Assembly (NCBI RefSeq): GCF_019320115.1
Contig: NC_089584.1
Span: forward strand, 109,013,799 to 109,077,798
Direction of reading: 5' to 3'
Source: Miscanthus floridulus
Taxonomy: Eukaryota > Streptophyta > Magnoliopsida > Poales > Poaceae
Length of the DNA stretch: 64,000 bases
In this document: piece by piece, positions 1-64,000 of the stretch
Layout of the letters: every line of letters begins with the position of its first letter
Position numbering within the stretch: position 1 is the first letter of the stretch
Made by a program: the position numbers and the translations under genes
The notes under the pieces: model-generated
Database searches by the model: none
Told to the model about the DNA's origin: nothing
The model's input: only the letters and a program-made list of their open reading frames with translations

Positions 1-3000
1 ATAGAGAGGAGAGCGCCCATCGATCTCCCTCCCTGCGCTGCAATCGGCCGAGGTAACTAGCCTACGTGAATCCCCTACCTCTCCTCTCCCTCCCCATGCC
101 CTTAGATTCGAGAATGGTGGCCGAAATCACATGCTAGCTGAGCTCTAGCAGCCGTCCATGGCGGACGTGTGCCTGAGGAGCACGACGACGCCCTTGCTCT
201 ATCCCTTTCTGTGTTCCGTACCCCTCTCCCTCTGTTGTGTTCCTACGGGCCCAAGACCAAAAGGCCGAAGCTCGTTTAGAGCCAGCAAGCACGGAACACC
301 TCTCCAACAACCACGCGCACGAACCCAACAGCAGGCCAATCACATGCATGCAAATATGAATATTTCATTTTGCATCAAACAATCAACCAATCTTCTAAAA
401 TCCATATCTCCCACGTTTATATTGGTCTAAATAGTAATGGTTTATTTCCAATTCGTAAAAATTGTAATGTCACCAATTCAAATAACCTTTTATGATTTCT
501 TTATTTGACAACCTGTTTATTTATTCTTTCTCTATTTGGCACCATGGGTTTCTGCTACAAACAAGGGTATTCATGTCATTTTGCCAGTCACTTGACACCG
601 TTACTGTCCTAAATGGACGGTAGTGCCATTTACGAAAGCAAATTTCAACTAGGTGCCAGATAAGAAAGTTCAAATTTTTTAATGCCAAATACGAAACACT
701 GATTTGTTTCAGTTCTGTCAAATAGATAATTCTCCCATAATATATCGGTCTCACCTTGGAGGTTTTTCTGTAGTCTCCTTTTATTTGAACTATACCTAGG
801 TGTAATGTTCTAGAATCATGACAGCACAAAAGTGGCCATATATATTTTAAAAATAGCAGAGACACATTTTGATTGGAGCAGGCTCATTAAGTAAGCTAAA
901 TTGCACAAAGCATCTAACTGGAACAACTATTCTGGATGCTTCAAGGAATAATATAGCCGTAAGTAGTTATTTTTTTTAAAAAACAACTCCCTCTAAAACA
1001 ATGCCCTTTCCTCCCTCTGATCCGGCTCTCCCTCTCTCCATTTCAAAAATTAGGAACGGTAAAAATGGAAGCAGTTAGATAAAGTGGCTAATTTAAGATA
1101 AGTAATGAGGTGATAGTACCTTCTCTAAAAACCTTGACTCATGGTTAATTTGACCAGCATCTTCTTCTCAATTCAAAAGACAAAGCCACTGACAGTTCCA
1201 AACTTTTTATATAGTTTCTGCTAAAATGACAGTGCAAAACTGCAAATTGTTTTTCCCAACCAACAAGCTAAAGCCATCGATTGAGAACTACTAACAAAAC
1301 AAAGGTATAATGAAGCAAGCTGGAGGATATGAGATCGGCACGGATAGACAGGCGTACCACATCAACTATAACAATATCAATTTCTTTGGCAAAATTTTCC
1401 CTCCTCTTCTCGAACTGGCTATGGTCTGAACAAAAAGAGTAGAAGTCAAATTAGCACTATACACGCAATTAATTAAAGCAGAGTAATACATAGAATTTGC
1501 CAAGAAACCTTTTTACTGAACTCCCATTCCCTGCAGGCGGTGCATTATGGGATAAGAGACAATTAATATGAGCAAGGTAGATCAAGCTGACCTTGGAGGT
1601 GCGCAGGTGCTGGGATGGGTCTGTCTCTGGACCAGGTAAGGCAGCGAGGAGGCGTCTGGTATGGTGGTTTTGCAGCAGAGGTGCAGGAACCCCGGTGTAT
1701 ATTATGGCATTGGGTTCATCTCTAGAGCAGGCAAGGCAGCGAGGAGTTGATGACGGCGGTGGCACTTGGATCTTAATGTTCTTGAAGTAGCTTGCCTTGC
1801 CAAACCCTTCCTAGGTAAGAGCGTGTTTCTTGAGTCATTCATCTACTCAAATAATCATAGTTCATGCTAAACTAATGATTCACTGTAGTTCTACAGTGAC
1901 AGCATAGATCAAAGAAAAACTAGAATGGATGCCATGTGATTTAGCTAATTGCAAGAATGCGGCAAAGATGCAACCGAAATAATCACAACGCTTCCAAAAA
2001 AAAGGTTGCCTATTATTATACATAGTATATTGTCCATGCTAACGCTACAGACCATAATTAAGATGAAAGATGCTACATTCACGTTACCAAAGAAATAATA
2101 GCCAAAGCTAGAGCACAAAAATCATTGCCACGCATACTTGTGAAGATCATCTTAACTATCAACTCTCCTACAAAAATTTATAGCAACTCTCTTACAAAAA
2201 TTACTACAAAAACAATATTCTAGATAGTAGAAATTGAGAGTAATAGAAATTTTATGTGGATAGAAATTAAGAAGCAAGACCAACCAAAGAAGATGGCAAG
2301 AATTGTTGTATCCCTTAAATAGGCCGCAACCTGCAAGGACCTAACATGAACTTAAAATATGTCGAACTAATCATTGAGCACCCCCATGTCTAATGTAAAA
2401 TCAGGCCAACTTCATCTCAGCACTTTTTGCTCATAACCATGCATAAAAACATTTGAACTCAAGCTAACAGAGTATAAAAAAGGGAAAGACAGGCCCTACA
2501 ATGTATGCAGGACAATTTTTTCAATGCCAACTTACTTCTTGCCATGAAGTTGCCCCATCCTAGCTTCCCAGCAGCCACACTTGTGCAGTGTCACGCCACG
2601 ACACTTTGAGCTCCCCCTCGCGAACCCTGTGCTTTGGCACCAGAGTATGTGCACAAACTCCTCGGTGCAATTCCTCATCTGGAAAGCACATCCATCGGTC
2701 CACCGCGAAACTATCGATCATGGAGAAATTGTAGACGCCACATGATATTTTCATGCAACTAGTAACTGCTTCAAATCTAGGAGAAATGGAGAACATCTGT
2801 CCTTTTATTCCATGTGTTTGGTGACTGCGGGACGAATCGCATCTAGGAGAAATTAGCATTTATGAATCAATTGAAGTTAGGGAAATCAAAGGAGAACAAA
2901 TCAAGTATAGCCCATAGATCGATCCTCATTGCAATGCCACTGGACATCCATGCCTCCATGGCTCCACCTATAGTTTCAAAGAGAATCAGAAATTTATGGA

Positions 3001-3990
3001 TCAATAAGATTAATGGAAAATATTAACGAACATCACAAAGATCAAAAAGAGAATCGAATCAAATTGAGTGGATCAGGGTATGAATGGATCTTGGATTTAG
3101 CCATCAGCGACATTGCGTATCTACATGATGGAGCATAAAAACTAAAAATTGTGATGGAACAACGCCACATATTCACTACACCAGGCAGCACAACTGACAA
3201 TGGCAAGACGAACGTGTTCATAACATAGACGAATATACTGCCTAGTATCTGAAGATCTCATCAATAATCGCTTTCAGTCTCCTTCCATGGAACACATACA
3301 AAAGAAACGAAAAAAACCAAACTATTGGATTACGAATCAGAAGGGGCTCAAAGAAGGGAGAGGGAAGAACCTGCAGGTGCCAGAGCACAAAGATCCAGTG
3401 AGGGCACTGCCGCGCGGCACGGGGTGGGCCGACGGAAGCGGCTCCGCGTGACCTGGCGAGGGCCGCCGCTGTGCGGCCTGGGACAGGGCTACGAGCTGGC
3501 CCCCGCGCGTCCTCGAGCGCCGCCGCATCGGCCGCCGCAAGGCAGGCACGGGCGGCAGAGGCACGACGAGCTGCGAGTGAGGGGCGATGATGATGGGGGC
3601 GCGACAGATGCAGACGACGGTGGCCGGCCGCGCGTGGAGCGAGGGCGCGAGCGAGGATGAGGGTGTCTGCGCGATGGCGATGATGGCCGCGCAAGATAGG
3701 TGTCGCGAAACTACCGGGCGGACGAATCACGGGAGCGAGGTTTCCTTTTGAGCTCTTTCCTTTTGTGTTTTTATCGCGGGCGCGGGCATAGGAGCGTCGA
3801 CTCACGGATCGAAGGGGAAAGGCAGACCGACGGAGCGATGTATGGGAGCGAGGAGACGATAGCACGGGGGAGGACAGGGAGGTGAGGCGAAGTTTTCGTA
3901 GCATCAAAACCGTGTCTTCTCTTTAGTTGTGAGGGATTAGCTAGAGATTTCAGTGATAGTCCAAGGGTGTTTCATTAAAAAGATGAACTT
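1..3990. other. No recognised gene; GC-rich block at 3330-3900
   Basis: I recognise no protein family here on either strand. The stretch is mostly AT-rich, with a sharply GC-rich, low-complexity block at about 3330-3900. Minus-strand signals could belong to a multi-exon gene. One is a CTGCAG followed by GTTCTT near 3372 at the edge of the GC-rich block. Another is a GTAAGT donor-like site near 2534 after an open stretch at 2534-2860. A third is an open stretch at 1590-1770 followed by GTCAGC. The peptides are unfamiliar and biased in composition, so I do not call a CDS. It could be an untranslated first exon or a degenerate gene. Confidence 0.3.
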
Positions 3991-4064
3991 CTCATGCATG
4001 AGACCTTTGGCTGATAGTCCAATTAATTAAACTGTAAATTAAAATTTTGAACAATTTATTCACC

Positions 4065-4157
4065 CTGTTCGCTTATGCTGAAATTTGGCTTATGTCGATG
4101 TTTATGCTGAAATATTGTGAGAGAAAAACACTGTTTCATAGCAGAAAAGTAGTGTTC
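4065..4157. mobile_element. Truncated MITE, CTGTTCGC-type terminus
   Basis: The left end reads CTGTTCGCTTATGCTGAAAT and is followed by sequence typical of grass CTGTTCGC MITEs, including a GTGAGAGAAAAACACTGTTTCA-like core. The same terminal octamer bounds the complete element at 7256-7368. The expected inverted end is missing on the right, so this copy looks truncated near 4157. Confidence 0.5.
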
Positions 4158-5846
4158 CAATCTAAATAAATATGCCATGCATGCACCCATCAATGTTCAA
4201 CGAGGACTGCCATTTGATATGGAGAATAAAGAGGGTCTCTTGTCATAATCATCAATAGACTGGCCATTCTTAACATATCGGCATCTAACTATGTCGATTT
4301 GAATTAGAGATTAGAATTACATATTTTTATAGGTACTCAAAGCAAGTCACATAATTAACTTGATATTTTATGAGTAAATATTTCTATATTTTACACGTGG
4401 GGGATCTATCAATGTTGTTAACATACAACTTATTTTTCCTATAGTCATATTATTGTCAAGGTTGCAGGACACTATACCAGCATTAGTTTCTATTATGGAT
4501 GTTGCGGTCATCATAAAACAAATTATAGTTTTAAATTTTTATAGAAATGGTAAGACATAAATGGATGTGTAACATTCCTATCCGAGTTTTCCATATACAT
4601 TTGATAGTTTATTTCTCCTGTCACAACGTACTGACATATTTTTACTAGTAAATTAAAAGAACAGTAACACTAACATGTCTTATGCAAACCATTATTTATC
4701 TCTTCAGTTTGAAACACAAGTGTGGCGAGTCGTATAACTGTGACCAGAAACCGCAAATATAAACGCCTGAAAGGATATTGGATAGGAGTATATGGCTGTC
4801 AGATTTGTCTCCCAGTTTGTAAAAATTGGCAGAATAAGCATAATTGGTTTTTGCAATCGGAGGGCGACCAAATTCAGATGCTTATGCATTGTGCTACAAC
4901 CTACAACACTGGAGGTCACAGCATATCTTAAAGATGCCATGTAAATCTGGAAGCTACTAGCTACCGTAGAACGATGGCTGACTGAACTGCTGACAAGACC
5001 AAAAGAAAAGGTCAAGAGATGAAGATGCCCAGTATCCTGGAACTTTGACATCACTACAGAACCAAGAGCCAAAATATAGAATTGTTTCAGCTCAGTTAAA
5101 TTAAACTCATACAACTAACGAGGAAAAAAAAACTCCCTCATCAATAGAAAATACAGAGATTGTTCCATGCATTAGTAGGCTACTTAATACTACTCAGTAG
5201 AGACCATAGCATGCCAAACTTAACAGTAGTACTGAACAAAAGTTTCATCACGTTGGTCTGTCGGAAACCAGAGGAGTCCCTGAAATGAACAAAACTTATC
5301 AACCGTGGAAACTAACAAGCTTGGACTGTATCCGGATTTGGTAGGCGTACATATATATTTCAGTGTTATAACGAAATGAAATGGCCGCTGCAGGTTTATT
5401 TGGACCATTGGAGAATGGATACAATAGTACACAAGTGTCTGAAAGAGTGAAAATAACATTAAGTACAGAAAGGAAAACAAATTCAACAGATCATAAGGTT
5501 AGTTCTAGCTAGCATAAATGCAGGGTCTTACAAAAAAGATGATCCCGAGTGTGATTATTCAAGAAATCTCATCTTGATTAACAGAGAGTCGACACTGCAG
5601 ATCAGAGAAAGATCTAACTGAACTATCTCAGTATTTTCTCAAATCCATTGCACAAGCACAACAGCAAGTTGAAAGTAGCGTACACATTTCACATAAAGTC
5701 AGTTCATCCGAATCTAAAGAACAAATATGTTGTGTGCGTCTTCTGTGTTCACCAGTTCATGACACAAGAACTTGAGCTGCATTTGCATTCCCCTCCAATC
5801 CTCCAACAACAAGAAGTTTAATTTTTCATACCCAACCATAGCCTCC
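4158..5846. other. Intergenic; includes 3' side of the hydrolase gene
   Basis: No coding sequence is recognised. The segment is AT-rich, with only short ORFs of no recognisable family. The part next to 5847 lies just downstream of the minus-strand hydrolase stop and probably includes its 3' UTR. No poly(A) signal stands out. Confidence 0.4.
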
Positions 5847-6968
5847 TCATGTCAAATGCTTGTCAACCCAATCAAACATCTCATCAGCTTGTAAGCTCGT
5901 CATCTCATGGTACCCATAAGCAAGATTCAGCTCTTCCTGGATGTGATTAGCCAACGCAGACACCTCTTCCCAGAAGCCCCTCTTGACCAATGCATCCTTC
6001 CATGGCGTTTCCCGGCCATCCTCCTTCATGTATCCTTTCTCATCAACGAAAGCTTCTTCCCTGAACGCTGTCCAGATCCTTTCTGATAGCCCGCGGTCCA
6101 GCCCAGGTATCCTCTCGGAAAGCAGCGTAGGCGTCAAAGGGAGCTCAAGGCTCTGGAGCTCCTTCACCTCAACGCCATTCTTCATCAGCATCTTCGAATT
6201 CTTATCCACCAACGCTGCCCTCCGCTTATCTTTCGGCATGTGGATGAAAATCGCGGGCGGGTAAACCGCCGGCAGCGCGCCAGCTGAGCCGCCGAACGCG
6301 CCCTCGGCGATCATAATCACGACGGCGGCGAGGCTCATCTTGCCCGCCAGCCTGGACACGAAGTACCCGCCGGAGGAAGCGCCGAGGGCGACTACCGGCA
6401 GGCCTTCAAGTCCGTTCTTGGCTGCCCAGGACCGAATCACCCGCTTGGTGGCGCTGACCTCCTTCCCCAGCGACCAGCACTCCCTGGCGCTCGCAATGGC
6501 CAGCACCGCGAACCGCCTCCGCAGCGCGCGGTCCGTGATGGCGACGTCCTCCGGCAGGCCGACACACCCCGGGCAGCGCGGGGACGGCGGCCAGAAGTTC
6601 TCCGGCCGGCAGCGGCAGCCGTGGGCGACGAAGAGGACCGCCCTGGCCGGCGCCGCGGCGGGTAGCTCCCAGATGGTGCGCGCGCTCTCGATGGTCTCCA
6701 CCGTCGGGGAGGAGAGGGACGAAACCTCGCCGCGGGACTCGTACGAGTGGGCGGCGGTCAGGGAGTAGAGGAACACGGCGGCGGCGGAGGCGGCGAGTAA
6801 TAGCAGCAGCGGCGACGCGAAGGGGCTGGTCAGACTCAGAGTTAACCGTCCCGGAGCGTGGGATGGTGGTGATGGCTTGATCGGCCGATGTGAAGCAGCA
6901 CTCGTCCCGCACATCTGCTTCGCCGGCTGCTTTGTTCTCTGCAGCGGGGAGGGGGATTCGGGTACCAT
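5847..6968 (-). CDS. Alpha/beta-hydrolase superfamily protein, single exon, membrane-anchored
   Basis: A continuous 373-residue reading frame with the layout of a plant alpha/beta-hydrolase. A hydrophobic segment at about residues 51-69 is probably a signal anchor. A VAHGC oxyanion-type strand turn follows at 114-118. The nucleophile elbow GASSGG at 196-201 has serine at its centre, and a C-terminal GYHEMTS carries the likely catalytic histidine near residue 354. MPKDK near 244 may supply the acid. The substrate is unknown. I chose the ATG at 6968 because it has G at -3 and +4. A second ATG at 6914 (355 residues) has a weaker context but keeps the same domains. The frame stays open upstream to 7169 only by reading a poly(A) run as lysines. 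No intron is needed. Confidence 0.8.
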   Translation of the reverse strand: MVPESPSPLQRTKQPAKQMCGTSAASHRPIKPSPPSHAPGRLTLSLTSPFASPLLLLLAASAAAVFLYSLTAAHSYESRGEVSSLSSPTVETIESARTIWELPAAAPARAVLFVAHGCRCRPENFWPPSPRCPGCVGLPEDVAITDRALRRRFAVLAIASARECWSLGKEVSATKRVIRSWAAKNGLEGLPVVALGASSGGYFVSRLAGKMSLAAVVIMIAEGAFGGSAGALPAVYPPAIFIHMPKDKRRAALVDKNSKMLMKNGVEVKELQSLELPLTPTLLSERIPGLDRGLSERIWTAFREEAFVDEKGYMKEDGRETPWKDALVKRGFWEEVSALANHIQEELNLAYGYHEMTSLQADEMFDWVDKHLT

Positions 6969-7039
6969 CCCATGAGATCTCCAGACCTCGACGAGGGGCA
7001 GAGGACAGACCACCAGAGTCCAGAGGGGAACAGGCGAAC

Positions 7040-7060
7040 TTTTTTTTTTTTTTTTTTTTT
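7040..7060. repeat. Homopolymer T21 (A21 on the gene strand)
   Basis: Twenty-one consecutive T on the plus strand, about 70 bp upstream of the chosen hydrolase start. It would sit in the promoter or 5' leader as poly(dA:dT), or it may be the tail of an old retroposed sequence. Confidence 0.85.
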
Positions 7061-7255
7061 GAGAAATAGGAACAGCCGAACAATGACCGATCTGGCCGGA
7101 GTGATGAGCTGAAAGGCCGGAGTATGGGCCGATCTGGCCTTGGCAAACCAGGCCCGGCAAGCAAGTCATATTCGCATGGGCCTGGACAAATTACGGCCCA
7201 ATAGACCACCTCAAATGTTACTTACAATATGCAAAACAGTTATGAGCTTACCAGC

Positions 7256-7368
7256 CTGTTCGCTTGTTGGTTTCAGCCAGCCCAAATCAACCAGCCAACA
7301 GTGTTTTCCTCTCACAACAAACTAGCACCAGCCAGCCCAAATCAGCCCAGAAACCAACCAGCGAACAG
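7256..7368. mobile_element. Complete short MITE with CTGTTCGC ends
   Basis: The element is 113 bp long. Its left end CTGTTCGCTTGTTGGTTTC pairs with the right end GAAACCAACCAGCGAACAG as a near-perfect inverted repeat. The core is rich in CAGCC and AATCAGCC. It has no coding capacity. I could not identify a clean target duplication, so the superfamily (hAT-like is likely) is uncertain. It lies about 290 bp upstream of the hydrolase start. Confidence 0.8.
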
Positions 7369-7369
7369 A

Positions 7370-8600
7370 CCGTACATGTCGTGGAAACAGCACTCGGTTC
7401 CGATTTGCATCTATCCCATCCCAAGAAACCTTTTTGAGACAGCAGAAACTTTTATCAATCAGCGATACCGACCGTGCAATTCTTCAAAATATTTCCATTG
7501 CCTCATTGCATCTGGACACGAGTAGGGCATGGATGACCTGATTTTCGCTGCTGATGAGACATAAATCAGATGCAAACACAAAGCCTGCTCCGTCAGCAGC
7601 CCACGGATTAGCGGCTAATCAGCACACTGTCTCACCCACTAACCAGCTGCTGCCCAGGAGGGTTCACCCTATTGTACCCATTGCTGTCCACATCCTGCCT
7701 CCGAAGTGCCTGCCCTGTCTGGACGGACCCTCACTTTGTATGGCCAGCAATGTCGCGTCATCTCTGAAAGCGATGGGCACGGAGTCTCTACACGCGTGCA
7801 CACCACCAATGGCGTGTGTTTACTTTAAACGGAGCTCGTACCAGAAGAACAGATTGGGCATAAAACTGGTACTGGACAAGGTTTCCTTCTCTCATTCTCT
7901 GTGTGCGGTTTTACTCCATGTCTATATTACCAGCTGATCTGACGAGTCACTTTTTGTTAGTTTCTTCGCGAGCCAGAAACCACCTGCCGTTTTGTCGCTG
8001 CATGCATCTCCAGCTTCGCCCGCTTCGTTTCTTCTGCCAAGCCCTGCGACAGAGTTCACATCACAGCGCAAATATGGAACTAGCAGTCTCCACTGCTATC
8101 TGTTATAAGAAATAATTTCTTTTTCAATTTTTAGAGGTGTGCAAGCTCTATCAAATGGTCTGTACTCTGTAGTCTGTAGCCATAGAGATGGCGTCAAAAA
8201 ACATCCACCTCTCTTAATCAGAAGGCTATCTCCTGAAATCTTTTTTTAACCCATTTTGTTACTGCTAGAGGAGTTGATGGTATGATAAATAACGAAGTCA
8301 AGCATATCGCAAGCCACACCATGTTGATTTGTGCGGTAACCAAGATGACATATAAACATAGTTCGACAAGAACTTTTTTTCATTGCAATGCATTAGATTG
8401 GAGTATTAGATTGCTATCTGGATGTATATACCATCTAGCAAGTGGCGCAGAAATTACACCCATCATGCTGATTTAATTTATCTACCACGCCACGTTACCA
8501 TGGCACATTGGCACTGGTTGTGCCTGGTTCAAAGTTCAAACCCCAATGCAGAAAAAAAAACACGACTATCCGGCTGCCATTCCTGACTTTAGATTGCTAC
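7370..8600. other. Intergenic between hydrolase and S40-A
   Basis: No gene is recognised. Open frames up to 127 codons exist near 7554-7937 but match no family I know and show no coding bias. The right part becomes AT-rich. Confidence 0.4.
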
Positions 8601-8838
8601 TAAATCTGTTCCAAATTATAGTTTATTTGATTTTTTATCTTAAATTTGATCACTCGTCTTATTTAAAAATTTATGTAAAATATTATTTTTTTTTGTTGCG
8701 GCTTGCTTTATTAACAAAAGTTTTTCAAAAGTGACTTATATTTGACTATGTTGCATAAGTTTTTTAAATAAGACAAGTGGTCAAATTTGAAGTAAAAAAA
8801 AAGTCAAACAAACTATAATTTAGAACGAGGGTGCAATC
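8601..8838. mobile_element. Stowaway/Mariner-type MITE in the 3' flank of S40-A
   Basis: The left end (CTGTTCCAAATTATAGTTTA, then TTGA) is mirrored at the right by TCAAACAAACTATAATTTAGAACG, giving an inverted repeat of more than 30 bp. A shorter internal inversion around AAATTTGATCAC/GTGGTCAAATTT adds to the hairpin. The terminal sequence matches the CCGTTCCAAATTATA-type grass Stowaway ends, and TA dinucleotides flank it. It ends about 15 bp from the S40-A stop codon, so it probably lies in that gene's 3' UTR. Confidence 0.75.
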
Positions 8839-8853
8839 TACTATAGCCGTCCG

Positions 8854-9315
8854 TCAGTACTTGTCGGAGCTGCTGAGGAATCCGGTCATGTGGAGCACGG
8901 CGTTGCGGACGGCGCGGAGGTCGCGGCCCTTGAGCGTGCGCCCGTGGCCCATGCACACCGACGAGGCCATCATTCTCCGCTGATCCTCCGCGCGCCGCCT
9001 CGCCGCCACCACGTGCGGCGGCACGATCCCCACTTCTTCAGAGCTGTCGTCGTCATCGCCGTAGTAGCTGCGCGTCCACCAGTCCTCCCGGCTCGTCGGG
9101 CGCGCCGCCCCCGTGGCCGGCGGCGGCATCGAGGGGATGCGCACGGGCGGGGACTGCAGCGGTGTGTGGACGACCGCGGCGCGTGGTTGCTGCTGACCTG
9201 TGAGGTGCTGGTGGCTGTGGCCGTGGGAGTCGGCCGGGCGGTGGCGGTGGCAGTCGTGGTGGTGGGCGAGGGCAACGTCCGGCCACAGCACGTCGGCTTC
9301 CTGGAACTCTTCCAT
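8854..9315 (-). CDS. Senescence regulator S40 / DUF584 family protein (S40-A)
   Basis: A 153-residue protein with both hallmarks of the plant S40 (DUF584) family. The N-terminal motif is EEFQEADVLWPD (residues 2-13). The C-terminal block has VPPHVVAARR (98-107), then SSVCMGHGRTLKGRDL (118-133) and VRNAVLHMTGF (136-146). The middle is His-rich, then Pro-rich, then acidic, as expected for a disordered linker. S40 proteins are small nuclear proteins linked to leaf senescence and stress; the biochemical role is not settled. I start at 9315, not the upstream in-frame ATG at 9342, because a TATA box at 9363-9369 puts the likely transcription start around 9337. No intron is present. It has a same-strand paralogue at 45545-45964. 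Confidence 0.88.
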   Translation of the reverse strand: MEEFQEADVLWPDVALAHHHDCHRHRPADSHGHSHQHLTGQQQPRAAVVHTPLQSPPVRIPSMPPPATGAARPTSREDWWTRSYYGDDDDSSEEVGIVPPHVVAARRRAEDQRRMMASSVCMGHGRTLKGRDLRAVRNAVLHMTGFLSSSDKY

Positions 9316-9362
9316 CGCTAGACGATGCACAGCCTGCGGCATTGGTTCGCGTCCGTTGCTGG

Positions 9363-9369
9363 ATTTATA
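9363..9369 (-). promoter_or_regulatory. TATA box of S40-A
   Basis: TATAAAT on the minus strand, about 48 bp upstream of the chosen ATG. This spacing places transcription initiation close to 9337 and decides between the two candidate starts. The remaining promoter up to 9689 has GC-rich GGGCGGC repeats around 9470-9500 and a TGACGTC (bZIP-type ACGT core) near 9611. The Harbinger element begins about 320 bp upstream of the TATA box. Confidence 0.75.
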
Positions 9370-9692
9370 CTCTGTAAGCGCTTAGGGGCTAGCGGAGGAA
9401 GCTGGGAAGGTGCGGTGCCAGCCGCGCATGGCGTCATATGCGGATGCGGTGGGGAGTGGACTGTAAGCATCGGGCGGCGGGCGGCGGGCGGCGGGCGGCG
9501 CTGGCTCGCTCGATCACGTACGGTGTTCGTGACGGTGCAGGCAGCACACGCTCGGAGTGGATGGATGCATGGATCGAACCATCTGGCCTGTTCTGGTGTG
9601 TTGCGCGCCCTGACGTCGCCGCGGTTGTCCATATATATGCACTAGCAGGACCGTCTCTTTTGTCAGGGCTCGGTCGGTGTAGAAATGAGTAG

Positions 9693-9757
9693 CAACCCGT
9701 TCGGCTGCTCCAACAGCCACAGGAACCGAAATCAGCCGAGCAAGCAGCCCATCAGCC
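9693..9757. repeat. Left terminal inverted repeat of Harbinger element
   Basis: The first 20 bp match the right end exactly. Similarity continues imperfectly inward (ACAGGAACCGAAA here, matched by ACAGGAACCAAAA in the inverted right end), suggesting subterminal repeats. Confidence 0.85.
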
Positions 9758-10761
9758 AGCAGCAGCCGAAGCAGTTAATCCAATTCAAATTTCTGACAGC
9801 AACCAATTCAATTCAAATTCCGGCGGGAATAAACAAATGGCGCCACAAATTGTGTGCAGATATCAAACTGATAAAAGAAAACTGACATCTGCAATCTTCT
9901 TCTAGCCAACTGCCCATTACAATGGTTAATTAGTCATCACCAAATATTTCCAAATGTCTACAGTCCTCTACATCTACAGTAGCCATTACAACAGTCTACA
10001 TTACAACAGTCTACCGTCTACAACCTCTCAAATACCACAACATTACAACACATTGAGTACTCTACTAATGGCACAACTACAACATATTGTAAATTGGCAT
10101 AAATGGAGACTTTACAAAATCTGTAGCCAGACATCACGAAGGTAGCCAGACATGCATTCCAAAGATAGCAGCAGTGAACAACAACAGCAATCAAATGCAT
10201 GCAAAGTCTCCAGGACGTAGAAGAGGCTCACCTCTCTGGGCATCAAGGATTTTGGGATGACCCTGCAGTCAAGAAAAGAGGGGAAACAGAAAGGCACATC
10301 AGTTTATTTGTAGCATAAGCAGTCGAGCAGGTGAAAACATCAGACCATGGCCTTTCCCATTGTAGGAAACTGGGAAGCCAGGGCTAGCTCAGGCTAGGCA
10401 CGCCACAGCAAGGGCCTCAGGCTCTCTAGAGAGAAGCATACTAGGAATTCATGGTAGATATATTTTCCAGCCTGATCTGTAACTATGCTGAGCTACATAG
10501 GCAAACTGACTGTCTCCACTGAAAAAATAAAGCTTTTGTTTTAATTCTACAAAGAATACGCTACTGCTACGGTCGTTACTTGTTTTAACAAGAGCTGAAT
10601 CTACGAGCTTCAGATGTGTGCTAACAGACACTTAGTTTGCCCACATTATTAACAACAAAGAAATGGTATTGCGGTTACCTGCAACCCTGCAACCAGAAGA
10701 AAAGCCCACACAAAAGAGCGAATTGCTCAGCAAGATCTGAAATTCAACAAACAAAGAGGTG
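9758..10761. other. Harbinger internal noncoding segment
   Basis: AT-rich, with CTACAGT/ACAACAGTCTAC-like short repeats near 9955-10030. No coding sequence is recognised. It lies downstream of the transposase and probably contains its 3' UTR and the element's subterminal region. Confidence 0.4.
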
Positions 10762-12115
10762 TCAGTTAGTACTGTAATCACATGCGTGCGTCTCAGGCCA
10801 CTTGGAGACAACATAGCATAACAAAGAGGTACAACATACACGTGCACTACATAGCCCATAGTCCCATAGCGATCCAATCTCGCACTTGTGACATATCTTC
10901 ACTTTCAACTGATGCCGCCATGCTGACAGGTTGTAATATACACCCCTATGAAGATTCCTCACCGTAGCCCTCCGCCCGTTTTCGCCCTCCACAAAATTGT
11001 GTAGAGCAAAACATGCAATTACCACCTTCACTTGCTTAGGTCTCACATAATTTGGGACTTCGGACAGAATGTGCCAGCGAGCTTTCAGCCTCCCAAACGG
11101 CTGTTCCACAACATTGCGAAGCCTTGAATGCTAGTAGTTGAATTTCTCCATATATCCATCTGCCTCTCTAGCTCTGAAGTCATCCATATGGTATCTTGCA
11201 TTCTGATATGGCCCCAAATATCCTGCGCGCACGGCGTATCCAGAGTCCACCAGGTAGTATCGTCCTACAATTCATCAAGTCATTTCACCCATTACTCACA
11301 AATGTACTCTTAGAAACTGACAACGTAGTCAACGATAATGCAATATTACCTGCTGGGGGATACGGGTAATCTGGTCGCCCCATATAATACGTCAGAACCA
11401 ACATGTCATGAGAAGACCCCGTTGATCCCGCACCAATATATGTGAAAAGCCCGTCCATGTCCACTATCCCTAACACATTCATGGTAACTTCTCCTTTTCT
11501 ATTCATGAAGTCCAACCGTGACTTGCGACTAACTTGCACTTTGATGTGTGTTCCATCCAAAGCCCCTATGCACCCATCAAAGTAGGGTCTGAATTCGTCG
11601 AACCTAAGATGGATTTTTCTATACTCCGGATCCTTTACTGCAACAACAGTCTGGGCAAAGGAGTACATGGCGTCTGCATCCTCACCCATCTTCTGACTAA
11701 CTGTGACCATACCCCTCCCAAATCTTTGGGTTATCTGTCTAGTTGCCTGCTTTATCGCACACACCCACAGGAACATAGCTAGTGACTCATACGACTCCAT
11801 GTCTTGTGAACTACCCAGCCCATGATACTGCACTAACTCATTGTGCAACTTCATGAATGAGTGAGGATACATCCGAAAGTTGTCGAAGCACATACGTTCG
11901 TTATGCAAATTTGCTTCCACCCATTGTCGCCCGATCATGTCTTCAAATGGGCACTAAGGATTAGGCACAGGACTTTGCCTGGAACAAGCCATAGCAGCAA
12001 GCGCAGCTCCAAGACCCGCCAACTTGACTATGTTTGCCTTGAGTTTCTTCTTGGGGTCATCACTAGAAGTTGTGCTCTCACTGGACTGTTCGTCGGAATA
12101 TTCAGTGCTGCTCAT
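10762..12115 (-). pseudogene. PIF/Harbinger transposase (DDE superfamily), interrupted
   Basis: Reads as a Harbinger-type transposase in two exons. It begins near 12115 with a Ser/Glu-rich N-terminus (MSSTEYSDE). A TAG at 11954-11956 interrupts it just before a 217-codon open stretch from 11938. That stretch contains the FDGCIGALDGTHI motif (first catalytic Asp region), then RKGEVTMNVLGIVDMDG and GSSHD. An 85-bp GT-AG intron (11265-11349) joins PYPPAG to RYYLVDSGYAVRAGYLGPY. A second TAG at 11131-11133 precedes the conserved HSRLRNVVEQPFGRLKARW block, which holds the catalytic Glu region. The frame ends at 10762. Two nonsense mutations make it non-functional. Confidence 0.85.
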
Positions 12116-12160
12116 TCTACAAAACAGCAACTGAATCATTGATGCCAAATCCAAGCCTCC

Positions 12161-12870
12161 GAAGAGGTGGGACGAATCATTGAAAATGATGAAAAAAGAT
12201 TACTGGAAGAAAAGCAGCAAGTGAATCATGAAAGAGAGCAATTGGAGACATACAAAATGGAGCTGTAAAGGATCAAATTAGCAGTAGAAGCTGAAAAGGA
12301 AAGAATATCAGAAGAGGAGAATAATCTAAAACTCACAGAGCAAGAGAGGCAGGAGCATAGCTTGCTGACAGCAAAACTTAAGAAGGAGATTGAGGAATAC
12401 AGAATGCGAAGCAACTCCCTATCTGAGGAGATGGAGGATTTGAGGAAGCAACAGCAGAAATTTGAAGAAGAGTGGGAATAGCTAGACGAAAAAAGAGCCC
12501 TCCTAGTAGAGGAGGACAAAAAGCTAAAAATTGAGAGGATGAATTTAGAACGGTGGCGTGACAATGAAGAAAAAAGGTTAAATGATGTGAAGCTCGAAAT
12601 GGATGAAAAATACAAGGACCAGCTGGAGAGTCTTGAGCGTAAGGAAAAGGCTTTGACTGATGATATAAAGCACAAGCAAATGGAAAATAATGATTTTCTG
12701 AAGGGAGAACGCGCTGTAAATTGCAGCTGAAACAACATCAATTGGAGATGGAGATGGAGCAAAAACAAGCAAGTAAAGAGAAGGAACCGGAAGAAAAGGA
12801 AAATGAGTTAAATAAGAAAATGGATTTTGTGGAAAATAAGCTCCGACATGCTATTGAGTTGACAAATTAA
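12161..12870 (+). pseudogene. Captured fragment of a CRWN/NMCP1 nuclear-lamina coiled-coil gene
   Basis: About 236 codons of highly charged heptad-type coiled coil on the plus strand, opposite to the surrounding transposon genes. Blocks such as ERISEEENNLKLTEQER, LLTAKLKKEIEEYRMRSNSL, DLRKQQQKFEEEW and NKKMDFVENKLRHAIEL match the CRWN (NMCP1/LINC) family of plant nuclear-lamina proteins. It covers only part of the central rod; these proteins are normally about 1,000 residues. It is broken by TAA at 12266-12268, TAG at 12479-12481 and a frameshift near 12710, and ends at TAA 12868. No intron is seen inside it. It lies between the transposase and Myb-like genes, so I infer capture by the Harbinger element. 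Confidence 0.8.
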
Positions 12871-13339
12871 TCGAAAGCAAGACTTGATTACAGATTTACA
12901 GTTCAATACCTGACAACCTGCAACTCACTGGATAGTCAATTTTAGGCTTGCCACCCTTATAAGGCTTCTTCACCTGTTGTTAAGTACAATAATGTCAAGC
13001 TTCCATGGAGGAATATCAATGTTGATAAATATGGAATAGATCAAGAAAAAAACATATAGATCAAGAAAATAGCATGACCCTTGAGAAGGAACAAATGTAT
13101 AATCCTCTGTTGTTGCCTTTTTACACAAATATGAGTAAATAAATAACATAAAAGAAGGAAACTGGGCAGAAGTTTATTATGATGCAGTACACAAAGAACA
13201 AAGAGTTCATGCCAAACGCTCACGGTACATGAAACGAATTCGAACAAGCAAACACACATCAATTGAAACATTTGAACACTCATGCAAAGAAATTAAACGA
13301 AGGATGCCTAAACATCAGCGTTGCTGCAGTTCCATTTGT
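12871..13339. other. Harbinger internal spacer
   Basis: AT-rich sequence between the CRWN fragment and the 3' end of the Myb-like gene. No coding sequence or recognisable repeat. Confidence 0.4.
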
Positions 13340-14266
13340 CTACTTGTTTTCCCAGTTAAAGGTGATCCAAGACAGTCGGCCATCGCGTGTTTTCATGGTT
13401 AGGAATGTCCTACGGTTGAGTTTCTTCCTGCATAGGTACGTGGCTCTGAGGAACTCCTCGGTTCCCTCTGGAAAACCATCTTGTTCTAAAATCTGACGCA
13501 CTTGGTCCATCTCCTTTTCCTCCCAGCTGAGTTATTGACTCCCTAATGCCATCTCTTTCACGGTGTCTGAGATGTCTCTCACGTAGTCCTCCAAGCTGGC
13601 ACTCTTATTTTTATGTAGGTTGTCCACCACCTGTTCCCTGGTGTGCCTTTTGGACGACTGACCAACACTGGATCTAGCTACGAAGTCCTATGACATAGCT
13701 GCTGGAGTGGCTTCGGTCATCCGTGGCGGTGTCCTCTCATGGTGCCCATCGACACTGAGCATTGTGCCCCTATCTCTGGTTTGGTGCCCGTACAGAGTGG
13801 TTAGTTCATCAAGGAAATCTGGTGGAGCCCCGAGATCCACACATTCCTCAGCATTGTCCTAAAGGTGAACAAGTTAGTATTCGAACAGTACATGTCATTG
13901 CACGAGTAGACCCAAAGAATAGATGAAAGGAGTTACCTCTTCCTCTTCCTGGAACAAGCTGGGATTAGCTGTGACACCTCTAGTTTGGGGGTCACGTCTG
14001 AGTCCTGTATGGGTGATACGGTCGCGCCAGGCGAAGTAGTGTCGCCACATGGCCGATAGCTTGTTGTGCAGCTTCTTATTGGCCAACTGAAGGCCAGTTT
14101 CTGAGGCAAATCCGCGGTACACATTTCTCCATCCCAGTTTAGTTAAGCTAGTCTAGTTGAAGTTCATTTTGTTCTTCTCAGCAATGCAAAGGTCCAGGAA
14201 AATTTTCGTCTCCTCATAGCCCCAATGGGCTCGGTCGCTGGACGTCTGTCCATGATTCCTCGACAT
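13340..14266 (-). pseudogene. Harbinger Myb/SANT-like partner protein, interrupted
   Basis: The second Harbinger protein. Known partners bind DNA and bring the transposase to the element. From ATG 14266 it reads through a WGYEETKIFLDLCIAEK Myb/SANT-like helix region, then WRNVYRGFASETGLQLANKK and SAMWRHYFAWRDRITHTGL. A 78-bp GT-AG intron (13859-13936) joins FQEEEE to DNAEECVDLG. The C-terminal part ends in MDQVRQILEQDGFPEGTEE, then FLRATYLC, and a stop at 13340. At least three in-frame TAG codons interrupt it: one in the first exon after KMNFN and two in the second exon. It is transcribed on the same strand as the transposase, as in other Harbinger elements. Confidence 0.8.
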
Positions 14267-14295
14267 CTGTACCCAGGTGTAGTTACTATGATGTT

Positions 14296-14382
14296 GTACT
14301 TACGCTAGATGTATGTGGGGATACAGTAAAGAAATGGGCATGATGCACATGCAGGCGAGATAAGTAATAAACATGAGTACAC
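14296..14382. repeat. Direct repeat copy A around the TBC fragment
   Basis: Starts GTACTTACGCTAGATGTATG and ends ACATGAGTACACT. It recurs at 15385-15480 in the same orientation with small indels. Together they bracket about 1.0 kb holding the TBC gene fragment. Confidence 0.85.
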
Positions 14383-14610
14383 TAGTCTCTTAAGTCCTCG
14401 TAGTTTTGAAGGAACGAATGTCCTATTTTTTTAGTTTTGTATCTATTACAGTTTGTATTTGTATTTTTTGTATAACATTTTGAAAGCATAATCTGTCTAC
14501 GACAGGGATGTTGGATATGTGCAGGTTTGTGTTGAGTCCAGTGACCAAATTTTTGGATACAAAGATCTCTCTTGAATAATATTCTGTTGTTTATACAATT
14601 CATTTAACAG

Positions 14611-15217
14611 GAATGGGATTTATAGCTAGGCTGCTGCTTCTTTATATGAGTGAGGAGGATGCATTCTGGTTATTAGTCGCATTGCTGAAGGGAGTTGTCC
14701 ATGCACCAATGGAAGGCTTGTATCAGGTAATCGTTATTATCTTGGGATTACATTTGGATTTCCAGTTGTTATAATTTGAGGGCTTCATAATGCTTGTTTC
14801 ATGGCTGTCTTTATTATTTATCCTATCTGACGTATACAAATTTTAAACTACTAAGTAGTAAGTAAAATATTTTCCTGGCTACTCGTATTCCATCAGTGTT
14901 CATCTTCAGTTTTGAGTGATTAGTAATGCTGGAGATGCAAAATTGTAAAATTTCTTCTTTTCTTGAGTAAACTTACATACTATAAACTTCTACTGATCTG
15001 TTTTTACCTTTGGAACAGGCTGGTTTGCCGCTCGTGCAGCAATATCTGTCTCAGTTAGGGAACTTAGTTATGGAGCTCATGCCAAAATTGGGACAACACT
15101 TTGTCGAAGGAATGATAAACTCAAGCATGTATGCAAGCCAATGGTTTATCACAGTTTTCACATGTTCCTTCCCATTTTGATCTAACTCTTAGAGTTTGGG
15201 ATGTGTTTCTTTATGAG
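14611..15217 (+). pseudogene. Captured fragment of a TBC-domain Rab-GAP gene, two exons with intron
   Basis: Two exons on the plus strand. Exon 1 (14611-14726) follows an AACAG acceptor and encodes GFIARLLLLYMSEEDAFWLL, then VALLKGVVHAPMEGLYQ, before a GT donor. The intron is 14727-15018. Exon 2 (15019-15217) follows TGGAACAG and encodes AGLPLVQQYLSQLGNLVMEL, then MINSSMYASQWFITVF. A one-base insertion precedes LTLRVWDVFLYE. The order SEEDAFW...GLPL...SQWF...RVWDVFL is diagnostic of the C-terminal half of a TBC (Rab GTPase-activating) domain. The catalytic Arg and Gln fingers lie upstream and are absent. Retained introns show capture from genomic DNA, not mRNA. Flanking direct repeats mark the inserted block. 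Confidence 0.82.
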
Positions 15218-15384
15218 GTTAGAATCTTATCCTACCATATGTGTATTTCGTGTTTAGATTGCATCTTGGTTTATTGGACTTTTCTTTAGGTATTAGTGCT
15301 TCATAAATAGTATACTCTCTTATATCTGCACAACTCCTTTCATTAGGAAACCCCACTGGTTTAGATAAAGAGTTTTGACTTAAA

Positions 15385-15480
15385 GTACTTACGCTAGATG
15401 TATGTGGGGATACAGTAAAGAAATGGGCATGATGCACGAAACTTACAGGCAAGATAAGTAAGGAATAAACATGAGTACAC
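15385..15480. repeat. Direct repeat copy B around the TBC fragment
   Basis: Second copy of the 14296-14382 sequence, with small insertions (GAAACTTAC and GGA). The junctions show that the TBC segment was inserted into, or recombined between, two copies of transposon sequence. Confidence 0.85.
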
Positions 15481-15639
15481 TTGCCTTGTCAAGCAACTTC
15501 GCACGTTTGGAACGCCGGTAGTAATGCCTGGCTTCAGGTGGCAAGCACGACGAAGAGGACGATTGTGCCAATGTGGACAACGTTGCACAGGAGCCGTTGA
15601 AAACTTGAAGAAACCGTTGAGAGGGGATCTGTGGAGGCC

Positions 15640-16110
15640 AAAGGCGATGATGACAAGCTACAAGGCGAAGCCGTAGGCGCCGACGGAGAACACCCGGATC
15701 CGCCCATGAGGTGGTTAGAACCGGACAGGGGGAAGAAGGTGGGCTCGGATCCGGCGGCAGAGTGGGGTGGTACTGCGCAGCTGCCTACGATGGCTGGCGG
15801 TGTGGCGACGAGGAGAAGGGGCGACAGCGATGGGGAATGACATTGAGCGAGGGGAGGATGACATCGTTGGATCCAGCGGTGGAGTGGGGCGGGGGTGTGC
15901 CGTTGGCGGTCGCGGCGGCTGGCGTCGAGAGGAGAAGATGGGGCTAGAGCGACCCCAAACCCTAGGCATGGCGCATGGGGAAGATATTGAGCGAGAGGGG
16001 ATGCCGGTGTTGGATCCATCGACGCAGTGTGGCGGGGGTGCGCCACTGACGGCCACCGCGGTTGGCGTCGCGAGGAGGGCGAGAGCGTTGCACAAACCCT
16101 AGGCACGGCG
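15640..16110. repeat. GC-rich imperfect tandem repeat, about three units
   Basis: Roughly 130-150 bp units repeat three times. Each contains GGATCC(A/G)(T/G)CG...GTGG(G)GCGGG, then GGCGTCG(C/A)GAGGA, CAAACCCTAGGCA(T/C)GGCG and GATGGGGAA. Units begin near 15735, 15865 and 16000. All frames are open over long stretches because of composition. It lies just inside the right end of the Harbinger element and may be another captured 5' exon or leader, now amplified. Confidence 0.6.
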
Positions 16111-16189
16111 TGATGGGGAATGGAATGAGGGAGGGCGCGTGTGGTTGTGGTCCTCCGCTTGTGGGTCAGCCGAACGGCTGCGGGAGCTG

Positions 16190-16263
16190 GCTACTTTTGG
16201 TTCCTGTAGCAGTAGGAGCAGCCCAGCCAACATCGGCCAAATGTGGAGCAGCCGAACGGGTTG
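16190..16263. repeat. Right terminal inverted repeat of Harbinger element
   Basis: Ends TGGAGCAGCCGAACGGGTTG, the exact inverse of the left 20 bp, and is followed by TAG. A second inverted AGCCGAACGG at 16170 suggests an older nested terminus. Confidence 0.85.
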
Positions 16264-16284
16264 TAGAACAAAGGTTCGAGGACT

Positions 16285-16298
16285 ATCACACTATTCAT
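16285..16298 (+). repeat. Left target-site duplication of the LINE
   Basis: ATCACACTATTCAT. It matches ATCACGCTGTTCAT at 43878-43891, right after the LINE poly(A), at 12 of 14 positions. Both differences are A here against G there. Confidence 0.8.
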
Positions 16299-16430
16299 GT
16301 GCCAGTTGTGAGTGGACCTTCTGCCTTGCACGTCCGCTACCTCCCTCCCCCCTCCCACCGCCGGTTGCCACTTAGGCCGCCGTCGGCCACTGGCCCTCCC
16401 GTCGGCTTCCACTTCGGTGTCGGCGTCCAC

Positions 16431-16624
16431 CATTGTTCGCCTAAATAGCCATTTAGCCTGTTTATACACTGTTTAAACACTACACGGTGGTACACCATTT
16501 CTGTTTTATCAGATGTTTGACCGTTTAAACGATCGTTTTCCCGTTTAAACACCCGTTTTACCTAAATAATGGGCTAAATAGTAGGCGACCGACTGTTTAC
16601 CGTTTAGCGTTTAGGATAACACTA
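16431..16624. mobile_element. hAT-type nonautonomous element in the LINE 5' UTR
   Basis: 194 bp, flanked on both sides by the identical 8-bp GCGTCCAC (16423-16430 and 16625-16632), the hAT duplication length. The ends CATTGTTCGCCTAAA and (inverted) TAGTGTTATCCTAAA agree at 11 of 15 positions. The interior has several GTTTAAAC palindromes. Confidence 0.85.
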
Positions 16625-16653
16625 GCGTCCACTCACCCACCCCACCGCCTTCC

Positions 16654-19403
16654 ATGGAGCGTGGCTCTCCCTCTCGTCGTACGTGGGCGAATGAGGTCGA
16701 CGAAGCCGAGTCGCTTTCTCGTTCCCCGTCGGCTAGCCTCAACCCTGACGCAGAGCCCTTCTCACCGGCCGCCTCGGGGTTTGGCAGGGGTAAGAGATTG
16801 TCCTTCACCGACTCAGAGGCTTCCTTTGGCTCAGAGGCGCCGAGCCCTGCCACCGCGGGAAGGGGCAAGGAGCCTGCACCAACCAAGGGCCATTGTAGGA
16901 GACCATGCTGTCGCCGCCCTTTTGCGTCGGCAGGGGGGCCTCATGGCCGACGCATGGTGCACCTACCGTAGTGCTGGTGTGGCCTCCCCACCTCCCACCA
17001 GGAGGCTCCGTTCTTTCGTCGTCCACCCGGCCAGGTTCTCCGCGGAGCCAAACTCTGACAGATTCCGCCAAGTCCACGGCCATCATCGATGGCGTCGCAG
17101 GGCGTCCCCTACTCTGGCTAGGCCGGTGCCGGCGGACCTCGTCAGCCTGTGTTTCAATTGCCTGGGGGATGACCATGTCAAGGCTGACTGCATGTTCCGG
17201 TCACGTTGCCGCACCTATCGTCATGAGGGCCATCGTGCGTGCAACTGCCTGCAGGGCCCGCCCACCTTGGCGGGTGCCAAGAGGGGACATTCGCCCGCTG
17301 GTGCTGGCGGCCACTGCGGTGCATTCCGGAGGCGGGTTTCCTAGAGCGGTGGCATGCGGCCACGGTGGCCATGATTTCGGCCCGCTCCCAGTCAATTGGC
17401 CGGTCGCCATTGGTAAGCCTGGGCGTTCGGGTTACCCGATTTTTTCGGGTTGGGTAATTCGGGTAATTCAAAATTCGGGTAATGAAAATTGCTACCCGAT
17501 ATTACCTCCGAAAAAACACTACCCGCAAATTCGGGTACCCGATAATTCGGGTTCGGGTTCGGGTATTACCCGATATACCCAAATTTACAGAAAACAACAA
17601 ACTACACTAAATTTCAGTAGCGATCTATGCATAATTTCAGCAGCAATTTGTTTAGAATTTCAATAGCAATTTGTAGTGAATAATATATTACAGTCACTCA
17701 TTCAAATAGAGAGAATTATATTCTAATAAAGTGATAAGTTAAATGGTTCAGCTAACAACACATGATAAATACAAAGACAAAAACAAATCTTTGGGTAGTT
17801 CGGGTAGTTTGGGTACCGGGGGATATTACCCGAATTACCCAAACTAATTTCGGGTAATAAAAATCGCTATCCGAATTTGGTGTCGGGTACCTCGGGTTCG
17901 GGTAATTCGGGTCCGGGTTCGGGTAATTCGGGTACGGGTAATGGGTATCGGGTATTTTGCCCAGGCTTAGCCATTGGTGTCCCAATGCTATGCGCCTCCC
18001 AGCCCGGACGCTGTTGAGCAGCCGGCACCAGAGGTGGTCGAGCGCCCGGTGCATTGCGAGGGGACTAACGCCGGTGGCCAGGCCGTGATGGAGGGCGCCC
18101 ACTAAAACATCATGGAACCACCCGCGCAGACACTCCCGGTCGATGCGGTGTGGGCTGGTGTTGGGCTGTCCTCTTGTCCGCACCTACAACTCCAGTGTGA
18201 TCGTCAGTGGCGCCTAACTGAGCGGCGCCTGACTGAGATCGATCGCCCATCTATCAAGGTGGTTGTCGTGCCCCGCTCCAATGAGATCCAGGCAGCGGAG
18301 AATGCGCTCTCTCTGGCTTTGGTGGCCTTGATTGGCGGTACTAGGCCTCTTGTCATGCCGGCCATGGTACGAGACCACCTACGTGCTCGGTTCCACATCA
18401 ATGATGCGACAATGTCAGTGATGCGCCATGCCCCTAAGGACTTCATTGTCTGCTTCGGTCATAGAGAGGACCTTGAGCAGGTACTCAACGCCTTGCCGGA
18501 GGGGTCGGCGCCTTTCTCTCTCACTTGGCGGCGCTGGATGTAGCTTTCTAGGGCTACAGCTGCTTCATTCATGTTTAGGTTGCTCATCAGAATCAAGGGT
18601 GTCCCTGCCCACGCCCTCAGCGAGGCCATCGCGCAGTAGCTCCTTGGGTCATCATGCGCCCAGGTCCAACTCGCTTCATCCGACGCTGACGAAGTTGAGG
18701 ACTATGATGCCAGAGAGCTCTTTGTCGCCGCATGGTGCCTGCATCCACTATTGGTCCCTGAGTAGAAGCTCCTTGTCATCCCAGAGCCGCTGGAGCCGTA
18801 TGACCCAAGCATCCTGTTCCTCAGGGAGCACGACATCATCCATTCGCATTTGCCGATCCTGCATTATCTTGCACGGATGCGAGTCGGTGAGTAACAAGAC
18901 TGGGATGTGTCGTCGAGCTCGTCGGATGATGACTTCCCCGGCGTGCATGACTCCAACGACAGTGGCGATAGCAATTTCAATGGTTACCACCCGGGTATCG
19001 ACGGGCCTTCTAGGTCACGGTTGTTTGGCCTAGCCACTTTCCGGTCGGCTGGCGTGGACGGTGGACCATTGCTTGGCAGGGGCTCTGGCCTGGCATTCCG
19101 GCCGCGGTAGCGACGACTGTCGTGTGCATCGCCGCCCGACGTCGGTGAGGCCACAAGGCATGCATGCAAGGTCGACTTAGTGGAGATGGAAATCTGGTGG
19201 TCCCCCAATCTGTACCAGATGGTACATGAGGGCCGCTGCTCGCTTGGTGGTAGGGCCTGGTCCTGGCGTGGCATCCGTCGATACAGCCATGTCTCCCTAT
19301 GGTGCGAGATCCTAGACGTTGCATCGCCTGGGCGACAAGATTGAGATCGCGCGGCGCCCATACCAAAGCCATCACCTATGTCTGACGCTGGGAAATAGGC
19401 GGT
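16654..19403 (+). pseudogene. LINE ORF1 (RNA-binding, CCHC knuckles), first part, interrupted
   Basis: ATG 16654 opens a Ser/Pro-rich N-terminus (MERGSPSRRTWANEVDEAE). A frameshift near 16960 moves the reading to the frame of 16661. A CCHC array follows at about 17150-17240 (CFNCLGDDHVKADC, then CRTYRHEGHRACNC). The frame is split by the hAT element at 17414 and resumes at 17970. A conserved grass-LINE block reads VVVVPRSNEIQAAENALSLA, then MRHAPKDFIVCFGHREDLEQ, FSLTWRRWM and RELFVAAWCLHPLLVPE. Several in-frame TAG/TGA codons interrupt it. ORF1 proteins of L1 elements bind the element RNA. Copia-1 cuts the ORF at 19403, and later pieces lie at 24874-24936, about 30362-30589 and 32977-33560. 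Confidence 0.75.
17414..17969. mobile_element. hAT-type nonautonomous element with GGGTA-rich ends
   Basis: 556 bp. The terminal inverted repeat TAAGCCTGGGC is perfect over 11 bp, and the 8-bp GCCATTGG is duplicated at 17406-17413 and 17970-17977. Long subterminal arrays of (T/C)GGGTAATTCGGGT on one side and ACCCGAATTACCC on the other can pair. The AT-rich middle has AATTTCAGTAGCAATTTGT-like repeats. There is no coding capacity. Confidence 0.88.
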
Positions 19404-19820
19404 TGATAGACTTCTAGGACCTCTAGGTGCAGATCAGTGGAGAAATTCTTAACTTAGATAAGCAGACTTGGTAATATACCTCGTCGAGTGTAGTTGTGGC
19501 CGTGGCGCCACCAACAAGGTGTAGGGAAAGCCATGCAGGCATCCGCTAGGTCGTCGACAGTAGCAACAGCATAGGCGCAGACCAGTGGCGACGGTGAAGA
19601 CGGTGTGGCGCCCTTCTAGATTAGACTAGGGCTAGGAACCTCGGTGGGGCGCTGGCGGCTATGGTAAACCTCGTACCTTGTGTCCTGGCCTCCACCTTCG
19701 TCTTTATAGTGCTGCATGATGGGGGCCCATTAGCCAAGAGAACGGCTGGGCACCCCCGATCAGGGCGCGGATCAAAGGCCCAATTGACCATTGGGCCAAC
19801 TGGTGGAGATCAATCTAACA
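19404..19820 (-). repeat. 3' LTR of copia element 1
   Basis: 417 bp, TG...CA. It lacks short segments present in the other LTR (454 bp). A polypurine stretch (CAAGGGGAAGAA on the minus strand) abuts it at 19821-19835. Confidence 0.85.
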
Positions 19821-19829
19821 TTCTTCCCC

Positions 19830-21450
19830 TTGATCTCACCTTATGACTTAAATTTAACTTACTTTATCTTTTCCCATTCCATCGTAGATCAGTGCATAGA
19901 GCGTGTCTTATCGTCACGGTCAGTTACCATTAGATAAAACAGCTACAATGCACCTCTCTATTTTAAAATAGATTCTCAACTAGGCCTTTAGTATCCAGAA
20001 ATCATATGCTTTCCCGTAAACCCATGTTGACTGTGTGTTCTCTGAATGTACTGGGTGGTTAGCCTTTGATAAGCAGATCTGCAAGTACTTGCTTGGTACT
20101 TATATGCTCAATGCTTTCAAAATGATTCTGGATTTTCTCCTTTACAACATATAACTTAATGTCAATGTGTTTGGCAGCACACTTGACCTGTTGTCTTAGG
20201 AGTTAACTACTTTAAATTGTTATTGCTGTTGACTACCATTGTTAAATCCAGGTACATATTCCCTTAACGATGTTTGCCTGTTCCTGAGGCCTCATGACAA
20301 ACTATACTATGGTATGCATCATTGATGACACCACAACTATTTCATTGGAGCTTTTTCGCAATAATACTCCAACTGCGAGTGTTAGCAACTACTGTGGATT
20401 TCACTACACATCTCGCCAAAACTTAACATTTGTACCCACAACTATTTGAGAGTACTTATTCTTTCTTACTCAACATGAGGCCTATGATACTTTACAAAAT
20501 TACAAGACATTCTTAACTCTATTCTAGTGATCTATATCTGGACTAGATTTCTACCAAAATATCCTGGATACGTAAGCTACGTCAGGGTAAGTTGTTACTT
20601 GTACATTCATTGAGCTTCCAATAGCTGAAGCATATGGAACCATGTTCATTTGATCGATCTCATATCAGTTCCTAAAACACTAAAAGTTCCCAAATCTATT
20701 ATCCTTGACTATAGGAGCAGGTGTAGGTTTACTCGCATGCATACTTTATTTATTTAGAATCTTTTCTAAGTATGTCGTTGTGATAGTCCTAATACCCCTT
20801 TTCATCTATTTTGGTGAATTTCAATTCCTAAAATCAATGAGGTTTCACCAAGATCATTCACATTAAAACTTGAGGACAAAGATTTCTTCTTCTCCATTGG
20901 CAGATTAACATTACTACTAGTGAGTAGGATGTCACCTATACACAGGATGTGGAAAAAGAATTTTCTATTCTTGAATTTCGCATAAACGCTATTGTCCTCC
21001 TCATTTTCTTTAAACCCAAACTTTCTTATCGGTTCATCAACTTCAAATACTACTATCTAGAGACTTATTTTAACCCATAAATGGGTTTCTATAGGCAGCA
21101 TCCCATATATTCTTTTTCTTCCATGACAAAACCTTTGGGTTGTGCCATGTAAATGTTTTCATACAAATCCTCGTTGAGGAATGCCATCTTTACATCTATC
21201 TGATGTAACTCTAAATCGTAATGTGCTAATAACACCATTATGATTCTAAAAGAATCCTTGCATGAGACTGGAGAGAAAACTCTCATCGTAATCTATTCAT
21301 TCTCTTTGCGTAAAACATTTTGCTACAAGTCATGCTTGATATCTTTTCACATTCCCTTTGGAGTCACATTTTGTCTTGTAGACCCTTTCACAGCCTACTG
21401 TTTTGGCTCCATTAGAAATTTCTTCTAAGTCCCAAACATCATTGGTATTC
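19830..21450 (-). pseudogene. Copia element 1 reverse transcriptase/RNase H remnant
   Basis: Read on the minus strand, the segment starts near 21440 with a VGCERVYKTKCDS block, then SPVSCKDSFRIIMVLLAHYD and LELHQIDVKMAFLNEDLYEN. These are the opening motifs of Ty1/copia RT, including the first catalytic Asp region. Further on (near 20970-20870) GDILLTSSNVNLPMEKKK and VNDLGE mark the second half, but the usual YVDD is eroded to a CIGD-like sequence. Later parts continue in RNase H-like order with many stops. The enzyme is inactive. Its similarity to copia element 2 suggests the same lineage. Confidence 0.75.
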
Positions 21451-22719
21451 ATCAAATTCATTTCAACTTTCATAGCTTCTTGCCATTCAAATGAGTAAAT
21501 GATTCTCATGGCTTCTTCAAATGAGGTGGGATCACCCTCTATTTGAATTTCTTCACTAACATAGACTTCATAGTCATCAAAAACTGGTTTACTAATTCTT
21601 TGAGACCTTCTGGGGCCTCAGCTACTGGCACTTTCATGTGGGGCTATTGTTGCTCTTCATTGTCAAGAGGCAATTGATTCTATAGGCTCCTGTATCACAA
21701 GATCCTTGTTTATATTATTTATCTTCTGTGAAGAGCCTACAACAGGTGTTGTATAAGTCATACAATATCAATAGGTATCAAGAAATTCGTTGTTTTGAAT
21801 CGCTGAAGTGGGCACGCAGTCCCGCTTCTCTTCAAGTCATAGGTCTCTACATACCGTGCTCCCCTAGATCGTCTCATCTTTTATAAAGATAGTGTATCTT
21901 CCAATTTCTTATTTGGGTTCAATCTGTTAAAACCTTATATGACGCTTTAAGCACTGCTTTAATATCTTTGATGGTGACTATGCTATATTCCTCTCGGAAC
22001 TTTAAAAAATCCAAGAATTTAGTTGTTTCTTTGCTTAGGGGTATCATTGTTATGACCGATGGTCACATTCACCAAAATCTTTATCTCACTTAGTTTCTTA
22101 TAAAATCTGTATCTCACTCTTAGTGAAGAGTACACATTCATCAACATCTTTATCTCACTCTTAATGAAGAGTAATTTCTTAGTTGATCTTAATTCTTACT
22201 CTTAATTCATCTCACAATTCCCCTCCCCTCGAAATATGGCATGAACTATACTGTCATAATTTTGAGAACTATTCATAAAACTGTGAACGAGGAGACACTT
22301 ATGGCTTACTTTATTCACATGATTATGCCATGTAAATAAAGTTATTTCTCGATCCGTATAGGAGTACACTTTCCTCATTCCACTTCAAGAACTCGACGAG
22401 GTCTTTTATTAACTGTACTTTTGTAAGTCACGCTTGCATCTTTTTCTTGTCCTTTGATTAGTATTAACCATGACGATGCATTTCTATTGTGCCATGGTCA
22501 ATACTCGGATAGCATAAGAGCTACCCAAACTTCTCTCGCTATGCGTGATACAAAAAACATGAGTCGTCACAAAACTTCTCCCGCTATACATGATTGACTA
22601 GCATAAATACTATGCCAAACTTCTTCCCCATGCAGGATAAATCTATATATAAATTACCATAACGAAAAATTTAGTCATGATGACTAAAACATTCATTTAT
22701 ACTTTATTTTCCAACTAAA

Positions 22720-23480
22720 TCTTCCTGTTGGTTCCAATTTAATTAGAAAATTAGTAAACTAATAAAAAAATTGTCCTCAACTGGCTTGACTCAAGTCTTT
22801 TTATTCATATACCCCAGCATTGTAGCCCGTTGGGATACAGCCGAGTCATCTCGTCGGTTAAAAAATAAAACTTATAAGATGCTTCTGTATCAATTCTATA
22901 TCACCGTTGGGCAGAAAATAGAATTAATGCATAAAACTCATAAATTAACTTGAAAGACATATAACTACTCTTTAAAATTAAATTCTTCCGTTGGTTCAAA
23001 TTTAATTAGAAGATAATCAACATCATTGCAGCGAAACACGATAATAAAATACATTCTATTAGTTCAGGAGCATTTTTTGGTCTTTATCTACTCTCTGAAA
23101 AATTGATCATGTTGGTGTAAAATTTATCAGAGATTTAAATTTTAACCTTAAACTCATTATAATATTGTTATCATCAACGTTGGTAAAAAAAAATAATAAT
23201 ACCATAATTTAACATAAACAAATCGGACTACTCCTCGAATTTAAATTTTCCCGTTGGTTTTAATTTAATTAGAGGATAAATATAATCATAATTTACTAAA
23301 AGTAACTGCTCTTCAAATTAAATTCTCACGTTGGTTCGAATTTAATTAGAAGATAATCGGCATTAAACTTTACAGCGGAAACATGAAAAAATAATTTATC
23401 TACTTTTTAGAAGCATTTTACTGTGTACTTATCTACTCTCTAAACAATTTATCCCGTTGGTTCAAAATTGAATAGAGATG
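22720..23480. repeat. Recurring CCGTTGGTTC(N)AATTTAATTAGA motif
   Basis: About nine irregularly spaced copies (near 22727, 22826, 22906, 22986, 23110, 23178, 23248, 23328 and 23455) of a CGTTGG-centred motif, often followed by TTCAAATTTAATTAGA and sometimes by GATAATC. Spacing is about 70-125 bp. It lies between the GC-rich leader and the pol remnant, and a related motif occurs in copia element 2. Confidence 0.65.
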
Positions 23481-24406
23481 AAAAAACTAATCAAAATTCG
23501 CTTCTGAAAATAATAAACAAATTCACAATCATTACTGTGCATTCGGCCTGGCCCGGAGAAACAGTACGCGGCCCATTTCTCTGCGCATCCACGCGCGCGG
23601 CTTAGTGGCATCCCAGCGGCCTAATTCGCCCACGCGCGCCCGCTCTCCGCGCCCAGGCCGCAACCTAGGCTTGGGCTGGGATTTTGCCACCCCATCTGGA
23701 CTGCTTTCAACCTGAATCTCTCTGAGTCGTCCATCTTCATCAGATAGTCAGCCTTCATTTTTGCGAGATCAAAACCCAGTCGCCTCGGCAGTGCGCCCTA
23801 ACCCTAACTCATTTCTACCTTTCTTCTTCTCTTTCACCGCCACAGCTAGAAATGAAAGGAGCAGTGGTGTAGCGGCGTCGCCATTGGTCCCCTCACCGGC
23901 ATGTGTGCTCACCCTAGGCTAATTGCGCTGTCGTCGAGTGGTCTGGGCGATGGTGCCTTAGTCCCCCCATACGCACTAACCCTAGTTTTATCCCTCTCTT
24001 TGCCGCAAACCATAGCTGCCACACCTGAGATATGAAGGGAGGACGCAATGCAGGAGGTGGCGGCGCCACCATGGCGCCCTTCGCCGATGCACACATGCAG
24101 CCAAAGCCACACGCGGCGCCATCGAGCGACACCGCGGTGGTGCCCTTTGCACCCTGCACACATGTACGCGACGCCATAGAGCCCCGGCGAGGCGGCAGCT
24201 CTCTTCTAGCGCGCGTGGTCTTCCCGCACGATGGCAGTACCGCCAGCGGTGTGGAGAACCTAGGTAGGTCTCTCCCCTCACCGACCTCTCTTCTAGTGTT
24301 AGGTTTAGGGTTAGGGTTTAGGTTCTGATCCAATTTGAATCACTTGATTCTTGATTTCTATTATGTTTTCTACCCCAAGCTGCTAGATCTATATACTAGG
24401 ACCATG

Positions 24407-24418
24407 GCTCTGATACCA
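24407..24418 (-). other. Primer-binding site of copia element 1
   Basis: TGGTATCAGAGC on the minus strand, one base from the 5' LTR (24420-24873). It is complementary to the 3' end of initiator methionine tRNA, the usual plant copia primer, and fixes the element's orientation. Confidence 0.9.
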
Positions 24419-24419
24419 T

Positions 24420-24873
24420 TGATAGACTTATAGGACCTCTAGGTACAGATTAGTGGGGAAATTCTTAACTTATATAAGTAGACTTGGTAATGTACTTCGT
24501 CGAGTGTAGTCACGGCCGTGGCGCCACCAACAAGGTGGCCATGACGTGTCGGCGTAGGGGAAGCCATGCAGGCACCCGCTAGGTCATCGATGGTAGCAGT
24601 AGCATAGGCGTGGACCAGTGGCAACGGTAAAGGTGGTGTGGACTTCTCGTCGCTTACAGCGCGCCCTTCTAGATTGAACTAGGGCTAGGAACCTCGGTGG
24701 GGCGCTGGCGGCTACGGTGATCTTCGTATCTTATGCCTCGGTCCCCACCTTTCTTTTTATAGCGCTATGTGATGGGGGCCCATTAGCCAGGAGAATGGCT
24801 AGGCGCCCCTGATCAAAGCATGGATCAAGGGCCTAATTGACCATTGGGCTAACTGGTGGAGATCAATCTAACA
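24420..24873 (-). repeat. 5' LTR of copia element 1
   Basis: 454 bp, TG...CA, in direct repeat with 19404-19820. The sequence between it and 24937 (24874-24936) is a short piece of LINE ORF1. Confidence 0.85.
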
Positions 24874-24936
24874 GTGGTGTCAGGCACGCCACCATGACGC
24901 GGCGTGTAGGCCTACGATGTTGACTTTGTTGCCTAG

Positions 24937-26217
24937 TGAAAGTGCAATCAAGTCTTAATTGTGGGTTTTGGTGATAATGACTATGCAATTAGAGAACTAA
25001 TAAGATTTATCGAGATAACAAGCAGGGAATTTATATTCGAGGATGCTACATGAAATGGAGGAGCCCCCAATTACAAATGTAGATGGCTTCAAACTCAAAG
25101 GAGGTTTAAAGTCTTTTATATATTGAATTTGAGTATAGAAAAAGTTGTACTATAAAGGGGGCGCAATGCTTAAGCTAACATGTGCTACCAAGTGCTCAAA
25201 CAACCATATGCATCCTCAGATTCACAGTCAAGACAGTTTACACTTCACTATTACCCTTGCTATCTTGCGTGGTGCGGCACTGCCGCACTTAAAGAGAGGC
25301 ACTGCCACACTTGTGTTGTGACACAAGGGAGTTAATGCACATGCTAACTTCTCTGGATGGCTCAAGACGAATTAAAAAGTCTCACCCGACCCCAAGGTCA
25401 TGGGCTCTGGCTCGCCTGACCCTAAGGTCACGGGATCCAGCTCACCCGACCCCTTGGTTGCGGGCTCCATCTCGCCCGACCTTGAAGCCATGGGCTCCGT
25501 CTCACCTGATCCCTTGGGTGCAGTGACCGTTGGGGGCGGGCTCCATCTCGCCCGACCTTGAAGCCATGGGCTCCGTCTCACCTGATCCCTTGGGTGCAGT
25601 GACCGTTGGGGGCTAGGGGTATATAGACCTCTCCCTTTCCTCCCCAATGACTATCTGCTCTCTTCTTCCTCACTTTAGCATGCCCAAAATAGAGTAGGAG
25701 CTCTCTCTCTCTCACTCCATTGTTGACCTCAAGCCCCAAGCAAATCCATTGATTCCCCCATCAATCCTTGAGGGAAAAGGGTCCAAAACTCGATTAGAGA
25801 GCAGCTCTATTGATTCCCAAACTCTAAAGAGCACTTGGTTCATATTTTAGCTAGCGGTTGTGTTTGTTGCTCTTGGAGCTTGGCTCCTATTCGGCTAGAG
25901 CGTCATCCATGGAGCTTGTCAACTTATGTGGCAGCCTCAAGAGGTTTGTAATCACCTCTTGCAGCGAGTAAAATCATCCCTCATGTTAAGAGTTCACTCT
26001 CTTGACTTGAGAACTAGGTAGGGTTGCAAAGCTCTAAGCGTTTCTGGTATACCTCAACAACGTGGACTTAGGCAATGCTTGGTGGCGAGCTGAACCACGG
26101 GATAAATCCTTATATCATCTTGTACTTGTGTTGCTACACTTGTGTTCTTGTTGTTGTTGAGGTGATTTCTAGAGTTTGAGGCTGATCTACTTGTGTGTGG
26201 TGTTCCCACCACTTTCA
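24937..26217 (+). mobile_element. LTR-like sequence with TGAAAGTG...CACTTTCA ends
   Basis: 1,281 bp beginning TGAAAGTGCAATCAAGTC and ending CCACCACTTTCA, so the last 8 bp invert the first 8. It has a TATATA near 25619 and a perfect 76-bp tandem duplication (25461-25536 and 25537-25612). This is the structure of an LTR. The flanking pentamers (CCTAG left, GCTAT right) do not match, and no partner LTR is present. It abuts the gypsy pol on the right with no primer-binding site, so it is a recombined or truncated LTR, not a clean solo LTR. Confidence 0.6.
25461..25612. repeat. 76-bp perfect tandem duplication
   Basis: Two adjacent copies beginning CGGGCTCCATCTCGCCCGAC and ending GACCGTTGGGGG. 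Degenerate relatives of the CTCACCCGACCCC unit precede them from about 25380. Confidence 0.85.
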
Positions 26218-26335
26218 GCTATCGATCTATGATCTACTACCCTACAGAAAGCTAAGAAAACTACCCAATCTAAATTTCGTTGGATATATTTTGAACTGTG
26301 AACTAATCTCTCCTACAGGTGTGGCAGTGCCGCTG

Positions 26336-29300
26336 TTTTCTAGAAAAGCAAAGGTAACACAAACTTACAGAGTTTTATTTTCCATTGGTTCTTATGCTGA
26401 TTCTGTTGATTGTGATGTGGTACCTATGCAAGCCTATTCACTCTTATTGGGTCATCCTTTGGAACATGACAATGATGCTACACACCATGGTAGAAGTAAT
26501 AAATACACTTTTACGCATAAAGAAAAGAAAATTACTTTGGTACCTTTGACCCCTGCTCAAATTGTACAAGCTGATAGAGAACGCGCTGCTAGTTTGAATG
26601 ATGTTCAATCTGAAAATCAGCAAGTTGCTAATTCTATTCTCCCACCTAAAAAGGATAAGTCTACATCTATTTCTAAGGCCATGGGGATTAAGTTGAAGGG
26701 TGGTGTTATGCTTGCAACAAAATATGACTTTGCTAAAATTTCTAATGATGATATTTGCTATGCTTTGGTATGCAAACGAGCTATGTTTTTGCTTGATGAT
26801 ATTGTTAGCTCGGTGTCTCCTGCTGTCACTAACCTTTTGCAGGAGTATGAGGAAATTTTTCCAGCTGAGATACCCTCGGGGCTGCCACCTATAAGAGGGA
26901 TAGAGCATCAAATCGATTTAATTCTGGGAGCAACCTTGCCCAACCGTGCTGCCTATTGAACCAATCCTAAGGAGACTAAGGAAATTCAACAGTAAGTCCA
27001 AGACCTTTTGGACCGCGCGTATGTACATGAAAGCCTTAGTCCTTGTGTCGTTCCTGTACTTTTGGTTCCTAAAAAAGATGGAACTTGGCGTATGTGTGTT
27101 GATTGTGGAGCCATCAATAATATTACTATTCGGTATCGTCATCCTATTCCTAGGCTAGATGACATGCTTGATGAGTTGTGTGGCTCTATAATTTTCACCA
27201 AGATTCTTTTAATAAGTGGCTACCACCAAATTAGAATGAAACTTAGAGATAAATAGAAAACCACGTTTAAAACTAAATTTGGGTTGTATGAGTGGTTAGT
27301 AATGCCTTTTGGTTTGACAAATGCACCTAGCACTTTCATGCGCTTAATTAATGAGGTTTTAAGAGCTTTTATTGGTCATTTTGTGGTAGTTTACTTTGAT
27401 GATATATTGATTTACAACAAGTCTTTTGTTGAACATATGGATCACTTACGTGTTGTTTTTAATGCTTTACGTGATGCATGTTTATTTGGTAACCTTGAGA
27501 AGTGCATCTTTTGCACAGATCGAGTTTCTTTTCTTGGCAATATTGTAACTCCACAGAGAATTGAGTTGGACGAGATGAAAATTGAAGCCATAAAGAGCTG
27601 GCTGGTTCCCCAAACCGTCACATAGGTGAGGAGTTTTCTTGGTCTTGCAGGATTCTACCATCGCTTTGTCAAAGATTTTAGCACCATTGCTGCCCCGTTG
27701 CATGAGTTGACAAAGAAAGGGGTGGTGTTTTATTGGGGAAAGGCACATGGGGAGTCCTTTGACACTTTGAAGGACAAGCTTACACACGCACCATTGCTGC
27801 AACTTCCAAACTTTGGTAAGACTTTTGAGTTAGAATGTGATGCTAGTGGAATTAGCATTGGGGGTGTTTTGATGCAAGATGGTAAACCCATTGCTAACTT
27901 TAGCGAAAAATTGCATGGCCCTGTTCTGAATTATTCCACGTATGATAAGAAATTGTATGCACTTGTCCGTTCTTTAGAGACGTGGCATCATTATTTTTGG
28001 TCTAAAGAATTTGTTATTCAGTCTGATCATAAATCGCTTACGTATCTTCGCTCTCAACATAATCTGGATCATAGGCATGCTAAATGGGTTGAATTTGTTG
28101 AATCTTTTTATTATATTATCAAACACAAGAAAGGGAAGGATAATATGATTGCTGATGCTTTATCTAGACGATATACCTTGCCGTCCCAACTAGATTGTAG
28201 GATTTTTGGGCTTGAATCAATAAAAGAACAATATGCGCTTGATCCTGATTTTAAGGACATGTTGCTGAATTGTAGAGAGGGACGTATATGGAACAAATTT
28301 ATGATCAATGATGGGTTTTTGTTTAGAGCTAACCACCTATGCATTTTAGTTGTCTCTGTTCATCTTTTGTTGTTGCAGGAGACACATGGAGGTAGATTGA
28401 TGGGACATTTTGGTGCCAAGAAGACGAAGAAGGTGCTGTCCATACATTTCTTTTGGTCAAGGATGAGACAAGATGTAGAACAATATATGGCTCGGTGCAC
28501 CACATGTCAAAAAGCTAAGTCATGATTGAACCCACATGGTTTGTATATGCCTCTTCCTATTTCTTCTACTCCTTGGGCTGATATATCTATGGATTTTGTG
28601 TTGGGTTTGCCAAGGACTAATAGGGGGAGGGATAATATTTTTGTGGTGGTTGATCGTTTTTCTAAGATGGCATATTTTATTCCTTGTCATAAGAGCGACG
28701 ATGTTGTTCATATTACTGACCTTTTCTTTTAAGAAATCATTCGCTTGCATGGTATGCCTTCTACTATTGTTTCAGATCGTGATGCAAAATTCTTGAGTCA
28801 TTTTTTGTGCACTTTGTATAATAAATTGGGGACCAAGCTATTGTTTTCTACAATATGTCATCCCCAAACTGATGGGCAAACTAAGGTAGTGAATCGAACA
28901 TTGTCCACTATGTTGAGAGCAATTTTGAAGCGCAATTTGAAGATGTGGGAAGAGTGTTTGCCGTATGTGGAGTTTGCATATAACAGGGCAGAATATTCCA
29001 CCATCAAGGTAAGTCCTTTTTAGGTAGTGTATAGTTTTAACCCCCAAGCTCCTATTGATCTTTTGCCTTTACCTACCACTGATAGAACTCATAGTGATGC
29101 TAGAGAGCATGCTGATTTCATTCGTAAGTTGCATGAAACAACTAAAGCAAATATTGAAAGAATGAATGAAAAGTATAGAATTGCTGGTAGTAAAGGTAGA
29201 AAAGAAATTAAACTTGAACTAGGTGATTTGGTTTGGTTACATTTGACAAAAGATAGATTTCCTGAGCTACGTAAGTCTAAATTAATGCCAAGAGAAGCTA

Positions 29301-29773
29301 GTCCTTATAAGATAATTGAGAAAATAAATGATAATGCCTATAAACTTGAGTTGTCACCCGAGTTCAGGGTTAGTCCCACCTTTAACATTGTAGATTTGAA
29401 ACTTTTTTTGGGAGAAGAAGATGAGCTTGAGTTGAGGATGACTCAGTTTCAAGAGGGGGAGGATGATGAGGACATCACTCCTTCAGATGTACCCACTGAT
29501 CCTCCAACTGTTATGCAAGGTCCAATGACCTGAGCTCGAATGCGTCAACTCAATTTAGAGGTGAGCTCGTTCTTAAGCGATCCTTTTCATACTTCTGAGA
29601 ATAGACTACTACCTAATGATGTTATCTTGCTTAGGAACATTGGAGAGGGTCATGAGGGACTTAGAGGAAGAGGTGGAGGCAATGATGACCAGCAAGGACG
29701 TCCAACAGAAACCGAACGCCCGGTCCAACATGATTTCGAGTCTGCCTCGGCCTCTAGGACCAGTCTGTATTAA
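26336..29773 (+). pseudogene. Ty3/gypsy polyprotein (protease-RT-RNase H-integrase), gag missing
   Basis: All pieces from 26195 to 29773 lie in one reading frame. In order: protease remnant (CDVVPMQAYSLLLGHP), RT ([18 protein letters not shown] near 27056, [17 protein letters not shown] near 27285, [10 protein letters not shown] near 27390), RNase H (FELECDASGISIGGVLMQDG near 27826), integrase zinc finger (HFGAKKTK to CTTCQKAKS, ends 28522) and integrase core ([22 protein letters not shown]). The C-terminus ends in an acidic tail. Premature stops lie near 26957, 26993, 27254, 27623, 28523, 28730, 29021 and 29531. Gag and a 5' LTR are absent, replaced by the LTR-like sequence at 24937. It may be a chromovirus of the CRM kind, but I am not certain of the clade. 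Confidence 0.82.
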
Positions 29774-30361
29774 ACTGGTCACCTAGGACGCATCTGGACT
29801 CCATTTTTAATGATCCACATATGGTTAGAAAAAATAATTTGATAAGGAAGCCAACGAAACTAGTCTCACATCAAAAGCTCTTTGAAATCCACGGGAATTA
29901 TCGAAATAAGTCGGCATCCAGAATCTATCTTGGTGCTACGTCACCGTATTTGGTCCAATGGGCCATGTATCATCTTTGAGCCCGTTAGGGAGGGCGCATC
30001 TAGGGTAGGCAATGACTCTAAGACCATTATAATCATACACTACCACCGTCATTAGGTTATGAGTTTTGCTTATATTAATCTGTCAAGAACAGTTTCGTCG
30101 TTCATCGGTTTGTGAGACCCCAACAACATGAGATTAATCATCCATTTGTAATTTAGTTGTTTTCTTTCTTGTTCTTGCTTGTGTTCTTTGTTGTGTAGGT
30201 AGGGATTAGCCTTCTTGGTGAGGTCAACTAGATTTGTGTCTCGGTTGATAACTAGAGGAGTTGTGGTGTGAAGATTGCAGGGTTCGATCTGAAGCCGGAT
30301 CAGTGTGTTATTCTCAGCCACAACAATAGTTACCTCTACCTGACAGAAGATCGGGATCCCC
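29774..30361 (+). other. 3' noncoding part and probable 3' LTR remnant of the gypsy element
   Basis: AT-rich sequence downstream of the polyprotein, ending in GACAGAAGATCGGGATCCCCA. I could not find the LTR start or a target duplication, because the matching 5' LTR is lost. From about 30362 the sequence becomes GC-richer and looks like LINE ORF1 again, up to the solo LTR at 30590. Confidence 0.45.
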
Positions 30362-30589
30362 ATCCCCATTAATATCGACATCTCACTTACCCCTAGATTT
30401 GAATTGGATCCGATGAAGCTCAAGGCGATACTAGCCGCAGAATGGGATACGCTAAAGACTACGTCCGTGGAGCTGGTGGGCCTGCGCTCTCCTAACTTGG
30501 GCCCCGTTCGCTTGGTTGTCCCTAATGGGCCATGCCATTTCATGGGGGAGTCCTTTGATGCCAGCCCAGGTGTCCGTGGCTCGGGGTGC

Positions 30590-32976
30590 TGAAAGGTCCT
30601 TGTTGGTTTTGGTAATTGAGTGACAACCTAGGTGGACTAATTGTGTTTATGTGAGATACACAGGTGATTAGTCCATAGGTACATGTGTGTGAGCAACATA
30701 TGCCATGAAGGTGAAAATGGCTTGGAGATGTTGCAAAGCTCACACATGTGATGATGAAGGAGCTTAAATGCACATGAGACATGACATTGAGTCATGTGAT
30801 CAAGGTGGAGAAGATCAAGACAAGACTTAGCTTGATGGACCGGTTGCAAGCGTGAAGGGCAAGTCAAAGGCTTTGGAGTGATGGACCGCGTGGCGGTGAA
30901 GCTTGAGCAAGACTTGGCGCCGATGGACGATGGCAATGGTGAAGAGCAAGTAGAGTCAAGATCGATGAACCAATATGATCATGTGATGATATGAAGTGGA
31001 TCATATCATTGTTGATCGTGTTGGTGCATGTGTTGCATCGACATTGAAGGAGATGGAATGGAATGCGCAAGGCAAAGGTATAACCTAGGGCATTTCATTT
31101 CACCGGTCATAGGTGTGTAGAGAAGTTTATGACCGGATTTAGGATAGATGGCCGTACTATCAAGAGGGGCAAACTTGTTTGCATATCGGTCATCTAGTGC
31201 CACTCGAGTGATCTAACTTTGCATTGTCGCTAGGATCGAGTGGCGTGGCAAGTTGAGTGGCTAACATCCTTTGGGAAATGATTGTGAAAATGCTAACACA
31301 CATACACGTGGTGGTGTACACTTGGTGGTGTTGGCACATTTACAAAGGAGGTGGTGTTTGCAGGGGTGAGATGGGTTTGGGTCCCTCTCTCCCTCCCGCC
31401 GAGCTTGCGAGGCGGGATTCGGCGCTTTCGGGAAAATGGAATGTCTATTTTCTATTGTGCCGGATGCAAATTCTTGTGGTTAGCACACTTGAGCAAGGGT
31501 GAAGAGAATGGAGAAGATGCTGGCGTCGGTCAACTGACCAGACGCTAGATCTGAATGCACCGGACGCTGGCAGGCTGCGTCCGGTCGTGCTGACGTACGG
31601 TGACGCAGCAGCTGGACAGTGACCGGACGCTGGCTGCGTCCGATCGCGTTCGACCAGACGCGTCCGGTCATGCTCGGAAGCTTACTGGAAACGACCGGAC
31701 GCTGAGGGTCCAGCGTCCGATCAGATGAGTGCTGCTGTGTCCGGTCAGGTCAAGTGACCGTTGGAACCGGGACACGTGGTCGTCTGTGGGCGACCGGACG
31801 CTGAGGTCCAGCGTCCGGTCAACACGACCGGAGCGTCCGGTCGGCCCGACCGTTGCCCAGTGAAGGGGTAACGGCTAGTTTAGCCCTTGGGGCTATAAAT
31901 AGAAGTGGCCCTCGGCCATGGCTGGTGTGGAGCACCTCAAGGGACTTAGTGTCCATGCTTGTGAGTGCTTGGGAGCCCTCCATCACACACATACTTGATA
32001 GCGATCATTCGATTGTGTGAGTGAGCGATTCTAGTGCGATTGCATCGTGAGGTTGCATCGAGTGGCACTAGGTGATCGAGTTGCAAGCCGGTGGTGCTTG
32101 TTACTCTTGGAGGTTGCCACCTCCTAGACGGCTTGGTGGTGGTCTCCGTCGAAGCCCGCAAGAAGCTTGTGCGGCGCTCCGGAGAAGTGCTTGTGAGGGG
32201 CATTGTGCTCGCCCCGCGGGAGCCGCGAAGAGCAACTCTAGTAAAGCATGTCATTGAGCTACCCTCACTCAAGGGGTAGGTTCTTGCAGCGCCCGACGTG
32301 CGGGCTTAACGGGTGATGCTAATTAGCCGCCGAACCACCAAGTGAGCGGTCGACACAACGGGGACTAGCGTGTTGGCAAACACGTGAACCTCGGGAGAAA
32401 AATCATCGTGTCAACCTTATTCTTCCCGTTGGTTTGCATCCCCGTTACACAAGCTTGCAATTACTTTTATACATATTAAGCTTGTGTAGTTGCTCTTGTA
32501 ATTAGATAGCTTGTGTAGCTTGCTAATTACCTTCTTGCTTGTGTAGCATAGAAGTAGCTCCCTTGCATGGCTAATTTGGTTTTAGTAACCTTGTTAGTCA
32601 CATTGCTTAGTTTGTGTAGCTAAGTATTTGAGCTCTCTAATTAGGCATTGGTTGCCTTGTTATTGAGCATTGCTAGTGAGCATCGTTAGCTTTGTGCTTT
32701 CGCTTACTAGCATGTGTAGGAGCTTCCTTGTTGCTTAAAGTACTAGTGGCATAGGTTTGTGTAACCTTGCTCCTAGAATTGTTTAGGAGAACTCTAACTA
32801 GCCCGGCACCTTTGTTGCATAATTGTTATCTTTGCAAGGTGCTAGTGAATATATATAGTGGGGTATAGTCTTGGCTAGACCGATAGTTTTAATTCCGCAT
32901 TTGTATCGGTTAGCCGACGCGATTAATTTTAGAAAAGACTATTCACCCCCCCTCTAGTCGCCATCTCGACCCTTCA
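30590..32976 (+). mobile_element. Solo LTR, 2,387 bp, probably Maximus/SIRE-type copia
   Basis: Starts TGAAAGGTCCTTGTTGG and ends CCATCTCGACCCTTCA. It is flanked by the perfect 5-bp duplication GGTGC (30585-30589 and 32977-32981). There is no internal domain, so it is a solo LTR left by LTR-LTR recombination. The ATTCACCCCCCCTCTAGTCG near its end is characteristic of grass SIRE/Maximus copia LTRs. A TATAAATA box lies at 31894-31901. It splits LINE ORF1. Confidence 0.88.
31530..31860. repeat. GACCGGACGCTG/CAGCGTCCGGTC inverted minisatellite in the solo LTR
   Basis: About a dozen full or partial copies of GACCGGACGC and its inverse GCGTCCGGTC alternate over 330 bp, just upstream of the LTR TATA box. 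Pairs such as GACCGGACGCTGAGGTCCAG, CGTCCGGTC can fold into hairpins. Confidence 0.8.
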
Positions 32977-33560
32977 GGTGCGCGGTGCTGGGCCTTAATG
33001 ACCACAACGGCCTAGCCCTACAAGCTAAGACTTCCAATGTGAGCTTTGATGTCATGGAGCTAGAGTTCTAGGGTTCGCTCAGTGGCCCTTCTTCAAATGA
33101 TGACAGCAACGGGGCCAATGCACCAATCGATGATGAGGCTGCTCTGGTTAAAGTCGCCTCTGTCTAGGAAGACCTTGTGGCTAGGATCTATCTACCACTT
33201 CAGACGTCGATCATCCATGGTGCACCGAGGCTATGATGCTCTAGGACACCAGCATCGATCCACTCACTCAGGCATAGTGGTCGTATTGCCGCCAGGCCAA
33301 GGGTGGTGAACTCTACCAAGCAGGCGTAGTCCGTGCTCTTGAAGAAGCTTGGAGTGGACGTGGGCGACGCTACAATTGACTCAAAGATCCAGCAGAAGTT
33401 CAAAGAAACATTCAGGGGTCAGCTATCAACAAGGAAGTAGCAGACTCTACAAATCCTCTTCTCCGGTGACTTCGACCCGGCAGCCATAGGGCTTGAGATG
33501 GCTGAGTTTGACACTATTGAGGCTTAGACTCTAGTGCCTAGTCTACCCCTGTCACTTGAC
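32977..33560 (+). pseudogene. LINE ORF1, C-terminal part
   Basis: GC-rich LINE sequence resuming after the solo LTR. One frame reads a Lys-rich KKLGVDVGDATIDSKIQQKF, then KETFRGQLSTRK and TLQILFSGDFDPAAIGLEM, which resembles the C-terminal tail of grass L1 ORF1 proteins. It is interrupted by several TAG codons and frameshifts. ORF2 begins shortly after, as expected for L1. Confidence 0.6.
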
Positions 33561-33833
33561 TGTGTTCTTTAATGATGTCGCTATCTAGCTGCTTTGTCTA
33601 GAACATGCGGGGGCTTAATGGCCACGCTTGCCGCAATGTCGTTCGAGAGTTTCTGGTCTAGGGGAGGCCCTCTCTCATGTGTATTCAGGAGACCAATCTC
33701 TCCATGGTCTGTAATGCATTGGCTAATGAAATTCTAGGAACAACCTTCGCCTACGACTACCTCCCTGCAATCAATGTTTTCTTGTGGTATTCTCCTGGGC
33801 TAGAACGCTAAAAGGTGGACGGTGAGCGACGTC

Positions 33834-34348
33834 TGTTGAAATAAAACTTAGAAATAACAGGACCTTAATCTTAGCCTAAGCATGATTACTAACTCAAACT
33901 TATGGGGAATAGATCTTAGTGACTAACCAGAGTCCATAGATGCCATCTGATGCCTCTATGCTTGATGTAGAAGTTGATAAAGATGAAGTAGATCTTAGTC
34001 TTGACCAGATTTGGGGCTTGATGCTCCTAGTTGGTGAAGAACGCGATGTAGATCTGCAACAATACTTGGACATGGGTAGATGGCCTTCCTAGACCCTCCA
34101 GCGCCTAATTGACCGGTTATGTGAATAGTCATAGGGATTAGAGAGCATAATAACGCCAGGGGTGCTTCTTTATTTATAATCGCACTGTGGGTCAGGGGGG
34201 CGAACCCTTAGAATTCTAAGGGTTGCCACTGATCATGACAGTTCTTATTTAGTTGGATATTAATGACGAGTGGTGGACCAAACAAATGCAATGTTTAATT
34301 AATCTTGTAATTAAGTTTGGGATTAGCCGAACCAATCACATTCCAACA
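33834..34348 (-). repeat. 3' LTR of copia element 2
   Basis: 515 bp, TG...CA. On the minus strand a purine-rich AGTGGGAGAA immediately precedes it (34349-34360), the expected polypurine tract. Confidence 0.88.
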
Positions 34349-34949
34349 TTCTCCCACTTGATCAAACGACTAATGCAATTATGCAACTAATATTCACCTT
34401 ACACTTATGTTCACACTCAGTACTATAGCAAGAGCAGACCAATGCGTCATCAGCAGCATTAATCACCACAGGGACCCCATTACCCATAGTTCACTACAAT
34501 ACCTTTTTAGAACGCTTATTATTTATTTTTGCGCGCTCATAAATATGTTAGCATTAAGTTAGAGACTCTGCACTAAAACCCAAATTAATTTGCGCGCTCA
34601 TAAATGGGATAAGTGTTAAGCCTCAAATAATCAAATATGTTAGCATTAACTTAGTTCTTATTTTTCTCAAGCTTCATAATTTGATCCTGGGTTCTTTCTT
34701 TCACAACATTTAATCAATGTGCTTGGAATTTGCATTTGATGTGTCGTTACTCGAAATAATACTGCAACTCTACTATAGGCATGTAGCAGTATGTTAATAC
34801 TCAATTTTTTTTGGGGATAATATCTCTTAGGCCACATGGCCTATCGTATTCATGCCACTAATTGAGCTCATCTTAAAAACTAATTATATTCAGAGCTTTC
34901 AATAAAGTTGTCCTTTTCTGCAAGAGTAGGTATAATCTAATTGTGCACT

Positions 34950-35660
34950 TTCTTATACATACTCAAGAGAATTGGCAATCGACTAATTCTTAATTCTTAT
35001 AAGTGACATGATGATTTTTTTGTGCCTAGTCAATAACTTAAAATTCTTTAGCATCTTCCAGTGGACCTATTCTAGATTAATAAACTAATATTTTTGTCAA
35101 GTATCCCGATGTCAAGTCTAGACTAGTATTGACTTGAGCATTCTTAAAGTTAATGACAGCCAAAGCATATGTAATGTCTTCCTCTTCAACTGTTACTAAC
35201 TTATTCTTAGAAATTTTTAGGATAATTAATCTTACTGCATTGTGCAATTGCACTGTGCAAATAGATAGGCGTGGCATTACTTATTCAAACTCTATCACTT
35301 ACGCATTAATTTGATATGTCTTTTGTGATAGTCCTAGAACTCAATTAGTCCTGTATTAGTGTATTTCAATAGCCAAAAACTCAGAGGCTTCACCAAAATA
35401 TATCATATTAAAAATTTTGGTGAGTAGAAAACTCTTATGTGACATTCCTATTGCTACGTAACTCAACTTCACCCATGTAGAGTATTAGGACAATAAACTT
35501 TTCTAGTCTTTTTTTATAAACATAATTGTCCACTTAATGAAATTCTAAATCATAGTGGGCTATGTTCTTAGTTTAAATCTTTTAAAACTCCCTTTGAAGT
35601 CACGCTTACAATTGTAGACCCTTTTATAGCCTACTGGTTTGACTTCATCAGGAAACTTAT
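34950..35660 (-). pseudogene. Copia element 2 reverse transcriptase remnant
   Basis: On the minus strand, KPVGYKRVYNCKRDFKG near 35640-35590 corresponds to the start of copia RT. GEASEFLAIEIH followed by VLGLSQKTYQIN near 35390-35300 corresponds to the C-terminal RT region. The catalytic middle (TAFLNGD, YVDD) is missing. The order and sequence match copia element 1. No long frame survives. Confidence 0.65.
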
Positions 35661-36254
35661 TAACACCCACACTTTATATATACTTATAGACCTAAACTCA
35701 TAAGATTGCTTAGTTTAGAATAACAAAATTCCACTTATGATGTAATCATCTTATAGATTTATCATGGATCACAAGCAGATTAATAACAATAGAGGTTTAC
35801 TTATGTGCCTACTTATCAACTAATGGTTGCTACATACATCTGTTATGGCTTACTAATTGGCTCTTAAAAATCCACAATAGAAACTGTAATAATTTAAATG
35901 GCGCTATACTAATGACTTATGGCACAAACCGAGATATTTATGTCTTCTTGAGTCATTGATACAGAAAATTGTACCTCTTCAATATTTAATCTTCCTCCTT
36001 TGTGAACTCCCACTAACTCCCACTGATTTTTGCATTCTCTAGGAACACATCATATCTTAACAACTTAGTGAAATAGTTATAACAGTAGAAACGCAATCCC
36101 TTGGACTTTGCTCCCACTGATTTATGTGTTCTCTAGGAACATAATCAGGGTGCCATGTGGACAGCTCATTTACTTAGAATCTTATTTCTTATCCTTAGCT
36201 AGACTATACTTATGTCTTGTTGAGGTTTTGTCTAGTAAAACTTTTATGGTCAAA

Positions 36255-37860
36255 TATTCATCAATCAGCGTTGGCCAGAATGACAAACATAAGGCATATA
36301 AGTCTCTAAAAACAAGCTCTATGACCTGGTCTAATCAGCGTTGACCAGAATAAACTAGAACATGAAACTTGGTGAACATGCAAACACTAATCAACCTTGG
36401 CCAGAAATAGTGAAAGCAAATCACACTTCAATTAGAGAATAATATTGGGCTGAGGGACAAAATTAGTATAATTTTTCTTTTATTTCTCAAGTCCCATGCT
36501 TTATAATCTTATTTGAATAGAGCATCTCTTTTCTGATGAGACAGTCCATTCTCCCCTTCGAAATGTGGCTTAAACAATAGTGACACAATTTTGACAAGGT
36601 CTCATCATCTTGACTAATGATTAACTTAAAGATAAAACTGACATAAAGAAAACTCGTATTACAGGAAATAAATCTCTTTGCCAATTAATAAGATAAATCA
36701 TGATGTAATAAATTTGATGTATTCATAAACTCCAAACTCTAGAACATTTGTTCAAAATATAAAGTATCTCATACTAAAATGACATAAGCATCATTAAGAA
36801 CTAAGTTTAAAACTAATCTAATGCGAAGCTCTAAGGCTCTACTTTATCTTTATTCCATCAATGGCTCCTTAGACTTTGCTCCCCTAGTTTGGCAAGACCT
36901 AAGGAGAAGTTAAGATATGCATTATTACACCTTAGTTAATCCACCATATGTTGGGGAAATATCTTAAGTAAAACTTATGAGACAACTTAAGTTACTTATC
37001 TTTCGAAGCCATTCTTATACTTATCATCAATTTAGTAACTTGCAAAATTTGCAGACTATTGGAAACTTATCATTTTGAGCATGTTTGTTATGGTTTTCTG
37101 ACATAGAATTCATAAGGCAATTTACCATAAACTCATTGGACACATCTAATCCACGTGCCTTCAACTCATAAACCATATCAAACAAGCTTTTAACGTGGTT
37201 ACCCAGACCACTTATCCTATCATAACGGGAATTAAGTAAGTTATCAAAGAGGAAAACCTTTCTAAAGTGTGCTTTAATGAAGTTGTGAAGCTCCTTAGCA
37301 CTTAATCCCTCGGTGTTGTTTGTTTTCATTAGAAAAAAAATCTCCTCAACATGTTAACTGAGAGCGAGCATCTTATTATCATTTTAGCATCGTTGTCGGA
37401 TTTCTCCCATTTTTCTAATTTTGGGATGTACTCATTCATCCTCTCAGCATAGTACTCATAAATAGAAGAAGGAGCATGTGGTTTTTCCTCATTAAGCGCA
37501 TAATCAAGGTTCAGCTCCTTGAGAATGTCATGCACCTGATTATTCTAAGTAGGAAAATTAATGCAACTTAGGGGTTCTATTTTACTTATATAGTCTGCAT
37601 AATTTACTAAAATTTTTGAAGCAAAATAATGTCTCAATTAGTAAACTGTATATAAGATGTACTTAAAGCATGCAATTAAATCAACGTTGGTCAGAATTAA
37701 CAACATGCTTAAGGACTTTAATTTGCATCACTATTGGGCAGAAACAAAACAAAATCCATCTTAATAACTCATAATTAAAGTCAATGTTGGTTAGAAATTA
37801 ATTATGAGTAATCTCCTATTAAACTTCTCGTTGATTCCATTTAACTAGAGACCATCTTAT
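36255..37860. repeat. Recurring CAGCGTTGGCCAGAA-type motif flanking gag
   Basis: About seven copies of AATCA(G/A)C(G/C)TTGG(C/T)CAGAA, near 36265, 36335, 36388, 37680, 37728, 37778 and 37828. The last has the form CTCGTTGATTCCATTTAACT, then AGAGACC. The copies lie on both sides of the gag remnant and resemble the motif in copia element 1. Confidence 0.6.
37027..37535 (-). pseudogene. Copia element 2 gag (UBN2 type), interrupted
   Basis: Two open pieces on the minus strand. The first (37535-37329) reads ILKELNLDYALNEEKPHAP, then LEKWEKSDNDAKMIIRCSL, the conserved core of UBN2-type copia gag. The second (37329-37027) reads HFRKVFLFDNLLNSRYD, then HVKSLFDMVYELKARGLDV and NEFMVNCLMNSM, the downstream gag helices. 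The zinc knuckle and N-terminus are not readable. Gag would form the virus-like particle. Confidence 0.78.
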
Positions 37861-39892
37861 TATACAGTGATGGATATATATGTATATATAAATACTTATA
37901 ATTGAATGCAAACTTAAGCAAAACTTAATCTTACGACATAAAATGCTCGTGAAAACATAAATTAATACTGGAACTGAAGCTAAAACTGAGACTTAGAACT
38001 TATTCAAAAAGTGCATAAAAATTAACCAAGTAAATGCCACTAATTTTTTTTCTTAAACTTAAATATTCTCAGCAACATATTCCCAAAACATACTTAAATT
38101 GAACTTAAAAATTATCATAAAAGGGCATAATTAAATCTTATTTGAGATGGAAATATATAGCAACAAACTTAATTTATAAACTTAAATCAATAAATCAATA
38201 TCTAAGTTGCTGGGAATAAACTTAAGCTAAAAATTAAACATAATGAGGGCAATAAAAGCTTAATACTTAATTAAACACTTAAATACTACACTTATATTGA
38301 ATAGCAAAGGAAACTTATTTTAAAAATTAAATTTCAGTTTGGCCTTTGAAGAATAGTAGCCCAAAAGTACTGTGCCAGGGCACCGTCTGCTCTTGACCGA
38401 GTCGGCCTAGCTAGTTCTCCCCTTAAAAAATCAATAAAATGGCCCCTTAGGAAATACTTAATAGCTGGGATGATCTTCTTGAACTCGATGCACGGTTAGG
38501 ATTTATCCAGATAAAAGATCATGGGTATAAATACCTGGCCAAAAACCCTAATATCCATAATTACTCAACACACAGGAAAACTCATAAATCTTAGTGAGCA
38601 AACAATAGTTAAGTTGCTTAGAAGTATTGACATCTCATGCTTAAATTCTTAGGAAAAATATTCCACGCGTACTTAAGTTACTCCAAAACTTATAAAACTA
38701 AAATCTGAACTTATTAGTAGTGGGGAATAAACATAATTATTTTGGGAAACAAACTTAATGGTGTAGGCCTGCATGCTCATAATGAAACTAAATTCGGCCA
38801 GTACATTGAATTAGCCTGACTGACGGAGTGACGACCAGCCATCACGTGCTCAGCCGTCAGCCCGTTTCACGCTCGCCTGTACATCAACAGGCCGGCTAAC
38901 GGCCCATTCTCCTTTCCCGCATGACAGTGTGATCCGTTGGATATATATATCAGTGGCTCGGAGATCCCAAAGGCAAACAACGACACATACTTAAGCCACT
39001 CTAAAAAAAACCCTAGCCGCATTCCACACTTTCTCTCCCCTTGCTTCAGTCGCACAGCAGCATAGAGGGAGAGAGACGACCACACAGCGCGTTGGCATCG
39101 GCCGGCCTCCTATGAGGCGCACGCGCGCGGCTCCGCCTAGCGGGCCCTACCGGGTGCTCAAGCCCATGATGGCGGCGGTGGCTCCTTACGACGCGCGTGG
39201 TGGCGGCCCAGGCAGCATAGCCAGTCGCAGCAGTGGCTCAGCACGTGGGTGGCGTGGCCCCGAGGGGCGGAGGCGCCTGCCCTCATCCACGCGGCTGCGG
39301 CAGCCCCAAGGGCACACGCGCAACGGCAGTGGGCCCGCGCGGTCCAGCGGCGGCAGTGGCGACCAGGCCTAAGGGGCTAGGTACGAGCCGTCCGCTCGCA
39401 CGCAGTTGCGGGGCAGCACAATCTACAGCGGCGACCCGATCTAAAAATGGGTACGAGCAACACATGTGCAATCTCAGTCTCAATCTCAATGCCTGATGCT
39501 TAATCTTACGGTTTAGGGTTCTTGATTTTGGGGGAAAATAAAATGGGGATCTTTGGGACTTTAATCGAGTTTTGCCCAAATCACCTTCTTCTAAGTACTT
39601 AACTCGGTTTGATTGGGTGAAAAACACCTCTGATTTTAAGAAAAAACTTAATCTCAATTAACAGCGAAAACCATAACCCTAAGTTAGATCTAATTACTCA
39701 CTTATTACTTAAAAACTAATCTAATTCGACACTTAGCGTAACATAAACATGCATCATTTAGATTAAAATAAACATCAGAGGCTAATCATGCATGTAGCAG
39801 ACAAAACTTTAGCCGAGACTAATCTAATCTAAACGTAACAGAGGCATAAACAAAACTGACCCTGGACTAGGATCATGTTAGGATCTAAGCAG

Positions 39893-39904
39893 GCTCTGAT
39901 ACCA
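39893..39904 (-). other. Primer-binding site of copia element 2
   Basis: TGGTATCAGAGC on the minus strand, two bases from the 5' LTR (39907-40430). It is complementary to initiator methionine tRNA and confirms minus-strand orientation. Confidence 0.9.
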
Positions 39905-39906
39905 GT

Positions 39907-40430
39907 TGTTGAAATAAAACTTAGTTATAATAGGATCTTAATCTTAGCCTAAGCAGAGTCCGTAACATGATCACTACTCAAATTTATGCGGAATAGATCT
40001 TAGTGACTAACCAGAGTTCGTAGATGCCATCTATGCCTCTGTGCTTGATGTAGAAGTTGATGTAGATGAAGTAGATCTTAGTCTTCATCAGATTTAGGGC
40101 TTGATGCTCTAAGTTGGTGAAGAACGCGATGTAGATATGCGACAGTACCTGGACGTGGGTAGATGGCCTTCCTAGATCCTCCAACGCCTAATTGACTGGT
40201 TATGTGAATAATCACATGGATTAGAGAGCATAATGATGCCAGGGGTGCTTCTCTTATTTATAATCGCGCCGTGGGCCACGGGACGAACCCTTAGAATTCT
40301 AAGGGTTGTCACCGATCATGACAGTTCTTATTTAGTTGGATATTAATGATGAGTGGGTGGACAAAAAAACTTAACGTTTAATTAATCTCATAATTAAGTT
40401 CGGGATTAACGAACCGATCACATTCCAACA
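39907..40430 (-). repeat. 5' LTR of copia element 2
   Basis: 524 bp, in direct repeat with 33834-34348 and clearly similar over its whole length. ACGTC follows at 40431. Confidence 0.88.
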
Positions 40431-43400
40431 ACGTCACCAAGGGCCGCTTCACCATCTCTGCCAAGCTGGCCAAGACAGGCTCGTCGCATGATCCTTGGTA
40501 GATCACGGTTGTCTACGGCCCACAGCTCGACCATGAGAAGGTTGAATTCCTTGATGAGTTGCTACGCTTTAGGGATGCTTGCTCGGGGCCGTGGTTCCTG
40601 TGTGGCGACTTCAACATGATATACCGTGCGCAAGACAAGAACAATGGTCACCTTGATCATCGTTGCATGAGACGTTTCCGCTCGTTCCTCAACGGAACAC
40701 ACCTTGAAGAATTGAACCTAGTTGGGAGAAGGTTCACGTGGTCGAGTGAACGCGAACGGCCGACGCTTGAGCTGTTGGATCGAATGTTCGCGTGGGCGGA
40801 CAGGTTTGCTGCTTTTCCAAACCACGTCCTCAAGCCACTATCCTCGGACTGCTCGGATCATTGCCCACTGCTACTATAGCTCCATGCATTCACCGGGACG
40901 AAGAGGCGCTTCCGGTTCGAGTCATTCTGGGTAAAGCTGCCGGGTTTCAACGACACTGTGGCTGCTGCCTGGGCACCTAGTGTTACTAACGCAGACCCTT
41001 TCCGAGTGCTTGATTGCCAATTTAGAAATGTTACGAAGGCATTGCGGAGGTGGAGCAACAGCAAGATTGGCAGTGTGCGCCTACAGTTGGCGATGGCCAG
41101 AGAAGTCATCCAGAGTTTTGACGAAATACAGGAGGGAAGAGAGTTGTCGCAATGGGAGTCCCAGCTGCGTAAAACCCTCAAGGTGCGGGTTCTTGGGTTA
41201 GCTTCGCTGGCTCGCACGATTGCTAGGCAGCGATCGAGGTTGCTGTTCCTCGCGGATGCGGGACGCCAACACCAAGTTCTATCACCTCCAGGCCTGTCAC
41301 CGCAACCGAAAGAACAGAATCGATTCCCTACGCGTCCAGGGAACGGAGGTGGTCAGCGACACGGCGATGTCCGACGCCCTATACGACTATTTCAACACAA
41401 TCATGGTTACCAACTTCGACCGTTCACGGAGGCTTGATCTACTTGGACTGGGGGTGCCAAATGAGGACCTGATGGCACTTGAGCATTTCTTCACCGAGTA
41501 AGAAGTCTGGTCGGTCATCGCGGAGTTGCCGAACGACAAGGCGCCAGGTTCGGATGGGCTAACGGGGCTGTTCTACAAGAAGACATGGGAGATAATCAAA
41601 ACGGACATCGTGAACGCGTTCGGTGCGTTCTGGTCGCAGGACTCGGGAAGCTTTAATCACCTTAACGATGCATACATGATTCTACTTAAGAAAAAGGAGC
41701 AGCCGGTAGAGATTCGGGACTACCGTCCCATAAGCCTCATCCATAGCTTCGACAAACTTATCACGAAATGTCTGGCTAAGCGGCTGGCCGGCGTCCTCGA
41801 TAGCCTGTTCCTGCGCAATCAGAGCGCGTTCATCAAGGGACGACGAATACATGACAACTCCAGGCACGTTCAGCTAGCGTGCAAGGCCATCCATGCCAGG
41901 CAGTCGCCGGTCATCTTGCTCAAGATCGACATCGCTAAAGCCTTCGATACAGTTTCTTGGACCTTTCTCCTTGAGGTCCTTCAGCACATGGGTTTTGGTC
42001 GCCGCCAGAGAAACTGGGTATCCATAATCCTGTCTACGGCAAGCACAAAAATCCTCCTTAACGGGCAGCCGGGCAGGAGAATTTGCCACGCGCGTGGGCT
42101 GCACCAGGGCGATCCCCTATCGCCAATGTTGTTCGTTCTGGCCATGGAGGTCCTCAACCGCTTGCTGCGATGGGTTGAACAGCAACACCTTCTGACGCCG
42201 TTGCATAGCAGTGTGGGCAGCAGAGTAAGTCTCTATGCGGACGACCTTGTCCTCTTCGTCGCTCCAAATGAGCGCGACCTCCACATTGTCAAAGCTTCAC
42301 TGGCAATTTTCGGCTTGGCCTCCGGCCTCTTCTCCAACTTGGACAAGAGTGTGGCGACTCCACTGCTGCATTGCTTTGACCATGACATTGCACGAGTCCG
42401 GGACATCCTCTCTTGCCGGATCGAGGAGTTCCCATGTCGCTACCTTGGAATCCCACTATCTGTCCGAAGGCTAAGGAGATCTGATGAGCAACCGCTCATT
42501 GACAAGGTGGCAGCCAGAATTCCGAAATGGAAGGGGAGCCTACTAAATGTCGCTGGTCGCTCGGCCTTGGTGAAGGCAACGATGTCCGCCATTCCGGTAC
42601 ATATGTCCATCGCACTTTGTTTGTCTCCTTGGGCAATCGAGTCCATCGACAAGCTTCGCAGAGCGTTCATATGGTGTGGCTCTGATATGGAAAGCGGAGG
42701 AAATTGCAAGGTTGCTTGGGTGGTCGTCTGTCGACCGAGGGACCTCGGTGGCCTGGGCGTCTCAGACCTGCGACGCGCGGGCATCGCGCTGCGGGTGCGC
42801 TGGGAATGGCAAGCGCGAACGGAGGATTGACCGTCATTACGTTACGTTCGAGCGAACGTGCAGTGGTGGCTGTGTTCCAGGCAGCCACAATCTTCACCCT
42901 GGGCAACGGGGAATCCACCTTCTTCTGGACCGACCAATGGCTCAACGGCTCAAGCATCAAGGCCATTGCACCTGCGGTCTTCGCTGCGGTGAGCTGCAGG
43001 AAGAAGTAGGCGACGGTCGCTGCGATGCACGAGGATGCCTGGATACGACACATTATGAGGGTTTTGGTTGAATTTGGCCACCTATGTGACCGTTTGGAGG
43101 GAGTGCAGCTGTCTACGTAGCCAGACACTTTCTGTTGGGGGCTCACTGCTGACCGAAACTACTCGGTGGAGTCGGCGTACGGTGCCATGTTCCTTGGATC
43201 ATTTCTATCGTCACCCGCTGGTGCAAAGCTGATCTGGAAGACCTCGGCGCCTCCAAGGGTGAAGTTTTTCTTTTGGTTGGTCATGCACAGGCGGTGCTGG
43301 ACAGCAGTTAGGAGGTTTCGACATGGACTGCAGGATTCAAACACCTGTATCATTTGCGACCAAGAAGCGGAAACAATGGACCACATTCTTCTCGGTTGCT

Positions 43401-43877
43401 CCTTCAGTCGCGAGGTTTGGGATTCCTGGATTAGAAGACTACATCTCCAAAACGACATCATAGTACGAGAAGAAGTGGCAATGGATTGGTGGCTGCACAA
43501 CAGAAAGATGACCCCCAAACCTATTCGACGAGGTTTTGACTCCTTTGTTCTTCCTCGTTGGTTGGTTGCTCTGGAAGGAAAGGAACGCGAGAACTTTCAA
43601 TGGAGCCGCAACATCAGCAGCGCAATTGGGACCCTGATCTAGGAGGAGATTGACGCTTGGTGCTTGGCAGGGTATAAGCACCTGAACTCGCTCATGGCGC
43701 TTCTCTGATGTATCTCTTACTCAAGTCGCATCTTTTGTTTTCGCGTAATTACAATCACGTGTGAGCTTAGTTTGTTTCGGTCACCTCGATAACCTGGGAT
43801 TACTGTTGTTACTAGTGCTTTAACAAAACTCTTTCCTGCTTAATGAAAAACGTGCCTAGGCACGATCACAAAAAAAA

Positions 43878-43891
43878 ATCACGCTGTTCAT
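43878..43891 (+). repeat. Right target-site duplication of the LINE
   Basis: ATCACGCTGTTCAT, directly after the poly(A). It is the partner of 16285-16298. Confidence 0.8.
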
Positions 43892-44338
43892 ACCGATCGG
43901 ATTGGACACGTCTCATCATCAGTAACATCTTCGTTAGCAGCGCGAAGCGCCGAAGCCACCGACCCACAAGAAAATTTAAGGAGCGCCCCTGGCAATGATG
44001 GCGCAATCATGGATCGCTGCCGTGCCACGGGGGGCAGATTTAACTCTTGACGGAGACGGAAGGGACTGTGCTTGGAGTGCAATTGTTGCCGGGCGGCTCG
44101 CCGCTGCAACTGTGCGTAGCGTAGCGCTGCGAATCATGCTAGCGACGACAAAACCCAAGAGTCACGCTAATACTGGCATGCCCGCATGGGCGAAAGGCGT
44201 CACACGCCACAGCTCGGTCGCCCGGTATGCGTTTCAGGGTCGGAGAACGGTCTTGCGAGAAGGTCGGCACGGATTCTATGTGCACGGCACAAACGACAGG
44301 ACGAACGTCTGGCTGACCCGACTGAACTGCATGAGTTA
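43892..44338. other. Single-copy-looking intergenic sequence right of the LINE
   Basis: Moderately GC-rich, with no recognised gene. Together with 9316-9689 and 44569-45235 it is what remains of the original spacer between the two S40 genes. Confidence 0.4.
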
Positions 44339-44568
44339 GGCCCCGTTTAGATTCAAAAAATTTTGGATTTTAGCTACTGTAGCACTTTCGTTTGTATTTG
44401 GTAATTAGTGTCTAATTATAGACTAATTAGGTTCAAAAGTTTCGTCTCGGGATTTCTCACCCAACTGTGCAATTAGTTTTTTTCGTCTATATTTAGTACT
44501 CCATGCATGTGCCGTAAGATTCAATGTGACGGGTACTGCGCAAATTTTTTTTTAATCTAAACAGACCC
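44339..44568. mobile_element. MITE with GGCCCCGTTTAGATT ends (Tourist-like)
   Basis: 230 bp. Left GGCCCCGTTTAGATTCAAAA is mirrored by right TTTTTTTAATCTAAACAGACCC. The interior has the GCTACTGTAGCACTTTCGTT and ATTAGTGTCTAATTATAGAC segments typical of this abundant grass family. TTA precedes it and TTG follows, so a TTA duplication with one change is possible. Confidence 0.8.
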
Positions 44569-44799
44569 TTGCTCGTGACATACTCCTACCCAGCCAAAGT
44601 ACAGTACAATGCCCAACAGTTTGTAGTACGTACTCAAGCGACCCGGCTGGCAAAGACGTGTAAAATTTGTCGTTTCCATGAAGAAGAGAGGAAATCAGAG
44701 AAATTGCCAATCCTAACTCCGGTTGACCAGATTACTGACTTTGAGCTAGCGACCTAGCGTCCGCGGAGCGAACCCGGTCGGCTAAGGCCCTGATCCACC
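44569..44799. other. Short spacer between two MITEs
   Basis: No gene or repeat recognised. Confidence 0.4.
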
Positions 44800-45016
44800 T
44801 ACCTAAAGTTTACTAAAATTTTAAAGCTAAATCTTAATCAGCTACAAATTCTCCTAACTAAACAGTGTTTGGATACTCAGGTTAATAGACTCAATTAAAC
44901 TTTAACTAAGTTTAAACTCAATTAAACTTTAGCTGGTTTTTAGTTGGATCGTTTGGATTTCTGGCAGCTAAATTTAGCAGCTAAAATTTAGTTGGGAGAT
45001 CAAACATGTCCTAAGC
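44800..45016. mobile_element. AT-rich MITE, possibly two nested copies
   Basis: Repeated and inverted AAACTTTA, CAGCTAAATTTAG and CTAAAATTTAGTTGG segments, with GTGTTTGGATACTCAGG on the left and GATCAAACATGTCCTAAG on the right. These resemble ends of GTTTGGATCC-type grass MITEs. The exact boundaries are unclear. Confidence 0.5.
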
Positions 45017-45235
45017 AGGGGTGCATGGAGTTGTCGTTTCGAGGGAAAAAAGATGAGATGCTAGCTTGAAGCAGTTGCGGACTCTGCAAATGTGCACGGA
45101 TTAAGCCACCCTTGATTCTCTTTTGCGCATGCACCTGCACTGATGATTCCGAGGAAGGCAAGAACAATAGCCTTTCGTTTGGTCACATGACGTGTGCTCT
45201 TTCATTGATTATTAATCTTCCTACACCACAGATAG

Positions 45236-45510
45236 GACTTTTTCTTTTTCTTTTTCTTTTCTTTTTTTTTCTGAAAAGCAATCTTCTTATATCAGAATCA
45301 TCAGATGAAGTTACATCAACGAAGCAAAAAAAAAGAGATCATCTAATCTACTCCGAGAACCATCATCAGGTCCAAAATCCGAAATGTCGTAGACTTCGGC
45401 AGCTCCAGCGATCCTCGAACGCCACTGAGTTTCTTGATAGCTGATCTTTCCAAAACATTTCTTCACAGCTCGCCTCCGGCCAGGGTCCTGGTTTTTTAAT
45501 TGCACCACAG
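45236..45510 (-). other. Possible retroposed tail beside S40-B
   Basis: On the minus strand a short open stretch (45508-45311) is followed by CTGATATAAGAAGATTGC and then an impure A-rich run (45236-45268 read in reverse). This looks like the 3' end of a LINE- or SINE-type retrosequence. It begins within about 40 bp of the premature end of S40-B, so its insertion may have truncated that gene. I found no target duplication. Confidence 0.35.
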
Positions 45511-45544
45511 GACCAAGGTCGCAAGAACCACAAATGACAAATCT

Positions 45545-45964
45545 CTACGAACGACGCGGGGCAACGTTAGCCGGTATGTTGATGGGAGACGACGCGGCCG
45601 GCCCCGTCGTCCACCCATCGCGCCTAGCGGCGGCAGGCTTCACGCTCCGGCCTGCCCTGCCGCCGCCGGAAGAGCCAGAAAATGGCCACATCAAACCCCC
45701 GCCGCTCCCCCGCAGCTCGTCCGCCGTGTCCGGCCACAGCACGTCCGCCTCTTGCCACTCCTCGTCGTCCGCGTCAGGGCTCGCTCCAGGGCCAGCGCCG
45801 GAGAGGAAGAACCCCTCGAAACGGCGCCCGAACACCGGCGCGAACGCGACGCTGGACTCCGAGCCGGCGGCCTCGTACAGCTCCTCCATGTCCATGGGCG
45901 CGAACTCGTCCTCCGTATCGGGCCACAGAATGTCCGCTTCTTGGAACTCGTCCATGGCGTCCAT
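45545..45964 (-). CDS. S40/DUF584-related protein with duplicated N-terminal motif, truncated (S40-B)
   Basis: 139 residues from ATG 45964. An equally plausible ATG at 45955 gives MDEFQEAD at the very start, as in family members. The S40 N-terminal motif occurs twice: DEFQEADILWPDTEDEF (residues 5-21) and DEEWQEADVLWPDTADEL (67-84). A Gly/Ser-rich linker leads to SPINIPANVAPRRS, which in S40 proteins lies mid-protein. The frame then stops at TAG 45545-45547, so the VPPH and GRTLKGRDL...LRMTGF-type C-terminal domain seen in S40-A is absent. The TATA box at 46036-46042 rules out the upstream ATG at 46072. It is either a truncated pseudogene or a short variant. It faces the same way as S40-A. 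Confidence 0.75.
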   Translation of the reverse strand: MDAMDEFQEADILWPDTEDEFAPMDMEELYEAAGSESSVAFAPVFGRRFEGFFLSGAGPGASPDADDEEWQEADVLWPDTADELRGSGGGLMWPFSGSSGGGRAGRSVKPAAARRDGWTTGPAASSPINIPANVAPRRS

Positions 45965-46035
45965 TTCCTGAGCTGTGCTGTGGGCTGTGGACACGGCGGA
46001 CGAGGCAGGGCTGCCCGCCTGCCTGCCTGAGTACT

Positions 46036-46042
46036 TTTTATA
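46036..46042 (-). promoter_or_regulatory. TATA box of S40-B
   Basis: TATAAAA on the minus strand, 72 bp upstream of ATG 45964. This would start transcription near 46010, after the upstream ATG at 46072, and supports the shorter protein. Confidence 0.7.
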
Positions 46043-46099
46043 TTCGTCCAGCTCCAGCCCGCGGGCGTGCACCGCGTCGCCCCGGGATGCGCCATTTGC

Positions 46100-48229
46100 T
46101 TGTGCCCCGAAGTGACGTAGGGGGCACTCTTTCCTCCGGTCCGGATTTTGGAATCTTGGCGAGATAGCAACTCATGTGATGTGAGGATACTTTACGGCCT
46201 CTTCGTCACTGAGATTGCCTAAATGACAGCCAAGCGGCGCCGGCATGCTTGCCCGCTTGACGTCAAGGAGGATGTATCGGCGAAGTCATCGTCGTTCCAT
46301 ATCAGGAACCTGTTAGTGGTCCTGAATCTTTTCAGATGACACATTGTCTTGCTTACCTCCATGTGGGACGTCCAATCTGATAGCACACTCGAGGAAGCTT
46401 TTGTTTTGTGCGCGCAATTTCGGGTAGTAAACCTGCACATGCCAATAGACTAACAGATTTTGAGGGGGACGCAAGTGTTATATAATCACTCCATACTTGA
46501 TCATATTTAGTATGGACACGGTGTCACTTGCTCAAGAACTAGGCATGGTGAGTAGTGACCAAAATATCCATGTTCCTTTCAAATGAACCACCATTACATT
46601 GTGAGAGGACTTTGAAAGTAACTCAACTCCTGTCTCAACAACACTTTTGCAAATAGATAACATCAGTGCAATAGATAGATATCCCATTTTCTTTGGATTG
46701 ATATCAATCTTACACAAACATGTTCATAGATAAGATCAAGTGATACTTTGTGTTATCGTCGAAAGTCACTTTCTTCTATGTAGTCTAGGTCAACAACTCC
46801 AACTAATTATAATAGACAACCAAGAAAAGCATCTACTAGCAAAAAACGAAAGTAGACCATAGGAAGTTCAAGTAACTCCGAGCTAGGTGCTAGAAGATGC
46901 TGTGTGATTTAGGAAAAAAAATTGAGACTATTTTTTATATTTTTCGGGGAGCTAAACCGAATTCTCTAAGATTAAATGAGGTTTAGGATTTTTAATTGTA
47001 TAACTTTTCAAACAAGAATATTGTATTTTTTTGAAAAAATATTTGAATAAATTTCTTGATTTCTCGGGGTTGATGTGCCACATATGACAACTAATGCGGC
47101 GTTATGTAGGCTAAAAACACCCAAAAAAAGTAGCCAGGGATGTGATTTATCTTGTATATTAGACCCTTCAAGATGTAGGATGTACAATATTGTACTTTAA
47201 AAGGAAAATCAAACAACATTGATAGTTAAGAGATGTAAAATGGAAGAAAATAAGACCACACACATTGGTTGTTAAAGGAGGTAAAATTGACTTGAGCTGT
47301 ACAAGTCATTGAAATAACCATGGTGGCGTGGGCTATTCGTGGGCCTTTCATACGGAACTCAGGTATTCTTACACGGGCTATGAGAACTGGCTTGTCGTCT
47401 CGCTGGTCGCCACACATCTTCGGCCCGCACCTCGTCCATGGTCAGGTCACGAGGCCACACCCACACACAGCCCTCGTGGGAGCCCACGAGGCCACGAGCC
47501 TTTCAGCTCTGCCAACCGGGTAACGGCCTGAAAGAACAGTCGCCGCGGCGGCCAGGGCTACCACCGGGTGTGGGTCACGGAGTCACGCACTCACGCGGGG
47601 ACAGCGATGGACGCTCTACAACGCACCCGTACTGCTGTCCGAGCGAGCCAGCGCTCGGTGGAACTTGGGAACGGGCACGGACGCTAGGACTTCCGCGTCT
47701 GCAGCTGTTTCTCGTGTCGTTTCACGCGTCTACGCGGGAGACGCCCGCGTCGGTCTGAACGCCACCAGCATCGGAAAAGAGGGAAAAAGGGTCGACGGAT
47801 GCTCAGCTGGTGCCAAGAGAAGAAGGAGACACCGCCACCAGCATCGGAAAAGAGGGAAATGGGGCGACGGATGCCCCACCGGTGCACAGAGGAGGAGATA
47901 TTGAGGTAAGGTATTAGAAAGTGAGAAGAAAGATACAACACTGATATACTTTTAAAACATCCAGATGCAACGCTTAGAACATACATCTAACGGCAGATGA
48001 AATATTTAAAACACGCATATGAAAACACTTGCAAAACACAAGAAAAACACTTAAAAACCATTGTAAAACATACGCAACATCCAAATAAAATAATTGCAAC
48101 ATATGTGTGAAAAAAACAGATAAAACATTAGGATCAGAAGCTTGCAATATACATGTATAACCGTTACAACATGTGCACCATCCCGATCTAGTTTTACAAC
48201 ATCCACATAAAACACCTGCAACGTAACTC
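46100..48229. other. Intergenic upstream of S40-B
   Basis: No gene recognised. It includes a GC-rich palindromic stretch (CCTCGTGGGAGCCCACGAGG near 47471). At about 47930-48225 there is an A-rich tract in which AAAACAC, ACATCCA and TTGCAAC recur, resembling a degenerate transposon terminus common in grasses. Confidence 0.4.
47761..47900. repeat. 73-bp tandem duplication
   Basis: GCCACCAGCATCGGAAAAGA, then GGGAAA...GCGACGGATGC, starts at 47761 and again at 47834. The two units are similar but not identical. Confidence 0.75.
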
Positions 48230-48701
48230 TGTGTGGGGGTATTAACCCCTGTACCCTTACGGCTAGGATTGGGTCGGCCCGGACCAGGGGGTCCGGCCCA
48301 CTAGAAGACGACGCGCGGCCCAGCCGATCTGCTCGGAGCCCCGTGCAAGGAATCAAGGTAGATTTGGAGATCAAGCAAGATCCTGATCGGTTAGAATATG
48401 AATCCTTATCCGGCCACCTATGTCAATTGTAACTGGTTAGAATTAGTTTCCAGATCTGTAACCCTGCCCCCCAGACTATATAAGGCGGGCAAGGGACCCC
48501 TCTCAAAAATCATCTCATTGAGATATAGCAATACAATCAGACGCAGGACGTAGGTATTATGTCTTCACGGCGGCCGAACCTGGATAAAACCTCGTGTCTG
48601 TCTTGAGTCACTATCTCGTTCGTAGCTTGCGCACCTGTCTACCGATAATCTACTACCTTAGGCATACCCCTAGGTAAACTGCCGACCATATTTCATCGAT
48701 A
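48230..48701 (+). repeat. 5' LTR of the Tat-type element
   Basis: Starts TGTGTGGGGGTATTAACCCC and ends TTTCATCGATA, with the expected CA end apparently changed to TA. It has a TATATAA box at 48477-48483 followed by GGCGGGCAAGGGACC. The partner LTR is outside the window. Confidence 0.78.
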
Positions 48702-48702
48702 G

Positions 48703-48720
48703 TGGCGCGCCAGGTAGGGG
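48703..48720 (+). other. Primer-binding site of the Tat-type element
   Basis: TGGCGCGCCAGGTAGGGG directly after the LTR, a primer-binding sequence usual in RIRE2/Tat-type grass gypsy elements. Confidence 0.8.
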
Positions 48721-48844
48721 GTGTGCGTACTGCTCCTCAGACGAACAAGATGGTCATCATCTCCAGTTCCATGGCTACGCCGAACGGCCTCACGTTTATC
48801 ATTGGCCAGATCACCTGGACCACTGGCTCCGACAATTCATCGAC

Positions 48845-50860
48845 ATGACCACGGAGGAGGCACGGATCCAATCTACGTCGACCACTACTTCACCGGCATC
48901 AGCTACGGCTCCGACCACGCTGGACCTAGCTCCGGCCATACCAGCATCGTCTTTAGCCACGTCGACAACCCGTCGTTCGCTTCCTCGCTACAAAGGGAGA
49001 CAGATCGACAACACCGACCTACTCGACTCCATCGATCGGGTCGGCACCAAGCTTGCTGAAACCCTACCTCTGGTAGATTCGATTCAAAATCAACCTACCG
49101 AGCAGGTAACCACTACCCACAATAGATCTACCCGACCAGCTCGGGCCAGTCGTCCTACACGACTCGGTACGGATCTCATGGTCACATCTAATCCTGAAGG
49201 GCGCTCCGTTCGTCGCCGACCAGACCCCACAACAGGTCTCCGGCTCTCCGAGTGCAAAGCCTCGATGGAGAACTACCAGGCTCAGCCCTACGGCCTGCGA
49301 AACACTGCTTCCAACTACGCGCATAATATACAACGCTACTCGGATCTGTGTTTTATACATCGACCTCGGCCAAAACCACGCAACTTCATCAACATGGTTC
49401 GCATCGAGGAGTATCAAGAAGGATCGGTCCACACAGTTCAAGAGGGCGGTTCAAGCTCCCCGTCCAGCATCGCATCTATTGGCTCCGTCCACACTGAGCT
49501 CCAGCGTCGTGACAATGAAGAAGTTGAATACGATCTGGATATCCTAGACCACTCCCTGGGTTTCCCATGATTCCCATCTTTCCCACCAAGGCGAGAAGAC
49601 TTGATCAATGTCGTCAGTAATGATGAACCACCGGTAGTTGGTGAAACAGAACAAGAAAGGCTAGCACGCGAAGCACACAATATTGACCGGTTTAATCACA
49701 GACAAGCCGAAGCCGAGGCAGAAGAGGAGGCACGACGCATAAGGTTCCAACCACGCGATCTCAACAATGCCTTTGATAGGGTAGGGGAAAAGCAGGTCTT
49801 CAGGACTCCAAGTGCCAACGTAGCTGTTGCTATGGTGATAATGCAACAACTACCCAATACCCCAGAAATCTAGGCAATTCGTGATGATGTACAAGCCTAC
49901 CTGACGGCTGCTATAGCTCAGACCGCAGAGATTGCAAACCAAGTCCGGGCTCCGTCCGTCTCAGTCGAATTAAGCCGCAGTCGTCAGTACTCAAGTCACC
50001 CATAGTGACCCAACCAACGTGGCTCGCGCAACAACGACCCACCAGACAACCATCAAGGTGGAAATGGTGGTCATGATGGTGGTCGGGATGACAACCGCCG
50101 CAACAACCAGGACAATAATTGACGAGACAACCGCTACAATTGCCGTGATAACCACGGTCGCAGGGTCAACCAGGGTGGCAATCGGGATCGCTGTGACGGC
50201 AATAACGATCTCTGCCATTCCCTCGGAGAACATGATCTGCGCGATCGCATTAACCAAAGAGCCAACGATCATGCGTCCCATGAAAGCTATCATCGTATAG
50301 AATATGATACTACCCACAGCCCTCCGGGTTTGAAGTAGTTTACTCCTCACCTTCGCCAAGTCGTATGGCCCAAAAACTTCAAGCTCAAAAAACTCCAGAA
50401 GTACGACGGCAAGGAGAACCCTGAGTTATGGGTTATGCTCTATGAAACCACGTGTAGATCAACCATGGCTGATGAGCACGTCATGTCTAATTACTTCCCA
50501 GTCGCCGTCGGCCATGCAGGCCACCAATGGCTGGTTAGCTTGCCGGCGAACTACTTTGATTCTTGGCAAGAGCTAAAGCAAGCATTCATCGACAATTTCA
50601 TTGCTACTTGCGAACAACCTGGCAACAAATATGATCTGCAGCGGATTCGAGATCACAAAGATGAGCCACTACATGAGTACATCCGACGCTTCTCAGAGAT
50701 ACGCATCAAGGTCCCGTCAATCTCCAACAACAAGGCAATCAAAGCTTTCATCACCGGTCTCCGCTTCCACGATGTCCTAAGGGACAAGCTCCTCCGAAAA
50801 AGACCTGAATCGGTCACAGCGCTCCTAGCCACTGCTAAAAAAATATGCGGATGCCGATGA
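48845..50860 (+). pseudogene. Tat-type gag, interrupted
   Basis: One frame from 48845 to 50860 with stops near 49568, 49871, 50002 and two more at about 50120-50340. The N-terminal part is Ser/Thr-rich and unstructured. The middle (about 50005-50330) is an Asn/Asp/Arg/Gly-rich low-complexity stretch. The Retrotrans_gag domain occupies about 50370-50850, with PVAVGHAGHQWLVSLPANYF, then SWQELKQAFIDNFI, LHEYIRRFSEIRIKVP and NKAIKAFITGLR. Gag forms the particle. No frameshift is needed within it. Confidence 0.8.
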
Positions 50861-51134
50861 TGCTAAAAAGATAATCATCGAAGAAGCAGCAAGGGTTCCA
50901 CACTCCGACCACCCCCCACACCGCGATGACTACCGTGGCAACCGTGGTCGGAACGACAATTTTGATCGCCGCAACCAGCGCAACAATTCCCGTGACCACC
51001 ACGACCAGCGTAATCAGTGGCGTAATCGCCATGACGATTACAGGGGCAAGCGTGCTCGGGAAGACGACGATGAAGTCAACACCGTTAAAAAAGGTGGCGA
51101 GCGTCGCAACTACGAAGAAGACTACGCCAAAGCA

Positions 51135-53704
51135 GTGAAAGGACCCTGCCAGCTCCATCCCAAGTCAAACCATACCATAGAGAATTGCCGTGTTCTCAAA
51201 TCCATCTACACGCGCCAACAGGCTCTGGATAAATCCGATAAGCCTAACGACGTAGGGGAGCAGCATAGTAAGGACAACGATGATGAAGACATAGATCCCC
51301 ATCACAAGTACATCAAGCCAACCGACCGCGTCCACACCATCATTGGGGGCAGAGTGTCCATCGGGACCAAACGAGAACGCAAGCTGCTCGCCCACGCTTG
51401 CTTGAACGTGGCCAATACCGACAACCTCATCGTCGATCCACGGCTCTCTCCTTGGTCTCACCGCGAGATCTCCTTCAGCAGAAAGGACCAATGGGCTGCA
51501 ATACCTAAGCCAGGGCATTTTCCTCTGGTTCTCGATCCTTGTATCAATAAGGTTCAGTTCGATAGAGTGCTGATTGACAGCGGCAGTTCCATCGATATAC
51601 TGTTCAAGAACAGTTTGCCAGCCCCGAAGATAACCTAGGCTGATCTCAAGCTATACGAGGCATAGTTCTGGGGTGTTCTCCCCGAACAGAGCTCCACACC
51701 TCTCGGGTAGATCACGCTGCCTATGCAATTTGGTACCCCAGACCACTTCCGCACTGACTACGTCAACTTCGTGGTCGCCGACTTCGAAGGCACCTACCAT
51801 GCTATCCTCGGCCGATCAGCGCTCACCAAGTTTATGGCCATACCTCACTACAGGTATTTGGTGCTCAAGATGCCTACCGAGAAGGGGGTTCTAACTCTCA
51901 AGGGCAACGTATACGCAGCTTACACCTGCGAGGATGACAACTTCAAAATAGCAGAGGCTCACGACCTCTCTATTCGCATGGCCGAGACCACGCTCGACGC
52001 CAAGCAGACCCCAGCCGACCACCTGGAGATCCTAGAGCTCGAGGCCCCACGCAAGAACATCAAGTCCAAAGAGCACAAAGCGATCCAGTTGGTCGACGGT
52101 GATCCCAGCAAAATAGCCCTTATTGGGGCCAACCTGGATCCTAAATAGGAAGACACGCTCGTCAGATTCTTGAGGAGCAACGTGAGTGTGTTCGCATGAA
52201 AACCCGCTGACATGCCCGGTGTACCTCAGAACTTGATCGAGCACTCCTTAAATGTTGATGGCAAGGCCAAACCCATCAAGCAGAAGCTACGACGATTCAC
52301 TCGTGACAAAAAAGAGGCTATCAGGGTAGAAGTTACACGGCTTTTAGCAGCCGGATTTATCAAAGAAGTGTATCATCCAGAGTGGTTAGCCAACCCGGTT
52401 CTTGTACGCAAAAAGAACAATAAATGGAGAATGTGCGTTGATTACACTGATCTCAATAAACACTGCCCTAAAGACCCCTTCGGCTTACCTCACATAGATG
52501 AGGTCGTAGATTCAACTATCAGTTGCGAGCTGCTTTCCTTTCTCGATTGCTACTCTGGTTATCACCAGATCACTCTCAAAAAGGACGACTAGATCAAGAC
52601 ATCTTTCATCACGCCCTTCGGCGCCTACTGCTACATGACCATGTCATTCAGGCTCAAGAACGCTGAGGCTACCTACCAACATGCCATATAGGCCTGCCTC
52701 AAAGACGAGATAAAAGATGATCTCGTTGAGGATTATGTTGACGATGTAGTTGTTAAAACCAAGGAAGCATACACCCTTGTTGACAACCTAGAACGTACCT
52801 TTGCAGCCCTTAACACATTCCAATGGAAATTAAACCCAAAGAAGTGCATCTTTGGTGTTCCATCTGGTATATTGCTCAGCAACGTCGTTAGTCACGACGG
52901 CATATGCCCTAACCCAGAGAAGGTAAAAGCTGTCTTGGACATGAAGCTGCCTAAAAAGGTGAAGGATGTTCAGAAGCTTACCGGATGCATGGCTGCCCTC
53001 AGTCGTTTCATATCAAGATTAGACGAAAAAGGACTACTGTTTTTCTAGCTGCTCAAAGCATCCGAGAAGTTTGAGTGGTCGAAGGAAGCAGACGTTGCCT
53101 TTACATAGCTGAAACAATTCCTTACATCACCTCCGGTCCTTACTGCTCCTAGAGAAGACGAAACCCTCCTGCTTTACATCGCAGCAACTAATCGAGTGGT
53201 CTCCACTGCCATGGTGGTCGAGCGCGATGAGCCCAACCACATCTACAAGGTACAGCGACCAATTTATTTCATCAGTGAGGTGCTCAATGAATCCAAGACC
53301 AGGTACCCACAGATTTAGAAACTGATCTATGCCATACTAATCACATCCCAAAAGTTGAAACACTACTTCGACGGATATCGTGTGGTGGTCATGACTGAGT
53401 ACCCTCTGGGAGACATCATTTGCAACAAGGATGCAAATAGGCGCTTTGTCAAATGGGCAATGGAGCTATGCCCTTTCTCCTTGGAATTTGCAAGCCATAC
53501 TACAATCAAGTCTCAGGCACTTGTCGATTTCATCGTCGAGTGGACAGACTTAAGCACACCTGCCTCTCAGGGGCCCGCCAAGTATTGGAAGATGTACTTC
53601 GACGGCTCTCTCAACATCGATGGCGCAGGAGCAAGAATCCTTTTCGTATCACCATCCAAGGAGCAGCTCTGATATGTCCTCAGGATTTATTTCCCGGCGT
53701 CTAA
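51135..53704 (+). pseudogene. Tat-type protease-RT-RNase H, interrupted and truncated
   Basis: Frame +1 relative to gag. CQLHPKSNHTIENCRVLK (near 51147) is the linker seen before Tat proteases. LIDSGSSIDILF (51572) holds the protease active site. RT has VLVRKKNNKWRMCVDYTDLN (52388), LSFLDCYSGYHQITL (52534) and VEDYVDDVVVKTK (52727, YVDD-type catalytic site). The RNase H region has LYIAATNRVVSTAMVVER (53173). The start of the second, archaeal-type RNase H of the Tat lineage is at KMYFDGSLNIDGAGARIL (53589). Stops are mostly TAG (near 51636, 51663, 52146, 52590, 52689, 53047, 53106, 53319), with TGA near 52197 and 53670. Confidence 0.82.
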
Positions 53705-56700
53705 TGTAATACCCTAGGTGTTAGCCTTGCATAACTTGACTTGCATAGCATGAGCATGATCATAAAGCATTCATATATAAGCTTTGACACTTGAAACATT
53801 TGATTGAAATATATGCAACATTCTTATTATTTTATGTTTCCATATGTATATGCATATGATCATGAGTGTAAACACGTAGATGATTATGTGACCTTGCAAA
53901 TAGCTTAAACATGTTTAGAATATCATCATGAACAACTTTGGTATTTATGGCTAGGGCTAATTAGGTCATTATGTCATAGTTCAAGTATGTACCATCTTTT
54001 GAATGTAGCATGTTTGACCAAGTTTGAACGATGTGCTAGAGACTATGCATGTATGTGATCACTAAAACAAAGTTGTAGTATTTGTCATGGGGAACAACTT
54101 TTATCTTTGGGTCATGAACTAATAATGTGCACCGCTGCCCTGTTTCGAGTCACTGACGCGTGGGGTCCCCTGACCAGCGGGTCCCACCGGTCAGCGACTC
54201 TGTAGTTGAAAGCTAGGTCATTTGATTCTAGTTTTTGAATTGTTTTGTGATTTTTTTATCTTCAGTTTGGTAGCTTCAAAAATTGTGTAATAAATTGTGT
54301 AGTGTTCCTTAGGAAGTGTAGTATTTAGGAAAAATATATTCTTGACATTTACAATAGAAGTTTTAGGAGATTTAAATAGAGATTTGAAATGTGTTTTTGA
54401 ATACATGCAAATTTGTTTATTTTATATCTAGAGTTCCTGTGCTCCAAAAATTATGAAATTTTTGTGGTAAGCTAGTATTAACATATATGAACTCTAGTAA
54501 AAATTTGAGGATCAGTGCATGTGTAGATTTGTAGTTATAGATTTTTCTTTTATAAATAGTAAATCCTTGTTTGAATTTTTATAAATTAGTTTTGAATCCA
54601 AAATTCATGAAATTTATTGGGGGTAATCCTAGTACCATAAGGATGCTAAAAAAATAGGAAATCTATTGCTTGACACTTTTCACTAGGGTTTTCTATTTAT
54701 GCTACTTTAAGCCTTTCTGTCTTGTCATTTTTGTATAGAGTGTTTTATTGAATGAAATGGTATGAAACTTTTACAGTAGTCCTTTGATAGCATTAGTAAG
54801 GCACTGTAAATTTTTAAGAATTTTTGATGCACATTTGATATATGTTTATTATTTAACCTAAATATCTAAATAAAATAATAAAGGCATTTAAATAAATAGT
54901 TTGGGCTTCACCATTATATTGTCTTGAATGTTTTTGGCATGCTTAAACTGTTGGTAGGATTTATGTTGTCAAATTTTGAGTGATTACATGAAGTAGAAGT
55001 ATTGTTGCTTTAAAATGCAAATTTAAAAGGATTCCGGACAGATTCTGTAGTTTGACAAGTTGCATGATAGGGATGATGTTTGCTGTAAAAATGGTTAATA
55101 ACAATGTTGTAGAGAATTTGATAAGCTTTCCAGAAAGTCCAGGATCACTGCATTTGGATTAGTAGAACTCTAGTTATGAGTGAAACAAGTAGCTACTATT
55201 TTGTGATATAGTAGATGTATTGTGGAAGTAGTTAATTAAATAATCGAGAAGAGATATGCACCTACTCAATAAACATGACGCACTTGTTAACATATATGCA
55301 TTCGTAATACTTATGCCATATTCATGCATCTAGGATCGGAGGAAGAAATAACATTGCTGGAATTCGAAGAAGCAGAGGAAGGGGACCAGCAGGAGAATCC
55401 TTAAGCCGCAGCTCCCGAAGGCGTGGAGCAGAATCCTGAAGAGCTTCTGGAGTGTCCTGACCACCGCCCCACTTCCTTTCTATGAGGCAAGCCCTAGAAC
55501 ATTCTAAATCTCTCAATATTTTACAAATGTTTACTTAAGTACTTATGATTGATGCATTAAGTTATAAGAGTTGAATGGAACCACTTGGTGCATGTACATT
55601 CCTTGTCCAGATATTACACCTTTAACCGGTATAGGTCCAGGATCGAATATATGCTTAGCCATGCTTAGACCAGTAGAAGTCGGGTGATGTCCTGTCACCT
55701 GCGAGATATAGATGGATACCGGAGCATGGTTGGCTATATTTGCTATCGTGGAACAGGACCATGGGGTAAAAGAAAATCGAGACCGGGCGAGATGTCGATA
55801 GAGAAGCAACAAGATATGGAGGTCTTGGATGTGGATCTATCCCCATCTGTGTCGATTAAGGACCGTACCATTGTTGGTGCTTCTGACAAGATTGAACGCA
55901 TACCTCTCACTTAGCTGGCCAGATAACTCATTCCGACTGCGAAGCCGAGTAATTCAACTTAGGTCAGGACCCGTTCTGTTGTGTGCTCCTTCCGGGGAAT
56001 GATCAGACTAAGCCCAAGGGCAGGCTAGGCCTGAACGTCCTGGCATCTGGTGTTCTAGATTGTGCGGCGCGGTACGGACCCGTGAAATGTAGACCTGAGT
56101 TGTATCAAAGGTGACCTAAGGCTATCATAGCTGATAGACCTAGGTTTATGTTAGGAATAAATTCCCAGCTGGTTGAAATTGATTCGAATCGCTGTCTCTC
56201 CCGGATAGTGAGAAACTTGGCTAGTCCCAACATCATAGTAACTATGTTATGAAACATGATGGTTCGGATGAATATGAAATTACAATACCTGCTATGGTTA
56301 CTATTGTATGCTTTTAAATTGATATACCACATGTTTGGCACAGGATAGTTGCTAATCTAGAAATGGATAGTTATAATTAACTTGATAAAGGAATTGTAAT
56401 TATACAATGAGTCAATTGCCTTTATGCAAAATGTTGTCGAGTTATGTCCACCTATACAGCCTTGCATAATCCTTGGAGTCATTTTATTTCTGGTTCATGA
56501 CGGGTAAGTCTAGCTGAGTACCTTCTCGTACTTAGGGTTTTATTTCCCATTGTTGCAGATAGCACTATGTATCATGGTTATTGCAAGAGTTGCTTCTATC
56601 CCATCATGGATGAGGAGTAAGCCTTGGGCAGGCTTCTTTATTAATCCCTATCTTTGCTTTTATGGACCATGATCCTACTTGGCACTGTATCAAATTATGT

Positions 56701-56983
56701 TGGAAACTTTATTTTCGAACTTAATTGCTTCCGCTTTATCTATCAAACTCGGTTTGTAATAACTTTTATTCGTACTCTGATGGAGAAATGTATCTGTGAA
56801 CTTTATGTAATATGTGGCATGTATGTTGAATCATGTATGATCTTGGTTGTTGTAAATCATTTATCGAGACCCGTCATGGTACTCAATGGACTACCGGGTT
56901 TATATGGGTTCAAGTATGACAGTGCGACCGCTTGTGGGCTGCCATTGTACTTGTACTCTTATAAATTGGTCGGTTCTGCGATA
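53705..56983 (+). repeat. 5' LTR of the chromovirus
   Basis: About 3.28 kb, AT-rich. The start is fixed by the match to 63495. I place the end at CTGCGATA (expected ACA changed to ATA), because a degenerate TGGTATCAGAGC-like sequence follows two bases later. After 54131 the sequence no longer matches the visible part of the 3' LTR. Confidence 0.65.
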
Positions 56984-56985
56984 GC

Positions 56986-56998
56986 TTGCATCAGAGTA
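56986..56998 (+). other. Probable degenerate primer-binding site of the chromovirus
   Basis: TTGCATCAGAGTA resembles the initiator-Met tRNA site TGGTATCAGAGC with three changes. It is assigned mainly by position. Confidence 0.45.
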
Positions 56999-57751
56999 AG
57001 ATTCAACGTTAATTGTTACATGTGTATTTAAAACAAAAGTTTTTGTTTTCTAAAAACCCTTCTCTAGCAACTAATAGTTATATAATAGGTATTTGAAATC
57101 TAAAGTGTGCCAATGATCACTTTCTTTATGCCTAAATTAAGGACTATTAGGTGGCTATTTAAGTACTAACATGGGGGTTTTTACTTCGTCGTCCATACGA
57201 CGTGCTATTGTATGGATGCCATTCACTTGAGTGGTAATGTATGGATCAAATGCCTCTACACCAAGGTAAGATGATGAGTGTATGACCGCAAGATGTGAGC
57301 GTGCGGTCAGGGAGAGTAGCTTTGGTACGACTATGTATGCATGCTTGCATGTGTATATGGTACGTATTTAATTGTGGGTTTAAATTATTGTCGGGTAGAT
57401 TGATACGGAAGTATATGTATGGGTATACATATATGGAAGTATTTACAATTACATTATGCATATTTCATTATGGGTTTAGGGCTGAAATGGAATTTTATGT
57501 AGGTACACTGACAACGAAACATGTAGCTCGACTAGTTACGCTAATTATGAGAGAACGTATGTATACCACCGTGTCTACCATTAGAAACAAATTTTTCCTA
57601 AGTTTGTGAGGACGTACAGAATGAGCATGCATCATGATAATTACCATTCACATAATTAAATTGTTTCTCCCCTTATAAAATTCTTACTCGGTTATGTAAC
57701 TCTTATCCATTATGGCATTGTCTCACCAAGTGGTACATGTTAATGGTGTAG
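56999..57751 (+). other. Chromovirus leader
   Basis: AT-rich untranslated stretch between the probable primer-binding site and the upstream ORF. No gene recognised. Confidence 0.5.
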
Positions 57752-58675
57752 ATGGCACACACAAAGTAGACCGCTCGCAAGTCCACCGGAGGCAGAGCTC
57801 CCAGCCATCAGCTTGCTCCACGTACTCGTCAACGTCACACGTTTCTTGGAGAGTTTGGGATGTCTACACTCTTGTGGAGAGTGCTTAGCTATGTAGACTA
57901 TCCTGATGGAATGGAGCCCCGCTACTTCTAGGCGAATGAGCAGTTGGGGGAGGGTCTCTTGGTTACTATGGAGGCCATTGTTCGTCTCCGAGGTGACAAT
58001 TCTGAGTGGACAGGTTGGTGTTATGAGTCAACTAGCAGGACTGCTGAAGAAGCAGCTGGCAGGGCAGCCTTTGGGATCCTGAGGGATATCATGGATCGTT
58101 TTCCTCAGGAGCTGGCAGCCGCTTTGGTTGGAGTCTTTCCAAGGGGCAACCCCTCCACTAACTCATGGCAGCAGGCAAGAGGAAGATCTTTGGAGATTGG
58201 TGCAGTAGAAGGGCAGAACAGTGATAACTCTACCATGAGCGCCATGTTCACAGTGATGAAGGTGTTAGATGGAGTAGAAGGTAGCCTCAGACATGTGTCT
58301 AGTGCTCTTGGTCATGCCCGTGAGGACCGACGTCAGCTTCAGAGGGAGCACGACGCTAAGATTGAGAGGCTCAATTTAGAGATGGCTCAGTTAACTCACT
58401 AGAGGAATGCAGCCTGGTCTAGGGAAGATGTTCTGAGAGCTCGATAGTTTGAGCTGGAGCAGCAGCTGGTCAATGCGAAAGAATACAATGATAACCTACA
58501 TGAAGAGGTTCATCAGCTGAATAACCAGCTCCACCCTTATGTTCCGCCTGGAGCCACAGAGATGGATCCAGAGGAGGACGAGGAAGAAGAAGAAGTGGAG
58601 CCTGAAGAAGAAGTGGAGCCTAAGGAAGGAGATGATCCTACGTCTAACCTCGATAGTGATCATGATGAGGATTAG
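57752..58675 (+). pseudogene. Upstream ORF of the chromovirus with histone H3 tail-like N-terminus, coiled coil and acidic tail
   Basis: 307 codons plus a terminal TAG (58673-58675), interrupted by TAG at 57767, 57929, 58400 and 58445. After Met the first residues are AHTK-stop-TARKSTGG, then RAPSHQLA. Against plant histone H3 they match A1, T3, K4, T6, A7, R8, K9, S10, T11, G12, G13, A15, P16, Q19, L20 and A21. The stop sits at Q5, K14 is Arg, and R17-K18 are Ser-His. No histone fold follows. Next come a region of unknown fold with FGMSTLLWRVLSYVDYPDG and WTGWCYESTSRTAEEAAGRA, a coiled coil (about residues 165-265), and an acidic C-terminus with runs of Glu. I infer a retrotransposon accessory protein, not a histone. 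It is in frame with gag-pol but separated by 366 bp. Confidence 0.8.
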
Positions 58676-59041
58676 ATCGCTTAGTACTTAGTGGAAGGGC
58701 CAATGTATCACCATTATTCATGTAATGGACCTATAGCTCAAATTTGGTAGTAGTAATCCGACTATCATGTAATGTTGTTAATCGCACGACTATCGCATAT
58801 TTGGTTGAACATCAATGCAATTCTAGTCCTTTGTTGGTGATCACGATTTAAATTTGCATGCGTTATGAGCGCGATAAGTGGTCAAATTAGGGATGTCATG
58901 TTACAAGAATGAATTGTTATGCCTCTGTTTTTATTGTGATTTTGAGAATTTTCTCCAATAATTTCAGTTTGGCATAAGTACATAATTCATCTACAATCTC
59001 TTGACATCAACCAATAATCACTTATTGTTGCAACTTCACAG
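58676..59041 (+). other. Spacer between upstream ORF and gag-pol
   Basis: 366 bp, AT-rich, with stops in all frames. It could hold a promoter, splice sites or a translation-reinitiation region for gag. No clear signal is visible. Confidence 0.5.
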
Positions 59042-62000
59042 ATGATGCACACCCATGCTGGAGCTGGTGGCAGCCAGGATGGCAACCATGATGACTTGCC
59101 ACCCCCACCGCCGCCGTCCGCTCAGGAGTTCTTTACCTAGTTCCTAGGGAGCTAGAGGACAATGGAGGAAGCTTTGTGCCTCATCGTGCAAAACACCGCT
59201 CGTGGCCACCCACATCAACCAGGGGCCGAGCCAAATCAGCATAGTACATTCAAGGAGTTTCTGGATACGAAGCCTCCAATCTTCAAGGTGGCTGAGGAAC
59301 CACTGCAGGCTAATGAGTGGCTAAATACCATTGAGCAAAAATTTCATCTGCTGAGGGTCACGGAGCATCTGAAAGCTGAGTATGCTTCTCATTAGCTGCA
59401 AGGACCAGCAGGGATCTAGTGGACACATTTCATGTCGTCTTTGCCTGCTAACGCGTGAGTGACCTAGGAACAGTTCAAGCTGACTTTTAGGGGTCATCAT
59501 ATTCCCCCGGGCTTGATGCGCATGAAAGCCGCTGAATTTATGAGGGTCACTCAAGGAATAAAGACTCTCACAGAATATATGCACGCATTCAACAACCTGT
59601 CCAGATATGCTCCAAGTTTTGTGGATACTGAAGAGAAAAAGACAGAGAGTTTTAAGCGAGGTCTGGGTACCAAACTGATGAAGACCATGGCTAATTCTAG
59701 GTGTGCCACGTACAATGAGTTTATTAGTGATGCCTTGACCCAAGAAAACCACAACAACATGCATGCCGTTGCTAAGGGTCGCAAGAGGGCATATGAGGCA
59801 GGTGCCTCAGGATCTTCCTAGTCGAAAGCGCCTATCATAGCTAGGCCACAATTCCATCCACCTGCACCTAAGTTTAGGCCTCCACCACCTAAAGCTTAGA
59901 ATAACAGGCCACAGAAACCATTTCGTAAGGCGTTCACTATTGTCTTACCAAAAGGAACTGGCAGTTAGGGAAGCTCCACTAGACTGAGGAATAATCAGCC
60001 ATGTTTCAACTGCAACCAAATGGGTCATTGGGCCAAGGAATGCTCCCACCCCAAGAAGAATGGCAACCCAAATCAGAACAATCAGAGGCAGGCAAACACA
60101 AGGGCATGTCTGGGATACATGCATTATACCGTTGTTGAGGAAGTGCTCGCTGGAGAAGTTGTCATGACTGCTATGTTTCTCGTCAACAAGCATCCCACTA
60201 TTGTTTTATTTGATTCGGGAGCTTCTCATTCATTTATGAGTCAAGCATTTGCATCTAGACATGATCAAGAAATAATTGAAGTAAGCAAAAGGGATTATAA
60301 CATAAGTTTAGCATGGGGTACTGTTACTACTAAAAAGATAGTAAAAAATGTACTCATCTCTATACAAGGGAGGGAGTACATAACAGATTTGATAATATTG
60401 CCCGGGTTATCGATAAGTGTAATCTTAGGCATGAATTGGATGAAGGATCATGGTGTTCTTATTGACACTAGCACCCGCACTATTATGTTGAGGGAACCCA
60501 TGAGAGGGAATGCTTTTCTAGTACCACTCTCCCGCAATTTTGAACTCCAACATTTAGCTTGTGCTATCCAAACCACCACACTTTGTGATATCCCAGTGGT
60601 TTGTGAGTTTCCGGATGTATTTTTAGAGGAATTACCAGGCTTACCACCTGATAGGGAGGTGGAATTTAAGATTGAATTAGTGCCAGGTACGGCACCCATA
60701 TCCAGAAGGCCCTATAGAATGCCATCCAATGAGTTAGCGGAACTTAAGGTTCAATTACAAGATCTATTGAACAAGAGTCTTATCCAACCTAGCTCATCCC
60801 CGTGGGGATGTCTAGCCTTGTTTGTGAAAAAGAAGGACAAGTCACTGAGAATGTGTGTAGATTACAGACCACTCAATGCTATGACCATTAAGAACAAATA
60901 TCCATTGCCTTGCATCTACATCTTGTTTGATCAGCTAGCGAAGGCAAAGGTATTCTCCAAAATTGACTTGAGATCAGGTTACCATCAGATAAAGATCAGA
61001 CCGGAGGATATACCTAAAACTGCTTTCTCCACTAGGTACGGCTTATACGAGTATTTGGTTATGTCTTTCGGACTAACAAATGCTCCAGCCTACTTCATGT
61101 ACCTGATGAACTCGGTATTCATGCCCAAACTTGACAAGTTCGTAGTCATGTTTATCGATGATATATTGATTTATTTAGAAAATGAGTCAGATCATGAAGA
61201 GCATCTAAGGATTGTTTTATCCAGATTGAGGGAGCATAAGCTATATGCGAAGTTTAGCAAATGTGAATTTTGGTTGAGCAAAGTACCTTTCTTAGGTCAC
61301 ATCTTATCAAGAGATGGAATCTCTGTAGACCCATCAAAAGTACAAGAGGTCATGGATTGGAAAGCCCCAACTTCGGTTCATGAAGTTTGGAGTTTTCTCG
61401 GGTTAGCAGGATATTATCGTAGTTTTATTCCAGATTTTTTAAAGATAGCTAAGCCTATGACCAGACTACTTTAGAAAGATAAGAAGTACAAATGGACACT
61501 AGAATGTGAAGCAGCTTTTCACACCCTCAGAACTTTGTTGACTACAGCACCTGTGCTGGCACAACCAGACATTGAAAAGCCTTTTGATGTATTTTGTGAT
61601 GCATGGGGAATAGGTTTGGGATGTGTGCTTATGCAAGAAGGAAGAGTTATTGCATATGTTTCTCGGCAATTGAGAAAACATGAAGTCAACTACCCTACAC
61701 ATGATTTAGAACTTGCAGCAGTTGTTCATGCATTAAAGATATGGAGACATTATTTGTTGGGCAATGTATGTCATATATATACTGACCACAAAAGTCTCAA
61801 GTATATCTTTACCCAGCCAGAACTAAACATGAGACAACGAAGATGGTTAGAATTGATTAAGGACTATAATTTAGAAGTGCATTACCATCCGGGTAAAGCT
61901 AATGTAGTAGCAGATGCACTCAGTCGAAAGTCTCATTACAACACTACACGAGCATTATTGGAAGATGGATTCAACTTGTTACATCCTGTTGTACTACACA

Positions 62001-63451
62001 ATATCACGATCAGTTGTTCACTTGAGAGCAAAATCATAGAGCTACAACAGATAGATGTAGGAATAAGTCACATCAAGAGAAAAATGAAAGAGCAAGAAAC
62101 CAAACATTTTAGATTAGACGAAAGAGGTGTATTATGGTTTGAGGACCGACTTGTGGTACCAAAAGACCGTGAGCTAAGGAATCAAAGTTTAGATGAAGAT
62201 CACTCGTCCAAATTGTCCATCCATCCAGGTACTAGTAAGATGTATCAATATTTGAAAACCCATTTTTGGTGGACTAAGATGAAGAAAGAGATCGCAGCCT
62301 ATGTTGCTAGGTGTGATAACTGTAGTAGAGTAAAAGCTGTCCATATGAAATCTGCTGGACTACTTCAGCCATTGCCTATTTCAGGATGGAAATGGGAGAA
62401 AATCAGTATGGACTTTATCACAGGCCTTCCAATGACGCCACAAGGTCACGATTCAATATGGGTTATTGTTGATCATCTCACCAAGTCAGCACACTTTATA
62501 CCCGTGAACACACGGTATATAGTTGGGAAATACGCGGAGATATATGTTTCCTAGATTGTGAGACTACATGGAGTACCTAGGACTATAATCTCAGATCGAG
62601 GACCACAATTCATAGCTCGTTTCTGGGAGCATTTACACCAGGCTTTGGGAACCAAGCTGATCAAAAGTTCAGCATACCATCCGCAAATTTTAGGACAGAC
62701 AAAGCGAGTGAACCAAATCCTAGAAGATTTACTTAGAGCTTGTGTTATATCTTTAAAGGGTTCGTGGGAGAAATGGTTACCTTTAGCTGAATTCTCCTAT
62801 AACAATAGTTATCAAGCGAGTATCAAGATGGCTCCATTTGAAGCCTTGTATGGCAGAAAATGTAGAACTCCATTGAACTAGATTGAGCCCGGTGAAAGGA
62901 GATACTTTGGTATTGACTTTATCAATGAAGCCGAAGAGCAAGTATGTATCATCCAACAACATATTAAGGTAGCTCAATCAAGACAAAAGAGTTATGCCGA
63001 CAGAAGAAGACCACTGACTTTTGAAGTAGGTGACTATGTATACTTGAGAGTATCACCCATGAAAGGTGTGAAAAGATTTGGGATGAAAAAGAAGCTTTCA
63101 CCAAGATATGTAGGGCCATACAAAATTTTGGAACAAAAAGGAAATGTTGCGTATAAGTTACAACTTCCACCAGAAATGAGTGCAATATTTGGTGTGTTCC
63201 ATGTTTCTCAGTTGAAGAAATGTCTTTGAGTACCTAAAGAAGCTATTGCACCCACCAATGTACAGCTTCAATCGGATTTGACCTATGAGGAAAAGCCAAT
63301 TCGAGTATTAGAAGAGCTAGAAAGAGTAACACGGAGTAAGATTATTAAGTTCTATAACATGGTGTGGAATAATCACAGTGAACAAGATGCTACGTGGGAA
63401 AGAGAGGATTATTTATGAGAAGTTTATCCCGCCTTTTTCCAAGAATGGTAG
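59042..63451 (+). pseudogene. Chromovirus gag-pol polyprotein with C-terminal chromodomain, 14 premature stops
   Basis: 1,469 codons plus stop in a single frame. Gag: KPPIFKVAEEPLQANEWL, then MRMKAAEFMRVTQGIKTLTE. Zinc knuckle [14 protein letters not shown] (60003). Protease active site [12 protein letters not shown] (60207). [37 protein letters not shown] and FIDDILIY (61151). RNase [20 protein letters not shown] and [10 protein letters not shown]. Integrase: zinc finger HFWW to CDNC, then [13 protein letters not shown] and SDRGPQFIARFWEHL. Chromodomain at 63283-63415. Internal stops: TAG at 59138, 59153, 59393, 59417, 59465, 59819, 59897, 59966, 61472, 62552 and 62879; TGA at 59456, 63227 and 63416; no TAA. 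No frameshift is seen. Dead as read, but otherwise complete. Confidence 0.9.
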
Positions 63452-63479
63452 GTCTTGCAAATCTCGGGACGAAATTTTT

Positions 63480-63494
63480 ATAAGGGGGAGGGGC
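63480..63494 (+). other. Polypurine tract of the chromovirus
   Basis: ATAAGGGGGAGGGGC immediately before the 3' LTR, the plus-strand priming site for reverse transcription. Confidence 0.85.
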
Positions 63495-64000
63495 TGTAAC
63501 ACCCTAGGTGTTAGCCTTGCATAACTTGACTTGCATAGCATGAGCATGATCATAAAGCATTCATATATAAGCTTTGACACTTGAAACATTTGATTGAAAT
63601 ATATGCAACATTCTTATTATTTCATGTTTCCATATGTATATGCATATGATCATGAGTGTAAACATGTAGATGATTGTGTGACCTTACAAATAGCTTAAAC
63701 ATGTTTAGAATATCATCATGAACAACTTTGGTATTTATGGCTAGGGCTAATTAGGTCATTATGTCATAGTTCAAGTATGTACCATCTATTGAATGTAGCA
63801 TGTTTGACCAAGTTTGAACGATGTGCTAGAGACTATGCATGTATGTGATCACTAAAACAAAGTTGTAGTATTTGTCATGGGGAACAACTTTTATCTTTGG
63901 GTCATGAACTAATAATGTGCATAGCTTATTCTTTTGGAGCTCACAAAAATCATCAAGTCAACAATTTTCAACATAGCCAATTCTGCTAAGTCTTGTACCC
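63495..64000 (+). repeat. 3' LTR of the chromovirus, partial
   Basis: The first 427 bp (63495-63921) match the 5' LTR with six substitutions. From 63922 the sequence is unrelated to the 5' LTR, either because something is inserted here or because the two LTRs differ structurally. The window ends at 64000. Confidence 0.8.

What the first reader, a model, noticed from the sequence alone, without database searches (positions are those of the whole stretch)
57752..57820. Retrotransposon ORF that begins with a histone H3 tail mimic
Seen directly: the upstream ORF of the chromovirus starts with a sequence matching 16 of the first 21 residues of mature histone H3, in register and with no gaps. It keeps K4 and the T6-A7-R8-K9-S10-T11-G12-G13 core. 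K14 is conservatively Arg, and the internal stop falls exactly at Q5. Known: the H3 tail is the substrate or ligand of K4 and K9 methyltransferases, demethylases, HP1-like and CMT3-type readers. No histone fold follows; a coiled coil and acidic tail do. Inference: the protein could act as a decoy or scaffold for host chromatin enzymes, or tether particles to reader proteins, so that the element interferes with or exploits H3K9-directed silencing. I cannot rule out that this ORF family has been noticed before.
Basis: partly seen in the sequence, partly recalled or inferred. Interest (0 to 1): 0.93.

Follow-up and report, generated by a model that had tools for sequence, protein, structure and literature searches.

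The report
Retrotransposon protein with histone-like tail
A jumping gene in a plant genome carries an extra protein that begins with a near-copy of the tail of histone H3, and many related proteins keep that tail while the rest of the protein changes, which suggests that these elements use it to deal with the plant's gene-silencing machinery.

Summary
The ORF at 57752 starts MAHTK*TARKSTGGRAPSHQLA, 16 of 21 identical to histone H3 without gaps; the next best stretch in six frames of the window matches 9. It is the extra 5' ORF (ORF0, 5'aORF) of a Ty3/gypsy element with LTR starts at 53705 and 63495; this copy is broken. All 149 relatives analysed, found with tail-bearing queries, have a similar tail. 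Lysine at the H3 K9 site is Lys in 148 of 149 and never Arg, although the K4 site is Arg in 87. Tail identity averages 80%, body 43% (45 pairs of 10 representatives). Constraint centres on K9 more than K4, and the half after G12, less H3-like, is at least as fixed. A dsRBD-like domain lacking the canonical lysines precedes the coiled coil. Ten literature searches listed no report of the tail. Best mechanism (inferred, untested): a coiled-coil multimer showing H3K9-like tails to host H3K9 enzymes or readers. Rivals: import signal, ligand of the element's own chromodomain, tether, nucleic-acid constraint. No DNA of relatives was reachable, so dN/dS was not done.

The parts
53705..54131 (+). start of the 5' LTR (TGTAATACCC...); its 3' end was not determined
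   Evidence: 421 of 427 bases identical to 63495-63921
57752..57823 (+). histone H3-like N-terminal tail of ORF0, with a TAG at H3 position 5
   Evidence: 16 of 21 H3 identities; the 60 listed PDB matches are all H3 or variants; similar tail in relatives
57752..58675 (+). ORF0 / 5'aORF, broken in this copy by four in-frame TAG codons
   Evidence: translation, stop count, homologues
57860..58135 (+). dsRBD-like domain (alpha-beta-beta-beta-alpha), matching residues 1-92 of relative P0001
   Evidence: tblastn of P0001; AlphaFold2 of P0001 with alignment A4; PDB fold matches
58229..58549 (+). long coiled coil ending in the LHEEVHxLxxQLHP motif
   Evidence: model of P0001, helix 124-266; alignments A1 and A3
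58562..58672 (+). acidic C-terminal tail of ORF0
   Evidence: translation; the matching end of P0001 is low-confidence without secondary structure
59042..60013 (+). gag, broken by nine in-frame stops (8 TAG, 1 TGA)
   Evidence: Pfam Retrotrans_gag in 59513-59821, E 2.3e-6
60020..63226 (+). pol: protease, reverse transcriptase, RNase H, integrase and integrase SH3-like domain, with in-frame stops
   Evidence: Pfam; stop count for 60020-63415, 3 TAG and 1 TGA
63230..63415 (+). chromodomain-like C-terminus of integrase (recognised by eye from recall, no Pfam match)
   Evidence: translation; Pfam search gave no chromodomain
63482..63493 (+). purine-rich tract just before the 3' LTR
   Evidence: sequence AAGGGGGAGGGG
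63495..64000 (+). start of the 3' LTR, cut by the end of the window; agreement with the 5' LTR ends at 63921

Best explanation
The ORF is the ORF0 (5'aORF) of a Tekay/Retrosat-2-like chromovirus, and its N-terminus is a conserved histone H3 tail mimic. Shown: the H3 match, the slow change of the tail, Lys at K9 in 148 of 149 relatives, and, in the model of a relative, a coiled coil and a dsRBD-like domain. Inferred: in working copies the coiled coil assembles ORF0 into multimers that display several H3-like tails, and these bind or are modified by host proteins that read or write H3K9. The effect would be to compete for, or locally redirect, the H3K9me2/CHG-methylation silencing that keeps such elements off. 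The tail most likely arose by capture of the first ~22 codons of a host H3 gene (also inferred; no DNA comparison was possible).
For: H3 match far beyond chance and specific in PDB searches with three tail types (H3 or H3 variants in all 60 listed rows of each; best E 1.1e-5, 0.0044 and 0.043). P0026, from the window's own subfamily, matches H3 at 18 of 21. Among 149 tails: K9 is Lys in 148 and Met in 1, never Arg, while K4 is Lys 59, Arg 87, other 3; T6 146, T11 143, G12 136, S10 134, R8 133; position 5 is free. Lys-only at one site beside Lys/Arg exchange at another argues for lysine-specific recognition. Of 146 tails covering H3 1-12, 139 match at 8 or more of 12. Tail 80% against body 43% identity. 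Coiled coil of P0001 mostly at pLDDT over 80.
Against: No binding, methylation or expression data. The part after G12 (P-x-G-V-P-R-H-Q-L-A-P-R) is at least as invariant as the H3 core and only partly H3-like, so an H3K9 role does not explain all of the constraint. A7 is Gln in 37, S10 is not Ser in 15 and residue 1 is Pro in 65 of 149; with clusters weighted equally S10 falls to 0.70. This may hinder some H3 readers. 28 of 149 database proteins carry longer N-terminal extensions and 8 start inside the tail, so a free tail is not certain. Ascertainment: queries and profile held the tail, and only the best 120 of 2474 matches were listed. Six of the 32 hits begin at an in-frame Met after the tail. 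A sunflower Tekay 5'aORF protein is reported to have no amino-acid similarity to the grass ones (PMC11728184, section 9), so the tail is probably not general to Tekay. No dN/dS.
Confidence: 0.4

Rival explanations
1. The H3-like tail is a nuclear import signal: importins that carry H3 also carry ORF0, and perhaps the particle, into the nucleus.
For: The tail is basic. The grass Tekay 5'aORF proteins examined in PMC11728184 were predicted nuclear (section 9 read). That importins recognise the H3 tail is recalled, not tested.
Against: Import signals usually accept Arg for Lys (recalled), yet K9 is never Arg in 149 rows while K4 is Arg in 87. The neutral residues T6, T11 and G12 are also kept.
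Confidence: 0.2
2. The tail is a ligand made by the element for its own integrase chromodomain, tying ORF0 to the pre-integration complex.
For: Type II chromodomains of plant chromoviruses lack most of the methyl-lysine cage and their partners are unidentified (PMC6317226, passages read). The window has a chromodomain-like end at 63230-63415.
Against: No co-variation test was possible. Pfam does not recognise a chromodomain in this piece. Retrosat-2 homologues outside grasses are reported to lack ORF0 (PMC3485330).
Confidence: 0.12
3. The conserved start reflects a nucleic-acid signal near the 5' leader (packaging, dimerisation, translation), and the H3 resemblance is a relic of a captured exon without a protein role.
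For: The tail is at the very start of the first ORF, in a region where RNA signals are common in such elements (general knowledge).
Against: At the protein level K9 is fixed as Lys while K4 switches between Lys and Arg and positions 5 and 14 are free. RNA constraint itself could not be tested without DNA of relatives.
Confidence: 0.13
4. The tail is an integration tether: it joins H3 readers so that particles insert where those readers gather, with no anti-silencing role.
For: Chromodomains of such elements are reported to target heterochromatin (PMC12786077, passages read). Tail and coiled coil would suit a tether.
Against: The integrase end already offers targeting. No insertion-site data here.
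Confidence: 0.12

Closest known systems
ORF0 / 5'aORF of Retrosat-2, RIRE3, RIRE8, maize Tekay and sorghum Sb7 (Gao et al. 2012 PMC3485330; PMC11728184)
   Same: Sense ORF between 5' LTR and gag-pol of a Tekay-type chromovirus; evolves faster than gag-pol; long helix and alpha/beta part in grass members; DRBM-like structure reported for the maize and sorghum proteins.
   Different: Neither paper mentions a histone-like start: 'histone' occurs 0 times in both main texts. I did not fetch their ORF0 sequences, so direct homology with my families is not shown.
Viral histone H3 mimics such as SARS-CoV-2 ORF8 (PMC10141009, passages read)
   Same: A short H3-like stretch around an ARKS core in a parasite's accessory protein.
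   Different: In ORF8 a six-residue internal motif (ARKSAP); here some 21-24 residues in register at the N-terminus, in a retrotransposon family, on a coiled coil.
VANC anti-silencing proteins of VANDAL DNA transposons (PMC12859917, passages read; VANDAL aORFs also in PMC11728184)
   Same: Accessory protein of a plant transposon that counters silencing (for ORF0 only proposed).
   Different: VANC systems are described as DNA-sequence-specific; in ORF0 I found no known DNA-binding domain, and it carries an H3-like tail.

Membership tests
Tekay/Retrosat-2-type chromovirus ORF0 (5'aORF) | Sense ORF between 5' LTR and gag-pol | tested here: met
   ORF0 57752-58675, gag from 59042, pol 60020 onward, LTR starts at 53705 and 63495
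Tekay/Retrosat-2-type chromovirus ORF0 (5'aORF) | LTRs longer than 3 kb with TGTCACACCC start | tested here: inconclusive
   LTR starts TGTAATACCC and TGTAACACCC (8 and 9 of 10); 5' LTR end not found; no TGGTATCAGAGC-like site directly before the ORF
Tekay/Retrosat-2-type chromovirus ORF0 (5'aORF) | Integrase with C-terminal chromodomain | tested here: inconclusive
   Chromodomain-like by eye at 63230-63415, Pfam silent; integrase SH3-like domain met, E 1.5e-25
Tekay/Retrosat-2-type chromovirus ORF0 (5'aORF) | Placement in the Tekay clade by reverse transcriptase tree | not tested
   no reference RT set was fetched
Histone H3 | Histone fold after the tail | tested here: not met
   No Pfam match in the two ORF0 pieces tried; relative P0001 models as dsRBD-like domain plus coiled coil
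Histone mimic proteins | H3-like sequence around a modifiable lysine in a non-histone protein | tested here: met
Histone mimic proteins | Motif-dependent engagement of histone enzymes or readers | not testable with these tools
   needs biochemistry
dsRNA-binding domain (dsRBD) | alpha-beta-beta-beta-alpha fold | tested here: inconclusive
dsRNA-binding domain (dsRBD) | Canonical lysines (KKxAK, recalled) at the start of the last helix | tested here: not met
   Absent in 10 of 10 relatives printed

The most novel reading that the evidence does not exclude
ORF0 of this subfamily is a two-armed anti-silencing protein carried by an LTR retrotransposon: multivalent H3K9-like tails occupy the H3K9 methylation loop, and a dsRBD-like domain without RNA-binding lysines engages DRB/DCL-type partners of the small-RNA arm. 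The core (tail plus coiled coil) is shared by a large set of related proteins, so histone mimicry would be a common strategy of plant retrotransposons.
Probability: 0.15. Interest if true: 0.95.

Novelty: new variant of a known kind. Interest (0 to 1): 0.82.

Why it matters
5'aORFs of grass Tekay elements have been known for years without a function. A conserved H3-like tail at the start of such ORFs gives a concrete, cheap test: ask which plant chromatin proteins bind or methylate the peptide. If they do, histone mimicry, so far described in viruses and other pathogens, would extend to abundant plant retrotransposons and bear on how such elements persist under H3K9me2/CHG silencing. It could also identify the missing partner of type II chromodomains.

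Tried and rejected
Chance: rejected (expected 2e-11 in the window). A free-standing H3 gene or pseudogene: rejected, no histone fold and the body has ORF0 homologues. A K4-centred mimic: weakened, because K4 is Arg in 87 and residue 1 is Pro in 65 of 149. DNA of relatives for dN/dS: four viral-contig scans and two genome-contig scans gave no relative. The host genome search (genome search 'own') was busy at all seven tries. Chromodomain by Pfam: no match. The Retrosat-2 terminal repeat TGTCACACCC, with one mismatch, occurs 3 times in the window against 3.15 expected; the similar LTR start rests on the LTR pair, not on that scan. A single-sequence model of P0001 was poor in its first 140 residues; I used the one made with 18 sequences. 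On the six hits that start at MPTLLWRVL: I suppose that bacterial gene callers chose this Met because GGAGAG precedes it in the window; this is a guess.

Literature: 10 of 10 searches listed no paper whose title or abstract start reports an H3-like start of a plant retrotransposon ORF; I looked into seven papers by passages or sections, none in full, and read no supplements. The library holds open-licence papers only; the main 5'aORF survey (Steinbauerova et al.) is known to me only through citations and may have noticed it.

Full report
What is there. The frame at 57752 reads MAHTK*TARKSTGGRAPSHQLAPRTRQRHTFLGEFGMSTLLW.... Against mature H3 the first 21 residues match at 16 places without a gap. 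Scanning all six frames of the window, the next best 21-residue stretch matches at 9, 30 Markov-simulated windows reached at most 9, and the binomial expectation of 16 or more is 2e-11. A search of PDB sequences with the first 36 residues gave 131 matches; the 60 listed are all histone H3 or H3 variants, the best with E 1.1e-5.

Element. Bases 53705-54131 and 63495-63921 are 421 of 427 identical and mark the starts of the two LTRs; a purine tract stands before the second. After the 5' LTR start come ORF0 (57752-58675), gag (59042 onward) and pol with protease, reverse transcriptase, RNase H, integrase and integrase SH3-like domains. A chromodomain-like end at 63230-63415 is recognised by eye only; Pfam has no match. 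The 5' LTR end was not found, and no TGGTATCAGAGC-like primer-binding site lies directly before the ORF. Position and order are those of the ORF0 or 5'aORF of Tekay/Retrosat-2-type chromoviruses, described as upstream of the gag-pol ORF in Gao et al. 2012 (PMC3485330, passages and sections 10 and 14 read) and in PMC11728184 (passages and section 9 read). Clade placement by tree was not tested.

State of this copy. In-frame stops: ORF0 4 of 4 TAG, gag 8 of 9, pol 3 of 4, together 15 of 17 TAG, against 30% TAG among the plus-strand stop trinucleotides of the window (P about 1e-6). TAG is what C-to-T change in CHG context yields from Gln and Trp codons, so this copy seems to have decayed while CHG-methylated (inference). 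It is broken.

Relatives. With the window ORF (X at stops), 32 proteins reach E 0.001. Two of the 32 show the tail: P0026, from the same subfamily, with MARTKQTAHKSTGGRAPRHQLAPRTRQ inside a longer and frameshifted reading, 18 of 21 H3 residues, and P0025, from a shorter family. Six of the 32 (P0001, P0002, P0004, P0005, P0016, P0020) begin at MPTLLWRVL, an in-frame Met just after the tail; the other 24 begin further down or, in P0024, are joined to an integrase end. Searching with P0025 gave 36 proteins at E 0.01, P0025 itself included; a profile of 16 rows gave 2474 at E 0.1 with candidates capped, best 120 listed, 113 of them new. In all 149 proteins of these two lists (36 and 113) a tail could be located. 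Rows were located by an HxLA-like motif, so His and Leu there are fixed by construction, and the searches themselves favoured tail-bearing proteins.

Conservation. Of 149: K9 Lys 148, Met 1; T6 146; T11 143; T3 137; G12 136; S10 134; R8 133, with 8 His, 7 Cys and 1 Ser; A7 95 with 37 Gln; K4 Lys 59, Arg 87, Glu 2, Met 1; residue 1 Ala 67, Pro 65; position 5 free. K9 is Lys in 36 of 36 rows and 112 of 113 new rows. With 22 clusters at 80% identity weighted equally, the majority residue averages 0.84 over the 24 tail columns and 0.61 over 166 body columns; K9 and T6 stand at 0.99-1.0, S10 at 0.70, A7 at 0.64, K4 at 0.58. Over 45 pairs of 10 representatives tail identity averages 80%, body 43%. 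The half after G12 (P-x-G-V-P-R-H-Q-L-A-P-R) is at least as fixed as the H3 core, and in the 149 rows has one residue more than H3; the window subfamily (window and P0026, GGRAPxHQLAPR) has H3's spacing and is closest to H3. PDB searches with two other tail types again list only H3 or its variants in the 60 rows shown, more weakly (best E 0.0044 and 0.043). 113 of 149 database proteins start with Met and at most one residue before the tail, 28 have longer extensions, 8 start inside it.

How it may work. The fixed Lys at K9, beside Lys/Arg exchange at K4, suggests recognition of that lysine itself. A coiled coil would display several tails at once. Plant LTR elements are held silent by the H3K9me2/CHG-methylation loop (established knowledge), so I think the most likely role is to engage H3K9 writers, erasers or readers, as decoy or local recruiter: about 0.4 for the whole statement, about 0.9 for the identity of the ORF and the reality of the mimic. 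Rivals are import signal, ligand of the element's own type II chromodomain (whose partner is unidentified according to PMC6317226, passages read), tether, and nucleic-acid constraint. Against generality: the sunflower Tekay 5'aORF protein is reported without amino-acid similarity to the grass ones.

Known or not. Histone mimicry is known in viruses (PMC10141009, passages read). In the main texts of PMC3485330 and PMC11728184 the word histone does not occur. The passages seen of PMC12786077 do not tie histones to aORFs, and the 2026 review PMC13317346 has neither 'histone' nor 'aORF'. Ten literature searches listed no such report. I therefore call it a new variant of a known kind, with the caution that most subscription papers were not searched.

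Noticed in passing
57752-63415: 15 of 17 in-frame stops of ORF0, gag and pol are TAG (P about 1e-6), a sign of C-to-T decay in CHG context, although the LTR starts still agree at 421 of 427 bases.
   Followed up: partly
33834-34348 and 39907-40430: A repeat pair at 87.5% identity with a perfect TGGTATCAGAGC on the minus strand at 39893-39904, probably another LTR element in reverse orientation.
   Followed up: no
19403-19820 and 24419-24873: A second repeat pair at 80% identity with TGGTATCAGAGC on the minus strand at 24407-24418, probably an older LTR element.
   Followed up: no
50435-53672: Open frames that by eye look like gag and reverse transcriptase of another retrotransposon end directly before the 5' LTR of this element.
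   Followed up: no
P0024 (database protein, Miscanthus floridulus): An annotated plant protein joins an integrase end to the coiled-coil and acidic end of ORF0.
   Followed up: no
P0038 (database protein): A protein filed under a Candidatus Saccharimonadales MAG carries the ORF0 tail and body, so that contig is probably plant contamination.
   Followed up: no
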